A stretch of 64,000 bases of DNA from Spirosomataceae bacterium TFI 002 (GTDB taxonomy: Bacteria; Bacteroidota; Bacteroidia; Cytophagales; Spirosomataceae): assembly GCA_900230115.1 (NCBI GenBank), contig LT907983.1, forward strand, positions 496,001 to 560,000, written 5' to 3'. Below are positions 1 to 64,000 of the stretch, piece after piece. Made by a program: the position numbers and the translations under genes. Positions within the stretch are counted from its first letter, which is position 1. Every line of letters starts with the position of its first letter. The notes under the pieces were generated by a model. It saw nothing but the letters and a program-made list of their open reading frames with translations, had not been told where the DNA came from and searched no databases.

Positions 1-30
1 ATGAAAACTCAGGTAGTTAAAGTTATTTAA
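1..30 (+). CDS. Possible 3' tail of an upstream gene
   Basis: Frame 1 is open from the first base and stops at 28-30, so the last codons of an upstream gene (ending ...QVVKVI) may be present. Bacteroidota genomes often carry leuS upstream of ftsX, but nine residues cannot identify the product. It could equally be a chance open stretch. Confidence 0.3.
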   Translation: MKTQVVKVI

Positions 31-57
31 ATCCAATTTTCTATCGGGTAAGAATCT

Positions 58-65
58 TACCTTTG
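58..65 (+). promoter_or_regulatory. -7 box (TACCTTTG) upstream of ftsX
   Basis: TACCTTTG matches the Bacteroidota -7 consensus TAnnTTTG and lies 20 nt before the ftsX ATG, predicting a leader of about 16 nt. No clear TTG -33 element is visible. It would drive the ftsX-DUF3098-uppP-truB-ribF operon. Confidence 0.5.
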
Positions 66-85
66 TATAGTCATATACCTCAGTA

Positions 86-952
86 ATGAGTAAAAATAAA
101 AAACTAGGCACCTATCCAGGTATTCTTATTACGATTAGTCTCACACTTGCACTCTTTTTAATAGGGTTTTGTGGTTGGTTTGCCTTGTCCACTAAGGAGT
201 TAATTTCTTATGTAAGACAGAATATTGAAGTCCAAGTCTATTTGGATAGAAATATAGAAATGGACAAAGTTGAGCAAATTCGTAGAGAGCTAGCAGAACT
301 CCCTCAATTGAAAATTTCCAAAATTGAATATATCTCCAAAGACAGTATTGCTACTAATTTCATGCAAGAAACTAGTGAAAAGTATGAAGAAGTATTAGGA
401 GATAATCCATTTCGCGACGCATTTACCATTAACCTCAACCAAGACCTATTGGAAGGGAATAAAATTGAGAATCTAAAAAAAGAAATAGAAGAAATAGACG
501 GAGTATTTGAGTTGGACTATGCTAAGGACTTCATAGATGGTATTATCGAAAATGCGAATAAAGCGTATTTAATACTATCTGCAATTGTTCTTATATTTTT
601 AATAGCCACTTTACTTCTTATCAATAATACAATAAAACTGGCACTATATTCTCAGCGATTCATTATCAAAACAATGCAACTTGTGGGAGCCACAAATGGA
701 TTTATTCAAAAGCCATTTCTGATTAAAGGAGTAGTTCAGGGGCTTATTGCAGGTTCCATTGCAGCAGCTTTAGTTTTTATTACACAGCAATTAGCTATAA
801 ACGAACTTGAAGGATTATCCCTTATTCAAAACAATGAAATGATGCTAATTTTGGCAATCGTGCTTTTGGTGATGGGACCATTAATTGGTTTTTTGAGTAC
901 TTTTCAGAGCATAACAAGATATTTAAATTTAGATTTAGACGACCTATATTAA
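86..952 (+). CDS. ftsX: Cell division protein FtsX (permease-like)
   Basis: FtsX is the membrane subunit of FtsEX, which couples cytoplasmic ATP hydrolysis to activation of peptidoglycan hydrolases at the division septum. The 288-aa protein has the family layout: short cytoplasmic N-terminus, TM1 at about residues 10-35, a periplasmic domain of about 125 residues, then three TM segments (about 165-185, 213-235, 255-275). The motif MQLVGATNGFI before TM3 is typical of FtsX/MacB-type permease domains. ftsE is not in the window, as is common in Bacteroidota where the two genes are separate. First gene of a tight operon; the next gene begins 2 nt after its stop. Confidence 0.93.
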   Translation: MSKNKKLGTYPGILITISLTLALFLIGFCGWFALSTKELISYVRQNIEVQVYLDRNIEMDKVEQIRRELAELPQLKISKIEYISKDSIATNFMQETSEKYEEVLGDNPFRDAFTINLNQDLLEGNKIENLKKEIEEIDGVFELDYAKDFIDGIIENANKAYLILSAIVLIFLIATLLLINNTIKLALYSQRFIIKTMQLVGATNGFIQKPFLIKGVVQGLIAGSIAAALVFITQQLAINELEGLSLIQNNEMMLILAIVLLVMGPLIGFLSTFQSITRYLNLDLDDLY

Positions 953-954
953 TT

Positions 955-1221
955 ATGGCAAATAAAAAGGTAAAAACAAACGATTCAGTGAGTGATTTTC
1001 AGGCTCAAAATGCCTCAAACAGCTCTAATGCACTTCCTTTTGGAAAAAGCAACTATACTTTCATGCTTATAGGGATAGCAACTATTTTGGTTGGTTTTCT
1101 AATCATGACGATGGATAAGGAAGAATTTGGTTTTGGTTTCCTTGGAATAACTTTAGGACCAATCATCGTTTTTCTTGGTTTTATGATCGAGTTATATGCG
1201 ATTTTGAGAAAGAAGTCTTAA
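955..1221 (+). CDS. DUF3098 family small membrane protein
   Basis: An 88-aa protein with a polar N-terminus of about 32 residues and two hydrophobic segments (about 33-52 and 60-83). The pattern [18 protein letters not shown](T) followed by a glycine-rich second helix matches the DUF3098 family, which in Bacteroidota sits between ftsX and uppP as it does here. Function unknown; a role in envelope or division is only suggested by its neighbours. It is 2 nt after ftsX and 19 nt before uppP. Confidence 0.8.
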
Positions 1222-1240
1222 ACCAACCAAATACTTATTA

Positions 1241-2029
1241 ATGAACACTTTTCAGGCGATTATTCTCGCCATCATTGAAGGGCTCACCGAGTTTTTACCT
1301 GTGAGCTCAACTGGACATATGATTTTGGGCTCAGCTCTCATGGGCATTAGTGACCAAGCATTTACTAAGATTTTCGAGGTCAATATTCAATTTGGAACAA
1401 TCCTTTCAGTTGTGGTTTTATACTGGAGAAGATTTCTTCAAAGCTTGGATTTCTATTACAAACTGTTGGTTGCTTTTATTCCAGCCGCAATCTTTGGCTT
1501 CTTGTTGAATGATTATATAGATGCACTTCTTGAAAATGTATGGGTCGTAGCAAGCATGTTACTTATTGGTGGTATTGTACTCGTTTTTATTGACAAGGTT
1601 TTTGAAAACAGAGAGCAAAAAGAAGATGTTAACTATAAAAACGCTTTGGTTATCGGTTTTTTCCAATGCATTGCAATGATCCCAGGTGTTTCTAGGTCTG
1701 CGGCATCAATCATTGGAGGAATGTTCCAAGGACTATCTAGAAAATCTGCTGCTGAATTCAGCTTCTTTTTGGCTGTACCCACCATGTTTGCAGCATCGGC
1801 TTATAAATTGCTCAAAGGCTACCTTGACAACGAACTAAACTTTACTAAAGAGGAAATTTCTTTGCTTGCTATTGGTAATGTTGTAGGCTTTTTAGTGGCT
1901 CTTGCTGCAATCAAATTTTTCATTAATTATTTACAAAAATATGGATTCAAAGTCTTTGGTTACTATCGAATTGCTTTGGGTATAATTATTCTGGTTTTGA
2001 TGGCCATGGGATATGATTTAAAAGTATAA
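1241..2029 (+). CDS. uppP: Undecaprenyl-diphosphatase UppP (BacA)
   Basis: Integral membrane phosphatase that dephosphorylates undecaprenyl diphosphate, recycling the lipid carrier of peptidoglycan and surface glycans. Both signature regions are present: [14 protein letters not shown] at residues 13-26 and [13 protein letters not shown] near residue 150, which carry the glutamates and arginine of the active site. The 262-aa length is normal for the family, and multiple TM segments are evident. Its TAA stop overlaps the truB ATG in a TAATG junction, implying translational coupling. Confidence 0.95.
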
Positions 2030-2724
2030 TGGACGACATAGACTTTTTCGCACCGGAAGGTTCGGTTCTATTGATAGACAAACCTAAAACTTGGACTTCG
2101 TTTGATGTAGTTAATAAAATAAGATATACAGGAAAATTCAAAAAAGTAGGTCATGCGGGCACCCTAGACCCTTTAGCCACTGGATTACTTATATTGTGTA
2201 CAGGTAAGAAAACTAAGGTAATAGAGCAATACCAAGCACAAGAAAAAGAATATACCGGTACTATTTTAATAGGAAAAACTACACCAAGCTTTGATTTAGA
2301 AACAGAATTTGATCATAATTTCCCTACAGAACATATTAGTAGTGAAGATATTGAAACTGCAGTTCTCCAGTTTATTGGAGAAATAGATCAAATCCCTCCA
2401 GTTTTCTCTGCGATAAAGGTAAAAGGCAAAAGGGCTTATGAATCTGCTAGAGAAGGTAAAACTGTAGAGCTAAAGTCCCGAAAAGTTACAATTACAGAAT
2501 TTGATATTAACCATTCACGCTTCCCCGAAATTGATTTTAGGATAGTTTGTTCCAAGGGAACATATATTAGAAGTATTGCAAGAGACTTAGGACAAGCTCT
2601 TAAAAGTGGCGGTACATTGATTGCTTTGAGGAGAACTAAAATTGGTTCTTTCTCAGTTGATAATGCTTTCGATATGGAGACAATAACTGAAAAAATTAAA
2701 GAGGCCCGTGAAAGTTTATCATAA
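2029..2724 (+). CDS. truB: tRNA pseudouridine(55) synthase TruB
   Basis: Isomerises U55 to pseudouridine in the T-loop of tRNAs. Motif II is intact: GHAGTLDPLATG, with catalytic Asp47. The later motif KVKGKRAYESAREGK is also recognisable. At 231 aa it is shorter than E. coli TruB and lacks a clear C-terminal PUA domain, as in other Bacteroidota. It overlaps uppP by 1 nt and ribF by 17 nt, so it is cotranscribed with the envelope genes. Confidence 0.94.
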   Translation: MDDIDFFAPEGSVLLIDKPKTWTSFDVVNKIRYTGKFKKVGHAGTLDPLATGLLILCTGKKTKVIEQYQAQEKEYTGTILIGKTTPSFDLETEFDHNFPTEHISSEDIETAVLQFIGEIDQIPPVFSAIKVKGKRAYESAREGKTVELKSRKVTITEFDINHSRFPEIDFRIVCSKGTYIRSIARDLGQALKSGGTLIALRRTKIGSFSVDNAFDMETITEKIKEARESLS

Positions 2725-3640
2725 CATTGAAGATTTTACACCTCTACAAAATGCCGTTGTTACAAGCGGCACTTTTGACGGAGTTCACGTAGGTCATCAA
2801 AAGATTTTATCAAGACTAAAAGAAACAGCTAAAAGCCAAAACGGAGAAACCGTTGTTATCACATTTTGGCCACACCCAAGGCTAATTGTATCTCCCGATT
2901 CTGATGGTATCTTGTTACTCTCCACTTTGGAGGAAAAAATAGAGTTGTTAGAAGAAATAGGTATTGACCATTTACTCATTTTGCCTTTTACTAGAAAGCT
3001 TTCTGAATTAAGTAGTGATGCTTACGTACAAAAGATACTTTTAGAAGGTATTGGCACCAAAACACTCGTAATTGGATACGATCACCGATTTGGAAAGAAT
3101 AGAGAGGGTGGATTTGATTTTTTACAAGATAACACCGACAAGTATAAAATTGACATCGTAGAGATACCAAAACAGGAAATTGATCACTTAACAATTAGCT
3201 CTACAAAAATCAGAAAGGCACTATTGGACGGCCGAATCGAAGAGGCTAAAGGCTTATTAGGAAGAAACTACTCTTTCTCTGGCTTGGTAAAAAAAGGACG
3301 CCAATTGGGTAGAACTATCGGGTTTCCGACCGCAAATGTACATACTGAGAAAACGTATAAATTGATACCTACAAAAGGCGTTTATGCTGTCTTAGTTTAC
3401 TTGCGTGACAAGGTTTACCAAGGTGTAATGAATATAGGAAGTAGACCAACAGTAGATGGTGAAGGAATCACTCAAGAAGTCCATATTCTTAACTTTGATG
3501 ATGATATTTACGGAGAGAAGCTAAAAGTTGAAATTATTTCGTTTCTTAGGTCAGAGAAAAAGTTTGACGACATTAGAGACCTTGTAATGCAGATTAAGGT
3601 TGATTGCGAGAATGTAAAAAGAATATTTAATGAAGCTTAG
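2708..3640 (+). CDS. ribF: Bifunctional riboflavin kinase / FAD synthetase RibF
   Basis: Makes FMN and FAD from riboflavin. The N-terminal FAD synthetase domain has the nucleotidyltransferase motif GTFDGVHVGH (21-30) and GYDHRFGKNREGG further on; the C-terminal flavokinase has GRQLGRTIGFPTANV. The 310-aa length is normal. The start is a GTG at 2708 inside the end of truB, giving MKVYHNIEDF; no nearer ATG would preserve the first domain. It overlaps the next gene by 11 nt. Confidence 0.95.
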   Translation: MKVYHNIEDFTPLQNAVVTSGTFDGVHVGHQKILSRLKETAKSQNGETVVITFWPHPRLIVSPDSDGILLLSTLEEKIELLEEIGIDHLLILPFTRKLSELSSDAYVQKILLEGIGTKTLVIGYDHRFGKNREGGFDFLQDNTDKYKIDIVEIPKQEIDHLTISSTKIRKALLDGRIEEAKGLLGRNYSFSGLVKKGRQLGRTIGFPTANVHTEKTYKLIPTKGVYAVLVYLRDKVYQGVMNIGSRPTVDGEGITQEVHILNFDDDIYGEKLKVEIISFLRSEKKFDDIRDLVMQIKVDCENVKRIFNEA

Positions 3641-5312
3641 GTTTTGGCTATTTTTTGCTGTTTTGGCTGCTATTCTATTGGCTTTTCAGTCTTATATTAC
3701 ATTGAACATTCCACGATGGGATGATTTTCATGGAATCCTTATACCAGTTGATATCTTAATTAATGGTGAAACTGTAGCCGAAAAAATAGAGATCCTTTTC
3801 TCTCAAAACAACGAACATAGAATTGCAGTCGATCGATTGGTTCTCTTACTTCTAACTTACTTATCTCCGAGTGGAATAGCCGAAATGAAGACGCTAGCAC
3901 TTTCTGGAACACTTCTTTTAGTTGCTTTAGGAGCTCTTTTTGTGCAGACAGGACGAAAATTAAAATTGTCTTACATTCAGTTATTGCCAATCCCAATAGT
4001 CTTATTTAGTACTCACGTATGGGAGATATTGCAATCACTCATGGTTCCTTATCAGGTATTTGCAGTGCTTTTCATGTCCTTTATCTCATTCTATTTGGCA
4101 TCTAAAGGAAAGTCAATTGCAATACTAATTCTTATAAGTACAATAGCTATATTCTGTCATGGAAATGGACTTCTGACCATTCCCATAGTTGGACTTATTT
4201 TAATACTAAATGCGAGATATAAAGACCTGTTGATTTGGGCCATTTTCTCTATTTCAATAGTTGCTTTTTATTTCACTAATTATGTTACCCCTCCATGGAA
4301 CAACAATGTTTCACCATTGGAAAACCCTTTAGCTTCAATACTTTACTTTTTTGAATTTATTGGTTCTTTTACTTTAGCGTCAATCAATTTATCGGAATCA
4401 TTGAATACAAGTGTTTTGGCCAAAGCACTCCCAACAATTTTCGGTCTGCTTCTTTTCGGTGGATTTCTATTCATTTTTTATAAAAACTATCTAAAGGGTT
4501 CCAAACTTAAAACCAACCTTGAAAAGCTTAAAAACAATGAGCTAGACACGTTCCTTATCGCTTGCTTAATGTTTCTTTTTGCAACAGGCTTAATGATGGC
4601 TCTAAAGCGAACCGGTTTCCCTATGAATAGCCGATACGTAATCAACTCTCAGCTAGTTTTCATAATTGTTTATCTTTTTATTTCTTCTAAAATACAGTCG
4701 AAGAAATTGAATATTGCAGTTCTTACAACCTCTATTCTATACTACTGCCTTTGCTTATTTAATTACACTGCAATTAGTCTAAGCGTGAAAGAAGCAGCAA
4801 TAGTTGACGTTTACAATTGGAAAAATAATAGAATTTGGTTGTCTCAGTACACGGACTATACTCAAACATATCATTTAAATGAGGTTTTGGATAAAACTTA
4901 TAACAAAGGACTCTACAAGTTTCCCGAAAATATTTTTGACAACTTAAACGAGGCCATGGTGTCGAGTGACACAACTTCACTGGATATAAATTACGATGGA
5001 AAAGTCCTCAGCGTAGCTACACAGGATACGGAACGTGGTCTTTTCAAAAACAATATTCAGAAATACATTATGCTTAAAAGTGCAAAAAGCACCTATATCA
5101 TGCATTTTGACTATCACAAAAATGGATTAGGAAGCATTCTCGAAGAGAAGGACTATTTTAATAATAATATCAATACTCGAATATACACCGAGTTAATCCC
5201 AAAAGGAATTTATCAGATAGCATTGGTACAGTTTATTGAAGGCAAACTAGTGATCATCCCTACCAATCAAACGCTAACTAATAATAACGACACCACCCCT
5301 ATTCGTATCTAA
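3630..5312 (+). CDS. Polytopic membrane protein, GT-C-like glycosyltransferase candidate
   Basis: I do not recognise a named family. The 560-aa protein starts with a TM helix (about 5-25), followed by a periplasmic loop holding RWDDFHG (acidic pair at 31-32) and NEHRI (61-65), then about eight hydrophobic segments up to about residue 400 and a soluble C-terminal domain of about 150 residues. An acidic motif in the first extracytoplasmic loop of a multi-TM protein with a soluble tail is the plan of GT-C enzymes that use lipid-linked sugars. That assignment is inference. It overlaps ribF by 11 nt, so it is in the same transcription unit, and converges on pheA with stop codons overlapping. Confidence 0.75.
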   Translation: MKLRFWLFFAVLAAILLAFQSYITLNIPRWDDFHGILIPVDILINGETVAEKIEILFSQNNEHRIAVDRLVLLLLTYLSPSGIAEMKTLALSGTLLLVALGALFVQTGRKLKLSYIQLLPIPIVLFSTHVWEILQSLMVPYQVFAVLFMSFISFYLASKGKSIAILILISTIAIFCHGNGLLTIPIVGLILILNARYKDLLIWAIFSISIVAFYFTNYVTPPWNNNVSPLENPLASILYFFEFIGSFTLASINLSESLNTSVLAKALPTIFGLLLFGGFLFIFYKNYLKGSKLKTNLEKLKNNELDTFLIACLMFLFATGLMMALKRTGFPMNSRYVINSQLVFIIVYLFISSKIQSKKLNIAVLTTSILYYCLCLFNYTAISLSVKEAAIVDVYNWKNNRIWLSQYTDYTQTYHLNEVLDKTYNKGLYKFPENIFDNLNEAMVSSDTTSLDINYDGKVLSVATQDTERGLFKNNIQKYIMLKSAKSTYIMHFDYHKNGLGSILEEKDYFNNNINTRIYTELIPKGIYQIALVQFIEGKLVIIPTNQTLTNNNDTTPIRI

Positions 5313-6382
5313 GCATTACGCACATAACTGCCTAAAACCTTGATATAAGACTCGTGTCCTTTTATTGCTTCTCTAAAGTTATCGTCTTTAAAGTAGCCCA
5401 AAAACTCAATAAAAAACCAAAAGTTGAATTCTTGACTACCTTTATAAGGTCTACTTTCAATCTTAGTCATATTGATGCCATTCTTCTTAAAATCTTGAAG
5501 AAAATCGGCCAACACTCCAGGGCTATTCGTATCGGGCAAGCGAGCAATAATAGTAGTCTTATCATTATCACTTCTTTGGTTTTCAAATTCCTTACTAAGG
5601 ATAAAGAAGCGGGTTCTGTTATTACTATTATCTTCTATGTTGCTAAAAAGTACTGGCAACTTATAAAGCTTAGATGCTATTTCTGAACAGATTGCTGCAC
5701 TTTCGGGATCTTCCAAGGCAAGTTTGGCAGCTTTGGAAGTACTTTCTACTTGAATTTCTTCTACTCCTTGCTGTTCGAAGTATTTATTCAAAAAACCTCT
5801 ACATTGCCTAAATGCAATATCCTTTGAATATATTCTTTTGATATTTTTTTGGTGCTCAGCAACGGTAGATAATGTAAAGTGAACCGGTATTTTCAACTCA
5901 GCAACAATGTTGACATCAGTCTCATTAAGTAAATCTACAGTTTCATAAACAATTCCTTCCTGATTATTCTCAATTGGAATTACGCCAAATTTCGCTCTAG
6001 ATGTATCCACTGCCTCAAATACAGATTTGATAGTTGGCAACATGATATATTCACTCATGATTCCAAAACGACTTTCGGCTGCTTGATGCGTAAAACTACC
6101 TTCAGGGCCCATGTAGGCCACTTTCTCAGGTAGTTCATAGTTTCTTGCGGTGGCAAATACCTGAAGGAAAATTGCTTCTATTGCTGGCTCACTTAGCAAA
6201 CCTTTGTTCTCAGCAATAAGTCTATTTATTATTTCCTTTTCCCTTTCAGGACGATAGATTCCAGTTTTAGTTTGTCTTTTATAGTCACCTACCTCTTTCA
6301 CATACTGCATTCGCTCATTTAAAAGTTGAAGTAATTGATTGTCAACTTTGTCAATGTTTTTTCTAATCTCTTCTAAATTCAC
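5309..6382 (-). CDS. pheA: Bifunctional chorismate mutase / prephenate dehydratase
   Basis: Converts chorismate to prephenate and then phenylpyruvate, committing to phenylalanine. Residues 1-80 form an AroQ-type chorismate mutase (EIRKNIDKVDNQLLQLLNER). The prephenate dehydratase begins at AYMGPEGSFTHQAA, and a C-terminal ACT domain includes TKIESRPYKG, the usual allosteric Phe-binding motif. I chose the GTG at 6382 because it forms a GTGA overlap with the stop of the upstream symporter; a TTG at 6412 would add ten residues. Expected to be feedback-inhibited by phenylalanine. Confidence 0.92.
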   Translation of the reverse strand: MNLEEIRKNIDKVDNQLLQLLNERMQYVKEVGDYKRQTKTGIYRPEREKEIINRLIAENKGLLSEPAIEAIFLQVFATARNYELPEKVAYMGPEGSFTHQAAESRFGIMSEYIMLPTIKSVFEAVDTSRAKFGVIPIENNQEGIVYETVDLLNETDVNIVAELKIPVHFTLSTVAEHQKNIKRIYSKDIAFRQCRGFLNKYFEQQGVEEIQVESTSKAAKLALEDPESAAICSEIASKLYKLPVLFSNIEDNSNNRTRFFILSKEFENQRSDNDKTTIIARLPDTNSPGVLADFLQDFKKNGINMTKIESRPYKGSQEFNFWFFIEFLGYFKDDNFREAIKGHESYIKVLGSYVRNA

Positions 6383-7692
6383 GCTTCTGATTTTTGATAG
6401 TGGTCGTCCCAATTTTTAACATGAGGTTTGCCTAATTTCCCTAAACTTTTGGCAACCAATATTGCGACAGTAGAATCACTTGTAACATTAACAACTGTAC
6501 GTAGCATATCTAATGGTCTATCTACAGCGAAAATCAAGGCAATTCCTGCCGGATTAACACCAATGGATTCAAGTACAATCACGAGCATCAAAACACCAGC
6601 ACCAGGAACAGCAGCAGTACCTATAGATGCCAAAGTCGCTGTAAGAACTATGGCTAATTGGTCCCCTATTGTTAAGTCATTTCCAAACACTTGTGCAATA
6701 AAAACTGCTGCCACACCTTGATAAAGGCTGGTACCATCCATATTTATAGTAGCACCTACTGGACAAACAAAAGCCGTAACATCTTTTTGAACTCCAAGAT
6801 GCTCTTCTACTCTTTCCATAGTAACTGGCAAAGTCGCAGCACTAGAACTTGTAGAAAAAGCTAAGAGTTGAGCTGGAGAAATCCCATTAAAGAAGTCCTT
6901 AAAACTCATACTTGTGAATATCTTCACAACACTAGGATAAACAAGCCCAATCAAGATTCCAAGTCCTAGTATTACTGTCAAGGCATATGCTCCAAGGGCA
7001 ATAAATACGTCAGTGGAAGGTGCTTCAGCTATTAAAGTTGCCAATAATGCAAATACACCATAAGGAGCAAATAGCATTATTACGTCAATCATTTTCAAAA
7101 TAACTTCATTGAGACCATCGAAAAAGTTCTTAACTGGCTCTGCTTTTTTAGGCTCAATCAAAATCATCCCAATTCCAAAAAAGACCACAAAGAAGATGAT
7201 CTGGAGCATGTTACCATTATTGCTCGCAGCACCGATGATATTATCAGGTATAATATCCACCAATGCACTCAGAGGGCCTCTACCCTTTGTGGCGTCGGCA
7301 CTAGTAATTCTCGAATCTGCTTCACCAGCAAAACTCGACATCATCTCTACCCTTGTACTTTCTTCAATAAACCCACCTGGATTGATAATATTTACTAGAA
7401 ATAATCCGATTGTTATCGCTATAACTGTAGAGAGCAAGTATAAACCTATTGTCCTCGTCCCCATTTTTGAGAGTTGACGGATATCATTGAGGTCCGAGAC
7501 ACCCTTTATCAGAGATGCAACGATCAATGGAATTGCTATTAACTTAAGTGAGTTAATAAATAATGTTCCAAAAGGCTTAATCCAATCTTGAACGAATTGC
7601 TGTCCCCAATCGAATTGAATAAAAATCCATCCGAATAGTAAACCCAATACCATTCCAATAATTATCTGCCAGTGTAAGGCGAGTTTTTTCAT
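6379..7692 (-). CDS. Dicarboxylate/amino acid:cation symporter (DAACS family)
   Basis: Inner-membrane secondary transporter of the GltP/DctA family, taking up dicarboxylates or acidic/neutral amino acids with Na+ or H+. The 437-aa protein has eight TM segments plus re-entrant loops. Family signatures are the serine-rich hairpin FSTSSSAATLPVTM, the substrate/cation motif ATINMDGTSLYQG, and a late VDRPLDMLRTVVNVTSD. Substrate cannot be told from sequence. It overlaps pheA by 4 nt (GTGA) and lies 23 nt after parE, so all three may be cotranscribed. Confidence 0.9.
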   Translation of the reverse strand: MKKLALHWQIIIGMVLGLLFGWIFIQFDWGQQFVQDWIKPFGTLFINSLKLIAIPLIVASLIKGVSDLNDIRQLSKMGTRTIGLYLLSTVIAITIGLFLVNIINPGGFIEESTRVEMMSSFAGEADSRITSADATKGRGPLSALVDIIPDNIIGAASNNGNMLQIIFFVVFFGIGMILIEPKKAEPVKNFFDGLNEVILKMIDVIMLFAPYGVFALLATLIAEAPSTDVFIALGAYALTVILGLGILIGLVYPSVVKIFTSMSFKDFFNGISPAQLLAFSTSSSAATLPVTMERVEEHLGVQKDVTAFVCPVGATINMDGTSLYQGVAAVFIAQVFGNDLTIGDQLAIVLTATLASIGTAAVPGAGVLMLVIVLESIGVNPAGIALIFAVDRPLDMLRTVVNVTSDSTVAILVAKSLGKLGKPHVKNWDDHYQKSEA

Positions 7693-7715
7693 ACAGTTTT
7701 GTCTAAAATGGTTTA

Positions 7716-9602
7716 TTAAGCGTCCTCCAATACTATTTCTTTTTCTTCTACTATATCTTTTTCAACTTTGAGGTTCTCAATGATGAACTTCTGACGCTCA
7801 GGAGTATTTTTACCCATATAGTATCCCAATATTTTGGCAATAATACCTTCTTTTTCTAATATCACAGGGTCCAAACGAATATCTTTTCCAATAAAACCTT
7901 CAAACTCCGAAGGTGAGATTTCTCCCAAACCTTTAAATCGGGTAATCTCAGGCTTTCCTCCTAATTTGGCCATTGCTTCTTGTTTTTCAGTATCAGAGTA
8001 ACAATAGAAGGTTTCTTTTTTATTCCTTACCCTAAATAATGGTGTTTGCAAAATAAACAAGTGACCTTCACGAACAACATCAGGGAAAAATTGCAAAAAG
8101 AAGGTGAGCAACAACAAACGAATGTGAGATCCATCTACATCGGCATCAGTTGCAATGATGATTTGATTATATCTCAAATTCTCAATACCATCTTCTATAT
8201 TAAGAGCATGTTGTAATAAATTGAATTCCTCATTTTCATAAACGATCTTTTTTGAAAGACCAAAACAATTAAGCGGCTTTCCTCTCAAACTAAACACAGC
8301 TTGCTTCATAGGGTCTCTGGCCTTGGTAATAGATCCACTTGCAGAGTCTCCTTCTGTAATAAAAAGCATGGTATCTAACCTTCCTTCATCCTTTTCATCT
8401 GTTAAATGGACCTTACAATCGCGAAGCTTCTTGTTGTGCAAGTTTGCCTTCTTCGCACGTTCATTAGCAAGTTTTTTTACACCCGCCAGCTCTTTTCTTT
8501 CCCTTTCACTTTGCTCTATTCTTTTCTTAAGTGCGTCCTTGGTCGCAGTGTTCATGTGAAGGAAGTTATCAAGTTTTTCTTTGATAAAATCATTCACAAA
8601 AGTTCGAACCGTTTGTGAGTTATCTTCTGGCGATATATTTATAGAACCTAGCTTTGTTTTAGTTTGTGACTCAAAAACAGGCTCCTGAACACGTATTGAA
8701 ATAGCACCTATAATAGAAGCTCGAATATCCTCAGCAGCATAATCTTTACCAAAATGCTCTCTTACAGCCTTTACAATTGCTTCCTTAAAAGCAGATAGGT
8801 GAGTTCCACCTTGGGTTGTGTTTTGACCATTTACGAAGGAGTAATACTCTTCACCATACTGATTCCCATGCGTAAGTGCCATTTCGATATCCTCACCTTT
8901 GAGATGAATAATTGGATACCTCACTGCAGTCTCATCTGTCTTTCTTCCCAAAAGGTCCAAAAGTCCATTCTGTGAAATAAATTTTTTCTTATTGAAATTT
9001 AATGCCAGACCTGCATTCAAATAACAATAGTTCCATATCATATTTTCCACATATTGGGGAATATAATGGTACTTTTTGAAAATGGTTTGATCTGGAATAA
9101 ACTCAATCAAGGTACCATTCTTTTCTTGAGTAGTTTCATCACTACCTTCAGCAGTAACTACCCCTTGATCAAACTCCGCCCAAGCAGACTTACCTTCTCT
9201 ATATGCCTGAACCTTAAAGTATGACGAAAGTGCATTTACTGCTTTTGTTCCCACTCCATTAAGCCCAACGGATTTTTGAAATGCCTTGCTATCGTATTTT
9301 GCCCCTGTATTTATCTTAGAAACAACGTCTACAACCTTTCCAAGTGGAATACCTCTACCATAATCTCTGACTCGAACCTTTCCTTCAACCATAGAAATCT
9401 CAATACTTTTCCCGTATCCCATGGCGAATTCGTCGATACAATTGTCGACTACTTCTTTTAATAATACATATATACCATCATCGGGTGAAGTGCCATCTCC
9501 TAGCTTTCCAATGTACATTCCCGGCCTAAGGCGAATGTGCTCTTTCCAGTCAAGTGATCTGATACTTTCTTCGTCATAACGGACTTCTTTTTGTTCGGAC
9601 AT
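7716..9602 (-). CDS. parE: DNA topoisomerase IV subunit B (ParE)
   Basis: ATPase subunit of the type IIA topoisomerase that decatenates chromosomes. The GHKL ATPase domain has [14 protein letters not shown] and [11 protein letters not shown]; the Toprim domain has [11 protein letters not shown] and [17 protein letters not shown]. At 628 aa it is of ParE/short GyrB size, and the opening [22 protein letters not shown] resembles Bacteroidota ParE rather than GyrB. parC is not downstream; a symporter follows instead. Divergent from the polysaccharide locus across 155 nt. Confidence 0.9.
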
Positions 9603-9757
9603 TTTATAAAAATAACTTTAGGGTCAATTTTTTAAGTTCAAGAAACAGTATTTATCAATTATTAGCTAAAAAAACGAAAAATCTTCGCTTATTTTGCATC
9701 CCAATTCACTAAATCACACTTTAAGCAAGATTTAGCTAAACACAGAAAATTTTCTTT

Positions 9758-12214
9758 ATGAAATTTGTCAAAGTTAGGAATTCAATACGAATCACAAAAG
9801 CTATTGCGGTACTTGTAATTCTATTTTCTTTCAACTCCGAAGTTATAGGTCAAATAATTCCTCAAGTACCCCAAAACTTACCGGCTGGAAATCAAAATCT
9901 ACCAACGGGAACTCAAATACCTGGGAATGGAATCCCTACTCAGAATGGAACACAGCAACAACCAAGAACTCAAAATAGAGTACCTCAAGCAAACGATCCT
10001 ACAAATGCCAGAAATGTAGGTATTACTCCTTTAGATGAACAAGCTATAACTCGTGAAGACTCTGTCAGGTTAGTTATTGAAGCTAGAGAAGATGAAGACT
10101 TACAGCTTACAGCCATTAGAAGAAGGATATTTGGATATAGATTCTTCAACCAAGTTTTACTAGATCCTAATGCTGCGATCAACATTGCAACGCCAAACAA
10201 TTATGTATTAGGAGCAAATGATCAATTGATTCTAGATTATATTGGATTTGGTGCGGAGCATCAAGAACTTACTGTTAGTCCTGATGGTAACATAACTGAG
10301 AAAAGAACCGGTATTATAAAAGTTGGCGGGCTTACAATTAGTGAAGCCAAATCAAAAATATTTAATGCCTTATCTAAAACGATTTACGGTCTAAAGGGAA
10401 TTAACCTTTCTCTCGGAAATGTTAGAACCATTAAGGTAAATATCATTGGAGAAGTTATAGCTCCTGGTACGTATACGATGACTTCATTTAGCACAATTGT
10501 AAATGCAATGTACGCATGTGGAGGGCCAAATGAAATTGGTACGTTTAGAGAGATCCAATTAATTAGAAACAATAAAGTAGCTGCTACTTTAGACTTATAC
10601 GATATTATCATAAACGGCAAAAGCGACTTTAACCTATTACTCCAAGACCAAGATGTAATTCAAGTATCACCAATTATTTCGCGTGTTGCTGTTAGTGGGC
10701 TTTTGAAAAGAAAAGGTCTTTTCGAACTAAAAACAGACGAGGTTTTGCAAGATGCGATCAAGTTTGCAGGTGGCTTTGACAAGGATGCCTACAAGCATAG
10801 AATTAAAGTATACAGAAATACGGATAGAGAAAAACGAATTTTAGATGTTTTGAATACTGACTTTAAAACTCAAGTAATCAATGATGGAGACTCTATTGTA
10901 GTAGATCGAATTTTAGATCGTTTCGAAAACCTCGTAACTGTGGAAGGGGCTGTATTTAGAGCGGGAGAGTTTTCATTAGACTCAAACCCCACAATTACAA
11001 AACTGATAAACTCTGCAGAAGGTCTTAGAGAAGATGCACTAATTGGTAGAGTTTCGGTGATAAGGACAAACGATGACCTTACATTGGAAAACTTTTCAAT
11101 CAACTTGAAAGACATCAAGTCTGGTATTGCTTCCGACTTCCAATTAAAACGTCAAGATGTTTTAGTTGTACCTAGTGTTTTTGACCTCACCGAAGACGCC
11201 ACGATACGAATAAGTGGAGCCATTAATAATCCTGCCGCAATTGAGGGTGTTGAAATACCTTTCATGAAGAACCTTACTCTTGAAGATATTCTTGTTCGGG
11301 TTGGTGGTCTTACAGAGGCTGCTAGTTTAAATAGAGTTGAGATTGTAAGAAGAAAAAGAAATGTTGATCAGACCGTTACCAATGCTCAAATCGCAGATAT
11401 CATCGTAGTAGATATTAGCCCAGATTTCAATGTATTGAAAGGTGACAAAAATCCAGTTCTCATGCCATATGATGAGATTTTCGTGAGATCATCTCCAAAT
11501 TATCAAGAGCAGAGTTTTGTTGAAATTCAAGGTGAGATATTTTACCCATCTATTTATGGTATCAATACTAAGGAAGAACGAATTTCAGACCTTATTGAAA
11601 GAGCTGGTGGTTTAACCCCACAAGCATATATAGAAGGGGCTACACTTATTAGAACTGTAGTACTTAGTGATGTGGAGCTTCGTATGAAGCAACGTGCACT
11701 GGAAGATATAGCAGCAAGTGGTACTGCCGGTCAAATTATTGAAGTAGACGCTGTAGAGCCAACTCAACAGCAGTCGATAGGTATTAATCTCAAAAAAATA
11801 CTTCAAAACCCTAAAGGACTTGAAGACATCATGTTGAAAGATGGGGATGTTATTAAGATTCCTCAACTTTTAGAAACAATCCGTATTCAAGGAGAGGTAC
11901 TTTACCCAAATACTGTGAAATACTTTAAAGGATCATCTTTTAAAGACTACGTATCAGAAGCTGGTGGTTTTACAAGAAGATCTCTCAAAGGAAGATCATA
12001 CGTGCTATACGCTAATGGATCTGTAGATAGAACTAGAAAATTCCTAATGTTTAATATCTATCCAAACGTAAAGCCCGGTTCCGAAATAATAGTCCCACAA
12101 AGAGCGGAGAACACTGCTGAAGCCTTAAATAGAACTTCAGGTATAATTCAAACATTAAGTGCTACCATTGGAGCTTTGGTTGGTATTTATGGTTTAGTTC
12201 AGCTCAACAAATAA
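9758..12214 (+). CDS. Polysaccharide export outer membrane protein, SLBB-repeat (Wza/KpsD type)
   Basis: Forms the outer-membrane/periplasmic conduit for capsule or exopolysaccharide. An 818-aa precursor with a signal peptide (about 1-32, cleaved after VIG-Q) and a Pro/Gln/Asn-rich linker to about residue 85. The Poly_export (PES) domain follows at YVLGANDQLILDYIG, then about six SLBB-type domains marked by repeated GG(L/F) turns (VGGLTEAASL, AGGLTPQAYI, AGGFTRRSL). A C-terminal hydrophobic/amphipathic helix may cross the outer membrane. There is no lipobox cysteine, so it is closer to KpsD than to lipoprotein Wza. A TTATTTTG -7-like box lies at 9689-9696. Confidence 0.92.
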   Translation: MKFVKVRNSIRITKAIAVLVILFSFNSEVIGQIIPQVPQNLPAGNQNLPTGTQIPGNGIPTQNGTQQQPRTQNRVPQANDPTNARNVGITPLDEQAITREDSVRLVIEAREDEDLQLTAIRRRIFGYRFFNQVLLDPNAAINIATPNNYVLGANDQLILDYIGFGAEHQELTVSPDGNITEKRTGIIKVGGLTISEAKSKIFNALSKTIYGLKGINLSLGNVRTIKVNIIGEVIAPGTYTMTSFSTIVNAMYACGGPNEIGTFREIQLIRNNKVAATLDLYDIIINGKSDFNLLLQDQDVIQVSPIISRVAVSGLLKRKGLFELKTDEVLQDAIKFAGGFDKDAYKHRIKVYRNTDREKRILDVLNTDFKTQVINDGDSIVVDRILDRFENLVTVEGAVFRAGEFSLDSNPTITKLINSAEGLREDALIGRVSVIRTNDDLTLENFSINLKDIKSGIASDFQLKRQDVLVVPSVFDLTEDATIRISGAINNPAAIEGVEIPFMKNLTLEDILVRVGGLTEAASLNRVEIVRRKRNVDQTVTNAQIADIIVVDISPDFNVLKGDKNPVLMPYDEIFVRSSPNYQEQSFVEIQGEIFYPSIYGINTKEERISDLIERAGGLTPQAYIEGATLIRTVVLSDVELRMKQRALEDIAASGTAGQIIEVDAVEPTQQQSIGINLKKILQNPKGLEDIMLKDGDVIKIPQLLETIRIQGEVLYPNTVKYFKGSSFKDYVSEAGGFTRRSLKGRSYVLYANGSVDRTRKFLMFNIYPNVKPGSEIIVPQRAENTAEALNRTSGIIQTLSATIGALVGIYGLVQLNK

Positions 12215-12218
12215 TTAG

Positions 12219-13307
12219 ATGAATTACATTGACGAAAACAAAGTAACCACGAAACAGTTCTTTTTGAACGTTTTCAAATTCTTTTCTCTCCTAGCAAAGC
12301 ATTGGAAAATACTAATGATAAGTATGTTGCTAGGAGCGTGTGTATCATTAATTCAGGACCTTTTTGTTGAAAAAGTATTGAATTTTAGAGCATCTGTAAT
12401 CTTCAAACTGGAAGTTGAAGGAGGAGGAAGTATGGGTGGTCTTGGTGGTCTAGCCAATGTCATGGGCATGGGTGGCGGCGGAAATATCACTGGAGGTGAC
12501 CTTTTCTCTGGACAAAACTTCCCAGCTATTGTAAAGTCTCAAAAGGTACTAGAAAAAGCATTGATGTCGACCATTAAGTTAGATGGTAAAGATGTTTTAT
12601 TAGTAAATTATGTAATTGACAGTAGTGGAATTACAACTGATGAATGGGGAGGAAGCCTTTTCAGGAAACCATTTGAAGATGCCATAAATCATAGATTTAC
12701 TAAAAAAGCCCCAGAAGATTTCACTGAGCTTGAAAACTTAATGATGAAAGACGTGACATCGAAACTTCAAGCGGCTACTACCATTTATCCACTGGAAGAA
12801 TCAACGATGGTTGTTATTTCTGGACTTCTTACCAATGAGAAACTTGCCAAAGCTTGGGTAGATAACCTCATGAAAGCAGTTCAAGAATTTTACGTTGAAG
12901 TAAAGACACAGAAAACTAGAAAGCTCCTTCAAGTACAAGAAAGAAGAAGAGATAGCTTGGCGGTTATACTAGGATCTACAGATAGAAGGTTATCTCAACT
13001 TACTTTTGAACAACAAAATATTGTTGACCCTATGGGTACAATGAAACAGGCTCAGGTAAATAGGAAAAATCAGTTTGTAAATCAGCAATACCTTATGCAG
13101 CTTCAAACAATTGAGGAGCTGAACAAACTTATATTTGAGCAAACACCACTTTTCTTGATAGTTGAAGAAACTCGACTGCCTTTAGAAAAAGGATCGGTAT
13201 CCACTGGTTTAAATTTAAAGCTAAGTAGCTTAGCAGCCTTATTAATAATGGTAATCATAGTCGTGGTAAGATGGATGTACCAAGAAATAATGAACACTGA
13301 AAGTTAA
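12219..13307 (+). CDS. Chain-length determinant / polysaccharide co-polymerase (Wzz/KpsE type)
   Basis: Inner-membrane PCP protein linking the ABC exporter to the outer-membrane channel. The 362-aa protein has TM1 at about 28-50, a large periplasmic domain with coiled-coil-forming sequence (about 225-310), and a C-terminal TM (LSSLAALLIMVIIVVVRWMY). A Gly/Met-rich stretch (about 69-92) replaces part of the usual N-terminal Wzz domain, as in other Bacteroidota homologues. No cytoplasmic tyrosine-kinase domain is attached. Four nt after the SLBB gene and 2 nt before the permease gene. Confidence 0.87.
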   Translation: MNYIDENKVTTKQFFLNVFKFFSLLAKHWKILMISMLLGACVSLIQDLFVEKVLNFRASVIFKLEVEGGGSMGGLGGLANVMGMGGGGNITGGDLFSGQNFPAIVKSQKVLEKALMSTIKLDGKDVLLVNYVIDSSGITTDEWGGSLFRKPFEDAINHRFTKKAPEDFTELENLMMKDVTSKLQAATTIYPLEESTMVVISGLLTNEKLAKAWVDNLMKAVQEFYVEVKTQKTRKLLQVQERRRDSLAVILGSTDRRLSQLTFEQQNIVDPMGTMKQAQVNRKNQFVNQQYLMQLQTIEELNKLIFEQTPLFLIVEETRLPLEKGSVSTGLNLKLSSLAALLIMVIIVVVRWMYQEIMNTES

Positions 13308-13309
13308 GA

Positions 13310-14155
13310 ATGGATATTTCTCAGAAAGAAAGAGTAATTACAGCAAGAAAAAGTTTTAAAGACTATTGGTCCGAAATATTTGAGAGCCGAGAACTATTCT
13401 GGATACTTGCTAAAAGAGATGTAATAGTTAGGTATAAGCAAACTGTACTTGGAATCGCTTGGGCAATGATAAGGCCCCTAATAACTGCGATGGTAATGGT
13501 TTTTGCTTTTGGGAAAGTCGCAAAATTTGGTGATGACTCACCTATCCCTTACATGTTGGTAGTAATGCCAGGTGTAATCACTTGGTTGTTGTTTTCACAG
13601 TCTCTTATGCAAGTTAGCATGAGTATTGTACAGAATACGAACTTAGTAGCAAAGGTTTATTTCCCAAGGTTAATAATTCCTTTTAGCTCATTTTTGTTAG
13701 GATTAATAGATGCCTTAATTGCCTTTGGACTTTTTCTTGGGATTTGTATGTGGTATGGATTTGTTCCAGATTTCAAAATTCTTCTTTTCCCAGTTTTCCT
13801 TACGTTATCATACCTAGCTGCATTTAGTTTTGGATTGTTTGCCTCTGTTCTCAATGTTAAATATCGAGATATAGGTCAAATCATCCCATTTATTATTCAG
13901 TTTGGTTACATATTGTCTCCTGTAGCATACCCTACAAGTTATGTTGAAAGTCAAGTAAGTTCTGTCATCTACAAATTATACGTACTTAATCCAGTTGTAG
14001 GCTTAATTGATTGCATGAGGTGGTCGCTTTTGGATGACTATATGCCTTTTAATTGGGATAGTTTTATACCAATGATCCTTTTTGTAATTGTTACTTTTGT
14101 TTTTTCCTTTTTCTTTTTCCGCAAACACGAAAACTCGTTTGTTGATTATATCTAG
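13310..14155 (+). CDS. ABC transporter permease for polysaccharide export (Wzm/KpsM)
   Basis: ABC-2 type permease that moves lipid-linked polysaccharide across the inner membrane. The 281-aa protein has the characteristic amphipathic opening (LFWILAKRDVIVRYKQTVLGIAW) then six hydrophobic segments, including LNVKYRDIGQIIPFIIQ, the conserved loop facing the ATPase. Its partner ATPase follows 12 nt downstream. Together with the two upstream genes it makes a KpsDEMT-like export set. Confidence 0.94.
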   Translation: MDISQKERVITARKSFKDYWSEIFESRELFWILAKRDVIVRYKQTVLGIAWAMIRPLITAMVMVFAFGKVAKFGDDSPIPYMLVVMPGVITWLLFSQSLMQVSMSIVQNTNLVAKVYFPRLIIPFSSFLLGLIDALIAFGLFLGICMWYGFVPDFKILLFPVFLTLSYLAAFSFGLFASVLNVKYRDIGQIIPFIIQFGYILSPVAYPTSYVESQVSSVIYKLYVLNPVVGLIDCMRWSLLDDYMPFNWDSFIPMILFVIVTFVFSFFFFRKHENSFVDYI

Positions 14156-14167
14156 AATTGATTTTTG

Positions 14168-15415
14168 ATGAGTGCTATTGTAATAGAAAACGTTTCTAAA
14201 AAGTATATTCTTAATCATAAAGCCAAAAAAGGTAACTCCTTTAAGGATACGCTTGTAGATTTTGGAACTTCCCTTTTCAAAAGAAAAGAAAAGCAGGAAA
14301 AAGATATATTTTGGGCATTAAACGATGTCTCCTTCAAAGTTGAGAAAGGAGACAGACTTGGTCTTATCGGCTCTAATGGTGCTGGAAAATCTACCTTACT
14401 AAAAGTATTAAGTCAAATAACTGAACCCACAAAAGGATCGATAAGAATAAAAGGCAGAATGGCCAGCCTTTTGGAAGTAGGGACGGGGTTCCATCCAGAA
14501 CTTTCGGGCCGCGAAAACATTAACCTTAATGGAGCAATCCTAGGAATGAAAAGCGATGAGATCAAACAGCATTTCGATGCAATTGTTGATTTTGCTGGAA
14601 TTGAACGCTTTTTGGATACACCTGTGAAAAGGTATTCAAGTGGAATGTATGTAAGACTTGGATTTGCAATTGCTGCTCATTTAGAGCCAGAAATTCTTGT
14701 AGTAGATGAAGTTTTAGCTGTAGGAGATGCCGACTTTCAAAAGAAGAGTATCGGTAAAATGAGAGATGTTTCTAAAAGCGGAAGAACGATTGTTTTTGTG
14801 AGCCACAACCTTACTGCAGTAGAAGGGCTTTGTAACAAAGGTGCCTATTTAAAGAAAGGCGAACTTGTGAAATTTGGAGAAGTCAACTCAGTCATAAACC
14901 ATTACGTTTCTACGGTAAGTAAATTCCAACTTAAGCAAGAATGGAACAACATGAACGACGCCCCTGGAAATAACTTGATCAGGGCCAAAAGAATACAGCT
15001 TGTTCCTGAGAATGAATTGACTGATAATATTATTACAACAAAAGACGGAATTAGAGTCGAGTTTGAATTTTGGAACTCTATAAAATCGACCACGCTCAAC
15101 GTAAGTCTCTTTCTATATACAATGGCAGGTGAGTGTATATTCAATGTAGCAAACCTAGGCCAGGAGTTCTCACAAGGGATTATAGAATCATCTTGTTCTA
15201 TCCCTGGAGATTTCTTAAATGATGGTTCTTACTATATCTCTTTAATGGTTGTAGAAGACCACTTGAAACCGCTTTATTTCTTTGAAGAAGTACTTGCCTT
15301 TGACATTAAAGATTCACGAGATACAGACGATTGGTTGGGAAAATGGCCTGGAGCTATACGCCCTCTTAATCTAAAAGTACTCAGCACCCAGAAAGAAATT
15401 CTTGAATTAAATTGA
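14168..15415 (+). CDS. ABC transporter ATP-binding protein for polysaccharide export (Wzt)
   Basis: ATPase powering the permease just upstream. The 415-aa protein has a nucleotide-binding domain with Walker A GSNGAGKST (68-76), the degenerate signature YSSGMYVRLGFA and Walker B EILVVDEVLAVGD. After about residue 245 comes a beta-rich extension of the Wzt_C type, which in O9a/O8-type systems recognises the capped end of the glycan. This extension suggests export of a finished, terminally marked polymer (inference). I used the ATG at 14168; a TTG one codon upstream is also possible. Confidence 0.93.
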   Translation: MSAIVIENVSKKYILNHKAKKGNSFKDTLVDFGTSLFKRKEKQEKDIFWALNDVSFKVEKGDRLGLIGSNGAGKSTLLKVLSQITEPTKGSIRIKGRMASLLEVGTGFHPELSGRENINLNGAILGMKSDEIKQHFDAIVDFAGIERFLDTPVKRYSSGMYVRLGFAIAAHLEPEILVVDEVLAVGDADFQKKSIGKMRDVSKSGRTIVFVSHNLTAVEGLCNKGAYLKKGELVKFGEVNSVINHYVSTVSKFQLKQEWNNMNDAPGNNLIRAKRIQLVPENELTDNIITTKDGIRVEFEFWNSIKSTTLNVSLFLYTMAGECIFNVANLGQEFSQGIIESSCSIPGDFLNDGSYYISLMVVEDHLKPLYFFEEVLAFDIKDSRDTDDWLGKWPGAIRPLNLKVLSTQKEILELN

Positions 15416-15463
15416 AAAGAGCTTGCCACTTCGCTAGCTTTGGAAAAAAAACAGGTTCATCGG

Positions 15464-16549
15464 GTGAGAATAAACGTTGTCAAGGCATTTCTGCCACCAA
15501 AAAAAGATTATGACGCATATTTAGATAAAATATGGGATAATCACTGGCTCACAAATAATGGTCCCCTGCTTCAAGAATTAGAATCTGAATTACAGAAAAA
15601 ATTAAATAGTAAAAATCTACTTTTTGTTGGAAATGGCACGATTGCACTTCAAATAGCCATAAAAGCTCTTGAACTTAAAGGTGAAATTATAACTACACCC
15701 TATTCGTATTGTGCTACAACTACTTCTATATTATGGGAGAATTGTATCCCTGTATTTGTTGACATCAATGATCATGACTGCAATATAAATGCTTCAATAA
15801 TTGAAGATAAAATAACAGAAAAAACTAGTGCAATTTTAGCAACGCATGTATACGGAAATCCGTGTGATGTCGCCGAAATAGAAAAGATAGCAAAAAAACA
15901 CAATCTTAAAGTCATCTACGATGCTGCTCATGCATTTGGAGTAAAAATTGGCGATAATTCACTCCTGAATTATGGTGATGTTTCTACTTGTAGTTTTCAT
16001 GCCACCAAAGTATATCATACCACAGAGGGTGGTGCAGTAATCACTAGCATTGAAAGTGTCCACAAAAAAATGTCTCTTTTAAGGAGTTTTGGACATGTGA
16101 ATGACGATTACCTTTCGATAGGCATAAATGGTAAAAACTCAGAATTTCATGCGGCTATGGGTCTTTGTAATCTAAAATATGTCGACGAATTAATTGATAA
16201 AAGAGGAGAGTTAAGTGCTCTTTATGATGAGTTGTTAGATTTCACTAAAATGAGACGACCATATTCTAAAGTTGAAAACTTAACATATAATAACGCCTAT
16301 TATCCGGTTATTTTTAAATCAAATGAAGATACGGCAAATGTTATTTCCGCTTTAAATAAGGAAAATATTTTTCCTAGAAAATACTTTTACCCATCTTTAA
16401 ATACTCTTGACTATTCAGGAAGCAAAGATAGCTGCCCGATTTCTGAAGATATTGTGCATAGAGTACTTTCATTGCCTTTATATCCAGATTTAGAAAAGGA
16501 AATAGTTATTAAAATTACGAAAATAGTAAACCAAACCCTCCAGAATTGA
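15464..16549 (+). CDS. DegT/DnrJ/EryC1/StrS family sugar aminotransferase
   Basis: PLP-dependent enzyme that aminates a keto-sugar nucleotide for the surface glycan. The conserved sequence includes LFVGNGTIALQIAIKAL, the aspartate-containing YDAAHAFGVKI and CSFHATKVYHTTEGGA, where the Lys forms the PLP Schiff base. Length is about 361 aa from a GTG at 15464, which gives MRINVVKAFLPP, close to the usual family start; a TTG at 15440 would add eight residues. The sugar cannot be deduced. It lies downstream of wzt and overlaps the next gene by 4 nt. Confidence 0.88.
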   Translation: MRINVVKAFLPPKKDYDAYLDKIWDNHWLTNNGPLLQELESELQKKLNSKNLLFVGNGTIALQIAIKALELKGEIITTPYSYCATTTSILWENCIPVFVDINDHDCNINASIIEDKITEKTSAILATHVYGNPCDVAEIEKIAKKHNLKVIYDAAHAFGVKIGDNSLLNYGDVSTCSFHATKVYHTTEGGAVITSIESVHKKMSLLRSFGHVNDDYLSIGINGKNSEFHAAMGLCNLKYVDELIDKRGELSALYDELLDFTKMRRPYSKVENLTYNNAYYPVIFKSNEDTANVISALNKENIFPRKYFYPSLNTLDYSGSKDSCPISEDIVHRVLSLPLYPDLEKEIVIKITKIVNQTLQN

Positions 16550-17709
16550 GCAAAAGAAAAAATATCCTTTTTATCTCTCACGATGGCAATAGAGCCGGTG
16601 CACAGCTCTTGCTTTTAGACGCAATGAAGTTTTTGAGCGAAAAGGGGCATAGCATTCATCTACTTATATTGGAAGAGTATGGAACAGTTTTTCATGAATA
16701 TGCGAATGAGTTCGATATAAGAATTTTACCAAAGCCAAAGAAGAAGAAGAAACTTGATAACTTCCTTGCTTTGGGAAGTAACAAGTTTAGCATTGAAAGC
16801 TTCATCTACGAAGAGTACAATCACCTTGACATTGATCTAATTTATGCCAATACGATTGCTACAGCATACATTGCACCTAGAATAAAATCTGTATTAAAGG
16901 TTCCTCTTTTAAGTCATATTCATGAGTTGCCGTATTCTATTTCTATGTACGCAACTGCTTTTGATACAAAAAACTTATTTGCTTACTCCGATGCCGTAAT
17001 TGCTTGTTCACAGGCTGTGGGTGATAATTTACTTTCACATTTTGAAGGTTTAAATAATAAAACACATACTATTCATTCTTTTGTAGACAATGAGAATTTG
17101 CTTCGCATTTTGGAAAACACAAAAAGTGAAGATATCAAAAGCGAATTCTATTTACCGAGAAACAAAAAAATCATTGGTGGTTGCGGAAATGCTGAATGGC
17201 GAAAAGGAGTTGACGTTTTCCTTAATATTGTGAAGCTTGCAAGTAAAAGTAAAATCGCCGATGAAATACATTTTGTATGGATAGGAATAAAAACAAGCGG
17301 TGAATATTATGAAAAGCTAATTTTTGATGTTGAAAAGATGGGGATTACAAGCTTTATTACTTTCATTGAACCTACTCCCAAAGCAAAAGAGCTAATCGCT
17401 AGTCTTGATGTTTTCCTTATGAGTTCTCGGGAAGACCCATTCCCTTTAGTAATGTTGGAGGCTGCATTATGTAAAAAACCAATTGTCGGCTTTCAAAATA
17501 CGGGCGGTTGTGCAGAATTTGTTGAAAACGACTGTGGGCTTTTGGCTCCTTTTCTTGACAATGAGGTTATTGTAGAACATATTACCAACTTAGTCTTGAA
17601 TCCTGAGCTCAGAACTATTTTTGGAACAAAAGCCCAAGAAAAAGTTTTGGCCAAATACAGCTATGTTAAGTCTATGAATGCCATTGAAGACTTAATTCTT
17701 CAATTCTGA
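16546..17709 (+). CDS. Glycosyltransferase family 4 (GT-B fold)
   Basis: Retaining glycosyltransferase acting in the cytoplasm on a lipid-linked glycan or precursor. The 387-aa protein has an N-terminal Rossmann domain opening NILFISHDGNRAGAQLLLLD and a C-terminal domain with GGCGNAEWRKGVDVFL and the EX7E-type motif SREDPFPLVMLEAALCKKP. The TTG start forms a TTGA overlap with the stop of the aminotransferase. It is the last gene of the export locus and converges on rnhB with a 10-nt overlap of coding ends. Confidence 0.88.
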   Translation: MSKRKNILFISHDGNRAGAQLLLLDAMKFLSEKGHSIHLLILEEYGTVFHEYANEFDIRILPKPKKKKKLDNFLALGSNKFSIESFIYEEYNHLDIDLIYANTIATAYIAPRIKSVLKVPLLSHIHELPYSISMYATAFDTKNLFAYSDAVIACSQAVGDNLLSHFEGLNNKTHTIHSFVDNENLLRILENTKSEDIKSEFYLPRNKKIIGGCGNAEWRKGVDVFLNIVKLASKSKIADEIHFVWIGIKTSGEYYEKLIFDVEKMGITSFITFIEPTPKAKELIASLDVFLMSSREDPFPLVMLEAALCKKPIVGFQNTGGCAEFVENDCGLLAPFLDNEVIVEHITNLVLNPELRTIFGTKAQEKVLAKYSYVKSMNAIEDLILQF

Positions 17710-18287
17710 TTTAGCCGTACCCTAAAGGTTTTCCGGTGCCAAATGGTTGATCCAATACTTAAGATTGCCTTTCTATGCATAATGGTTGGATATCCTGCAT
17801 TCGTTTGCCAACCGTAATCGGGGAAGTCCATTGCAATTTTTTCCATGAATTCGTCTCGAAACGTTTTCGCCAAAATACTGGCTGCTGCAATAGACTGAAA
17901 CTTTGCATCACCCTTCACAATACAAGTATGAGGTATCGATAAATAAGGCTTAAACCTATTACCATCAACCAATAAATGTTCAGGCTTTAAACTCAAATTA
18001 TCAACGCAGCGGTGCATTGCTAGTATGCTTGCATTAAGGATGTTGATTTCATCTATTTCTTGGGCAGTACAAGATTGAATGGAAAAAGCAATTGCTTTTT
18101 CTTTGATCCGTATTGCTAACTTCTCTCTATCTAGTTTATTAAGTTGCTTAGAGTCGTTCAACTCATCGATACCATGTCCTAATGGTAATATGACACCAGC
18201 AGCCACTACAGGACCAGCAAGACATCCCCTACCCGCCTCATCAAGGCCACACTCTATACTATCGCTATTATAATAAGGTTTGAGCAT
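17700..18287 (-). CDS. rnhB: Ribonuclease HII
   Basis: Removes RNA from RNA-DNA hybrids, including single misincorporated ribonucleotides. The 195-aa protein shows GLDEAGRGCLAGPVVAAGVILP near the N-terminus, with the catalytic Asp and Glu, and the later metal-binding aspartates in LVDGNRF and VKGDAKFQSIAAASILAK. The final Tyr-containing motif NAGYPTIMH is normal. Its ATG follows the gltBD terminator hairpin, so it probably has its own promoter. Confidence 0.95.
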   Translation of the reverse strand: MLKPYYNSDSIECGLDEAGRGCLAGPVVAAGVILPLGHGIDELNDSKQLNKLDREKLAIRIKEKAIAFSIQSCTAQEIDEINILNASILAMHRCVDNLSLKPEHLLVDGNRFKPYLSIPHTCIVKGDAKFQSIAAASILAKTFRDEFMEKIAMDFPDYGWQTNAGYPTIMHRKAILSIGSTIWHRKTFRVRLNQN

Positions 18288-18317
18288 AAAAAAAGTCAGA
18301 ATTTCATCTGACTTTTA
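18288..18317 (-). terminator. Rho-independent terminator after gltD
   Basis: On the minus strand a 10-bp perfect stem AAAAGTCAGA/TCTGACTTTT with a 6-nt loop is followed by a run of T. It lies between the gltD stop and the rnhB start and ends the gltBD transcript. Confidence 0.85.
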
Positions 18318-18335
18318 AAATTAGAATATTTTTAA

Positions 18336-19853
18336 TTAAATATGCAAAAACTGTGGGTTAAGCATTGAAACGGACTTTGCTTCTAGTTTAGAAACTCCAT
18401 CATTTAAATATTCATCGACTTTTCTTGCAGCTTCACGTCCTTCAGAAATTGCCCAAACAACTAAAGACTGACCACGTCTCATATCACCAGCGGCAAAGAC
18501 CTTTTCGTTTGAAGTCTGGTAATTTTTAGCATCTACATTGCCTCTTGGGTCTAACTCCACATCTAAGTCTTCTAGCAATCCTTCTCTTTGAGGATGTAAG
18601 AAACCAGCAGCAATAAGAGCCAAATCACATGGAAGTTCTTTCTCAGTTCCTGGAATTTCTTTCATTTCCATTCTTCCATTGTTGTTTACCCAATTCACGC
18701 CGACAATTTTCAATGCCTTCACATTGCCTTTTCCATCAGAAACAAATTCTTTTGTATTCAAGGCCCAGTCTCTTTCACAACCTTCCTCGTGAGACGAACT
18801 TGTGCGTAACATCATAGGCCAAAGCGGCCAAGGAGTACTTTCTGCTCTTTCAGCTGGTGGCATCGGCATGATCTCTATTTGAGTTACAGACTTGGCTCCA
18901 TGGCGATTTGAAGTTCCTACACAATCAGACCCTGTATCACCACCACCGATCACAACGACATGCTTTCCTGCAGCACTTAGTTCTAATCCACCATAAGATT
19001 GAGCTGCATGGTTTACTTCAAAATCTACATTAATACCTTTTTGGCTAGCCACTCTCTTATTTTGCTGACTCAAGAACTCCATTGCAAAATGAATTCCATT
19101 TAATTCTCTGCCATCAATATTAAGATCTCTAGGTACCGTAGAACCACCTGTAAGGACGATAGCATCATACTCTCGTTGTAGTTGTTTTGCTTTTATATCA
19201 ACGCCTACATTTGTGTTGGTCTTGAAAATAACTCCTTCCTCTGCCATCACAGCGATACGACGATCAATGATGTCTTTATTGAGCTTAAAGTCTGGAATTC
19301 CGTATCTCACAAGTCCTCCAATTTGATCCGCTCTTTCGAAAAGAGTTACAGTATGACCGGCCTTATTCAATTGAGCAGCAGCAGCCATTCCTGCAGGCCC
19401 TGAACCTACTACAGCTACTTTTTTCCCTGTTCTTAATTCTGGAATATTTGGTTTTACCCATCCAGCTTCAAATGCTTTCTCAATAATTGATTTCTCAATA
19501 TATTCAATAGCTACAGCAGGCTTATTAATTCCTAAAACGCAAGATGATTCACACGGAGCAGGACAAATCCTACCCGTAAATTCTGGAAAATTGTTTGTGG
19601 TTGACAATATTTCATATGCCATTTTCCAATTTTGCTCATATACAGCATCATTAAATTCAGGAATGATATTACCTAATGGGCATCCATTATGGCAAAATGG
19701 TATTCCACAATCCATGCAACGAGCAGCTTGCTCTGTTGTTTGATTTGCATCATATCCTTCTTCTACTTCCTTATAATCTTGCTTTCTTATGCTTACATCT
19801 CTTTTGACTGCAGCCTTTCTTTCAAATTCTAAAAATCCAGTTGGTTTTCCCAT
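18336..19853 (-). CDS. gltD: Glutamate synthase small (beta) subunit
   Basis: NAD(P)H-oxidising subunit that passes electrons to GltB for making glutamate from glutamine and 2-oxoglutarate. The 505-aa protein has an N-terminal Fe-S region with CMDCGIPFCHNGCPLGN and CPAPCESSCVLG, an FAD-binding motif VAVVGSGPAGMAAAA, and a second dinucleotide fold VVVIGGGDTGSDC for NAD(P)H. Length and motifs are canonical. It follows gltB by 15 nt and ends before a clear terminator. Confidence 0.96.
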   Translation of the reverse strand: MGKPTGFLEFERKAAVKRDVSIRKQDYKEVEEGYDANQTTEQAARCMDCGIPFCHNGCPLGNIIPEFNDAVYEQNWKMAYEILSTTNNFPEFTGRICPAPCESSCVLGINKPAVAIEYIEKSIIEKAFEAGWVKPNIPELRTGKKVAVVGSGPAGMAAAAQLNKAGHTVTLFERADQIGGLVRYGIPDFKLNKDIIDRRIAVMAEEGVIFKTNTNVGVDIKAKQLQREYDAIVLTGGSTVPRDLNIDGRELNGIHFAMEFLSQQNKRVASQKGINVDFEVNHAAQSYGGLELSAAGKHVVVIGGGDTGSDCVGTSNRHGAKSVTQIEIMPMPPAERAESTPWPLWPMMLRTSSSHEEGCERDWALNTKEFVSDGKGNVKALKIVGVNWVNNNGRMEMKEIPGTEKELPCDLALIAAGFLHPQREGLLEDLDVELDPRGNVDAKNYQTSNEKVFAAGDMRRGQSLVVWAISEGREAARKVDEYLNDGVSKLEAKSVSMLNPQFLHI

Positions 19854-19868
19854 TGTAATTCTTCTTAT

Positions 19869-22800
19869 TTAAGCGGCTACAGTGGCCTGATTTGACTTCT
19901 TTTGTAATAAAATACGCTTGTAATCTCTTGGGAATACTTTTATAAACTTTTTGCTTTCTGCTTCCCAATTTCCTAGAATATCTCTAGCCACAGTACTGTT
20001 AGTTGCTTCAAAATGCTTCTTTATCATTCCTTCAAGCATCTCTAGGTCTGATTTGGTCAATTCGTCTAGATCGACCATTTCTTTATTACATTTTTGATCA
20101 AAATCTTCATTTTGGTCAAAAACATATGCAACTCCCCCGCTCATTCCTGCAGCGAAATTTTGACCAGTTGCTCCAAGAATAATAGCCATTCCGCCCGTCA
20201 TATACTCACAACCGTGATCACCAATACCTTCTACTACAACCCTAGCACCAGAATTACGAACACAAAAACGTTCTCCAGCCATTCCAGAAATAAATGCTTC
20301 TCCAGAGGTAGCACCATAAAATGACACATTACCTACTGCCATATTCTCTTCTGCTTTGAATCGAGCTAACCTATCTGGATATACTATTAATTCTGCACCA
20401 CAAAGTCCTTTACCGAAGTAGTCATTTGAATCTCCTTCCAGCTCCAATTTGAGGCCTTTGGTCGAAAATGCTCCAAAAGACTGACCCGCAGTTCCTCTAA
20501 ATTTGAAGTGTATCGTGCCAGCTGGTAATCCATTTCCATTATATATTTTGGAAATTTCATTGGATAACATTGCACCTACTGACCTGTTCAAGTTGTTGAT
20601 CGGAAACTCTGCACTTACCTTCGCTTGACTTTTCAGAGCTTCTTTAGCAGTCTTTATTAAAACTCTATCAAGAACATCTTCAATCCCATGATCTTGTTCC
20701 TCCTGCTTATATAAAGCTACATCAAGACTAGTAGGTTCTTTGTAAAGCAAGCTTGACAGATCAAGGTTTTTATATTTCCAATGCTTAACATCTTCTTTTT
20801 GGAATAAAACATCAGACTGACCAACCATTTCGTTGATGGTTCTAAATCCTAGATCAGCCATTATTTCGCGAACCTCCATTGCCAAGTAAGTAAACATGTT
20901 TACTACATGTTCTGGCTTTCCCGAAAAGAGAGCTCTCAGTTCTTCTCTTTGTGTTGCAATTCCAACAGGACAAGTATTTAAGTGACACTTACGCATCATT
21001 ATACATCCTGTAGCTACCAAAGCTGCAGTTGCAACTCCGTATTCTTCAGCTCCAAGAAGCGTAGCAATCACAAGGTCTCTACCTGTTCTCATTTGGCCAT
21101 CGGCCTGTACAACAACTCTTCCTCTTAGTTTATTTTTTACCAAAGTTTGGTGGGTCTCAGCTAGTCCCAATTCCCAAGGCAAACCTGCATGGCGTATAGA
21201 AGACAATGGAGATGCACCTGTTCCACCATCATATCCTGCTATCAAAATATGGTCTGAGTGAGCTTTAGCTACTCCTGTAGCGATGGTACCAACACCAGCT
21301 TCCGATACTAACTTTACTGAAATCCTTGCTGCTCTGTTGGCATTTTTTAGGTCATAAATCAGTTGAGCTAAATCCTCAATAGAATAAATGTCATGATGAG
21401 GAGGAGGAGATATAAGACCTACACCTGGTGTACTATGTCTTACTCTTCCTATCCAATCATCTACTTTATGACCGGGTAATTGTCCACCTTCACCAGGCTT
21501 AGCACCCTGTGCCATCTTAATTTGCAATTCGCTAGCATTGGTCAGGTAGTGTGATGTTACACCAAACCTTCCCGAGGCAACTTGCTTTATTTTAGAGCTT
21601 AAATTGTCTCCATTCTTTTGAACTTCGAACCTAATTTCATCTTCGCCACCTTCACCAGAATTGGAGCTACCCCCAATTCTATTCATTGCGATTGCAAGCG
21701 TAGTATGTGCTTCCCAGCTAATAGAACCAAAAGACATCGCACCAGTTGCAAATCGTTTAAGTATTTCCTCTACAGGTTCTACTTCTTCAATTGGAATAGA
21801 GGTACGACTCTTAAAATCTAACAAACTACGAAGCGTCAAAGCATCTTTTGACTGCTCATTGATAAGTTTAGAATACTTTTTAAAAATTTTATATCCTAAT
21901 TCAGGATCATCTGTTCCTTTTCTAGCAGATTGTTGTAAAAGATGTATCGTGTCTGGGTTAAACATGTGCTTTTCGCCACGTTGTTTCCATTGATATACGC
22001 CACCAACTTCAAGTCTTGCAAGGCTTTCGGTAGGTACATTTGGATATGCGAAACTATGCCTAACGATACATTCTTTAGCGATTTCATCCAATCCAATACC
22101 TCCAATTCGAGATACAGAACCTGTGAAATATTTATCCACTACAGTTTTATTGATACCCAAAATTTCAAAAATCTGAGCTCCTTGGTATGACTGAAGTGTT
22201 GAAATTCCCATTTTAGAGAAGATCTTCAATAACTCTTTATTTACTGCTTTAATGTAGTTTTTATGAACATCAGCCTCGTCTTCTATGGTTTTGCCATCGA
22301 TCTGACCTTTCTTGAGCATATTAGACAATGTCTCAAACGCCAAGTAAGAACATATTCCTGAAGCACCATAACCGATCAAGGTTGCGAAATGGTGTGTTTC
22401 CCAAACATCGCCTGACTCTACTAATATACCTACTTCACCTCTTAAGCCTTCGCGAATAAGATGGTGGTGCACTGCAGCCATTGCTAATAATGAAGGAATA
22501 GGAGCATGTTCAGAATCTATCGCTCGATCCGAAAGTATGATAATTTCAAAACCATCGCGAATGGCATCTACTGCATACCTACAGATTCTTTCAAGTCCAA
22601 ATTTCAATGCTTTTCCTGGATCGGGATGGTTAGCAAAGAAATAAGTGTTTATAGTTTTTGCTTGAAAACCTTCGAAATCAACAAATCGTAATTTGTCAAA
22701 CTCCGATGGCGTTAAAACTGGTTGCTCTAATTGCAACTGACGGCAATGTAGCGGTGATTCTGTAAGAATATTTTGAGCCGAACCCACGTAAGAAATCAAC

Positions 22801-24434
22801 GACATGATTGACCTTTCTCTAATAGAGTCAATCGGTGGATTAGTTACTTGAGCAAAAAGTTGCTTAAAATAGTATGATAAATGTTGACTTTGGCTTGATA
22901 AGATTGCCAAAGGAGTATCAATTCCCATGGAGCCAATTGCCTCTTTTCCTAAAGAAGACATAGGTCCGAGTATCATTCTCAAATCCTCAGATGTGTAACC
23001 ACATGTAATTTGTCTTTTTAACAAGCTTGATTCTGAATACTTGCTAAATGGACGAATAGACTCTGGAAGTTGATTGATATTAATCTTGTACTTTTCGAGC
23101 CATTCTCCGTAAGGTTTTCTTGAACAGATATCTGCTTTAAGCTCTTCGTCAGGGATAATTCTACCTTGCTCCATGTCCACTACGAACATTCGACCTGGTT
23201 GTAAACGACCTTTAGAAACTACTTTTGATTGATCAACATCCAAAACTCCAGCCTCAGAGGCCATAATTACGGTATCATCATTCAATACCCAATACCTAGA
23301 TGGACGTAGTCCGTTTCTGTCCAAAGTTGCTCCTACAATTTTACCATCTGTAAATGAGATAGAAGCTGGACCATCCCATGGTTCCATGATGGTTGCATGG
23401 TATTCGTAGAATGCTTTACGAACAGGATCCATGTCTTTATTACCATCCCATGCCTCAGGCACGAGCATCATCATCACATGAGGAAGTGACCTTCCTGATA
23501 AATAAAGTAGCTCAATTGCATTATCGAGCATTGCTGAATCCGAATTGCCTTTGTCGCAAATAGGTAGCAACATCTTCATTTCTTCATCTGAAAAATGCTC
23601 AGAGTAGAATGATTGTTCTGCAGCTCTAATCCAATTTACGTTTCCTTTTACTGTATTAATCTCTCCATTGTGAGCAATGAAACGGAAAGGTTGTGCAAGT
23701 TTCCAAGCCGGGAATGTATTAGTAGAAAAACGTGAGTGTACAATTGCAAATGCACTTACAACTCTTTTATCTTCAATATCTGGGAAATAATATTTTAATT
23801 GATTGGTAGTAAGTTGGCCTTTGTACGAAATTGTACGGCAAGACAAACTGGAGAAATAGAATGAGTCTTTTGCCCCTAAAACTGAATCCCTAATAATCTT
23901 AGAAACATATTGACGAAATACATAAAGCTTTCTTTCGAATGCTAATTCATCTTGTATATCACTAGGCTTTTTAATAAATATTTGCTCTACACAAGGCTCT
24001 ACAGAACCAGATGCTTCACCCAAGTCGTCATTTCGAGTAGGTACAACTCTATATCCTAATAAATGTAAATCTAAATCTTCTAATTTACGGTCAATGATTT
24101 CTCTTGCTTCTTCTTTCTGTTTTTCATTGCCTGGAAAGAATATCATCCCAACACCATATTCAAATGCTGCAGGAAGTTTAATATTAATCTTTCGACATTC
24201 TTCTAAATAAAACTCGTGAGGTATTTGCAAAAGAATTCCTGCTCCGTCTCCACTATTGGGATCACAACCGCAAGCTCCACGGTGGTCCATACGCTCAAGC
24301 ATATGAATTGCATCCGAAACAATTGAGTGTGATTTTCGACCTTTAAGATGTGCTCTAAATCCAATACCGCACGCATCATGTTCAAATTCACTTCTATAAA
24401 GGCCTTGTTCTTGGTCTTCTAAAATTGATCCCAT
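19869..24434 (-). CDS. gltB: Glutamate synthase large (alpha) subunit
   Basis: Carries the glutaminase and the FMN/3Fe-4S synthase sites of GOGAT. The 1521-aa protein starts with a propeptide of about 21 residues before Cys22 of DACGIGF, the N-terminal nucleophile once processed. The amidotransferase domain follows, then the central domain, the FMN-binding synthase domain (GEGGQLPGHKV, GTGASPLSSIRHAG), the Fe-S motif CIMMRKCHLNTCPVGIAT and the C-terminal GXGXG beta-helix. I used the ATG at 24434; a TTG at 24440 lies two codons upstream. It heads the gltBD operon. No strong promoter box is visible in the 254-nt gap upstream. Confidence 0.96.
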   Translation of the reverse strand: MGSILEDQEQGLYRSEFEHDACGIGFRAHLKGRKSHSIVSDAIHMLERMDHRGACGCDPNSGDGAGILLQIPHEFYLEECRKINIKLPAAFEYGVGMIFFPGNEKQKEEAREIIDRKLEDLDLHLLGYRVVPTRNDDLGEASGSVEPCVEQIFIKKPSDIQDELAFERKLYVFRQYVSKIIRDSVLGAKDSFYFSSLSCRTISYKGQLTTNQLKYYFPDIEDKRVVSAFAIVHSRFSTNTFPAWKLAQPFRFIAHNGEINTVKGNVNWIRAAEQSFYSEHFSDEEMKMLLPICDKGNSDSAMLDNAIELLYLSGRSLPHVMMMLVPEAWDGNKDMDPVRKAFYEYHATIMEPWDGPASISFTDGKIVGATLDRNGLRPSRYWVLNDDTVIMASEAGVLDVDQSKVVSKGRLQPGRMFVVDMEQGRIIPDEELKADICSRKPYGEWLEKYKININQLPESIRPFSKYSESSLLKRQITCGYTSEDLRMILGPMSSLGKEAIGSMGIDTPLAILSSQSQHLSYYFKQLFAQVTNPPIDSIRERSIMSLISYVGSAQNILTESPLHCRQLQLEQPVLTPSEFDKLRFVDFEGFQAKTINTYFFANHPDPGKALKFGLERICRYAVDAIRDGFEIIILSDRAIDSEHAPIPSLLAMAAVHHHLIREGLRGEVGILVESGDVWETHHFATLIGYGASGICSYLAFETLSNMLKKGQIDGKTIEDEADVHKNYIKAVNKELLKIFSKMGISTLQSYQGAQIFEILGINKTVVDKYFTGSVSRIGGIGLDEIAKECIVRHSFAYPNVPTESLARLEVGGVYQWKQRGEKHMFNPDTIHLLQQSARKGTDDPELGYKIFKKYSKLINEQSKDALTLRSLLDFKSRTSIPIEEVEPVEEILKRFATGAMSFGSISWEAHTTLAIAMNRIGGSSNSGEGGEDEIRFEVQKNGDNLSSKIKQVASGRFGVTSHYLTNASELQIKMAQGAKPGEGGQLPGHKVDDWIGRVRHSTPGVGLISPPPHHDIYSIEDLAQLIYDLKNANRAARISVKLVSEAGVGTIATGVAKAHSDHILIAGYDGGTGASPLSSIRHAGLPWELGLAETHQTLVKNKLRGRVVVQADGQMRTGRDLVIATLLGAEEYGVATAALVATGCIMMRKCHLNTCPVGIATQREELRALFSGKPEHVVNMFTYLAMEVREIMADLGFRTINEMVGQSDVLFQKEDVKHWKYKNLDLSSLLYKEPTSLDVALYKQEEQDHGIEDVLDRVLIKTAKEALKSQAKVSAEFPINNLNRSVGAMLSNEISKIYNGNGLPAGTIHFKFRGTAGQSFGAFSTKGLKLELEGDSNDYFGKGLCGAELIVYPDRLARFKAEENMAVGNVSFYGATSGEAFISGMAGERFCVRNSGARVVVEGIGDHGCEYMTGGMAIILGATGQNFAAGMSGGVAYVFDQNEDFDQKCNKEMVDLDELTKSDLEMLEGMIKKHFEATNSTVARDILGNWEAESKKFIKVFPRDYKRILLQKKSNQATVAA

Positions 24435-24688
24435 TTTCAATAAAATATTTTAGGTTTATTGTCGATTATCAGAGATAAAAAGCGGTTAGCATTGTTACTT
24501 AAGGCTAATCGACGAATATGCAATATAATAACAAATTTTTCTGAATCTTTCTACGAAAAGCCAAATTGTATAGTCAGAAGAAAGATTATTAATTCGATAA
24601 AATTTTCTATTAAAATTATCCTATTTATCTCAAAGAAAGACTGATAATATGCTCTATTTAGATTAAAACGAAATATGATTTGGACAAA

Positions 24689-25945
24689 TTATAGCACAAA
24701 TCCGAGGCCTACAGTGCCATTTGTCATTGGATCAATGAATATAAAAGCTCCGTTAGTCGGGTTTTCGTCGTACTTATCGGCGAAAATTGGACCTGCAAGT
24801 TTTATATTAACAACTCCAATTTCGTTCAACAAAATTTCGCTGGTATTTTCCTTAGGGCTGAAGTGTTCAATGTCAAGAACTGAGGTCACATTTACAACTT
24901 TGGCTTTTTGAATATTAATTCCGTGTTGTACAAAATATGTCTTGCCAGCTTGGAGTGGGGTAGCATCCATCCAGCAAACTCTTGCATTAATTGCCTTTAG
25001 CTGCTCTGGTGTACTTCCTGCATGCACAATCATGTTTCCACGGCTAATATCAATGTCATCTTCTAGCTCAATTGAGATTGAATCTCCCAATTCTGCGTGT
25101 TCAAGTTTTTGATCAAACTTATGAATAGCTTTTATTTTACTCACTTGATTACTAGGCAATGCTTCGATCAAATCTCCTACCGCAAAAACACCACTAGCTA
25201 CACGACCAGCGTATCCTCTGTAATCATGAAATTCTTCGGTTTTGGGCCTAATTACATTTTGAACAGGAAACCTTGCAGGAAGCTCACTTGCGATCGCATT
25301 ACTTCTTTTGTTTTCCAATTTTTCCAAAAATGACAGCAATGGCAAACCATCGTACCATTCCATTTTATTAGATTTCTCAACGATATTATCGCCAAATAGT
25401 GAGGAAATGGGTATAAACGTTACATTCTGACTTTCGAAATCAGATTTACCAACTGTATTCTGAAAGTCCTCCTTTATTTTTCCAAAAGTGGCTTCGCTAT
25501 AATCAGCCAAGTCCATTTTATTTACAGCAACAATAATATTCTCCATTCTGAGTAATGAAGCGATGTAAAAGTGTCTTTTTGTTTGCTCTATCACACCGTT
25601 TCTTGCATCAATCAATATAATGGAAACAGATGCATTACTCGCACCAGTTACCATATTCCTTGTATATTCGAAATGGCCAGGTGTGTCTGCAATTATGTAC
25701 TTTCTATTTGGCGTGTTGAAATAAATATGAGCTACATCAATTGTAATTCCTTGCTCACGTTCAGCTATTAGGCCATCTGTCAATAAAGACAAGTCTGTAA
25801 AGTCAAGTCCCTTTCTTTTTGAAGCCGATTCAAGAGCTTCTATTTTATCTTTAGTAATAGATTTTGTTTCATACAACAATCGACCTATTAGCGTGCTTTT
25901 TCCGTCATCTACTGATCCTGCTGTTGCTATTCTTAATATATCCAT
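24689..25945 (-). CDS. cysN: Sulfate adenylyltransferase subunit 1 (GTPase CysN)
   Basis: GTPase subunit of ATP sulfurylase, which energises formation of adenosine 5'-phosphosulfate. An EF-Tu-like G domain has GSVDDGKSTLIGRLL, DTPGHFEYTRNM and NKMDL, followed by beta-barrel domains. At 418 aa it ends where CysN does and has no fused APS kinase (CysC) domain. It is last in the sulfate operon, separated from cysD by 104 nt that hold short repeats. Confidence 0.95.
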   Translation of the reverse strand: MDILRIATAGSVDDGKSTLIGRLLYETKSITKDKIEALESASKRKGLDFTDLSLLTDGLIAEREQGITIDVAHIYFNTPNRKYIIADTPGHFEYTRNMVTGASNASVSIILIDARNGVIEQTKRHFYIASLLRMENIIVAVNKMDLADYSEATFGKIKEDFQNTVGKSDFESQNVTFIPISSLFGDNIVEKSNKMEWYDGLPLLSFLEKLENKRSNAIASELPARFPVQNVIRPKTEEFHDYRGYAGRVASGVFAVGDLIEALPSNQVSKIKAIHKFDQKLEHAELGDSISIELEDDIDISRGNMIVHAGSTPEQLKAINARVCWMDATPLQAGKTYFVQHGINIQKAKVVNVTSVLDIEHFSPKENTSEILLNEIGVVNIKLAGPIFADKYDENPTNGAFIFIDPMTNGTVGLGFVL

Positions 25946-25962
25946 GATTTAAATAATTCGAT

Positions 25963-26024
25963 TTGAGATTTGGGATTCTTTCAATTTAAGAACTTCCCTA
26001 ATTCGGATTTAAGGCTTGAGATTT
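25963..26024. repeat. Two copies of TTGAGATTT in the cysD-cysN spacer
   Basis: The spacer contains ATTTGAGATTTGGGATT near 25961-25977 and CTTGAGATTTAAAC near 26015-26028, sharing TTGAGATTT. A third related copy, read on the minus strand, lies at 45755-45763 beside the four-helix-bundle gene. These may be remnants of a dispersed intergenic repeat. Confidence 0.4.
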
Positions 26025-26049
26025 AAACTATAATTCTGTAAACTAAAAT

Positions 26050-26991
26050 TTAAAAATAACCCTGTTGTTTTCTTTTCTCCATTGCTGCCTCTGACCTCTT
26101 ATCGTCAATCCTAGCACCTCTTTCTGAGATTTCTGCACCAATGATTTCATCGATAATAGTATCTATATTGTCGGCATCACTCAAAACTGCGGCAGTACAA
26201 GTCATATCTCCTACTGTTCTAAATCTTACCGTTGTTTCGTAAGGCTTTTCGTCTTCTGATTTATTGATAAACTCAGAATCAGACCAAATCATACCGTCTC
26301 TTTCAAAAACCTGACGCTGGTGAGCAAAATAAATTGAAGGAATTTCAAGTTCTTCTTCTTTAATGTAATTCCAAACATCAAGCTCTGTCCAGTTTGAGAT
26401 AGGGAAAACTCTTACATTTTCTCCCATTTCTATTTTACCATTCAGCATTTCGAACATTTCTGGTCTTTGTTTTTTTGCATCCCACTGACCAAAGTCGTCT
26501 CTAACACTAAATATTCTTTCTTTCGCTCTTGCCTTTTCCTCGTCACGACGAGCACCACCAATGCAAGCATCAAACTTGTTTGATTCTATTGTATCTAAAA
26601 GCGTAACCGTTTGAAGGGCGTTTCGCGAAGCATACTTGCCACTTTCTTCTTTTACCTTTCCTTGATTAATACTATCCTCTACAAGACCTACAATGAGGTC
26701 ACAGCCTAGTTGTTCGGCTAATTTATCTCTAAACTCAACTGTTTCAGGGAAATTATGGCCAGTATCAATATGAACAAGAGGAAATGGAATTTTACCAGGA
26801 TAAAAGGCTTTTTGAGCTAACCTTACCAATGTGATAGAGTCTTTTCCACCTGAGAAAAGCAAAGCTGGTTTCTCAAATTGAGCGGCAACTTCTCTAAGTA
26901 TATAAATAGCTTCGTCTTCTAATTGTCTTGGAAAACTTCTATTTGATTCAAATTCTTGCTTCGAAATTTCTTTACTCACTGCGTTTGTCAT
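26050..26991 (-). CDS. cysD: Sulfate adenylyltransferase subunit 2 (CysD)
   Basis: Catalytic subunit of ATP sulfurylase, making APS from sulfate and ATP in the cytoplasm. The 313-aa protein has the PP-loop ALLFSGGKDSITLVRLA and the CysD-type sequences HIDTGHNFPETVEFRD, GGARRDEEKARAKERIFS and RFRTVGDMTCTAAV. Length matches the family (about 300 aa). Fifteen nt after cysH. Confidence 0.96.
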   Translation of the reverse strand: MTNAVSKEISKQEFESNRSFPRQLEDEAIYILREVAAQFEKPALLFSGGKDSITLVRLAQKAFYPGKIPFPLVHIDTGHNFPETVEFRDKLAEQLGCDLIVGLVEDSINQGKVKEESGKYASRNALQTVTLLDTIESNKFDACIGGARRDEEKARAKERIFSVRDDFGQWDAKKQRPEMFEMLNGKIEMGENVRVFPISNWTELDVWNYIKEEELEIPSIYFAHQRQVFERDGMIWSDSEFINKSEDEKPYETTVRFRTVGDMTCTAAVLSDADNIDTIIDEIIGAEISERGARIDDKRSEAAMEKRKQQGYF

Positions 26992-27006
26992 TTTAAAAAT
27001 ATAATA

Positions 27007-27690
27007 TCATTTAACGGCGTGCAATCCACATTCTTTTTGTGAAGTTTCCCACCACCATCTTCCAGCTCTTGGATGCTCCCCTTCGGCAATTGCTCGCGTA
27101 CATGGTTGGCAACCAATACTTACAAAATTCTTTTTATGAAGTGTATTTTCGGGAATATTTTCTGCTTTAATAAATTCGGTCATTTGATCATAAGTCCAAT
27201 CGATCAGAGGGTTAAATTTAAACACTTTGTTTCCCTCGTCCCACTCCCAAATCTTCATTTCTTGTCTATTCTCACTTTGTTCTGCTCTTAAGCCAGTGAT
27301 CCAAACCTCAGCACCTTTTAAAGCTCTTTTCAAAGGAATAATTTTTCGAATTCCACAACACTCTTTCCTGTTTTCCACAGAATCGTAAAAGCTGTGAAAA
27401 CCTTTTTCGCTTACCAATTTCTCTACCTTATCCGTATCAGGAAAGTAAGTTTTGATGTCCAGCTTGTATTTAGCCCTTGTTTTATCCATCAACTCATACG
27501 TTTCTGGAAAAAGACGACCAGTATCTAAGGTAAATATTTCAATATCGAGTTTATTACTCGCTATTTGATGTGTAATGACTTGATCTTCTTGACCAAAGGA
27601 TGAAGAAAAAACAACTTTTTTGTAGTTTTTGCTTACCCATTCAAGCCGCTCAAGAAGCGTTAAATCATTTAACTTTTCTAAATCAGACAT
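27007..27690 (-). CDS. cysH: Adenylyl-sulfate (APS) reductase, CysH family
   Basis: Reduces activated sulfate to sulfite using thioredoxin. The 227-aa protein has the CysH fold with SSSFGQEDQVITH and LDTGRLFPETYELMD. It has the paired cysteines C111-C112 (KECCGIRK) and C194-x2-C197 (GCQPCTRA), the [4Fe-4S] ligands of APS reductases, plus the catalytic Cys221 in ECGLH. PAPS-specific enzymes lack the four Fe-S cysteines, so APS is the likely substrate, in line with the absence of cysC. Start chosen at the ATG at 27690, just after the stop of the preceding permease gene; a TTG at 27702 is the alternative. Confidence 0.93.
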   Translation of the reverse strand: MSDLEKLNDLTLLERLEWVSKNYKKVVFSSSFGQEDQVITHQIASNKLDIEIFTLDTGRLFPETYELMDKTRAKYKLDIKTYFPDTDKVEKLVSEKGFHSFYDSVENRKECCGIRKIIPLKRALKGAEVWITGLRAEQSENRQEMKIWEWDEGNKVFKFNPLIDWTYDQMTEFIKAENIPENTLHKKNFVSIGCQPCTRAIAEGEHPRAGRWWWETSQKECGLHAVK

Positions 27691-27692
27691 AA

Positions 27693-28574
27693 TTAAAACC
27701 AAAATCGGACTATATTAATCAAACTCAATAATATCACTACCACTCCAATGGTAACCATAATGAATTTTGGGTTAAAAAATCGTACAAGGAATGCACCTAG
27801 TGGAGCGGCAAAAATACCGCCTATTACTAATCCTGCAATTGGTTGCCAAGCTGCAATATCAATAAATATCATAAAGATTCCAGTGCTAAAAAAAGCAACA
27901 AAAAACTCTGCGGTATTTACAGTTCCAATGGTTTCCTTAGGAGCATTTCCTTTCCTCAGTAAGTTTGAAGTTACCAAAGGTCCCCATCCTCCTCCACCTA
28001 TTGCATCTAAAAAACCACCATAAAGACCAAGTATTCCTAAATTCTTATTTACGGGTGTTGCAGGCCTTCCTTTAAAAGCTTTATAAACCAAAAGTGACCC
28101 CAAAACTACTAAATATGCTGATATAAATGGCTTGATAAAATCAGCATCAAAAACTTCAGAAATTAGATATGCCCCTATCATCGCCCCTATAACACCGGTA
28201 ACGACAATACGGAAAAACATTTTTTTGTCAATGTTGCCAAAATAAATGTGTGACAAGCCTGAAACTCCCGTGGTAAATACCTCTGCAGTATGAACACTTG
28301 CAGTTGCAAATGCTGGAGGAACACCTACTCCCATTAATAATGAGGTACAAGTGGCTCCATAGGCCATTCCGAGTGCACCGTCGATCAATTGTGCAAAAAA
28401 ACCAACTCCAATATAATAATAGAACAAAGGATCTAAAGAACCTCCGTGCCAAACATCACTATAAGCAATTCGGTAAATCAAGATGCCGATTAACATCACT
28501 TTCATGGCAATCATAGCAACTGCTATGTACCTGAACTTGATGAGGCCGCTTAGTGACAATGCTAACTTCTCCAT
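27693..28574 (-). CDS. Sulfite exporter TauE/SafE (TSUP) family permease
   Basis: Membrane protein of the TSUP family, about eight TM segments in 293 aa. Signature glycine-rich halves are present: LIDGALGMAYGATCTSLL and GFLDAIGGGGWGPLVTSNLL, each followed by a VHTAE/VNTAE sequence. Some TSUP members move sulfite, sulfate or sulfonates. Its place between cobA and cysH makes it a candidate sulfate importer, or a safety valve for sulfite (inference). It abuts cobA. Confidence 0.9.
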   Translation of the reverse strand: MEKLALSLSGLIKFRYIAVAMIAMKVMLIGILIYRIAYSDVWHGGSLDPLFYYYIGVGFFAQLIDGALGMAYGATCTSLLMGVGVPPAFATASVHTAEVFTTGVSGLSHIYFGNIDKKMFFRIVVTGVIGAMIGAYLISEVFDADFIKPFISAYLVVLGSLLVYKAFKGRPATPVNKNLGILGLYGGFLDAIGGGGWGPLVTSNLLRKGNAPKETIGTVNTAEFFVAFFSTGIFMIFIDIAAWQPIAGLVIGGIFAAPLGAFLVRFFNPKFIMVTIGVVVILLSLINIVRFWF

Positions 28575-29372
28575 TTACAAGTCTCTTGATTTAAGGTAAT
28601 TATTGCTATACACCCGCTCTTGTTCTAAAATATAATTGGGTACAATAGCATCTACTACCTCTCCTATTACAATAACCGCAGGATTAGTTAGGCCTTCTTT
28701 ACTTCTCAATTCTAATAGGTTATTTACCTTACCCGAGATCTGTCTCGAATTAGCTTTGCTGGCGTTTTGAACTATAGCAGCTGGAGTTTCTCCTCTTCCA
28801 TTTTTAGAGAAAATCGCAACTATTTCTTCTAGCTTACTCATCCCCATCAATATTACTATTGTTGCCGTTGTACGAGAAGCCAGTTCTATATCTTTACTCA
28901 ATGACTTATCTGACTTATGTCCAGTTATCACCCAAAAACCATCGGATGAAGCTCTATCCGTAAGTGGAATATCATGTAAACCAAGAGCATTGATACTAGA
29001 TATACCAGGTATGTATGTTGATTCCACACCTCTTGCTTTTGCAAAATTGATTTCCTCAGCACCTCTTCCAAATATAAATGGATCGCCACCTTTGAGCCTT
29101 ACCACATGACCTTTTTGATATGCTTTCTCAACAATTAAGAAATTGATTCCATCTTGAGAAATACTTTTACAGTGTCCTTTTTTACCAACAGAGATCTTTT
29201 CGCAAAGCGGATGACAGTAATCTAATAGTTCTGGATTTGCCAAGTTGTCATAAAGCACTACATCTGCAGCTCTGAGAGCATTTATAGCTTTTAAAGTTAT
29301 AAGCTCAGGATCACCTGGCCCAGCACCTACAAGTGTAAGGCGGGGTTTTATGTTTTGACCTAACTCTTTCAT
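28575..29372 (-). CDS. cobA: Uroporphyrinogen-III C-methyltransferase
   Basis: SAM-dependent enzyme making precorrin-2, the precursor of siroheme needed by the sulfite reductase encoded just upstream. The 265-aa protein has the signature LVGAGPGDPELITLKA near the N-terminus and RLKGGDPFIFGRGAEE, and lacks the N-terminal dehydrogenase/ferrochelatase (CysG A) domain. Those later siroheme steps must be encoded elsewhere. Its ATG overlaps the stop of the sulfite reductase gene (TAATG). Confidence 0.95.
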   Translation of the reverse strand: MKELGQNIKPRLTLVGAGPGDPELITLKAINALRAADVVLYDNLANPELLDYCHPLCEKISVGKKGHCKSISQDGINFLIVEKAYQKGHVVRLKGGDPFIFGRGAEEINFAKARGVESTYIPGISSINALGLHDIPLTDRASSDGFWVITGHKSDKSLSKDIELASRTTATIVILMGMSKLEEIVAIFSKNGRGETPAAIVQNASKANSRQISGKVNNLLELRSKEGLTNPAVIVIGEVVDAIVPNYILEQERVYSNNYLKSRDL

Positions 29373-31456
29373 TATAGTTGTACTGCTTTTTCTTCTTCAC
29401 GTAGCTGAATAGCTTTGTTCAAAAGTGATTTCGCATCGTTCAAGTAACTTTTAGCAAATTCAAACGTAGGTTCGTTGTTTTTTAGTTGAAGGATCAACTG
29501 ATCCACGTTTTCTCCAAACTTAGAACCAAAATGCTCTCTAAAGTCATCTATAATTTTATTCTGAGTATTACACTTGATATCACTTGAAAGCAAAAGTGCC
29601 TTTGCAGCATTCACCATTGCGGCATAGGAAAAGTAAATAGAATCGCTATACTTATTCTTCCCCAATGCTTCTTCAGCATTATCAGCTTTCTCTTCCGCCT
29701 CTAAAAACAACGTCCCTACTAAATCAACTAAGACTCCAGCACACTCCCCTACTCCAATAGCAGTAGCGAAACTTTCATCCCTACCCCAGTCTACAAAGTC
29801 TGTTGGAATTAGCGTTTCTAAATCGGTAAGTGGTTTTAATATTTCGTAAAAATACGCTTTGCCAAATCGATCATAATAATCATTAAAGTACTCCCCATCT
29901 TGCCCATTTTCATTGAAATCATTTAGCACAATTCTTAGCACATCAGGACCTCTTTTAGAAGGGACTTTAATAACCTTATCAGCCGCTCTTCCAATCCCAT
30001 TTCCCTGTGTACCTCCACCCAAAAGCACTTGAAGTGCAGGCAAAACACGCTTATCCGGAGCTTTCATGCTACTTCCATGGAAGCCAATATTTGCCATTCC
30101 GTGTTGACCACAAGAATTCATACAACCTGATATCTTGATGTACAAATTGTTGTTTTTGATCAATTCAGGAAACTCATTGTCAATAACTTTTTCAAATACG
30201 GTAGTAATATGAGTAGAATCTGAGATTGCTAGATTACAAGTATCTGTCCCTGGACAAGCCGTAATGTTGGCAATACTATTTGCACCCGCAGCACCTAAAC
30301 CATGCTTAAGCAATACATTATATACATAAGCAAGGTTTGCTTGAGGAACATATCTCAAAAACATCCCTTGATTGATAGTTACTCTAATGTCATCTCCAAC
30401 ATAACCTTTGAGAGCGTCTATAAGTGATCTAGATACTTTGGTAGAAATATTTCCCAATGGCACTCGTATAAAAACGCCATAAAAATCTTGTTGTTTTTGG
30501 ACTAAAAGGTTGGTCGCTTTCCAAGTTTCAAAAGCATCAATATCTTCAACAACTTCGTCACTTGCAATTAATGTTGGTAACTCAACTTGCTCTGTAAATG
30601 AAGTATCTACCCAATATTCTTTATGACTCAATGCTAACTCCTCTTGAGCAACTAAGTCCATGAAATTATCAAAGCCTACTTTATCTAGCAAGTATTTCAT
30701 TCTTGCTTTATTTCTTGAATTACGCTCTCCGAATCTATCAAATACCCTTAAAACCTTCTCTGCAAATGGAATCAATAGCTCCTCAGGCAAGAATTCATAG
30801 GCCACATCTGCCATACGCGGCTGAGCACCTAAACCTCCACCAACCATGACTTTAAAGCCTTTTTTGCCATCTTTTATCTTTGAGATCATTCCCAAGTCAT
30901 GCATGTAAGAAAGAGCAGTATCTTCATCCGTATTAGAAAAAGAGAATTTCATCTTTCGTCCCATTTCTTGACAAATAGGATTACGTAGGAAAAATTCAAA
31001 CATCGCGTGAGCGTATGGAGTCACATCAAATAACTCATCAGCATCAACACCAGCGGAAACCGACGCAGTTATATTTCTAACAGTATTTCCACAAGCCTCT
31101 CTCATGGTAACATTGTCTCGCTCTAATTCAGACCAAAGCTCTGGTGTGCGGTCAAGACTCACGTAATGGATTTGAATATCCTGACGGGTTGTAAAATGCA
31201 GGTTTCCTGTTGAGTATTCATCCGAGACAGCACAAATTCTCTCCCATTGCTTAAATGTCATTTTACCATATGGCAATTTGATTCGTACCATTTGTACTCC
31301 TGGTTGTCTCTGCCCATAAACCCCTCTGGCAAGTCTAAGACTCCTGAACTTATCATCGTCTATTTTGCCTTCGTGGTGCAATCTGATCTTTTTTTCGAGA
31401 TCAATGATGTCTTTTTGTACTACCGGATTTTCTAATTCTGTCCTGAAACTCTGCAT
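29372..31456 (-). CDS. Siroheme nitrite/sulfite reductase with C-terminal HEPN-like domain
   Basis: Six-electron reduction of sulfite to sulfide (context favours sulfite over nitrite). Residues 1 to about 555 form the duplicated ferredoxin-type reductase, with GNLHFTTRQDIQIH and siroheme/4Fe-4S ligands C401, C407 (CPGTDTC) and C445, C449 (GCMNSCGQHG). From about 580 to 694 follows an all-helical extension (SIYFSYAAMVNAAKALLL, FREHFG) resembling a HEPN domain, without a clear R-x4-6-H nuclease motif. No cysJ-type flavoprotein is present, so ferredoxin or a similar donor is expected. First gene of the six-gene sulfate operon. Confidence 0.9.
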   Translation of the reverse strand: MQSFRTELENPVVQKDIIDLEKKIRLHHEGKIDDDKFRSLRLARGVYGQRQPGVQMVRIKLPYGKMTFKQWERICAVSDEYSTGNLHFTTRQDIQIHYVSLDRTPELWSELERDNVTMREACGNTVRNITASVSAGVDADELFDVTPYAHAMFEFFLRNPICQEMGRKMKFSFSNTDEDTALSYMHDLGMISKIKDGKKGFKVMVGGGLGAQPRMADVAYEFLPEELLIPFAEKVLRVFDRFGERNSRNKARMKYLLDKVGFDNFMDLVAQEELALSHKEYWVDTSFTEQVELPTLIASDEVVEDIDAFETWKATNLLVQKQQDFYGVFIRVPLGNISTKVSRSLIDALKGYVGDDIRVTINQGMFLRYVPQANLAYVYNVLLKHGLGAAGANSIANITACPGTDTCNLAISDSTHITTVFEKVIDNEFPELIKNNNLYIKISGCMNSCGQHGMANIGFHGSSMKAPDKRVLPALQVLLGGGTQGNGIGRAADKVIKVPSKRGPDVLRIVLNDFNENGQDGEYFNDYYDRFGKAYFYEILKPLTDLETLIPTDFVDWGRDESFATAIGVGECAGVLVDLVGTLFLEAEEKADNAEEALGKNKYSDSIYFSYAAMVNAAKALLLSSDIKCNTQNKIIDDFREHFGSKFGENVDQLILQLKNNEPTFEFAKSYLNDAKSLLNKAIQLREEEKAVQL

Positions 31457-31477
31457 TCAATTGAATAATATTTTTTG

Positions 31478-31485
31478 CAAATATA
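31478..31485 (-). promoter_or_regulatory. -7 box for the sulfate assimilation operon
   Basis: TATATTTG on the minus strand fits TAnnTTTG and lies 21 nt before the sulfite reductase ATG, predicting a leader of about 17 nt. No obvious -33 TTG, operator or riboswitch is visible. Confidence 0.5.
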
Positions 31486-31537
31486 ATAATAGTCTACTTA
31501 ATTGGTAGGCTTTATAGTTTATTTGCTCAAAAAAATT

Positions 31538-32443
31538 CTAAACGTCGCAAATTTCGCCTTGCTGAATGATTTGAGAGTTTGAAAAAACAGCTTGTGCTTC
31601 CTCTAAAAAGAGTTCTAGCGTTTTATATCGTGAAGAAAAATGACCTAACATCAGCTTTTTAACCTTTGCGTCCCTAGCAATTATTGCTGCTTGCTTGGCA
31701 GTGCTATGTTGTGTTTTTGCAGCTCTATCTACTAATTCATTTGTAAAAGTAGATTCATGATAAAGCAAATCAACACCTGTCACTAGCGGTACTAACGTGG
31801 GATTAAAACTAGTATCGGAACAATATGCGAAGCTCTTTCCTTGAGGGCCATTTCTTGTATATTCGCTATTCTTGTAGGTTTTACCGCTCAATTCATCATA
31901 AACATCTTCACCATTTTGAAGCATTTTGAAATAAGGAATTGGAAAGTCAGTCGGCAATAATTCTTTGAGGATCTTACGCTTATGATTCAGTTCTTTAATC
32001 ATATATCCAGCACATGCTACCCTATGTAGTAATGGCAAAGTACGGATAGAAAAATGTCCGTTGTTAAAAACTTCGCTGGAAGTAAGCGTATCAATTGTAT
32101 GAAAACTAAGAGGAAACCCAATTTTCGTTCCCGAAGCTTCAAATTGCAAATTCATTATTTCTTCTAATCCTTGAGGACCAAATATTCGCATTGGCTCTTT
32201 TCTTTGGTTTAAGTTCATACTTGATAACAAACCAATCAATCCAAAATAATGATCACCATGCAAATGGGTTATACAGATCGTACGGATTCTTGTGTGCTTA
32301 ACTTTGTGTGCTAGAAACCGATATTGAGTAGCTTCACCACAATCGATGAGCACATATTCGTTTCCTAGATTTACAAGACAGGCAGATGGATGCCTTTCTA
32401 AATGCGGAGTTGCTGAGCCAATACCAAAAAAAGTTACTTCCAA
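31538..32443 (-). CDS. rnz: Ribonuclease Z
   Basis: Metallo-beta-lactamase-fold endonuclease that trims tRNA 3' ends. The 301-aa protein opens EVTFFGIGSATPHLERHPSA and has the zinc motif THLHGDH (H60, H62, D64, H65), with later ligands in CSDTSFNP and LGHFSSRY. Length matches bacterial RNase Z. The start is TTG; no in-frame ATG is close. It lies 5 nt after the STAS-like gene. Confidence 0.95.
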   Translation of the reverse strand: MEVTFFGIGSATPHLERHPSACLVNLGNEYVLIDCGEATQYRFLAHKVKHTRIRTICITHLHGDHYFGLIGLLSSMNLNQRKEPMRIFGPQGLEEIMNLQFEASGTKIGFPLSFHTIDTLTSSEVFNNGHFSIRTLPLLHRVACAGYMIKELNHKRKILKELLPTDFPIPYFKMLQNGEDVYDELSGKTYKNSEYTRNGPQGKSFAYCSDTSFNPTLVPLVTGVDLLYHESTFTNELVDRAAKTQHSTAKQAAIIARDAKVKKLMLGHFSSRYKTLELFLEEAQAVFSNSQIIQQGEICDV

Positions 32444-32448
32444 TTTAT

Positions 32449-32784
32449 CTATTCTCCTTTTAAAAATTCATTTTCGAGAATATTCATCATAATTGCTTCT
32501 ACTCCTTCATGTTCTGTAGGTAATGCTATTACGTGATTTTTCCCTTTCAATGATGGTGAATTCATGAGTTCCTTCACGCCAACAAAACAAGCTAAACCAT
32601 TACTTGTTTCTAATTCTTTTTCCAAAAATGAAGCCAAGGCATCAATTTCTTGATTTTCATTTTTAACCTCAATCAAAACATTATTAAGTAAACTAGATCG
32701 CAGCGTAGAGGTAATCTCACTACCCAAATCAGCAATGTCGTCCGTTAACTTTATACTTATATATTGTTCCTTTAATTCAATCAT
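32449..32784 (-). CDS. Small STAS-like protein upstream of rnz
   Basis: A 111-aa soluble protein without TM segments. Alternating beta strands and helices (ISIKLTDDIADL, NNVLIEVKN, GLACFVGVKEL, HVIALPTEHEGVEAIM) resemble a STAS/anti-sigma-antagonist fold. The Ser usually phosphorylated in SpoIIAA is not obvious. Such a gene often precedes rnz in Cytophagales, as I recall the families. It overlaps the GT2 gene by 8 nt and sits 5 nt before rnz. Function unknown. Confidence 0.7.
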   Translation of the reverse strand: MIELKEQYISIKLTDDIADLGSEITSTLRSSLLNNVLIEVKNENQEIDALASFLEKELETSNGLACFVGVKELMNSPSLKGKNHVIALPTEHEGVEAIMMNILENEFLKGE

Positions 32785-33625
32785 CGTTTTTAATGTTTTT
32801 CATTTCCCAAATTTTGGCATCAACTAGAAACCTAAACCAAAAACCTTGCAACGTGTGGAACAACAAACCTTGCACACCGTCTCTAAAGCCGCCTTTGATA
32901 ATCATTCTATAAAAGTAAAACGCAAAAACACGCCAGAATAATGGGTAGGAATAATACTTTAATCGCAAGTATCTTCTTTTTTCCATTTCATTCCCGTTTT
33001 TATCGGCTTTAACTTTCTTGCTTTCGTCCAAAAGCTTTATTGCTTCCTTTGCTTCAAGCTCCGCCCACCTATTATGACGCAGGGTAAACTCACCCAAACT
33101 CGAAGTTATGGTATCTTCAATGTCGTTTTTAAGTGTAATTGAAGGACCCTCTATCACAAAATGTTGATCGTACTCTTTGTGTTCACAGTACCCATGCCCT
33201 TTCCTGAAAATTATAGCATGAAAAATTGGATAGTGTCCACCATATTTTACCCATCTTCCAAAAAACATCGTTTTTCTAGAAGCCATGAAACCATTTATTT
33301 CATTCGATATTCCGTTTCTGAATATTTCGGATAATTCGCTAAAAAGCTCATTGGAAGGCCTATGATCAGCATCTAAGTTAAAAATAAACTCATTTCGAAT
33401 TGTTAGATTATCGAAAGCCCAGTTTCTTTGGACCGAATAGTTTACAAACTCGTGTTGATTGAGCTCAACTCCTTCAAACTCAGCAATTATCTCAAGCGTA
33501 TTATCAGTAGAATAGGAATCTACTACAATAATCTGATCAACTTGACCATGAATTGATCTCAGGCATTGCCGTATGTTTTTTTCCTCGTTAAAGGTGAGGA
33601 TAATTGCTGTTATAGGTAATTTCAA
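32777..33625 (-). CDS. Glycosyltransferase family 2
   Basis: GT-A fold inverting glycosyltransferase. From a TTG at 33625 the 282-aa protein starts MKLPITAIILTFNEEKNI, a classic GT2 opening, followed by VDSYSTDNTLEIIAEF and the metal-binding LDADHRPSNE. The C-terminal part resembles LPS core heptosyl/glucosyltransferases of the WaaE/KdtX type (KYGGHYPIFHAIIFRKG). A longer reading from a TTG at 33664 would begin upstream of the likely -7 box (TTAATTTG on minus, 33651-33658), so I prefer the shorter one. It heads the STAS-rnz operon. Confidence 0.87.
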   Translation of the reverse strand: MKLPITAIILTFNEEKNIRQCLRSIHGQVDQIIVVDSYSTDNTLEIIAEFEGVELNQHEFVNYSVQRNWAFDNLTIRNEFIFNLDADHRPSNELFSELSEIFRNGISNEINGFMASRKTMFFGRWVKYGGHYPIFHAIIFRKGHGYCEHKEYDQHFVIEGPSITLKNDIEDTITSSLGEFTLRHNRWAELEAKEAIKLLDESKKVKADKNGNEMEKRRYLRLKYYSYPLFWRVFAFYFYRMIIKGGFRDGVQGLLFHTLQGFWFRFLVDAKIWEMKNIKNDD

Positions 33626-33776
33626 ATTGTCACTTATGCTATTGATTCTGCAAATTAAACACAATGATCTTTCTATGCAGCATTTTGAGAGTAAGTAATT
33701 AACATGATATCACTTCTTTTACAACATTTTTAACTTAATTAATGTGTACTTTCAGCCCTAAATAGTTCAATACAGC

Positions 33777-33784
33777 TAACTTTG
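33777..33784 (+). promoter_or_regulatory. -7 box (TAACTTTG) for the GT4 gene
   Basis: TAACTTTG fits TAnnTTTG and is 24 nt before the TTG start at 33809. It is divergent from the GT2 gene in a 183-nt spacer. Confidence 0.5.
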
Positions 33785-33808
33785 TATCCATTATCTTTTT
33801 GATTTCTA

Positions 33809-34942
33809 TTGAAGATCTTAATCATCCATCCGTATTTTAAAACACACTACAAGGCCATCATTTATTCGAACCTCTCGAATTTGATAGACCTAGATAGAAA
33901 TTACGAACTTAAGGTTTTACAGTTGTTTTTGAATGAAAGTTCTAGGCAAAACATGGAAACCGTGGATTATAATATTCATCAATATCCTTACGAGATCTTA
34001 TTCAAAACAAGTAATGAATCTGTTTCATTTTTCAAAAAGCTAACTGCGATATTCAAATTCATCAAGTCGGAAAACCCTTCCATAATTAATATCACAGGAT
34101 ATTATGATCTGGCAGTGGTTTTACCTTCAATCTGGTTCAGATTAAAAGGAACACCTATAGTAATGTCTATTGATAGCACCTTGAATGACAATTCAGGCAA
34201 TTCTGTATCCAATTTTATCAAAAAATGGATTTTAGGTAAAATGGATGGCTTCTTTAGTTACGGAAAAAAGTCAACCGAACTTATAACTCGATTTGGAGTT
34301 GCTAAGCAAAAGGTCTTGGTGGAAAACAATGCAGTTGATAATGAAAAACTAAATGAGGTATATATTACATACAAAAACTCAGCTACTTTCGTTGAAAAGT
34401 CGAAGTCATTTCCAGCTCAAAACTTTATTTTTGTTGGTAGATTTATTCCAGAGAAAAACTTAAAGGAGCTTATTCGTACTTTTGCGAAATTAGAAACCAA
34501 AAACTGGGGTCTCATATTGGCTGGAACAGGGCCACTGAAAGAAGAATTAATGGCTGAAGCGGCACACTTAAAGAATGTATTTTTTGAAGAACCTTTACCT
34601 TGGTATGAAGTACCTCATTTACTTGCTCATGCAAATGTTTTCGTACTGCCTTCAACCTCAGAGCCATGGGGCTTGGTTGTAAACGAAGCCATGGCATGCG
34701 GAATGCCAGTAATAGTATCTCAAGCCTGTGGCAGTGCACACGATCTTGTTATAGAAGGAATAAATGGCTTTATCTTTGATCCAAACAAAAACGAAGAGCT
34801 CGAATCAAATCTAATGTGGTGTGTTAAAAATGATAACAAATTGCGGAAAATGGGTAAAGAAAGCTTGAAACTTATATCCACATACACACCTTCAATAGTT
34901 GCCAAACAAATGTTTGATGGATTTAAAACTTTGACAAAATGA
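33809..34942 (+). CDS. Glycosyltransferase family 4
   Basis: GT-B fold transferase of 377 aa. The N-terminus MKILIIHPYF is typical; the C-terminal donor domain has FIFVGRFIPEKNLKELI, ILAGTGPL and the EX7E motif in TSEPWGLVVNEAMACGMPV. Starts with TTG at 33809, supported by the -7 box just upstream. It overlaps the next gene, a polymerase-like membrane protein, by 4 nt (ATGA). The pair suggests assembly of a cell-surface glycan, separate from the 9758-17709 locus. Confidence 0.9.
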   Translation: MKILIIHPYFKTHYKAIIYSNLSNLIDLDRNYELKVLQLFLNESSRQNMETVDYNIHQYPYEILFKTSNESVSFFKKLTAIFKFIKSENPSIINITGYYDLAVVLPSIWFRLKGTPIVMSIDSTLNDNSGNSVSNFIKKWILGKMDGFFSYGKKSTELITRFGVAKQKVLVENNAVDNEKLNEVYITYKNSATFVEKSKSFPAQNFIFVGRFIPEKNLKELIRTFAKLETKNWGLILAGTGPLKEELMAEAAHLKNVFFEEPLPWYEVPHLLAHANVFVLPSTSEPWGLVVNEAMACGMPVIVSQACGSAHDLVIEGINGFIFDPNKNEELESNLMWCVKNDNKLRKMGKESLKLISTYTPSIVAKQMFDGFKTLTK

Positions 34943-36294
34943 ACGACTTATTTTCAAGGTTTTCTTCCTACGCAACCACATTTGCAATATCACTGTTCTT
35001 TTTTGGAGCACCAGTAATATACTTTTTCCGCGACGGACTAGGCCTTGCTACAAACAGCATGCTTTTTACTGTTACTTTCATGGTGTTACCCATCTTCTTG
35101 GTCTTCCCACTCAGGAACTACAAATTGCTCTATTTGCCAAATAGATTGACAATGGGTCTAAGTATGCTCTTTTTAGGTTACAGTTTATTTTGCCTGTATT
35201 TCCATGCCATCATGGGAATATTATTTAAGGTTCAAATTTACGAAACCGCGATTATTGGCATCACCATGTATATGTTTTTGCTCTTTTCTATGGTGAGTAT
35301 TAATGAACTCGAAAAGCATTTTCTAAAGCTATGTATTGGCATGAGTTTACTAGGTGCATTTGGACTGCTATACCACGTATATTCTAATCCTTCTTATGTT
35401 TTAGGTATGAGAGCGAGTATTGGATTCGAGGTAAACGGAGAAGAAAACACAGGTAATCCTCATATTTATTCAAAGGGTGCTTTTTTGGGCTTAGTAGCAA
35501 GCTTAGTAATGCTAAAACACAACCCAAACCAGATTAGAAAACTGTATTTGTACTTTGCCGCATTTATATTCTTTGTCGTTATTGTTCTAACTCAAGCAAT
35601 GTCAACAGTTTTGGCAACGGGAATCTTTGGGTTATTATTTTTCTTTTTCAACTTTAGAAATATAAAAAATGGAACAATCAGGTTTCTTAAAAAACCCATT
35701 GCCTGGCTACTTATCCTTATTTTCACCATCCAAGTAGGCATTTTTTACAAAAAGTATGAGAAGTTTATTGGAATTGGATATTCATACATTGAATTTAGAG
35801 TTGGTAAGATTTTAAGGTCATTTAACCCTTCAGAGGAGCTGACTTTTAAAACCAATACAGCAATTGCTGATGAGTCTGCTGATATGCGACTCCATTTATT
35901 AGAAGTTGTGTACGAGCAAATGGTTGAAAATTTTGATGAAGGTGATTACATGGCCCTCATATTTGGAAATGGATACCAAGACCTCTATGTGGATGTACCA
36001 GTAATAGAAGCCTTCAATTCTTTAGGGCTTGTTGGATTTGTATTAATTCTTACCTTGCTGTTTCAGCTCACAAGATTTAGTGTCAGGGAAATGAGAAATC
36101 CACAAACAGCCACAACGGAGTTCATAGCATATGCATATTTATACTTTTTGGTACTATGCTTTACAAATGGCCTTATTATTGACTACAATAGATGGGGTTT
36201 CTTTGTTTTAGTTTGCAGATTTTTACCATTAAATATATTGCAATACAAAAGAACAAAACATTCGCCACCAGTGAATGAGCCACAATTGGCTTAA
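34939..36294 (+). CDS. O-antigen ligase/polymerase-like membrane protein
   Basis: A 451-aa protein with about 11 TM segments and one long periplasmic loop (about 275-345). The loop ends in LIFGNGYQDLYVDVPVIEAFNSLGLVGFVL, the usual pattern of the Wzy/WaaL family (GxG, then a coordinating loop before the next TM). Likely joins lipid-linked glycan units or attaches them to an acceptor. Which of the two reactions cannot be told from sequence. Cotranscribed with the preceding GT4. Confidence 0.75.
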   Translation: MNDLFSRFSSYATTFAISLFFFGAPVIYFFRDGLGLATNSMLFTVTFMVLPIFLVFPLRNYKLLYLPNRLTMGLSMLFLGYSLFCLYFHAIMGILFKVQIYETAIIGITMYMFLLFSMVSINELEKHFLKLCIGMSLLGAFGLLYHVYSNPSYVLGMRASIGFEVNGEENTGNPHIYSKGAFLGLVASLVMLKHNPNQIRKLYLYFAAFIFFVVIVLTQAMSTVLATGIFGLLFFFFNFRNIKNGTIRFLKKPIAWLLILIFTIQVGIFYKKYEKFIGIGYSYIEFRVGKILRSFNPSEELTFKTNTAIADESADMRLHLLEVVYEQMVENFDEGDYMALIFGNGYQDLYVDVPVIEAFNSLGLVGFVLILTLLFQLTRFSVREMRNPQTATTEFIAYAYLYFLVLCFTNGLIIDYNRWGFFVLVCRFLPLNILQYKRTKHSPPVNEPQLA

Positions 36295-36337
36295 ATTACA
36301 ATTAAGTCCTTATATTTAGAACGTAAAATAAGACCCT

Positions 36338-38281
36338 ATGCCTAAGACAAAAAACGAAGAACCATCCTTTAAGAACGTAGAACCACATAGCTTGTTTACT
36401 GATTTTGACATTGGCTTGTTTAAATCGGGGAAACATTATAGACTTTACGAAAAAATGGGTTCTCACGTTTTGAGTAAAGACGATGTTTCAGGAACATATT
36501 TTGCTGTTTGGGCTCCAAATGCTACAGAAGTAAACGTGTTTGGAGATTTTAACGGATGGAATAAAGGTAGCCATCAGTTAATGCCACGCTGGGATCAATC
36601 TGGAATTTGGGAAGGCTGGATTCCAAATCTTGGGAACGGAGAGGTTTACAAATATTTTATAAAATCTAATACAGGCGAAGAACTCGAAAAGGGAGATCCA
36701 TTTGCCCTCAGATGGGAGGTTCCACCTAAGACTGCAAGTATTATCTGGGATACATACTATGAGTGGCAAGATAAAGACTGGATGGAAACCCGAAAGAATA
36801 AAAATTCTTTAATGGCTCCCATGTCGGTTTATGAAGTTCACTTAGGCTCATGGAAACGTGACCCTTCTGATAATGATCGCCGACTTACATATAGAGAAAT
36901 TGCAAGGGATTTGGTTCCTTATGTGAAGGAAATGGGATTTACGCATGTGGAGTTTATGCCAATCATGCAGCACCCTTACGAACCGAGCTGGGGCTATCAA
37001 ATCACGGGTTATTTTGCTGCAAATAGTGCACAAGGAAATCCACAAGACCTCATGTACCTCATAGAGGAATTGCACAAAAATGACATTGGCGTTTTACTTG
37101 ATTGGGTACCGTCACACTTTCCAAATGATGCCCATGGTATTTATAGATTTGATGGTACGCCACTGTACGAACATCAAGACCCAAGAGAAGGTTACCATCC
37201 TGACTGGAAAAGCTACATTTTCAACTATGGTCGCTACGAAGTAAGGTCTTTCCTTATTTCTAATGCTATGTTTTGGTTGGATCGCTTCCACTCAGACGGA
37301 CTAAGAGTGGACGCAGTTGCCTCAATGCTTTACAGAGATTACTCGAGAAATGAAGGAGAATGGATTCCTAATATTTATGGAGGAAGAGAAAACCTTGAAG
37401 TGATTTCGCTTTTCAAAGAAATTAACGAAGAGATCTACAAAACCTTCCCAGATACCCAAACCATTGCTGAGGAATCAACTGCATTTCCAGGAGTTTCAAG
37501 ACCTGTTTATACTGGAGGACTTGGATTTGGTATGAAATGGATGATGGGATGGATGAATGACACTATCAGGTACTTCGAAAGGGACAGCATGTATCGTAAG
37601 TTTCACCAAAATGAAATTACATTTAGTACTGTTTATGCTTTCTCAGAAAACTTTATGCTTCCTCTGTCACATGATGAGGTAGTGTACGGCAAAAACTCAC
37701 TCCTGAATAAAATGCCCGGAGATGAATGGCAAAAATTTGCAAACCTCCGATTGCTTTTTGCTTATATGTATACACATCCAGGCACAAAACTCATTTTTAT
37801 GGGAGGTGAATTTGGACAAAAGAAAGAATGGAATTTCAAGTTTAGTTTAGATTGGCATAACCTAGAGGAGCCACTTCATATAGGTATGAAAGAAACAGTG
37901 AAAGCACTCAATGCAACTTATAAGGCTGAAGGTGCAATGTTTGATAAGCAATTCGACCCAGAAGGTTTCCAATGGCTAGATACCACTGATACTGAAAATA
38001 CTGTACTTTACTATAAGCGTAGTGGCTTTATTCCAGAAGAAGATATTTATGTTGCTCTCAATTTAACCCCCGTACCACGAGAAAACTACGACTTAGGAGT
38101 TCCTTCTAAGGGTAATTATGTCGAAATTTTCAACAGTGACAAAACAGAGTTTGGTGGATCAGGAATTACAAACATCTCATGTACAAGTAAGCCGAAAGAG
38201 CTTCATGGCATGAAAAATGCAATTTCAGTGAGTTTACCACCACTTTCAGCTGTAATATTTCGTTTAGAAAAAACGTTGTAA
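36338..38281 (+). CDS. glgB: 1,4-alpha-glucan branching enzyme
   Basis: Forms alpha-1,6 branches in glycogen-like polymers. The 647-aa GH13 protein has an N-terminal CBM48 module (about 35-130, YFAVWAPNATEVNVFGDFNGW). The catalytic barrel has the nucleophile Asp325 in DGLRVDAVASML, acid/base Glu378 in IAEESTAFP and the stabilising Asp in LSHDEVVYGK. A C-terminal beta domain follows. No other glg genes are adjacent. It follows the polymerase-like gene by 43 nt. Confidence 0.95.
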   Translation: MPKTKNEEPSFKNVEPHSLFTDFDIGLFKSGKHYRLYEKMGSHVLSKDDVSGTYFAVWAPNATEVNVFGDFNGWNKGSHQLMPRWDQSGIWEGWIPNLGNGEVYKYFIKSNTGEELEKGDPFALRWEVPPKTASIIWDTYYEWQDKDWMETRKNKNSLMAPMSVYEVHLGSWKRDPSDNDRRLTYREIARDLVPYVKEMGFTHVEFMPIMQHPYEPSWGYQITGYFAANSAQGNPQDLMYLIEELHKNDIGVLLDWVPSHFPNDAHGIYRFDGTPLYEHQDPREGYHPDWKSYIFNYGRYEVRSFLISNAMFWLDRFHSDGLRVDAVASMLYRDYSRNEGEWIPNIYGGRENLEVISLFKEINEEIYKTFPDTQTIAEESTAFPGVSRPVYTGGLGFGMKWMMGWMNDTIRYFERDSMYRKFHQNEITFSTVYAFSENFMLPLSHDEVVYGKNSLLNKMPGDEWQKFANLRLLFAYMYTHPGTKLIFMGGEFGQKKEWNFKFSLDWHNLEEPLHIGMKETVKALNATYKAEGAMFDKQFDPEGFQWLDTTDTENTVLYYKRSGFIPEEDIYVALNLTPVPRENYDLGVPSKGNYVEIFNSDKTEFGGSGITNISCTSKPKELHGMKNAISVSLPPLSAVIFRLEKTL

Positions 38282-38311
38282 ACAAAACCAAAGATTCAGT
38301 TCTTCACATCA

Positions 38312-39064
38312 ATGACCAAAAGACTTTTATTAGTAGCAGTAGTTCTTATTTCTTCTTTTTCAATCTCAAAAGCTCAAACAGCAGAGGAGTTAGTAGATAA
38401 ATACCTCAGTGCCATAGGTGGCAAAAAGAAGCTAAGTGAAATCCAAAGCTTGAGAATGCTTGCATTGGTTAAAGCTCAAGGAATGGAAATGCCTGCGGAG
38501 TTACTTAAAAAGTCTCCAAACATGATGAAGATGACTTTGAGTTTTCAAGGTTATGAAATCGTTCAACCCGCTTTTGATGGCGAAAATGGATGGGCAACAA
38601 ATTTCATGACAATGGAAAACGAAGAGATGGATGCAGATGGTTCTTTAGCAATGAAACAGGAAGCTCAAGACTTCCCCGATCCATTCTATAATTACGCTAG
38701 TAAAGGCTATATCGTAGGAAGAAAGGACGACGTCACCGAGAATGGAAAAGAATATTTTGTATTGCTACTAGAAAAAAACACGGTAATTGTCAACGGTGAA
38801 GAGCTGAGCAATAATGCTGAATACTTACTTGACAAGAGTACTTTCTTACCCTATAAAAGAAGTTCTCTAGCAGAAGGTGGCCCTACGAAAGGAATGGCGA
38901 TTGAAACCATTTACAGCAACTATAAGGAAATAGAAGGATTCCGTTTCCCATATATCATTGAGCAAAAAGTAAATGGAGTTACTCAAGCAACAATGAACTT
39001 CGAAATGGTTGAGATCAATCCACCAATCGAAAACAAAGAGTTCAAGTTCCCTGAGCAACCTTAA
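38312..39064 (+). CDS. Secreted protein, outer-membrane lipoprotein-sorting-like fold
   Basis: A 250-aa protein with a signal peptide (about 1-21, ending ISKAQ), so it is periplasmic or outer-membrane associated. The remainder, with ADELVDKYLSAIGGKKKLSEIQSL-like opening and repeated beta strands, resembles LolA/LolB-fold proteins annotated as outer membrane lipoprotein-sorting protein in Bacteroidota. No lipobox. Function not established. It lies 30 nt after glgB and its stop shares TTAA with the thrC stop on the other strand. Confidence 0.75.
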   Translation: MTKRLLLVAVVLISSFSISKAQTAEELVDKYLSAIGGKKKLSEIQSLRMLALVKAQGMEMPAELLKKSPNMMKMTLSFQGYEIVQPAFDGENGWATNFMTMENEEMDADGSLAMKQEAQDFPDPFYNYASKGYIVGRKDDVTENGKEYFVLLLEKNTVIVNGEELSNNAEYLLDKSTFLPYKRSSLAEGGPTKGMAIETIYSNYKEIEGFRFPYIIEQKVNGVTQATMNFEMVEINPPIENKEFKFPEQP

Positions 39065-40371
39065 TGAACCTGCTTATTTAAGTAACTTTTAAAGCTATCG
39101 TAATCAACTTCCATTGGAAGTGCATTCTTTTCTTTCTCCAGCAATTCGCTTAAACGAGTTGGAATAGCTAGCTTTTCATTCAATGTTGGCTCCACATCTC
39201 CCAAGAATTTGGCATAATGTGCTGTTGCAGCAAATACTCCAATAAAGTCAGTTTTGTCGTCCTTTTTAAAATCTTCTAATGCCTGATAAGCTATTGCAGT
39301 ATGAGGACACACCACATATTGGTATTTACTATTAACCTCTTTCATTGCAGTTCGGGTTTGGTCATCGTTGTACCAAAACCCTTTCACCATTGACCTTAGT
39401 TTTTCAATATCATTATCAAAAAGTGCGACTAAGCGAGGAAAATTACTAGGATTCCCTACATCCATTGCATTTGAGATTGTGCTAATAGATGGTTTAATAG
39501 CAGTATATTCTCCTGTAGATAAATACGTTGGCACTACTTTGTTTGCATTAGTTGCAGCTAAGAATTGGTGCACTGGCATTCCCATTTTATAAGCAATAAC
39601 TGCAGCACATAGGTTACCAAAATTTCCACTAGGAATAGAGAAAACTACTGGCTTTCCCTTCTGTTTTAATTGAGCATACGAGTAGGCGTAGTAAAAAGCT
39701 TGTGGAATTAAACGAGCAATATTAATAGAGTTTGCAGAAGCTAAATTTAATCGTGAACGAAGTTCAGTATCTAAAAAAGCCTGCTTTACTAGTGCTTGAC
39801 AATCATCGAAAGTGCCATTTATTTCAAGAGCCGATACATTTTCTCCAAGAGTTGTAAGTTGCTTTTCTTGGATATCACTTACCTTTCCTGTTGGATAAAG
39901 TATATGAACAAAAATGTTAGGGTATTTGTAAAAACCCTGAGCAACCGCTCCACCAGTATCACCAGAAGTTGCAACAAGGATATGTACATTCTTTGATTCT
40001 TTCTTCAAAAAATGAGACATCACACCTGCCATAAACCTTGCACCAAAGTCTTTGAAGGCCATGGAAGGCCCATGAAACAACTCAAGACAGTACAGATCAC
40101 CTTCTAATGGTTTTAGAGGTGCATCAAAGTCTATTGCACGATCAATAATCGCTTTTAAGTCAGTAGTATTAATTTCATCACTTAAAAAAGCATTCGAAAC
40201 TTCAAATGCAATCTCTTGCAAAGAAAGTTCATGAATATTATCCCAAAATGATTTTCCTAAATTTGGAATATTAGTTGGCATAAAAAGTCCATTATCTGAA
40301 GGTAAACCCTCAAAAATTGCTTCTTTACCTGTGACTTCGGCAGCCTTGTGATTGGTACTGTATAATTTCAT
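39061..40371 (-). CDS. thrC: Threonine synthase
   Basis: PLP enzyme converting O-phosphohomoserine to threonine. The 436-aa protein has the Schiff-base lysine K107 in GPSMAFKDFGARF, the phosphate/PLP-binding loop ATSGDTGGAVAQGF and SIPSGNFGNLCA. Length is that of the long (fungal/E. coli-like) class. Monocistronic here, with its own promoter. No thrA/thrB in the window. Confidence 0.95.
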   Translation of the reverse strand: MKLYSTNHKAAEVTGKEAIFEGLPSDNGLFMPTNIPNLGKSFWDNIHELSLQEIAFEVSNAFLSDEINTTDLKAIIDRAIDFDAPLKPLEGDLYCLELFHGPSMAFKDFGARFMAGVMSHFLKKESKNVHILVATSGDTGGAVAQGFYKYPNIFVHILYPTGKVSDIQEKQLTTLGENVSALEINGTFDDCQALVKQAFLDTELRSRLNLASANSINIARLIPQAFYYAYSYAQLKQKGKPVVFSIPSGNFGNLCAAVIAYKMGMPVHQFLAATNANKVVPTYLSTGEYTAIKPSISTISNAMDVGNPSNFPRLVALFDNDIEKLRSMVKGFWYNDDQTRTAMKEVNSKYQYVVCPHTAIAYQALEDFKKDDKTDFIGVFAATAHYAKFLGDVEPTLNEKLAIPTRLSELLEKEKNALPMEVDYDSFKSYLNKQVH

Positions 40372-40388
40372 ATTCTCTAAAAACTTCG

Positions 40389-40421
40389 CAAAAATAGCTA
40401 TTCTTATTTGTTAGCCTACAA
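40389..40421 (-). promoter_or_regulatory. Promoter of thrC
   Basis: On the minus strand TATTTTTG (40396-40389) fits the -7 consensus, with a TTG at 40421-40419, 22 nt upstream, as a possible -33. The predicted leader is about 13 nt. Confidence 0.5.
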
Positions 40422-40438
40422 TGCAAGAATTATTCCCT

Positions 40439-40446
40439 TAGTTTTG
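40439..40446 (+). promoter_or_regulatory. -7 box (TAGTTTTG) six nt before an ATG
   Basis: TAGTTTTG fits TAnnTTTG; the methyltransferase ATG is at 40453, so transcription should begin at or within a couple of nt of the start codon. Confidence 0.5.
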
Positions 40447-40452
40447 TACCCT

Positions 40453-41592
40453 ATGAGCAAATATCAAATCGTCGCAAAAACACTTCAAAATTTAGAAGAA
40501 TTGCTTTCGAAAGAATTGAAGTCACTTGGTGCTTCTAAAGTTAAAATACTTAAAAGAGCGGTTTCTTTTGAGGGAACAGATGAATTGCTGTACAAATGCA
40601 ACTTGAGTTCAAGGTTAGCTATTAGCTTTTTGGTCCCCATCCATTCGGCTGAAGTAAATGACGAAAATGATCTTTATAAAGAAATATATGCCCTCCCTTG
40701 GGAAGAAATTTTCAATCCTGAAAAAACTATTGCCATAGACGCCTCCATTTCTGGACCAAATTTCAATCATTCGCAGTATGTGGCTTTAAAAACAAAAGAC
40801 GCAATTGTAGATCGATTGAGAAATAAATTAGGATTTAGACCAGATGTAGATGTAAGAGACCCCGATTTCAAAGTCAATATTCATATTCATAACAGTTCAC
40901 TCACAGTTTCGCTCGACAGCTCAGGAAGAACACTCGATAAGCGGGGTTACAGGCTGGATGCAGGACAAGCTCCACTTAATGAAGTGTTGGCTGCTGGAAT
41001 GCTCTATATGGCCGAATGGAACGGCGAAACAACGCTTTACGATCCAATGTGTGGTGCAGGAACATTTTCAATTGAAGCTGCAATGATTGCAGCTAAAATA
41101 CCTCCAGGAATAAATAGAGACTTTTGTTTTCAAAATTGGTACGACTACGATTACAAGTTATTTGTAAAAGTAAAAGAAGATTTAATAAGCCAAATAACAA
41201 CTCCTAAAGAGGAATTTTTTGCAAGCGATTTAGATAGTGCGATGCTGGATTTCGTACAAGAAAATGCGGAACGAGCAGGTGTAGACAAATACATCAAGGT
41301 TGAAAAACTTAACTTTTTCAATTCGTCAGCAAGAAAGGAAAGCGGCGTAATCTTCTTGAATCCTCCTTATGACCAAAGACTAAGAATGGAGGACGTTTTT
41401 GCCTTTTACAAGCAAATAGGAGACACTTTCAAACAAGCATACCCAAATCATCAAGGTTGGATTATCAGTTCGAACAACGAGGCATTAAAAAAACTCGGTT
41501 TGAAAGCTAGTTTCAAAACCGAGTTGAATAATGGTGGAACCATGTGTAAGGTTCACAAATATGATATGTATCGAGGAAGTAAATTAGCCTAA
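40453..41592 (+). CDS. THUMP-domain class I SAM-dependent RNA methyltransferase (RlmL-N/YpsC-like)
   Basis: Probable 23S rRNA m2G methyltransferase of the RlmL N-terminal/UPF0020 group. The 379-aa protein has an N-terminal ferredoxin-like plus THUMP region (about 1-155), SAM motif I in DPMCGAGTFSIEAAMIA and the catalytic NPPY in FLNPPYDQRL. It lacks the second RlmK half of the enterobacterial fusion. Start at the ATG 40453 because a -7 box lies only 6 nt upstream; the frame is open further upstream but would begin before the promoter. Converges on carA with a 9-nt overlap. Confidence 0.88.
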   Translation: MSKYQIVAKTLQNLEELLSKELKSLGASKVKILKRAVSFEGTDELLYKCNLSSRLAISFLVPIHSAEVNDENDLYKEIYALPWEEIFNPEKTIAIDASISGPNFNHSQYVALKTKDAIVDRLRNKLGFRPDVDVRDPDFKVNIHIHNSSLTVSLDSSGRTLDKRGYRLDAGQAPLNEVLAAGMLYMAEWNGETTLYDPMCGAGTFSIEAAMIAAKIPPGINRDFCFQNWYDYDYKLFVKVKEDLISQITTPKEEFFASDLDSAMLDFVQENAERAGVDKYIKVEKLNFFNSSARKESGVIFLNPPYDQRLRMEDVFAFYKQIGDTFKQAYPNHQGWIISSNNEALKKLGLKASFKTELNNGGTMCKVHKYDMYRGSKLA

Positions 41593-42687
41593 CAAGGCTA
41601 CAAAATCATCGAATAGGTATCTAGAATCATGAGGCCCAGGGGCAGCTTCCGGGTGATATTGTACCGAGAAAGCTGGCTTGTCTTTCAATTTTATTCCTTC
41701 AATAGTATGGTCATTGAGATTCATGTGAGTGATCTCGATATTGGACAAAGTCTTTACTTGTTCTGGATCTACGGCAAAGCCGTGATTCTGAGAAGTGATT
41801 TCAGACTTTCCAGTTTTTAAGTTTTTAACTGGATGGTTTAGTCCTCTATGTCCATTGTGCATTTTATATGTTTTGGCACCACTTGCTCTTGACAGCAATT
41901 GATGTCCAAGACAAATTCCAAATGTAGGTTTATTTGTCTCTAAAATTTTCTTAATCGTATCTACTGCATAGTCCATCGCAGCAGGGTCACCTGGGCCATT
42001 TGATAAGAAATATCCATCAGGGTTAAATTCTTGAATTTCTTCAAAAGTAGATTTGGCATTAAAAACCTTGCAATAGCAATCTCTCTCCGCAAAGTTTCTT
42101 AATATATTGGTCTTACAACCGTAATCTATAACAGCTAATTTAAATTTCGCACTTTCTTCTCCAAAGTAATAAGGCTCGTGAGTACTTACTAATGACGAAA
42201 GCTCCAATCCTTCCATAGATGGACATTTGCTTAATTCGGTCTTAAGTTGGTCAATGTCATCAATCTCGGACGAAATGATGCAGTTCATTGCACCTGCATT
42301 TCTAATGTGTCTTACAACTTGTCTTGTATCAATATCGCAGATTCCTACAATACCAGCATTTTCAAGATAAACCTGTAAAGAACTATCTGCTGTAAGTCTA
42401 GAATAGTGCTCATCAGCGTATGCATTACATACCATCCCTTTTATTTTCACACTATTAGATTCTTCCTCAGAACCTAATTTAACTCCGTAATTACCGATAT
42501 GAGAAGTGGTGTTGACAATAACTTGTCCAAAATAGGAAGGATCAGTGTAAATCTCCTGATAACCTGTCATTCCAGTATTAAAACAGATTTCACCTGCCGT
42601 AGTACCTTTTTTACCTAATGCTTTACCCTTGAAAACTGTTCCGTCTGCTAGAAGTAAGTAGGCATTCGCCTCTGGATTTGTAACCAT
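41584..42687 (-). CDS. carA: Carbamoyl-phosphate synthase small (glutaminase) subunit
   Basis: Supplies ammonia from glutamine for carbamoyl phosphate used in pyrimidine and arginine synthesis. The 367-aa protein has the CarA N-terminal domain (CFNTGMTGYQEIYTDPSY) and a class I amidotransferase with nucleophile Cys in FGICLGHQLL and the His-Glu pair in VQYHPEAAPGPHDS. carB is not adjacent. A TAACTTTA near-match to the -7 box lies about 45 nt upstream. Confidence 0.95.
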   Translation of the reverse strand: MVTNPEANAYLLLADGTVFKGKALGKKGTTAGEICFNTGMTGYQEIYTDPSYFGQVIVNTTSHIGNYGVKLGSEEESNSVKIKGMVCNAYADEHYSRLTADSSLQVYLENAGIVGICDIDTRQVVRHIRNAGAMNCIISSEIDDIDQLKTELSKCPSMEGLELSSLVSTHEPYYFGEESAKFKLAVIDYGCKTNILRNFAERDCYCKVFNAKSTFEEIQEFNPDGYFLSNGPGDPAAMDYAVDTIKKILETNKPTFGICLGHQLLSRASGAKTYKMHNGHRGLNHPVKNLKTGKSEITSQNHGFAVDPEQVKTLSNIEITHMNLNDHTIEGIKLKDKPAFSVQYHPEAAPGPHDSRYLFDDFVALLG

Positions 42688-42998
42688 TAATTTATTGGGG
42701 GGTTCCGATTTATAATATGCTTATCGGAGTGTAAAGTTAATTCATAATATTGAAAACGACAGAAAAAATTAGAATTTAGAATCAAAGAATGTCAATTAGT
42801 AGTAAAGTTGATTGTATAAAAGACTTGAAAAATCACTCATTCCCCATCGCCAAACACGTTTTTTATGAAGTTGAATTAAAATAATATAACTGTATAGTTC
42901 TTACCACTTCTTTCATAAAAAAAGCACCTCGCGGAGAGATGCTTTTTAGAAAAACCTAATTTGATATTAATTTAAAATCGATTGAGAATTATTCAGAA
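42688..42998. other. 311-nt intergenic region between carA and the TIM-barrel gene
   Basis: Contains the likely carA promoter region near 42733-42740 (minus strand) and the terminator at 42917-42947. The remaining AT-rich sequence shows no ORF with coding character and no recognisable RNA gene. Confidence 0.7.
42917..42947 (-). terminator. Rho-independent terminator after the sugar isomerase gene
   Basis: Minus strand AAAAAGCA...TGCTTTTT stem, extended by CTC/GAG pairing around a GC-rich loop, then seven T. It follows the stop at 42999 and ends the minus-strand sugar cluster. Confidence 0.8.
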
Positions 42999-44051
42999 TT
43001 AGATTCCCAAGACTTTCTTATTTACAGCTTCATCTGTTCCTGTAGCTGCAAAATCATCAAAAGCTCTTTTCACCACTTCGATCAAGTGCTCTTTGATAAA
43101 CGGTGCACCTTCTGTTGCTCCTTGCTCAGAGTCCTTGATACAACACTCCCACTCTAAAACAGCCCAACCGTCGTAATCGTATTGAGATAACTTTGAGAAA
43201 ATAGCTTTGAAATCAACCTGACCATCCCCTAAGGAACGGAATCTTCCTGCACGATCTGCCCAACCTGCATAACCGCTATAAACTCCTTGGCGACCTGTTG
43301 GATTAAACTCTGCATCTTTAACATGGAATGCACGGATACGCTCATGATAAATATCTATGAATTGTAAATAGTCGAGTGCTTGCAATACAAAATGGCTTGG
43401 ATCGTAATTGATACATGCTCTTGGGTGACCATCTAAAGCCTCTAAAAACATCTCAAATGAAGTACCATCAAAAAGGTCTTCCCCTGGGTGCAATTCGTAG
43501 CAATAATCTACTCCGTTCTCGTCGTATACATCTAAAATCGGCTTCCATCTTGCTGCCAATTCTTTGAATGCTGACTCTATTAATCCAGCTGGTCGCTGTG
43601 GCCAAGGATATAAAAAAGGCCATGCCAATGCTCCAGGAAAACCTACATGTGAGGTTAATCCCAAATTTTTGGAAGCTAGTGCTCCAAGTTTTACTTGCTC
43701 AATTGCCCAAGCTCTTCTTGCTGGCTCATTGTTGGCAACTTCCGCTGGTGCAAAATTGTCATACATCAAATTGTAAGTCGGATGAGATGCCACAAGCTGA
43801 CCTTGGAGGTGGGTAGAGAGTTCCGTAATCTCTAAGCCTTTGTCTGCTAGTTTACCTTTCAATTCATCACAATATGTTTTTGACTCTGCTGCTTGTTTTA
43901 AGTCAATAACACGAGCATCCCAAGAAGGTAATTGAATTCCTTTATATCCTTTACCAGCCATGTAATCGGCAATAGTATCTAAAGAATTGAAAGGAGCTTC
44001 GTCGCCCATGAATTGTGCTAAAAAAACTGCAGGTCCTTTTATAGTCTTCAT
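42999..44051 (-). CDS. Sugar phosphate isomerase/epimerase (xylose isomerase-like TIM barrel)
   Basis: A 350-aa AP endonuclease 2-superfamily protein. Metal ligands typical of IolE/xylose isomerase-like barrels are visible: Glu in CYELHPGED, Asp-His in NYDPSHF, His in FHVKDAEF and a late Glu in AVLEWECC. No signal peptide, so cytoplasmic. Substrate unknown; the neighbouring Gfo/Idh/MocA oxidoreductases suggest it acts on an oxidised (keto) sugar or inositol-like compound. Last gene of the cluster, 29 nt after the oxidoreductase. Confidence 0.9.
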   Translation of the reverse strand: MKTIKGPAVFLAQFMGDEAPFNSLDTIADYMAGKGYKGIQLPSWDARVIDLKQAAESKTYCDELKGKLADKGLEITELSTHLQGQLVASHPTYNLMYDNFAPAEVANNEPARRAWAIEQVKLGALASKNLGLTSHVGFPGALAWPFLYPWPQRPAGLIESAFKELAARWKPILDVYDENGVDYCYELHPGEDLFDGTSFEMFLEALDGHPRACINYDPSHFVLQALDYLQFIDIYHERIRAFHVKDAEFNPTGRQGVYSGYAGWADRAGRFRSLGDGQVDFKAIFSKLSQYDYDGWAVLEWECCIKDSEQGATEGAPFIKEHLIEVVKRAFDDFAATGTDEAVNKKVLGI

Positions 44052-44080
44052 AATTTCTATTTAAATAGGTTGTTTTAAAA

Positions 44081-45226
44081 TTATACTTTAACCCATGATT
44101 GGGAATTATTACTTTCCAAAATTCTCTCACATATCAACAACTCTCTGTATCCGTCAGCAAATGTTGGGAATTTTGGTTCTGCGGGTTGCTTTCCTTGCTC
44201 TACCGCTTCATACACTTCTTTGAATAATTGTTTCGATGTATCTGGAAAACCTTCATTGTGCCCACCAGGGAAAGATATAATCCCTCCAGCTTCAGGGTGA
44301 ACCAAAGACGGATCTCTCATTAATACTTCATTTGCTTTGTCTCTGTAGCCAACCCATAATTCGTTAGGATTTTCAGAGTTAAAGGCGAATGTTTTATTTG
44401 AGCCCGAAATTTCAATTTTTAACTGATTCTTTCTACCTGCCGATACTTGTGACACCGTAACAGAGCCCTTATTTCCGTTAGAAAACCTTAATAATACATT
44501 GGCTGTATCTTCAGTATTGATTTGAACGTCAGCATAGTCCTCTGGCTTGAGCATTTTACCAGAATATGTTTCTACTGTTTTTAAAGGCTTTTTACGAACC
44601 TTGTGAACTGTATTGAAATCTGCAAAAACCTCCACTGTTTCCAAGCCAGTAATGTATTCCATTACATCGAGTAAATGAGAACCAATGTCTGCAATTGCTC
44701 TTGATGCACCACTTTTATCTGGCTCCAATCGCCAGTTATAATCAGTGTTATAATACAGCCAATCTTGCAAATATGATCCTATTACTGAATACACATCTCC
44801 CAATTCTCCTTTCTCACGAGCCGTACGCATTTGGCGTACAAGTGGGTAATAGCGTAAATTGAAATGTACCGCATTTACCAAACCTGATTTCTCAGCAAGT
44901 TCAACTAGCTCCTTGGCCTCGTGCAGATCCTTACTCAATGGTTTTTCGCAAACCACGTGCTTACCAGCTAACAAAGCAGCTTTAGATTGTTCGTAATGAA
45001 GGAAATTGGGCGTACATATGTGGACACATTGGATATCTTCTTGGGCAATTAACTCATCAAAAGTGTAATGCCTTGGTATCCCTAGCAAATCTGCTTTTTC
45101 TTTGGCAAGTTCTTTCGTCACTTCACAAAGTGCTTCTACTTGTACATTTGGCAACCTTCTTAGGGCTTCAATATGTGCTGGTCCTATAAACCCAGTACCA
45201 ACTACTCCTACTTTTATTTTTGACAT
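44081..45226 (-). CDS. Gfo/Idh/MocA family oxidoreductase
   Basis: NAD(P)-dependent sugar or cyclitol dehydrogenase of 381 aa. Rossmann motif VGVVGTGFIGPAHIEALRR at the N-terminus, the EKP motif in VVCEKPLSKDL with the catalytic Lys, and the C-terminal beta-sheet domain (DIGSHLLDVMEYITG). Cytoplasmic, no signal peptide. Partner of a second, divergent paralogue at 45753-46961 and of the TIM-barrel isomerase downstream. Confidence 0.92.
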   Translation of the reverse strand: MSKIKVGVVGTGFIGPAHIEALRRLPNVQVEALCEVTKELAKEKADLLGIPRHYTFDELIAQEDIQCVHICTPNFLHYEQSKAALLAGKHVVCEKPLSKDLHEAKELVELAEKSGLVNAVHFNLRYYPLVRQMRTAREKGELGDVYSVIGSYLQDWLYYNTDYNWRLEPDKSGASRAIADIGSHLLDVMEYITGLETVEVFADFNTVHKVRKKPLKTVETYSGKMLKPEDYADVQINTEDTANVLLRFSNGNKGSVTVSQVSAGRKNQLKIEISGSNKTFAFNSENPNELWVGYRDKANEVLMRDPSLVHPEAGGIISFPGGHNEGFPDTSKQLFKEVYEAVEQGKQPAEPKFPTFADGYRELLICERILESNNSQSWVKV

Positions 45227-45324
45227 GTTTTATTAGTATTTATTTTAATTATGTAATGGAAGTAAGGAGAACGAAGTTGGAAGTTTTCTCCAACCATTTA
45301 TTCTCTGAACTAGCAATTAATTTC

Positions 45325-45678
45325 TTAAGTGAGTTTTGAACGGTATGAAATAATCATATTCATTAAATTAAAGCAAGCTAAATAATAGATATCAAATTTA
45401 TTCACCATTAAATATTCCCTTGACTTCGCTTTATGTAAACAGGTTACGACCTCGGCCAATGACCTTATGCTATATCCTAAAAACTTCATATTTTCCTTTG
45501 AAGATTGAAGAATTGAACCCTCCGAAATATTCAATGCAACAGAATCAGCAGCTCGTCTCAATTGACTCGATAAGTTGTAAATTTCTTTTGGAGGAAAACT
45601 ATCTGATAGTAGGTTCATTTCCTCCCCTAAATCCATAGCCTTTTGCCAAATTATTAATTTTTCAAATTTAAAACTCAT
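45325..45678 (-). CDS. Four helix bundle protein (S23/IVP family)
   Basis: A 117-aa protein matching the four-helix-bundle family first seen in intervening sequences of 23S rRNA genes and related to the Avd accessory protein of diversity-generating retroelements. Diagnostic sequence: FEKLIIWQKAMDLGEEM, then FPPKEIYNLSSQLRRAADSVALNISEG, which is the family core. Likely a homo-oligomer binding nucleic acid (family knowledge); cellular role unknown. It sits between two sugar oxidoreductase genes with no functional link to them. No reverse transcriptase or variable repeat is nearby. Confidence 0.9.
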   Translation of the reverse strand: MSFKFEKLIIWQKAMDLGEEMNLLSDSFPPKEIYNLSSQLRRAADSVALNISEGSILQSSKENMKFLGYSIRSLAEVVTCLHKAKSREYLMVNKFDIYYLACFNLMNMIISYRSKLT

Positions 45679-45688
45679 AAAATATAAG

Positions 45689-45768
45689 TCAACTCCTTAT
45701 TTCAAACTTCCCACTCCCTTCTTCAAACTCCCTTCTCCAAAACTCTTCAACTTCAAATCTCAAACTTC
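45689..45768 (-). other. 80-nt G-free (minus: C-free) leader upstream of the four-helix-bundle gene
   Basis: The plus strand has no G for 80 consecutive bases, built from iterated CTTCAAACTCCC-like units. On the minus-strand mRNA this becomes a C-free A/G/U tract running from the stop of the upstream oxidoreductase to 10 nt before the start of the four-helix-bundle gene. Confidence 0.8.
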
Positions 45769-46961
45769 GTCCATTTGCTATTTTCATCATTTGCGGACTT
45801 TACAACTGTTTGGATGAAGCCCATTCCTCTTAAGCCCTCTTCTACTCCTGGGAAATCGTATATTTCGGGATTATAACCGCCCGAAGCAGCACCTCCACCA
45901 AGTCCTCCACCTGAAGCCTTTTCCGCCGCAATCCCCCATTGATTTCTTAATGCCATTGCAAAGTTTCTGTAAATACTTGCAAATGTTTCAATGTATCCTT
46001 CAGGATGACCTGCTGGCTGACGTGTATGTGCTTGAGCATGTTCCGAAAGGTTACCAACACCAGTTCTTATTATTCTTGACCCTGTGTCTTGATTCGTCAA
46101 CTCTAATGTGTTTGGTTCCATTTGGCTCCATTTCAAGCCGCCTTTGGTACCATATATTCTGATATTAAGGTCGTTTTCTTCACCGTGACATATTTGACTA
46201 TTGTGAAGTATTCCCTTTGCACCGTTATCAAACCTTAGCAAAATATTGGCGTCATCATCTAATCTCCTACCCTCTACAAAAATAGTAAGGTCGGCACATA
46301 GTTCTGTGATTTGTAAACCTGTAATATATTCAGCTAAATTTTCGGCATGGGTTCCTATATCACCCACTCCACCGGCAGCACCACATCGCTCAGGATCTGT
46401 TCTCCAATCAGCTTGCTTCTGGCCTGTAGCCTCTAGCAACTCGTACAACCAACCTTGTGGGTATTCAACTATTACTTTTCTAATATCTCCAATTACTCCA
46501 GTTTTAACCAAATGCTTGGCCTCTTTCACCATTGGATAAGCCGTATAATTATGCGTAAGAGCAAAAAGCAAACCCGATTTATCTATGATCGTTTTAAGTT
46601 CTTTTGCCTCTGCAGTGGTTAGTGTAATTGGCTTGTCCATTACTACTGGAAACCCATTTTCAATTGCAAACTTACAAGCTGGAAAATGAACGTGATTAGG
46701 AACAACAATGGATACAAAATCCATTCGCTCTCCTTCGGGAAGTTCTTTTTCCTTCAAAATCATTTCTTCATAAGAGCCGTATACACGATTAGCATCCATA
46801 TATAAAGCCTCACCTGTTTGCTTCGATTTTTCTGGATTGGAGGAAAATGCTCCACATACCAGTTCTATTTCTCCATCAAGGGCAGCACCTCTTCGATGTA
46901 CAGCACCAATGAATCCCTCAAGGGATCCACCTATCATTCCCATTCTTACTTTTCTACTCAT
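45753..46961 (-). CDS. Gfo/Idh/MocA family oxidoreductase with Gly-rich insertion
   Basis: A 402-aa NAD(P)-dependent sugar dehydrogenase homologue. N-terminal nucleotide-binding region (MGMIGGSLEGFIGAVHRRGA), a DKP variant of the usual EKP motif (VVMDKPITLTTAEA), and the C-terminal domain with VGDIGTHAENLAEYITG. Near residue 345-365 is a Gly/Ser/Ala-rich stretch not expected in the family. The last codons and stop fall in a dispersed repeat-like sequence. It is the first gene of the minus-strand cluster and divergent from the MFS transporter. Confidence 0.9.
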   Translation of the reverse strand: MSRKVRMGMIGGSLEGFIGAVHRRGAALDGEIELVCGAFSSNPEKSKQTGEALYMDANRVYGSYEEMILKEKELPEGERMDFVSIVVPNHVHFPACKFAIENGFPVVMDKPITLTTAEAKELKTIIDKSGLLFALTHNYTAYPMVKEAKHLVKTGVIGDIRKVIVEYPQGWLYELLEATGQKQADWRTDPERCGAAGGVGDIGTHAENLAEYITGLQITELCADLTIFVEGRRLDDDANILLRFDNGAKGILHNSQICHGEENDLNIRIYGTKGGLKWSQMEPNTLELTNQDTGSRIIRTGVGNLSEHAQAHTRQPAGHPEGYIETFASIYRNFAMALRNQWGIAAEKASGGGLGGGAASGGYNPEIYDFPGVEEGLRGMGFIQTVVKSANDENSKWTKFEI

Positions 46962-47228
46962 ATTTTGTCAGATTGAAGATTTTAGGTTTCTTTTTCAAAA
47001 CCAAAGATCGATTACTCAGGCATGAAATTAAACAGTCATTTTGGGTCTTCCAAACATAATTCGCCTTTGCAACCTAAATGGTGGATAAAAATTAAACTTA
47101 TAGCCTAATCGGAGAATTACGAAGGAAAATAACTTTTTGATTGTAACAATTTACATCATTATCTTTTGATGGAATTGTAAAAAAACTATTTTTACCCATT
47201 ATTTACAACCCTAATCAATTATTACCTC

Positions 47229-48446
47229 ATGGTTAACAAAAACAGATTATTTTTCGGAAGCTGTCTTGCACTCATCACGACAGCTTTTTCTTTTAGCATC
47301 AGAGCAGGTATTTTACCTCAACTTGGTGAAGAGTTTGGTCTTTCGGCTGAACAATTGGGTTTCATAAACTCAATGTGGTTTTTCGGATTTCCAATTGCGA
47401 TGATTGTAGGTGGTCTTATTTACCATACTGTGGGACCTAAAAAGATAATGCAGTTTGCATTTTTTGCTCATGCAGTCGGAATTTTACTTACCATTTACTC
47501 TGGTGGATATACAGGATTATTGATATCAACTTTCCTTATTGGACTTGGTAACGGATGTACCGAAGCTGCTTGTAACCCTATGATCGCTGATTCATACTCT
47601 GGTAGTGAAATGAATAAAATGTTGAACAGATTTCACATGTGGTTCCCAGGAGGAATTGTACTTGGAAGTTTGATTTCTAAATTCATGACTGATGCTGGAA
47701 TGCCATGGCAAGCTCAGATTTGGGTTATCTTAATTCCAACAATCGTATACGCTATCTTATTCTTTGGTCAAACTTTTCCAAAACCAAAAGTGGAAGGAGT
47801 TACTTCTATTGCAGAGAACTTCAAAGCAATGCTTTCTCCATTATTCCTTTTCATGTTTGCGTGTATGGCATTAACTGCAATTTCCGAGTTTGGACCACAA
47901 CAATGGGTTGGTTTAATCATGGCGAAGAGTGGTGCAAGCCCTATGCTTATCTTAGCATTAGTAACAGGCTTAATGGCTGTAGCTAGATTCTTTGGAGGTC
48001 CAGTCACCAAACTATTAGGACAAACTGGTGTATTATTGGCAGGTTCAGTATTAGCTACAATAGGAATATATTTATTCAGTACTCAAACAGGCACAAATGC
48101 ATATATAGCGGCTGTGTTCTTTGCACTTGGAGTTGCATATTTCTGGCCAACAATGATTGGTTTTGTTGCTGAGAAAGTACCATTAAGTGGTGCACTCGGA
48201 ATGTCAATTATAGGTGGTGTTGGAATGTTTTCTACTTCTATATTCCAACCTATTATTGGACGCTGGATTGACAGTGATTTAGCTGCAAAAAAAGCAGAAG
48301 GCTTTACTGGTGAGGAGTTAGATTTAGTAGCTGGGCAAGCAACCTTGTCTACCATGACTACTTTCCCTATCATCTTGATTGTTGCCTTCCTTATTCTTTT
48401 CTTTTGGCAAAAAGGGAAAGGTACATCTGCCGCGGCAGCCCATTAA
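47229..48446 (+). CDS. MFS transporter, sugar type
   Basis: A 405-aa, 12-TM major facilitator superfamily permease. The sequence GLGNGCTEAACNPMIADSYSG in TM4 and the loop after it recall FucP/nucleoside-like sugar symporters of Bacteroidota. Probably brings the substrate of the divergent oxidoreductase/isomerase genes into the cytoplasm (inference from context). Ends in a strong terminator. Confidence 0.88.
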   Translation: MVNKNRLFFGSCLALITTAFSFSIRAGILPQLGEEFGLSAEQLGFINSMWFFGFPIAMIVGGLIYHTVGPKKIMQFAFFAHAVGILLTIYSGGYTGLLISTFLIGLGNGCTEAACNPMIADSYSGSEMNKMLNRFHMWFPGGIVLGSLISKFMTDAGMPWQAQIWVILIPTIVYAILFFGQTFPKPKVEGVTSIAENFKAMLSPLFLFMFACMALTAISEFGPQQWVGLIMAKSGASPMLILALVTGLMAVARFFGGPVTKLLGQTGVLLAGSVLATIGIYLFSTQTGTNAYIAAVFFALGVAYFWPTMIGFVAEKVPLSGALGMSIIGGVGMFSTSIFQPIIGRWIDSDLAAKKAEGFTGEELDLVAGQATLSTMTTFPIILIVAFLILFFWQKGKGTSAAAAH

Positions 48447-48470
48447 AATGAAAAAATAATTCATACTTTT

Positions 48471-48508
48471 AAGAGCACTCTTTGAAAAAAGGGTGCTCTT
48501 TTATTTTG
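48471..48508 (+). terminator. Terminator of the MFS gene overlapping a -7-like box for coaX
   Basis: AAGAGCACTC pairs with GGGTGCTCTT (one G-U) around a short A-rich loop, followed by TTATTTT. The T-tract continues into TTATTTTG at 48501-48508, a near-match to TAnnTTTG placed 14 nt before the coaX ATG. Confidence 0.8.
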
Positions 48509-48522
48509 CAAAAAACAACAAT

Positions 48523-49254
48523 ATGTACGCAGCAGTCGACTTTGGAAATACTTTAGGCAAATTGGCATTCTTCCAAAATGGAGAAATGACTCAAATTGAG
48601 AAAGGTCTAACACCTGCCAAAATGATAAAAGCGTTAAAAATAGTTAAACCTGACTCTTGTATAATATGCTCCGTAACCAAAAACATCTCGGAGCTAACTG
48701 TCATTTTTGAAAGTATTCCGAATAAGATTTTTCTTTCTCAGCATACTCCAATCCCTATTGCAAATGCTTACAAAACTCCTGAAACTTTGGGCTATGATAG
48801 ACTTGCTGCAGCTGCTGGGGCTAAATTGCAGTTCCCTAACTCCGCAGTACTCATCATAGACATGGGAACAGCTATAAAGTATGATTATGTAAGCAAAGAA
48901 GGTGTTTTTGAAGGAGGAATGATAGGGCCAGGACTTAAAATGCGTTTTAAAGCTTTACATACTTTTACCAAAAAACTTCCGTTGATAGAAGCAGATAAAT
49001 TACCAGATTTAGTTGGCGGGTCGACAAAAGATTGCATCCAAAGCGGTGTCATTAATGGAATGATCGCTGAGATTAATGGTATAATCCAACGTTACAAGCA
49101 AAAAGAGGATCTTTCAATTATTATCGCAGGTGGGGATGCCCCATTCTTTGAAAGTCAGATTAATTATCCGACCTTTGCAGCACCAAATTTGGTCCTAGAG
49201 GGATTGAATCGAATTTTAGAATACAATGTTGAAAAAAATAAGCTTTTACTTTAG
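48523..49254 (+). CDS. coaX: Type III pantothenate kinase
   Basis: First step of coenzyme A synthesis, the non-feedback-inhibited CoaX type. From the ATG at 48523 the 243-aa protein starts MYAAVDFGNTLGKLAFF (phosphate-binding strand), then PETLGYDRLAAAAGA and AVLIIDMGTAIKYDYV, all CoaX hallmarks. Overlaps the next gene by 29 nt. Confidence 0.94.
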   Translation: MYAAVDFGNTLGKLAFFQNGEMTQIEKGLTPAKMIKALKIVKPDSCIICSVTKNISELTVIFESIPNKIFLSQHTPIPIANAYKTPETLGYDRLAAAAGAKLQFPNSAVLIIDMGTAIKYDYVSKEGVFEGGMIGPGLKMRFKALHTFTKKLPLIEADKLPDLVGGSTKDCIQSGVINGMIAEINGIIQRYKQKEDLSIIIAGGDAPFFESQINYPTFAAPNLVLEGLNRILEYNVEKNKLLL

Positions 49255-50521
49255 CTTCCTACTGCTAGTTGCAGTGTCTATCAAATCAAATGCACAGGGT
49301 CAAGGAAATACTCCTTATTCGATCTTTGGAATTGGCGAACTTGCCGACCCAACAGACGCACCACAAGAAATGATGGGAGGAGCTGGAAGTTCCTTTACAA
49401 ACAGTTTTTACATTAACCTTGTAAATCCTGCCCTTTTAGTAAAAAACCGTACAGTTGGAGATTTAAAATACGTAGCATGGTCAGTAGGGCTGCGAGGAAA
49501 CTATCGCAACATTGTAAAAGGAGATGAAGCTAACAGTGGTTTCGGTTATAATTTACAAAACCTTACCCTTGCATTCCCATTGAAAAGAAACTGGGCGATG
49601 GCAGTGGCCTTAAGGCCATACAGCATGGTTGACTATAGAATAAAAACCACTAGCCCTATATCAGGAAATAGCTCTGAAGAGTTTAATGTCATTAATACGT
49701 ATAATGGTGGCATCTCTAGAGTTTCTTACGTGAACAGTATTAGTCTATTTAATAACCTTTATTTAGGTATAGAAGGAAGCTATAATTTTGGAACAATTCA
49801 AAAGGATAGCATTTCTTACCTGAGCAGTAATCAAAATCAACTTACAAACTCGTTTGATTACACCTTAACAGGTGCTAGTGTAAAATTTGGAGCGGCGTAC
49901 CAACATAGCCTAAACAAAAAGTGGAAACTAAATGTAGGAGGTAGTGCAGAATTACAAGGAAAATTAAAAACTGAGGAATTAAAAACATTCGCCATCTATC
50001 AGGATGGAGGAGTTGGACCTGAGCTTCAAACTAAACCAGATACTATTTCTCTAAATAACTTTTCTGCAAATACGCCAGCCCAATTTAAAGTTGGTTTAAG
50101 CCTCGAAAGTCCTTACCATTGGGTTTTTGCTGCAGACTATGGCATTACAAAATGGAACGGGATCAAGCACATTGATAATTTGGCTGGAAACTTTATGCAA
50201 GATTCTCGCGACCTTTCATTTGGTATTGAATACCTTCCAAACTCATCTTCTACCAAATACCTAAATCAGGTTTTTTATAGAGTTGGATACAAAATGAGTA
50301 CGACTCCCTACAATATTGACGGTACTAGCGTAAAAGACAACAGAATCTCTCTTGGAATGTCTTTACCAATGGGTTTTCGAAATCCAAGTTACATGAACCT
50401 TGGTGTTGCATTTGGGCGTAGAGGTTTAAATTCTGGTAGCCTTGTTGAAGAAAATTATATTAGAATTAGCACTAGCTTTTCACTCCTGAGTCCATGGTTT
50501 ATCAAACCCAAAATCGACTAA
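49226..50521 (+). CDS. Outer membrane beta-barrel protein
   Basis: A 431-aa secreted protein: signal peptide about 1-24 (ending SNAQ), then PYSIFGIGEL and repeated amphipathic beta strands rich in Tyr, Asn and Gly ending in an aromatic-bearing C-terminus. It resembles uncharacterised FadL/OmpP1-like barrels found between coaX and lptC in Cytophagales. Function unknown. Overlaps both neighbours by 28-29 nt, so tightly coupled to them. Confidence 0.8.
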   Translation: MLKKISFYFSFLLLVAVSIKSNAQGQGNTPYSIFGIGELADPTDAPQEMMGGAGSSFTNSFYINLVNPALLVKNRTVGDLKYVAWSVGLRGNYRNIVKGDEANSGFGYNLQNLTLAFPLKRNWAMAVALRPYSMVDYRIKTTSPISGNSSEEFNVINTYNGGISRVSYVNSISLFNNLYLGIEGSYNFGTIQKDSISYLSSNQNQLTNSFDYTLTGASVKFGAAYQHSLNKKWKLNVGGSAELQGKLKTEELKTFAIYQDGGVGPELQTKPDTISLNNFSANTPAQFKVGLSLESPYHWVFAADYGITKWNGIKHIDNLAGNFMQDSRDLSFGIEYLPNSSSTKYLNQVFYRVGYKMSTTPYNIDGTSVKDNRISLGMSLPMGFRNPSYMNLGVAFGRRGLNSGSLVEENYIRISTSFSLLSPWFIKPKID

Positions 50522-51084
50522 GCGGATTCCTTCTTCTTCTACTATCTTTATTAAGTATAGGAATATACAGTTGTGAAGAGTCCACAGAAACTAAAGAAAC
50601 AATTCTTTACAATGGACCACTGATGGTAACGGAAGACCTAGTTCTTACTTACTCTGATTCTGGTCGCGTAACTATTAAACTAACTACTGCAGAACAAAAG
50701 AAGCTCCAAAACAAGGATGAGGTTTACCCTAAGGCCGTCTATGTTACTTTTTTAAACAAAGAAATTGTAGAATACAGCTCTTTAAGAGGTGACTCAGGTA
50801 GATATATTTCCTCCGAAAACAAATACATCATAAAAGGTAATGTCTTCTTCTACAATAGAGAACAGCAGCAAAGCCTATCAACAAATGAGCTTGTATGGAA
50901 ACCTACCGACAAGAAAGTTTATTGTGATGGTAAAGTAATTGTGAATACTCCCAATGACCGCTTAGAAGGTATGGGAATGGAGGCTACTCAAGACTTTTCT
51001 TCTTTCCAATTTGGTAGAGTAACTGGTGTATTTGCAGTAGATTCGTTGATTACTCAACCTCCTAAAGTAGATTCCACGGGTTAA
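50494..51084 (+). CDS. lptC: LPS export periplasmic protein LptC (lipoprotein-like)
   Basis: LptC receives LPS from LptB2FG and passes it to the periplasmic bridge. The 196-aa protein has a lipoprotein signal peptide (LLSIGIYSC, Cys at about 27), unlike the TM-anchored E. coli protein, and a beta-jellyroll with YSDSGRVTIKLTTAE and FLNKEIVEYSSLRGDSGRY, as in Bacteroidota LptC. The family is divergent, so the call rests on pattern and position after coaX and a barrel protein. Stop shares TTAA with the cytochrome gene on the other strand. Confidence 0.82.
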   Translation: MVYQTQNRLSGFLLLLLSLLSIGIYSCEESTETKETILYNGPLMVTEDLVLTYSDSGRVTIKLTTAEQKKLQNKDEVYPKAVYVTFLNKEIVEYSSLRGDSGRYISSENKYIIKGNVFFYNREQQQSLSTNELVWKPTDKKVYCDGKVIVNTPNDRLEGMGMEATQDFSSFQFGRVTGVFAVDSLITQPPKVDSTG

Positions 51085-51491
51085 TTAGCACAGCGAAGAA
51101 GTTTGTCTTTGACAGAATCTGCCGAAACAAACTTTTTCTGCCCATGAAACTCGGCGTACATCCAAGTTGTGAGCTGAGCAATATCTAAATCATATAACTT
51201 GGGATTTGCAGGCATGGCTTGATTATAACTCTTGCCATTAACTACCATCTCTCCCGAAGCACCGTTTTTAATGATACAAATGACCTTGTCTAGGTTATCA
51301 AAGTAATCAGCATCTCTTAATGGTGGATATAGGTTTTGAAGCCCATTTCCATCTTCGCCATGACAATTGCTACACTTTTGAAAATATAGCATCTCCCCAT
51401 TCACTAAGTACTTTTCGTATGTCATTTCCTCTGAATTCATGCATGAGGTTGTTAGAAAAACAGACAACACTATTAATAATTTACTTTTCAT
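51081..51491 (-). CDS. Class I c-type cytochrome lipoprotein
   Basis: A 136-aa protein with a lipobox signal peptide (FLTTSC, Cys17), one haem site CSNCH (C40, C43, H44) and a likely Met axial ligand in QAMPANPKL. Probably tethered in the periplasm and carrying electrons. It overlaps the SCO gene by 11 nt, linking it to cytochrome oxidase assembly or copper/redox chemistry. Confidence 0.93.
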   Translation of the reverse strand: MKSKLLIVLSVFLTTSCMNSEEMTYEKYLVNGEMLYFQKCSNCHGEDGNGLQNLYPPLRDADYFDNLDKVICIIKNGASGEMVVNGKSYNQAMPANPKLYDLDIAQLTTWMYAEFHGQKKFVSADSVKDKLLRCAN

Positions 51492-52146
51492 TTTCCTCTT
51501 CTTTTAACAACAACTCCATATCTCTTATTAACTGAGATACTTGCTTCTCCACAGTTCCGTCGTATTGTCCCCTAACTCGTTTTTGCTTATCTATTAACAG
51601 AAATGCTCCTGAATGTATAAAACCGCCATCTTCTATGGCTGTTGAATCTTCCATAGCACTTACCATGTAGCTTTTTTGAGCAATATTATAAATTGAGTCT
51701 TGGACACCTGTAACAAAGTTCCATTGATTTCCATGCACACCAAGAGCACTTGCATAATCGTGTAAAACTTGGATGGAATCATGAATTGGATCAATTGTGT
51801 GAGATAATAAACCTACTGCTGGGTTATCCTTGAAATGCTCATAAACCCTAAGCATCTGGCTTTTCATCACTGGGCAGATCGTAGGACAAGAGGTAAAGAA
51901 AAAATCAGAAACATAAATTTTCCCATTGTAATCTTTCTCTGTGATTTCATCGCCCTCCTGATTGATAAAAGAGAATTCAGGTATTTTATGATAAACTGTA
52001 TCTCCCATTTCATTGGCATACCTTGGCCCTAAAATCGGTAACTCCTGCTCAGTACTTGTACATGAAAAAATGCTAATATTTGCTATAATGACTAACAGTA
52101 AGGCTTTACTGCTGTAGAAGTTTTTGGGCTTTTTCTGTGTACTCAT
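51481..52146 (-). CDS. SCO1/SenC family protein
   Basis: Thioredoxin-fold copper chaperone or thiol-disulfide protein for cytochrome oxidase CuA assembly. From the ATG at 52146 the 221-aa protein has a lipobox (SIFSC), the copper motif SCPTICP and the later His in GFIHSGAFLLIDKQ. A reading from 52209 would add 21 highly basic residues inside the upstream lipoprotein gene and hide the signal peptide. Overlaps the upstream gene by 41 nt. Confidence 0.92.
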   Translation of the reverse strand: MSTQKKPKNFYSSKALLLVIIANISIFSCTSTEQELPILGPRYANEMGDTVYHKIPEFSFINQEGDEITEKDYNGKIYVSDFFFTSCPTICPVMKSQMLRVYEHFKDNPAVGLLSHTIDPIHDSIQVLHDYASALGVHGNQWNFVTGVQDSIYNIAQKSYMVSAMEDSTAIEDGGFIHSGAFLLIDKQKRVRGQYDGTVEKQVSQLIRDMELLLKEEENEK

Positions 52147-52516
52147 CTGTTTCTGCTTTAATTTTTTCAATCTCAATTTCCAACTCATCATAAAGCTTCT
52201 TTTTTTCATCTAAGTCTGTTACATCATTCATCGCGACACCAAAATTCTTCATCCAAGTGTACATGTCATCATTGGTTTTTTGAAGCTTCACGGAGGTGTC
52301 AGTGATAAGAACAGAAAGCGAATCATTATCATTCTGTGATTGTGACAAAGTTTGTAAGTTAGCCTTGATTTTATCTATTCTCATGGATTTTGGCATAACC
52401 TCATCATGCAATTTCATCAAAGTTGCCTGTTGAGTTTCTAATTCTTTTTTGAGCTCATTGTCACAAGCAGTAAGTGATATCATTAAAATTGAGAAAAGGT
52501 AAATCAGGTTTTTCAT
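52106..52516 (-). CDS. Small coiled-coil lipoprotein of unknown function
   Basis: A 136-aa protein with a lipobox signal peptide (MISLTAC, Cys18) followed by almost continuous charged helix (KKELETQQATLMKLHDEVMPK ...), likely coiled coil, ending in Lys/Gln-rich KAQKLLQQ. No catalytic motif. Upstream of and overlapping the SCO gene by 41 nt, so possibly part of the same redox unit. I do not recognise the family. Confidence 0.75.
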   Translation of the reverse strand: MKNLIYLFSILMISLTACDNELKKELETQQATLMKLHDEVMPKSMRIDKIKANLQTLSQSQNDNDSLSVLITDTSVKLQKTNDDMYTWMKNFGVAMNDVTDLDEKKKLYDELEIEIEKIKAETDEYTEKAQKLLQQ

Positions 52517-52576
52517 AACAATGGTTTTAAAGATTAATTATTAGCTTTTTTGTTCCAAACAGCTAACTTTTTAAAA

Positions 52577-54229
52577 TTAATTTTGGAGAACTTCTAATGC
52601 ACTTTTTATTGCACTTTCCGAGGGGTTTTGACCACCTATCATTTTTGCGATCTCAATTACTCTTTCATCTTCATCGAGCTTCTTAATATTACTGAAAGTT
52701 CTCTTAACTCCGTCTATTTTATATACAAAGAAGTGTGAAGTTCCTTTTCCAGCGATCTGGTGAAGGTGAGTAATAGCTGCCACTTGCATGAGAGTTGACA
52801 TCTTGCGAAGCAATGCTCCCATTTTTATAGCCACTTCACCTGAGATACCCGTATCAATTTCATCAAAAATAATAGTAGGTAAAGATTTTTTCTCAGCGAG
52901 GTAATACTTCAAGACCAGCATTAGTCTTGAAAATTCACCACCAGATGCTACTTTTTTCAATGGTTGTAATGCAATTCCCTTATTCGCTGAAAACAAGAAA
53001 CTGACCTCATCTTGTCCGGTTTCATCAAGTGGTTTATCCTCGAAACTCATATCGAAATCAGCATTTGTGATACCAAGTTCCTTAAGCAAAAGAATGACCT
53101 TTTTGTTTAAGTCTTTAACTATACCCTTTCGCTTTTTGGATAAACTTTGAGCTATTTTCTCTACTTCAATTTTTGCTTGTTCTACTCCCCTACTTAATTT
53201 TTGAAGTTTTGAATCAAAATCTAATACATCGGCAACTTTGATACTTAAGTCGTTTTGCTGCTTAAGTAATGCCTCTTCGTCTTGAACACCGTGTTTTTGC
53301 ATCAACCTGAATATTACATCCAAGCGATCCTTTAAAAATGCAATTCGCTCCTCATCTAAGGCTAAGTCTCCTTCTTTTTGCTCTACCTCATCCGCTATAT
53401 CCGACAATTCAATAAGCACTGAACTAATGCGTTCTTTAAGCGTAAGATACTCTTTGGAGACACTCACAATAGGATTGAGTGTTGCAGATGCATCCCTTAA
53501 CATTTCAATCATAGAATGTTCAGGATTATTGAACAAACTCATGAGGCTGGCAAGCCTTGTTTTTACTTCCTCAGCGTTTTCTAGGATATTTAATTCCTCT
53601 TCTGCAGCTTCCTTTTCACCAGCTTTTATGTTTGCTTCTACTAGTTCTTCCAGCAAAAAACTATTGTAGTCAAAATCTTTTTGAGAATTAACAGCTGCTT
53701 TTTTTAGCTTTTCCAGTTCGGAGCTAGCTTTTTTGAAAATATGAAATGCTTGCTTGTATTCAAAGACCTCCTCCTCGTTACCCGCAAAAGCATCAATCAT
53801 ATCTAATTGATATGCACTAGAACCCAACAGAACTGAGTCGTGCTGTGAGTGAACATCAACCAACTTACTACTTATCGCCTTCAGAATATCCAGCGTTACG
53901 GGTGTATCGTTTATAAATGCTCTTGATTTTCCATTAGGAGCAATTTCCCTTCGTATAATACAAGTATTGTCATAATCAAGATCAAACGAACCAAAGAGTT
54001 GCTTGAGATTCATTTTTTGTAAATCAAACTCTCCTTCTACTACGCACTTACTATCTGGATCAAGCAATGAATTTACATCTGCTCTGTTTCCCATGAGTAA
54101 GCCTAAAGCTCCTAAAATGATGGATTTACCTGCTCCTGTTTCACCAGTAATGATATTCAGCTCACTGTCTAAAGTGATATGCAGCTTATCTATTAAAGCA
54201 AAATTTTGAATATGGATTTTTTGGAGCAT
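52577..54229 (-). CDS. recN: DNA repair protein RecN
   Basis: SMC-like ATPase that holds double-strand break ends for recombination. The 550-aa protein has N-terminal Walker A ITGETGAGKSIILGAL, a central coiled coil (about 155-375) with a Q-loop region QHDSVLLG, and C-terminal signature SGGEFSRLML with Walker B TIIFDEIDTGISG. Length is canonical. Confidence 0.96.
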   Translation of the reverse strand: MLQKIHIQNFALIDKLHITLDSELNIITGETGAGKSIILGALGLLMGNRADVNSLLDPDSKCVVEGEFDLQKMNLKQLFGSFDLDYDNTCIIRREIAPNGKSRAFINDTPVTLDILKAISSKLVDVHSQHDSVLLGSSAYQLDMIDAFAGNEEEVFEYKQAFHIFKKASSELEKLKKAAVNSQKDFDYNSFLLEELVEANIKAGEKEAAEEELNILENAEEVKTRLASLMSLFNNPEHSMIEMLRDASATLNPIVSVSKEYLTLKERISSVLIELSDIADEVEQKEGDLALDEERIAFLKDRLDVIFRLMQKHGVQDEEALLKQQNDLSIKVADVLDFDSKLQKLSRGVEQAKIEVEKIAQSLSKKRKGIVKDLNKKVILLLKELGITNADFDMSFEDKPLDETGQDEVSFLFSANKGIALQPLKKVASGGEFSRLMLVLKYYLAEKKSLPTIIFDEIDTGISGEVAIKMGALLRKMSTLMQVAAITHLHQIAGKGTSHFFVYKIDGVKRTFSNIKKLDEDERVIEIAKMIGGQNPSESAIKSALEVLQN

Positions 54230-54250
54230 CTAGTACTTATAGTTCGCTGG

Positions 54251-54280
54251 CAAAAATACAACGCCTTGAGGTGTAGGCAA
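54251..54280 (-). promoter_or_regulatory. Complete -33/-7 promoter of recN
   Basis: Minus strand TTG (54280-54278), a spacer of exactly 19 nt, and TATTTTTG (54258-54251): the best full match in the window to the Bacteroidota TTG-N19-TAnnTTTG promoter. Predicted leader about 17 nt. No LexA-like palindrome is apparent. Confidence 0.7.
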
Positions 54281-54312
54281 AGGAAAGAAGAAGTATTTAT
54301 TGATAGAGGTGC

Positions 54313-54353
54313 TAAAAAACAAAAATCGGCGAAGAAAAGCATCCTCGCCGATT
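54313..54353 (-). terminator. Terminator after the PorE-like gene
   Basis: Minus strand stem AATCGGCGA/TCGCCGATT around a 12-nt purine/pyrimidine loop, followed by TTTGTTTTTT. It lies downstream of the stop at 54400. Confidence 0.8.
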
Positions 54354-54399
54354 CGAATCAATAAACCTTAACCCTAAACTATGAAAAAAAATATCTTAT

Positions 54400-56718
54400 T
54401 TAATTCTTGCTGTATTGTTGCTCAACAGCTAAAATTTTAAATTCTGTTCTTCTGTTTTGTTGGTGCTTATTTTCATCGCAAGAAATTCCATCTGTGCAAT
54501 TATTCACCAACTGTGTTTCCCCGTATCCTCTTGAAATCAATCGCTGTGGATTAATCCCCTTTTTGATCAAGTATGTTGTAACCTCTTCAGCTCTTTTGTT
54601 AGAAAGTTCTTGGTTAAACTCACTTGTTGCTCGGCTATCCGTATGAGATCTAATTTCGATTGCAAGGCTTGGGTATTTTTTCAAAACCAAGAGCACATGC
54701 TTCTCAAGGGACTTTCTTGCTTCAGGGCGAATCGTCGCTTTACCGTAATCGTAGTAAATGTTTTCGATTCTAAATATATCACCTTCAGCAATCATGCCAA
54801 GATTTTGTTCGTAGGAAATATTTTTACTTTTATTCGTTTTTATTTTCCCAATCTCCTCAGTATTAGTCGCATATTTCTCCTTCACTGCCGAAACAAAATA
54901 CTTTCCTTTCTTCTGTGGCTGGAATTCATACTTCCCATCTACCCCAGTTATTACCGCAACTTCTGAATCGTCTTTGCTGTTTTTTAGCAATACTCTTGCA
55001 CCGGCAATTGGCTGATTTGTTAACTCGGATCGGATCGTTCCTCGCACGATAGGCAACTTACTTGGTTGTAAATAAATCTTTATTTCAGCTTTGTTGGATT
55101 GCGACAAACTCATGGTACCATAACTTACTCCTCCAACCTCATATCCTTCTAAATATGCCTTGAATTCAAAATCTGTCGCCGAGGCAATGCAAGTGCTCAT
55201 TTTGCCATCAGAATCAGTTAGAAACAATGCTTGATTAATACCATTCTGAATTAGTCTCACTTCCACATTGGCGAGTGGATACCCAGTTTCGGCATCGTGC
55301 ACAAGTAACTTTAGCTCTCTACACTTTCTTCGAAAAGCATAAATATTATCATCAGAATAACCTCTTTTTCTATTGGACGAAAAATAGCCTTCGCTCCTAT
55401 CCCCATCAGTTATTAAACCGAAATCATCTTTTTCGCTATTTACTGGATAACCGATATTCTCTAGTTCTCCTTCTATTCTACCATTTTGAAGCTTCGCATA
55501 AAAAATATCCAAACCACCTAGGCCTGCATGTCCGTCACTAGAAAAGTATAAATTATCATTTTCGTCTACATAAGGGAACATCTCATTTCCTTCTGTATTT
55601 ATTTCTCTTCCTAGGTTAATAGGTGATCCCCATTTTCCATTTATATAGTCTACAACATAAATATCTGTACCACCAAACCCTCCAGGCATATCCGACACAA
55701 AATATAACTTACTATCATTTGAATTAAGTGCAGGGTGTCCACATGAATATTCGTCTGAATTAAAAGGTAGCTCATTAATATCACCCCACTTCTTCTTTCC
55801 TTTTTCGGAACTGTAAAGCTTAAGCATATTAATTCCATCTTTACTCTTTTTTGATCGCCCTTTGCTGTAATTATTACGAGTAAAAACTAGTTTTTGATAA
55901 TCCTTAAAGAAAGTAACAGGGCCCTCGTGATATTTAGAATTGATCTGTTTTGAAAACTCATCTACTTCAATATCCTTTTCAATAGAAAACTTAGTTTCCC
56001 AATTGTCGGTATCTGATGCTTTAGAAGGTCCTGAAGAACTCAAAGATGCAATTGCATTTGGATCAGCAGAAACAGGCTTGCTCAATAATGTTGTATCTGG
56101 AAAAAGGAAAAGATCTAAAAATGGGGTTTCATTCTGCATGAAAATACGCTTAACTATTCCACCTTCGTCTCTTGCCGAAACGAATACCAAACCATCTTCA
56201 AAATACATTGGACTAAAATCAGCCTGACGAGAGTTAACAGCATCTAAGTATTGTATCCTATACAAAGCAGAATCCTTGTAAAAGGCAGAATTGTCCATGT
56301 AAGCAACAGTAAATTTTTGTGCTCTTAGGTCATCTTTTTGTCGTTGACCATATTTGGAATAATATCGTTGTGACTCTCTATACTTTTCGTTACTCGCTAG
56401 GGTCTGAGCATAATATAGAAATTGCTCGCTACTGAGCTTTTCTTCAAAAACCTTAAAAAGATCAATGAAAACTCTTTCGGCGTTTTTGTAATCCTGAACC
56501 TTGCGGTAAGAAAATGCTAAATTTTCTAAAGCCTCTTGAAGGTTTTTATCATCAGCATCTGCTGATCGTAGAAAAGCCTCGTAGTTGCGAATTGCTTCTA
56601 CATAGCTAAGATTTTTAAACTTTTGCTGGGCAGTGTTAAACTTAGCTTCTTGAGCTTGAGTATTAAAGACTATAAACAGGAAAAGAACTGTGAACAGTCC
56701 AACTATTCTATTTACCAT
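54400..56718 (-). CDS. OmpA-family protein with TPR, PD40 propeller and CarboxypepD_reg domains (PorE-like)
   Basis: From the ATG at 56718 the 772-aa precursor has a signal peptide (about 1-22, NTQAQ). Helical TPR-like repeats follow (about 25-130), then WD40-like PD40 blades (FSPMYFEDGLVFVSAR, HPALNSNDSKLYFVSDMPGG, FPYVDENDNLYFSSDG), a carboxypeptidase-regulatory beta-sandwich (about 555-630), and a C-terminal OmpA domain with SHTDSRATSEFNQELSNKRAEEV, which binds peptidoglycan. PorE of the type IX secretion system has this exact order, but so do other Bacteroidota OmpA proteins, so the T9SS role is inference. Upstream is a palindrome over the promoter. Confidence 0.88.
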   Translation of the reverse strand: MVNRIVGLFTVLFLFIVFNTQAQEAKFNTAQQKFKNLSYVEAIRNYEAFLRSADADDKNLQEALENLAFSYRKVQDYKNAERVFIDLFKVFEEKLSSEQFLYYAQTLASNEKYRESQRYYSKYGQRQKDDLRAQKFTVAYMDNSAFYKDSALYRIQYLDAVNSRQADFSPMYFEDGLVFVSARDEGGIVKRIFMQNETPFLDLFLFPDTTLLSKPVSADPNAIASLSSSGPSKASDTDNWETKFSIEKDIEVDEFSKQINSKYHEGPVTFFKDYQKLVFTRNNYSKGRSKKSKDGINMLKLYSSEKGKKKWGDINELPFNSDEYSCGHPALNSNDSKLYFVSDMPGGFGGTDIYVVDYINGKWGSPINLGREINTEGNEMFPYVDENDNLYFSSDGHAGLGGLDIFYAKLQNGRIEGELENIGYPVNSEKDDFGLITDGDRSEGYFSSNRKRGYSDDNIYAFRRKCRELKLLVHDAETGYPLANVEVRLIQNGINQALFLTDSDGKMSTCIASATDFEFKAYLEGYEVGGVSYGTMSLSQSNKAEIKIYLQPSKLPIVRGTIRSELTNQPIAGARVLLKNSKDDSEVAVITGVDGKYEFQPQKKGKYFVSAVKEKYATNTEEIGKIKTNKSKNISYEQNLGMIAEGDIFRIENIYYDYGKATIRPEARKSLEKHVLLVLKKYPSLAIEIRSHTDSRATSEFNQELSNKRAEEVTTYLIKKGINPQRLISRGYGETQLVNNCTDGISCDENKHQQNRRTEFKILAVEQQYSKN

Positions 56719-56750
56719 GGACCAAACATTTTTATTAATTGGGTTAAGAC

Positions 56751-56768
56751 TTTTGCGGTTTCGCAAAA
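56751..56768 (-). promoter_or_regulatory. Palindrome over the PorE-like gene promoter
   Basis: TTTTGCG-GTTT-CGCAAAA, perfect 7-nt arms, 33 nt upstream of the ATG. On the minus strand the arm ends the CATTTTGC -7-like box, with TTTG 18 nt before it. It could be an operator or just a symmetric promoter. Confidence 0.4.
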
Positions 56769-56854
56769 TGCACGTCAACACCAATCTATCAAACGCTGTG
56801 CCAAGTTTTAAAAACCTACCCTAACAGGATTATATACAACTATACACCAAGCAC

Positions 56855-58183
56855 TTAAGCTTTATAAATAATTCTGACAAGTGGATTTTCTTTGTTGATA
56901 ATCTTAAATTTATTCGAAGTTTTCAACCCTATAACCCAGATAATTTCGCCCTTAGAAAGTAGTACAAGTACTTCATTTTTTTTACTATTGGGTAGTTTTT
57001 TATCTATTAATATATCGCTTATTAGTTTCGTTCCTTTCATTCCAAAAGGTTGGATTCGATCTCCAAATTCCCAAGTACGAAGTATCAAAGGAAATTGTAA
57101 ATCGTCCTTTTCAAAAAAAACACAATAGGGATCTGAATAATCTAACTTTCCTTTGAAATCCTCAGCTATGATACTCTTCCCCTTCTCTATTTTTATGTCC
57201 GAATTGAGTGTAACTTCTTGGTGAATAGAAGTTTTAACTTTGGAGTTTCTAATTGAAAAATACCCCCTTTCTACATACAGTTCTATACCTGAACCTGTGA
57301 ATTGCGATCCAACTTTCCTCTCTTCCTTTTCAACAAAGTTTCTAATTGTATTGATGTCAAACCCTTTTTCAGCAAGAAATTCAACAAATACTGCTTTATT
57401 AACAGCATCATTCAATAGCTCCACTGGAACTTCCCAAGAATCGTGAAGCTTGTATTTTTCATCAAAAGCAAACAACTTTTGTTTTAATACATCAACCCAT
57501 AAACCAGTCCTCCATCCTGAATTGTAAAAAGTATGCTCTAGGTGTGGGTTGATACCTTTCAGTAAAGGAAGGACCTTGTTTCTAAGTAAGTTCCGTTGAT
57601 ATTCGTTACTTTCATTACTTGCATCCTCTCTCCATTCAAGACCTTGCGAAATGGCATATGCCTTTAATTCTTCTTTACTAAAGGCTAATAAAGGTCGGAG
57701 AATTTTGCCATTCGAGGCCGCAATACCCTTCATCCCAGCTATTCCAGAGCCTTTTGTCAGGTTGAGTAAAGCAGTTTCAAAATTATCTCCCGCATGATGA
57801 GCAGTTACTAAATAGTCAAAATGGAATTGCAGAATTAAGTTATTAAACCAATTATATCGCAATTCCCGAGCTGCCATTTCTATAGAAATGCCATTTTCTT
57901 TCGCATAAACTTCGGTCTCGAAATCAATACAATGCATTTTAACGTGATGCCTTTCGCATAGATTGGACACAAGAACCACATCTTTATCACTCTCCTCTCC
58001 CCTCAACTTAAAGTTACAATGTGCCACTTCAAAATCAATGGAGTGTTGCATAAGGAGATCAAATAGCACAATAGAATCAAGCCCTCCACTCAAAGCGAGG
58101 AGTACCCTTGCTTTGGGAGTTGAAGTTACCAAACGATTAAAGATTGTTAAAAATCTTGTTGCTAATTGAGTTTTTCGAGCCAC
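56855..58183 (-). CDS. tilS: tRNA(Ile)-lysidine synthase
   Basis: Converts C34 of the CAU-anticodon tRNA-Ile to lysidine, switching its identity from Met to Ile. The 442-aa protein has the PP-loop LLALSGGLDSIVLFDLL, HCNFKLRGEESDKD and VTAHHAGDNFETALLNL, plus TilS C-terminal domains ending in RTWEFGDRIQPFGMKG. Start is GTG at 58183 within 6 nt of a -7 box, so the mRNA may be leaderless. Essential gene in most bacteria. Confidence 0.95.
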   Translation of the reverse strand: MARKTQLATRFLTIFNRLVTSTPKARVLLALSGGLDSIVLFDLLMQHSIDFEVAHCNFKLRGEESDKDVVLVSNLCERHHVKMHCIDFETEVYAKENGISIEMAARELRYNWFNNLILQFHFDYLVTAHHAGDNFETALLNLTKGSGIAGMKGIAASNGKILRPLLAFSKEELKAYAISQGLEWREDASNESNEYQRNLLRNKVLPLLKGINPHLEHTFYNSGWRTGLWVDVLKQKLFAFDEKYKLHDSWEVPVELLNDAVNKAVFVEFLAEKGFDINTIRNFVEKEERKVGSQFTGSGIELYVERGYFSIRNSKVKTSIHQEVTLNSDIKIEKGKSIIAEDFKGKLDYSDPYCVFFEKDDLQFPLILRTWEFGDRIQPFGMKGTKLISDILIDKKLPNSKKNEVLVLLSKGEIIWVIGLKTSNKFKIINKENPLVRIIYKA

Positions 58184-58187
58184 GAGA

Positions 58188-58208
58188 GCAAAATTAAGCT
58201 AATTTTGC
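58188..58208. promoter_or_regulatory. Divergent back-to-back -7 boxes in a near-palindrome (tilS/ostA)
   Basis: GCAAAATTA-AGC-TAATTTTGC: 9-nt perfect arms. Read forward, TAATTTTG (58200-58207) precedes the GTG of the OstA-like gene by 4 nt. Read in reverse, TAATTTTG (58196-58189) precedes the tilS GTG by 5 nt. Neither gene has room for a leader or ribosome-binding site. Confidence 0.65.
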
Positions 58209-58211
58209 GAG

Positions 58212-59921
58212 GTGAAAATATTTCGTCTTATCCCTGTCATAGCTTTAAGCCTTTGGGCTTCATCTGCCTTTTCACAAAAACCACTCAATCAACCTGTAGA
58301 TAGAGGTCCCAAAAGCCAAATTCAGCTTATTAGTGCTGATAGTCTTGTAGGGACAAGTGGTTTGGAACAACAAAGAATCTTTATTGGGCACGTAAAATTC
58401 CGCCATAGAGGAGTTGATTTATGGTGTAACAGAGCGGTTCACAATGTCGGAAGCAACAACATTCAGGCTTTTGGAAATATTTATATTAACCAAGGAGATA
58501 CGCTTACCATAACGGGAGACACCTTATTTTATGAGGGAAATACACGCTTTGCGAAGATATTTGGAAAGAAAGTTACCCTTACAGACGATTCTACAAAACT
58601 TGTTTCCAAACAAGTAAATTATGAATTGAATAGAGACCTTGCATATTACCCTCACCCTGGAGTAGTAACAAAAGACTCTAGCGTTCTTAGTAGTAAAAGT
58701 GGCTATTACAATACGGCATCAAAAGAGTTTCAGTATTTCGGAGATGTCGAAATAAAAACACCAACCTCACTTTTATGTACCGATACGCTGTTTTACAATG
58801 GTAATACTGGACTGGCAGTTTTTAATACCCATACTAGCATTACTTCAGAGGACGGGACATTATCTGCCTTTAAAGGAAATTATAATACCAAATCAAAAGA
58901 AGCACAATTTTTTGGAAGGTCTCAGGTTGAAAATGAGGCCTACTATTTAAAAGCAGATACACTTGAATTTAACAATGAATTACAAGAGGGTTTTGGTAAA
59001 GGAAATGTACTTTTCCATAGCAAAGACGAAAACCTTTATATCAATGGTGCTTTTGGAGAAAAAATAAAGTCCGCGGCTTACACCAAAATGGTAGGCAATA
59101 CCCTCACCAGGAAAATAGAGGGAAAGGATACTCTTTACATGAGTGCAGATTCCGTAATTGCTTATGATTCCAAAACTAAAGTTATAAAAGTAGACTCATC
59201 AATTGCAAAAGCCACTCCATCAGTAATAAAAGACAGCTCATTAGCTAAGATTGATACTATTCTAATTGCCCCAAAAGACACTACTGTCATTTTAGCAAAA
59301 GTAGATAGTAGTGCAATATCTGCTACTGACACCACTAAAACACGAGTAGAGTTCATTATCGCAAGCGGAAATGTTAAGATTTATAGAAATGATTTTCAAG
59401 CGATTTGTGATTCCCTTAATTATGATTTGGTAGATAGCCTTATTTCATTTTTCGGTAAACCGATAATTTGGAATGGAGATAACCAACTAGTTGCTGACTC
59501 CATAAATGCAGTTTTAGTAAAAAATAAAATAAACAAACTTTACCTAAACCAGCGGAGCTTTGTAATATCTCAGGATACAGTGGGTAATTTTAATCAAATA
59601 AAAGGCAGGCAGATTGAAGCACTATTTGATAGTACATCGGCAATAAACCAGGTAAATGTATTTGGAAATGGTGAAAGTTTATATTTCGCATTAGATGAAG
59701 TAAATAAACTTGTAGGACTCAATAGAGTAATATGTAGCAAAATGAATCTAAAGTTTGCCGATAAAAAAGTAAGTAGGATTGCTTTCATTGGTGTTCCTGA
59801 AAGCAAACTTATCCCACCACAGGAGATTGGTGCTCAGATGAATAAGTTAGAAAGCTTTGATTGGAAAATCGACAAAAAACCTTCGAAAAAAGATGTACTT
59901 GGATCGATTCTTGTACTATAA
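58212..59921 (+). CDS. OstA-like protein (LptA/LptD N-terminal type repeats)
   Basis: Secreted protein likely handling LPS in the periplasm. The 569-aa precursor has a signal peptide (about 1-22, SSAFSQ) and tandem OstA/LptA beta-jellyroll segments (VKFRHRGVDLWCNRAVHNV, GNIYINQGDTLTITGDTLFYEG, and later repeats). No C-terminal LptD barrel is present; that is normal for this Bacteroidota OstA-like group. A low-complexity Asp/Thr/Lys/Ala segment lies at about 330-375. GTG start 4 nt after a -7 box. bamD is two genes downstream. Confidence 0.87.
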   Translation: MKIFRLIPVIALSLWASSAFSQKPLNQPVDRGPKSQIQLISADSLVGTSGLEQQRIFIGHVKFRHRGVDLWCNRAVHNVGSNNIQAFGNIYINQGDTLTITGDTLFYEGNTRFAKIFGKKVTLTDDSTKLVSKQVNYELNRDLAYYPHPGVVTKDSSVLSSKSGYYNTASKEFQYFGDVEIKTPTSLLCTDTLFYNGNTGLAVFNTHTSITSEDGTLSAFKGNYNTKSKEAQFFGRSQVENEAYYLKADTLEFNNELQEGFGKGNVLFHSKDENLYINGAFGEKIKSAAYTKMVGNTLTRKIEGKDTLYMSADSVIAYDSKTKVIKVDSSIAKATPSVIKDSSLAKIDTILIAPKDTTVILAKVDSSAISATDTTKTRVEFIIASGNVKIYRNDFQAICDSLNYDLVDSLISFFGKPIIWNGDNQLVADSINAVLVKNKINKLYLNQRSFVISQDTVGNFNQIKGRQIEALFDSTSAINQVNVFGNGESLYFALDEVNKLVGLNRVICSKMNLKFADKKVSRIAFIGVPESKLIPPQEIGAQMNKLESFDWKIDKKPSKKDVLGSILVL

Positions 59922-60110
59922 TTTTTGAGCACAAGAATGACCTCCAACTTAGAATCTCGGAACTTATTGTGTTAAAATTTAATAATTTCTATAACCAAAG
60001 CAACCTTTTCGCATTGATTTGCGTCTAATATAAACAAATAGCAATCTTTTTTGCTTAAGTTTACGTAAGTGAAACGATAACAATACTGAATGATTTAAAA
60101 TTTTAGCAAC

Positions 60111-60671
60111 TTGAAAAGATATTTTTACATACTGATCACCTTGATTTCCTTTAGCTTTGCAGCAATTGCACAAAGTTCTAACGAGTCTTCACGATTGAAT
60201 GTAGGAGCTAATCCTAAGTTGCCTAATGTTAAATCTGACCTTAATGGTTATTTAGTTCGTGCCGTACCTAGCGAAGTAAGCTACAGTAAGTCTGCAGCGG
60301 TTTCAGATTTTTACAAAAAACTTCTTATCACCTCAAAGAAAACTACCAAGCCAACTCCTAAAGTTGTATTCAACAATAAGGAAATGGAAGACTATCTTTT
60401 TTCAAATGAGAAAGTTGTGGTATCAAATGTATATCCTAATCCTGCAAATGATTTTGCCTACATTGATTTCAAAGTAAAAGAAAGATCTTCAAAAGCTTCT
60501 ATAAGCTTTCACAATATCGTTGGAGGCCAATTATCGGCTGTTAACCTTGATCCTTTAGATGACAAGATTGCGGTATCAACGCGTAACTGGGATAATGGGA
60601 TTTATTTCTATCAACTTATCGTAGACGGTAAAAAAGTAGCTACTAAGAAACTACTTGTTCGTCACAATTAA
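60111..60671 (+). CDS. Small T9SS cargo protein with type A sorting domain
   Basis: A 186-aa precursor: signal peptide (about 1-21, AAIAQ), about 80 residues with no recognised domain, then a C-terminal T9SS type A sorting domain. The diagnostic region is VVVSNVYPNPANDFAYIDFK, followed by beta strands, NGIYFYQLIVDGKK and the basic end TKKLLVRHN. It should be exported across the outer membrane by the type IX system and anchored or released. TTG start at 60111; no ATG upstream in frame. Confidence 0.87.
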   Translation: MKRYFYILITLISFSFAAIAQSSNESSRLNVGANPKLPNVKSDLNGYLVRAVPSEVSYSKSAAVSDFYKKLLITSKKTTKPTPKVVFNNKEMEDYLFSNEKVVVSNVYPNPANDFAYIDFKVKERSSKASISFHNIVGGQLSAVNLDPLDDKIAVSTRNWDNGIYFYQLIVDGKKVATKKLLVRHN

Positions 60672-60736
60672 CAATTCTTCACTTTTGCTACTATAATTTT
60701 CTAACGGACACACCGTTAGTTTGAAAACGCTTTTTG

Positions 60737-60744
60737 TACTTTTG
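60737..60744 (+). promoter_or_regulatory. -7 box (TACTTTTG) 4 nt before the bamD ATG
   Basis: TACTTTTG fits TAnnTTTG and is separated by only CCGA from the ATG at 60749, predicting a leaderless mRNA. Confidence 0.55.
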
Positions 60745-60748
60745 CCGA

Positions 60749-61669
60749 ATGATTAAAAACCTTGTTCTTTATTTTGTTTTGGGCTGTGTGGCCATATTCA
60801 CAACTTCTTGCCACAAAGAGTTCACAAAACTTCAAAAATCAGGTACAGTTGAACAGAAATATAAGGCGGCTATCAAATATTATAATGAAGCCGACTATTA
60901 TTATGCAGGTCTACTGTTTGAAGAAATATCTCCCTTACTGAAAGGAGATTCAACTGCTGAAAAAACACAATTTTACAATGCTTATTGTAACTACTACCAA
61001 AGTCAATTCCAATTAAGCTCATATTTGTTCAAGAACTTTTATGCTACATATGCCAACAGTCCTTTCGCTGAAGAGGCCTTTTATATGTATGCATATTCTA
61101 TGTTTAAAGATTCCCCTACTTTTAACTTAGATCAAACAAGTACGCTTACTGCAATTGATGCATTGCAGACATTTATAAATACTTTCCCAAACAGTAAGTA
61201 CGCTGATAATTGTACTCAAAACTTGAGAGACCTTCGTACTAGATTGGAGAAAAAGGCATACGAAAAAGCCAAACTCTATTATAAGACGAGTAATGTTGGC
61301 TACCCCGGACTAGCGAATTATAAAGCAGCGGTTATAACTATTGATAACTTCGCTAGAGAATTCCCGGACTCTCCTTATAATATGGAGCTGAGGTACCTTC
61401 AAATTATTTCTCAATATACGCTTGCTGATAACTCCATTTACAGTAAGCAAAAAGAGCGTTTTGAGAAAGCAATGTCGCTTTATGAAAGCTTTAAAGATAA
61501 GTATCCAACAACTACCTACGATAATGAGCTTGCAGGTATCTACGGAAAGTCTCAAAAAGGCTTAACGAAAGTGCTCGAAATAGAAGAGAAAATCAAAAAG
61601 GCGAAGGAAGAATACGAGAAAGAGCAAGCAGCTTTGAGAGCTGAAGCAGCTACAGAATCAAAGGATTAA
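60749..61669 (+). CDS. bamD: Outer membrane assembly lipoprotein BamD
   Basis: Essential TPR lipoprotein of the BAM complex that inserts beta-barrels. The 306-aa protein has a lipobox signal peptide (FTTSC, Cys about 21), the YfiO opening FTKLQKSGTVEQKYKAAIKYYNEADYYYAG, and about five TPR-like repeats including FINTFPNSKYADNC and FAREFPDSPYNMELRYLQ. The C-terminus is a Lys/Glu/Ala-rich helix. Start at the ATG 60749, after the promoter. rpoZ follows. Confidence 0.94.
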   Translation: MIKNLVLYFVLGCVAIFTTSCHKEFTKLQKSGTVEQKYKAAIKYYNEADYYYAGLLFEEISPLLKGDSTAEKTQFYNAYCNYYQSQFQLSSYLFKNFYATYANSPFAEEAFYMYAYSMFKDSPTFNLDQTSTLTAIDALQTFINTFPNSKYADNCTQNLRDLRTRLEKKAYEKAKLYYKTSNVGYPGLANYKAAVITIDNFAREFPDSPYNMELRYLQIISQYTLADNSIYSKQKERFEKAMSLYESFKDKYPTTTYDNELAGIYGKSQKGLTKVLEIEEKIKKAKEEYEKEQAALRAEAATESKD

Positions 61670-61704
61670 CCAATTTAATATTTTTTTAAGAGCAATTTTA
61701 GTAA

Positions 61705-61712
61705 TATCTTTG
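61705..61712 (+). promoter_or_regulatory. -7 box (TATCTTTG) for rpoZ
   Basis: TATCTTTG matches TAnnTTTG, 27 nt upstream of the rpoZ ATG. Confidence 0.5.
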
Positions 61713-61739
61713 CACCTCAATTTAAATTAGAAGCGAATT

Positions 61740-62045
61740 ATGGCATCAAACGCATCCATTCAAACTAGAGATACTGATAAAATCGCATTACCAACTCAAA
61801 ATATTTACGAGTCGGTATATATAGTTTCTCAAAGAGCTAAGCAAATAGCTGTCAAAACAAAAGACGAGCTAACTGGAAAACTAGCTGAGTTTGCATCTCA
61901 TGTGGACAATTTGGAAGAAATATTTGAAAATAGAGAGCAAATAGAAATATCTAAGTTTTATGAGCGTCAACCAAAACCTACAAGCGATAGCTTAGAGGAG
62001 TGGTTCGATGACAAAATATTTTACAAATACAAAGACGAAGAATAA
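61740..62045 (+). CDS. rpoZ: RNA polymerase omega subunit (Rpb6-like)
   Basis: A 101-aa omega subunit of the Bacteroidota type, which clamps the beta' C-terminus. The core NIYESVYIVSQRAKQIAVKTKDEL corresponds to the Rpb6/omega fold; the acidic C-terminus ending FYKYKDEE is normal. It follows bamD in the order usual for the phylum and ends in its own terminator. Confidence 0.92.
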   Translation: MASNASIQTRDTDKIALPTQNIYESVYIVSQRAKQIAVKTKDELTGKLAEFASHVDNLEEIFENREQIEISKFYERQPKPTSDSLEEWFDDKIFYKYKDEE

Positions 62046-62068
62046 TTTCGATAAGAGATAAATTTTAG

Positions 62069-62099
62069 AAGGTCAGTGCCAATGGTATTGACCTTTTTC
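62069..62099 (+). terminator. Terminator of rpoZ
   Basis: AAGGTCA/TGACCTT stem with an inner TGCC/GGTA helix and AAT loop, followed by TTTTTCTTTT. Confidence 0.8.
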
Positions 62100-62174
62100 T
62101 TTTAAATTGCCCTAGAAAACAATTCTCTTTTACAATTGCTTTTCAAACGATTTACCAACCTAAACTTTAAACAA

Positions 62175-64000
62175 TTGAGAAAAATAGCATTCTTACTTTT
62201 TATAACTCTACTATGCACAGATGCATGGTCCCAAACTAGTAAAGTACTTGTTTTTTCTAAAACTGCTGGATTCCGCCATTCGTCGATAGAAGCTGGACAA
62301 AAGTATTTTGGAGAACTAGGAAAAGCTGAGAACATCAACATAACTTTTTCTGAAGATGCTTCTCTATTTACTGACGAAAACTTAAAAACTTTCAACGCAG
62401 TCGTATTTTTAAACACTACGGGTGACATTCTTAATAATGACCAGCAAGTCAGCTTTGAAAGATACATTCAAGCTGGTGGTGGATTTATGGGAATTCATGC
62501 TGCTGCAGATTGTGAATACGAGTGGCCTTGGTACAATGGACTAGTAGGGGCATATTTTGCAAGTCATCCCGGCGGTGATGTTGGCAATGTTCAGATGGGG
62601 AAGATGAATGTTTTGGACAAAAATCATCCAAGTACAGCTCACTTGCCTAGCTCCTTCTCTAGAAAAGATGAATTTTATGACTTCAAGTCTCTCAAAAAGG
62701 AACAGCTTAATTTCCTCATTGAGGTTGATGAAAAAAGTTACAAGCAAGGGAAAATGGGTGATTTCCACCCAATGGCTTGGAACCAAAACTATGATGGTGG
62801 AAAAGTGTTTTACACCAACTTTGGTCATGTGGATGAAACTTTTCAGGAGAAAAGCATGATGGAACATTTAAAACAAGGCTTAATGTCTGTTATGTCTGAG
62901 AAGCGAGACTACAGCTTGGCTACCTCAGTACAAGCACCAGAAGAAAATAGGTATGTCAAAACAGTTTTGATAGATAACTTAGATGAGCCTACCGAACTAG
63001 CTGCAATGCCAAATGGCAAAGTAATATTTGTAGAGCGAAAAGGTGCTGTAAAAGTATGGGACCCAAAAACAAATGAGGTAAATCTTGCAGCTCAAATGCC
63101 GGTATATACCAAATTTGAATATGGACTTATGGGCGTAGGAGTTGATCCAGATTTTGAAAATAACAATTGGGTTTATTTATTCTATTCTCCAGAAACAGAA
63201 GAACACAAAGACCAGTTTCTTTCAAGATTTGAGTTTGACCAATCAAACAATACTATAAAAATGGAGTCCGAGAAGGTCGTACTTCGTTTTCCTGCGAAGC
63301 GTGTAGAATGTTGCCATACTGGAGGTTCTATAGACTGGGATAACAAAGGAAACCTTTTCTTATCTACAGGAGATGATACAAACCCTTTTGCTTCTGATGG
63401 ATATGCACCTATTGACTTCTCTCCAAATAGAGCGGGCTGGGATGCCTTGCGTACCTCTGGAAACACAAATGACCTAAGAGGTAAGATATTGAGAATTACA
63501 CCAACTAAAGATGGGTCTTATACCATTCCTAGTGGTAACCTTTTCCCGGTTGGAATGGAGAAAACTAAGCCTGAGATATTCGTTATGGGTTGCAGAAACC
63601 CATACAGAATAGCAGTAGATAAAAAAACGAATTATTTGTATTGGGGAGATGTAGGGCCAGATGCTGGAAAAGCAAAGGCAGATCGAGGGCCAGATGGTCA
63701 GGTGGAGTTCAATCAAGCACGAGTTGCCGGTAACTATGGCTGGCCGCTTTTTACAGGCGATAATGATGCTTACAATGCCTATAACTTTGAGACAAAAGAA
63801 TCAGGACCAAAATTTGACCCTGCAAAACCAATAAATAATTCGCCAAATAACACTGGATTAAGAGAGTTACCTCCAGCTAACATACCTTTGGTTTGGTATG
63901 GTTATGGAGTTTCTGATCAATTCCCTTTGCTAGAGAAAGGCGGTGCAAACCCAATGGGTGGTCCCGTGTATTACAGCGATATGGTAAGTAACAATCCTAG
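62175..64000 (+). CDS. ThuA domain / glucose-sorbosone (PQQ) dehydrogenase fusion, truncated at window edge
   Basis: Secreted protein; 608 complete codons are visible and the reading frame is open at the right edge. Signal peptide from a TTG start (about 1-22, AWSQ). Residues about 25-235 form a ThuA trehalose-utilisation-type domain: SKTAGFRHSSIEAG, GGGFMGIHAAADCEYEWPWY, VGAYFASHPGG, VFYTNFGHVDE. From about 260 follows a six-bladed glucose/sorbosone dehydrogenase propeller (DEPTELAAMPNGKVIFVERKG, GLMGVGVDPDF, CCHTGGSIDWDNKGNLFLSTGDDTN, LRGKILRITP, RNPYRIAVD). Probably periplasmic sugar oxidation. Cytochrome c and PKD domains often follow in the family but lie outside the window. Confidence 0.88.
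   Translation, partial: MRKIAFLLFITLLCTDAWSQTSKVLVFSKTAGFRHSSIEAGQKYFGELGKAENINITFSEDASLFTDENLKTFNAVVFLNTTGDILNNDQQVSFERYIQAGGGFMGIHAAADCEYEWPWYNGLVGAYFASHPGGDVGNVQMGKMNVLDKNHPSTAHLPSSFSRKDEFYDFKSLKKEQLNFLIEVDEKSYKQGKMGDFHPMAWNQNYDGGKVFYTNFGHVDETFQEKSMMEHLKQGLMSVMSEKRDYSLATSVQAPEENRYVKTVLIDNLDEPTELAAMPNGKVIFVERKGAVKVWDPKTNEVNLAAQMPVYTKFEYGLMGVGVDPDFENNNWVYLFYSPETEEHKDQFLSRFEFDQSNNTIKMESEKVVLRFPAKRVECCHTGGSIDWDNKGNLFLSTGDDTNPFASDGYAPIDFSPNRAGWDALRTSGNTNDLRGKILRITPTKDGSYTIPSGNLFPVGMEKTKPEIFVMGCRNPYRIAVDKKTNYLYWGDVGPDAGKAKADRGPDGQVEFNQARVAGNYGWPLFTGDNDAYNAYNFETKESGPKFDPAKPINNSPNNTGLRELPPANIPLVWYGYGVSDQFPLLEKGGANPMGGPVYYSDMVSNNP

Follow-up and report, generated by a model that had tools for sequence, protein, structure and literature searches.

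Genetic organization of the tilS/ostA divergent region

We analyzed a stretch of 64,000 nt from Spirosomataceae bacterium TFI 002 (assembly GCA_900230115.1, contig LT907983.1, positions 496,001-560,000), hereafter referred to as the window. Its features relevant to this study are the following:

56855..58183, minus strand: tilS, coding for tRNA(Ile) lysidine synthetase (442 aa, GTG start; PF01171, PF11734, TIGR02432, TIGR02433)
58163..58165, minus strand: TTA codon at the homologous tilS start position, 23 nt after the minus-strand box
58188..58208, no strand: palindromic core GCAAAATTA-AGC-TAATTTTGC holding both putative -7 boxes; its sequence is conserved as CAAANNTA-NNN-TANNTTTG
58189..58196, minus strand: putative -7 box TAATTTTG of tilS, 5 nt before the GTG at 58183-58181
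58200..58207, plus strand: putative -7 box TAATTTTG of the ostA-like gene, 4 nt before the GTG at 58212-58214; predicted transcription start at 58212
58212..59921, plus strand: ostA-like gene (OstA_2, PF13100; 569 aa, GTG start followed by an N terminus that resembles a signal peptide by eye)
60737-60744, plus strand: putative bamD promoter box TACTTTTG, 4 nt before the ATG at 60749-60751, a third leaderless geometry in the window

Profile matches in TilS correspond to a PP-loop ATPase domain (PF01171, 6.6e-51) and a TilS C-terminal domain (PF11734, 3.8e-09), with both TIGR02432 and TIGR02433 exceeding the cut-off. The gene tilS is usually essential. The ostA-like product carries OstA-type domains (PF13100, 1e-46; PF03968, 1.7e-07) and scores under the cut-off for the NCBIfam LptA and LptC equivalogs, hence a precise LptA role is not established for this gene.

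The original prediction placed at this locus a palindrome containing TAATTTTG in both directions, 4-5 nt before two GTG start codons, and this is what is found at 58188-58208, with spacings of 4 nt for ostA and 5 nt for tilS. Its two 9-bp arms match perfectly in inverted orientation around a 3-bp centre, and the two boxes that they hold are separate, share no base and lie 3 bp apart; GCAAAATTANNNTAATTTTGC has a single match in the 5.46-Mb genome, the tilS/ostA core itself. The predicted transcription start of tilS is 58184 if the spacing is 4 nt, or 58183, the G of its GTG, if it is 5 nt. In-frame ATG codons further upstream, named beforehand as evidence against these starts, occur in neither gene, as a stop precedes any other ATG, GTG or TTG upstream of both GTG codons. 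Near the N terminus, the only start candidate of ostA is its GTG, while tilS has its GTG and a TTG 17 codons in. The two GTG starts are separated by 28 bp (58184-58211), as described; the missing ribosome-binding site, also put forward, is uninformative because Bacteroidetes are reported to lack Shine-Dalgarno sequences (PMC6847099).

The arrangement of the boxes compared with chance

The window contains 7 perfect inverted repeats whose arms reach 9 bp or more and whose loops span 0-8 nt, while 10 Markov resamplings gave 3.6 on average (range 0-11). This count is near chance, and statistical rarity as an inverted repeat was accordingly rejected for the palindrome. The density of TANNTTTG is also at chance level (80 versus 84.4). 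By contrast, a divergent pair carrying TAHHTTTG 4-5 nt ahead of each of its two starts is expected approximately 0.0005 times among ~674 such pairs, a figure scaled up from the 156 counted in a sample of 1.264 Mb of the organism's own genome. The arrangement of boxes before both starts thus exceeds chance, whereas the bare inverted repeat does not. Opposed boxes within 30 bp were observed in 6 of 138 divergent gene pairs of the sample, tilS/ostA included, against 0 pairs for each of four control motifs.

We also considered a genome-wide class of symmetric promoters with a 3-bp centre. The pattern CAAANNTA-NNN-TANNTTTG occurs at 45 sites in 16 genomes, 14 at tilS/ostA and 31 elsewhere, compared to 34 for a reversed-pattern control, and tilS/ostA is its sole site in three of these genomes (G014, G157 and G021). 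Such a class is unsupported, the count being at chance level once the tilS/ostA site is removed. When any centre of 0-30 bp is allowed, the window's own genome contains 75 matches versus 49 for the reversed pattern.

Conservation of the opposed boxes among relatives

An ostA match is present in 217 of 222 genomes of the family. We examined 53 ostA loci (L018-L070, the window's own being L018), namely those of the best-scoring 30 of 39 genomes, plus another 23 with the best scores among the 222 genomes of the family; 3 of the 53 have no tilS match in the stretch. All 16 listed genomes of genera g1, g15, g20, g22 and g23 were examined, together with 10 of 11 of genus g43. A TilS search of genome contigs returned 16 distant loci (26-40% identity), left out of the conservation counts; L006 (Flavobacteriales) is the only one among them with an ostA match in the stretch as well.

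Conservation of the palindrome, proposed with the original prediction as a way to check it, was found at tilS/ostA in 14 of 16 loci belonging to five genera, the window's included, in the form CAAANNTA-NNN-TANNTTTG. The fifteenth (L056) has one mismatch, with a degenerate plus-strand box TAATTTTA, and the arrangement is absent from L065, as it is from L067 (genus g47), which the tree places beside the 16 loci. With one locus per genus, the mean majority-base frequency reaches 0.94 in the 19-bp core compared to 0.55 in the ungapped flanks. Eleven of 14 relatives, L056 counted, have TATTTTTG as the minus-strand box and TAATTTTG as the plus-strand box, so that symmetry exists only where TANNTTTG requires it. 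In the neighbouring genus g43, both boxes are present at 10 of 10 loci but with their order reversed, so that they stand face to face and 4 bp apart, and nine further loci carry the same two boxes with other gaps. The comparison of the two groups sets them only against each other and leaves uncounted the 28 rows that belong to neither, L065 and L067 among them.

Box-to-start distances and the predicted leaderless mRNAs

Distances between boxes and ATG codons in the 1.264-Mb sample, where a simple ORF caller requiring 100 aa or more and choosing greedily by length defined the genes, peak at 4-5 nt with a second peak at 18-26 nt; these distances are approximate because the first ATG near the N terminus was taken as the start. 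The sample has 165 boxes upstream of ATG codons where the controls average 45; by distance, the counts are 11 versus 0.9 at 3-5 nt, 5 versus 2.4 at 6-14 nt and 37 versus 3.5 at 18-23 nt. The GTG distances of 4 and 5 nt at ostA and tilS coincide with the leaderless peak. Among the 22 start codons found at 3-6 nt in the sample, 3 are GTG, two of which are the tilS/ostA pair. In 200 kb of each of two relatives, G021 and G157, 0 of 14 and 0 of 20 boxes, respectively, lie 3-5 nt from a start, numbers too small to judge.

In genus g23, 8 of 10 loci place an ATG 4 nt after the ostA box; the two exceptions include L065, which lacks the core and is outside the scoring of ostA distances. At 7 of these 8 loci an in-frame TTG lies 24-27 nt downstream and could be the real ostA start; in L068 it sits, by eye, within the signal-peptide core. 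The geometry in the window and at the eight g23 loci supports the proposal of a leaderless ostA mRNA, which we consider likely in this organism.

The case of tilS is different in the relatives. All 14 core-bearing relatives start tilS 22-24 nt after the box (13 with ATG, 1 with TTG), giving a leader of ~18-20 nt. The codon at this position is TTA in the window only, one base away from the TTG of L019, and consequently the upstream GTG remains as the tilS start. A leaderless tilS mRNA, the other half of the prediction, is likely here, where the other near start is the internal TTG; the leaders of its relatives indicate that this form is neither the rule nor conserved, and that it is probably a lineage-specific shift. 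Alternatively, both boxes could be promoters while tilS keeps its old start, either at a non-canonical TTA or at an ATG or TTG hidden by a sequencing error, with the GTG unused. The uniform start position of the relatives and the single base that separates TTA from the TTG of L019 speak for this alternative. We nevertheless regard it as unlikely, given that TTA is not known to serve as a start codon, that the genome is a single contig, and that the GTG lies open and in frame, at a distance that other genes of the same genome show in the leaderless geometry. Moreover, it is inapplicable to ostA, whose GTG is the only start near the N terminus.

Two probable opposed promoters at tilS/ostA

In the promoters reported for F. 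johnsoniae, TAHHTTTG occupies -12 to -5, leaving 4-5 nt to the start, and further motifs rich in A/T are located at -18 and -28 (PMC6847099). Both tilS/ostA boxes conform to the sigma-ABfr-type -7 consensus TANNTTTG (TAHHTTTG), with H at the two variable positions, and are kept together in 14 of 16 loci; the predicted 4-5 nt spacing and the A/T-rich DNA near -18 are likewise shared with promoters of this class (PMC6847099, PMC9723704, PMC7366714). No TTTG element was found at the expected -33 distance upon inspection of the tilS/ostA sequence, which is not decisive because this signal is weak across 107 boxes of the same genome and much less evident in F. johnsoniae (PMC6847099).

It is quite unlikely that one box alone works, or that transcription starts inside the opposite gene, the other box being a by-product of symmetry. 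In E. coli, the bidirectional promoters that are located between divergent genes and drive two mRNAs are reported to be only 24% of the total (PMC12825309), and among the 50 loci with a divergent tilS, 12 have a single strict box and 5 have none. However, five genera retain both boxes, as does g43 with their order changed, and the next TANNTTTG upstream of ostA (57235, plus strand) and of tilS (59171-59178, minus strand) are each almost 1 kb away. Very unlikely is an operator through which a dimeric regulator would control one or both genes, the likeness to -7 boxes being secondary: a perfect 9-bp inverted repeat conserved between divergent genes has a usual operator form, but the half sites are identical in only 2 of 14 relatives (L020 and L049) and otherwise symmetric only at TANNTTTG positions, a palindromic operator would not survive the reversal of the boxes in g43 or the other gaps in nine loci, and the chance-level count of the pattern elsewhere in these genomes gives no hint that such sites form a regulon. 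The reverse order in g43 favours two separate -7 promoters over an operator.

We interpret the tilS/ostA core as very probably a back-to-back promoter pair retained by related bacteria, a reading already proposed and now well supported by conservation across five genera and by the consensus and spacing of the box in the Flavobacterium literature. The core would be a symmetric pair of housekeeping (sigma-ABfr-type) promoters in which each TAATTTTG acts as the -7 box of one gene. As the back-to-back boxes are 3 bp apart, the A/T run in either of them would fall at about -16 to -23 of the opposite promoter, a zone that is A/T-rich in this promoter class. RNA polymerase could bind in either direction, presumably one at a time since the footprints would overlap, as deduced from distance, and transcription would begin 4-5 nt after each box, at or beside the GTG, yielding leaderless or nearly leaderless ostA and tilS mRNAs. 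We give this explanation as a whole a probability of about 0.72. Promoter activity, the start sites, mutual exclusion of the polymerases and initiation at a 5′-terminal GUG are inferred from what is directly observed, namely the sequence, its conservation, the box-to-start distances and their two-peaked distribution in the same genome.

Discussion

The bidirectional promoters already understood are those of E. coli sigma-70; the opposed pair described here would serve the quite different housekeeping sigma factor of Bacteroidetes. The E. coli group reportedly treated -10 symmetry in an earlier paper. Symmetric promoter DNA between divergent genes, starts a few tens of bp apart and an expected exclusion of one polymerase by the other would be common to both systems (PMC12825309). 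Unlike E. coli promoters, which are reported to share a common -10 element with starts mostly 18 bp apart and frequently 10 or 23 (PMC12825309), tilS/ostA has two whole -7 boxes, another sigma-factor class and predicted starts 28-29 bp apart; divergent starts around or within a shared -10 element, the defining trait in the E. coli sense, are not what this locus presents. The original prediction also held that the two polymerases would compete and thereby couple tRNA modification to LPS transport; in E. coli, all five bidirectional promoters tested had a basal activity too low for competition (PMC12825309). Reports on sigma-ABfr deal with single promoters (PMC6847099, PMC9723704, PMC7366714), whereas at tilS/ostA two opposed boxes are conserved together. 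A limited search, largely of titles and with most subscription papers outside its scope, found no published opposed promoter pair in Bacteroidetes.

As in known leaderless mRNAs, the start codon would stand at the 5′ end of the message, which here is predicted from geometry (PMC4633059, PMC9031893). Leaderless mRNAs are reported to be a minority in Bacteroidetes, amounting to 5.5% in F. psychrophilum, while ~3.7% of 5′ UTRs are under 10 nt in B. thetaiotaomicron (PMC9723704, PMC7366714) and 87% of leaders exceed 10 nt in F. johnsoniae (PMC6847099). GTG is described as a functional leaderless start in mycobacteria (PMC4633059) and as a poor one in E. coli (PMC4633059, PMC9031893). Two GTG starts on one promoter pair are unusual, given that GTG accounts for only 3 of the 22 start codons at 3-6 nt in the sample.

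A broader reading, which we hold to be doubtful, is that overlap and exclusion are a conserved trait tying the expression of ostA, an LPS-transport gene, and of tilS, coding for a tRNA-modifying enzyme, reciprocally across much of the family, the boxes standing back to back around a 3-bp centre in one clade and face to face across a 4-bp gap in its neighbour, and that the window's lineage has lost both leaders so that both messages start with GUG. These two neighbouring clades with opposite box orders provide a natural test of whether the overlap is selected or incidental, and tilS/ostA offers a compact system in which leaderless initiation at GUG can be examined in a phylum that lacks Shine-Dalgarno sequences.

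A conserved, probable opposed promoter pair between tilS and ostA

In TFI 002, the GTG start codons of tilS (tRNA(Ile) lysidine synthetase, minus strand) and a divergent ostA-like gene (plus strand) are separated by 28 bp. The original prediction described here a near-palindrome carrying the same box in both directions, 4-5 nt before each GTG; this proved exact, coordinates included.

58188-58208, both strands: core GCAAAATTA-AGC-TAATTTTGC, read from the sequence, two boxes back to back

The box, TAHHTTTG, is the −7 element of sigma-ABfr-type promoters, the housekeeping class of Bacteroidetes. TAATTTTG is present on each strand of the core, and GCAAAATTANNNTAATTTTGC has its single match in the 5.46-Mb genome at this site. 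The plus box ends 4 nt before GTG 58212, which opens an OstA-like protein of 569 residues (PF13100 match), and the minus box ends 5 nt before GTG 58183, which opens a TilS of 442 residues (PF01171, PF11734, TIGR02432 and TIGR02433 matches). Neither GTG has a usual in-frame start upstream before a stop codon is reached, in keeping with the start codons originally chosen.

As a bare inverted repeat the core is unremarkable. The window holds 7 repeats with arms of at least 9 versus a mean of 3.6 (range 0-11) in ten Markov resamplings, and TANNTTTG occurs 80 times versus 84.4 expected. The improbable feature is the arrangement of the boxes relative to both starts: from the strict box density in 1.264 Mb of the same genome (hereafter the own-genome sample) and its 156 divergent pairs scaled to 674, the whole genome should hold about 0.0005 divergent pairs with boxes 4-5 nt before both starts.

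Promoters of Flavobacterium johnsoniae have TAHHTTTG as their −7 element, at −12 to −5 and 4-5 nt before the transcription start, with more pronounced A/T-rich motifs at −18 and −28 and a much less evident −33 motif (PMC6847099). Among 107 boxes upstream of an ATG in the own-genome sample, A/T reaches 83% at −18, and TTTG at −33 gives no clear signal. A 4-nt spacing would start ostA at 58212 and tilS at 58184; a 5-nt spacing would start tilS at 58183, the G of its GTG. With 3 bp at the centre, each box falls on positions −23 to −16 or so of its partner promoter and could act as the A/T-rich element there. We take the site to be a genuine pair of opposed promoters of the housekeeping type of Bacteroidetes, kept in related genera and with predicted activity. 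It would work like an E. coli bidirectional promoter, but these are defined by a shared −10 element, which the pair does not have, so that we regard it as a variant.

Box orders across the family

Of the 53 ostA loci examined, 50, among them that of the window, have a divergent tilS (about 700 bp apart in L044). Conservation had been proposed as a check on the original prediction, and CAAANNTA-NNN-TANNTTTG, with a centre of exactly 3 bp, is kept at tilS/ostA in 14 of 16 loci of genera g1, g15, g20, g22 and g23, covering all 16 family genomes listed for them. L056 has TAATTTTA at unchanged spacing, and L050 retains the core despite a tilS-ostA interval of several hundred bp; the pattern is absent from L065, one of the 16, and from L067 (genus g47), just outside them on the OstA tree. 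When each genus is represented by one locus, the majority base has a mean frequency of 0.94 across the 19-bp core versus 0.55 in ungapped flanks. The 16 whole genomes contain 45 core-pattern sites, 14 of them at tilS/ostA; the remaining 31 are at the level of chance, since the reversed pattern gives 34. tilS/ostA is the sole such site in three genomes (G014, G157 and G021).

Genus g43 has the boxes in the opposite order, TANNTTTG-N4-CAAANNTA, in 10/10 loci. By the strict TAHHTTTG census, nine more loci of other genera have face-to-face boxes (gaps of 5, 16, 16, 19, 21, 21, 22, 26 and 122 bp), and other loci carry the plus box alone (9), the minus box alone (3) or neither (5). A single change each is enough to place the back-to-back group and the face-to-face-N4 group on the OstA tree when the two are held against each other and the 28 rows belonging to neither are left out; g43 branches outside L067 and outside the fork joining the 16 five-genus loci (support 89/87, slightly under the tool's starred level). 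Since both boxes persist while order and distance vary, what is conserved is two promoters rather than a single palindrome. This speaks most strongly against reading the palindrome as the operator of a dimeric regulator, which we consider improbable; secondly, half sites are identical in just 2 of 14 relatives (L020 and L049), 11 of the 14 having TATTTTTG as the minus box and TAATTTTG as the plus box.

Across the 11 g43 genomes, TANNTTTG-N4-CAAANNTA has 84 sites, those at tilS/ostA counted, versus 31 for the reversed pattern, and the N6 version 38 versus 35; the genomes are related and their sites non-independent. Of the two gaps compared, the face-to-face spacing of 4 bp may be favoured in g43.

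Leaderless geometry and a probable shift of the tilS start

Box-to-ATG distances form two peaks, leaderless at 4-5 nt and leadered at 18-26 nt (loci L071-L130 and the window). In the own-genome sample, 11 first ATGs lie 3-5 nt from a box (control 0.9) and 37 at 18-23 nt (control 3.5), with 6-14 nt near background (5 versus 2.4); selection may act against leaders in the range of 2-10 nt or so in this genome. Genes at 4 nt include what look, from their N termini by eye, like PriA and SerC. Another lies in the window.

60737-60751: bamD box TACTTTTG and ATG at 4 nt, leaderless geometry

Because TACTTTTG lies 4 nt before this ATG, the TTG at 60734, which the mechanical ORF list gives as the start, is probably not the right one. 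In the own-genome sample, start codons at 3-6 nt number 22: 16 ATG, 3 GTG and 3 TTG. Two of the GTGs belong to tilS and ostA, and the gene with the third has further in-frame starts upstream. In two relatives (200 kb each), 0/14 and 0/20 boxes lie at 3-5 nt. Published figures put the leaderless share at 5.5% for F. psychrophilum (PMC9723704), with 5′ UTRs under 10 nt making up about 3.7% in B. thetaiotaomicron (PMC7366714). Mycobacteria are reported to use a 5′-end GTG efficiently and E. coli to use it poorly (PMC4633059, PMC9031893); for Bacteroidetes, the main text of PMC6847099 does not mention GTG or GUG, nor does that of PMC9031893 mention the phylum.

Leaderless geometry recurs in some relatives for ostA and not for tilS. 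The ostA ATG lies 4 nt from the box in 8 of 10 g23 loci, including L056 with its degenerate box (exceptions L050 and L065), seven of the eight having an in-frame TTG 24-27 nt downstream as a possible alternative start; in g15, g20 and g22 the first usable start is at 17-27 nt, an ordinary short leader. In all 14 relatives with the core (L056 counted), tilS starts 22-24 nt after the box (13 ATG, 1 TTG), with a leader of about 18-20 nt, and three have an additional TTG at 20 nt. In the window, TTA stands at the homologous codon, 23 nt after the box. On the simplest interpretation, the old tilS start was lost and the in-frame 5′-end GTG took over, making TilS six residues longer. Judged from box spacing, the ostA and tilS messages of TFI 002 are most probably leaderless.

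A 27-bp motif adjoining ostA

GCAACC-N17-GTCT, at a fixed length of 27 bp, recurs beside ostA.

60000-60026: 27-bp motif in the window, beyond the ostA end and ahead of the gene for a T9SS-sorted protein at 60111
L023, L024, L026, L034: 27-bp motif upstream of ostA, several outer genera
L040, L042, L058, L060, L062, L064, L066, L070: 27-bp motif past the ostA 3′ end (GCAACG variant in L070)

It resembles ECF-sigma promoters and may be one, linked to genes of the envelope. A looser form has no clear enrichment in the own-genome sample (5 versus 2 reversed).

Competition and coupling

With the promoters overlapping, two polymerases are unlikely to bind simultaneously. In E. coli, the basal activity of all five bidirectional promoters tested was too low for the two directions to compete, and competition can set in once one direction is activated (PMC12825309). 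The proposed link between tRNA modification and LPS transport is therefore hypothetical. In the own-genome sample, 6 of 138 divergent pairs, tilS/ostA counted, have opposed strict boxes within 30 bp of each other, all back to back, and each of the four control motifs gave none; overlapping box pairs recur at tilS/ostA across the family. These observations favour some role for the overlap.
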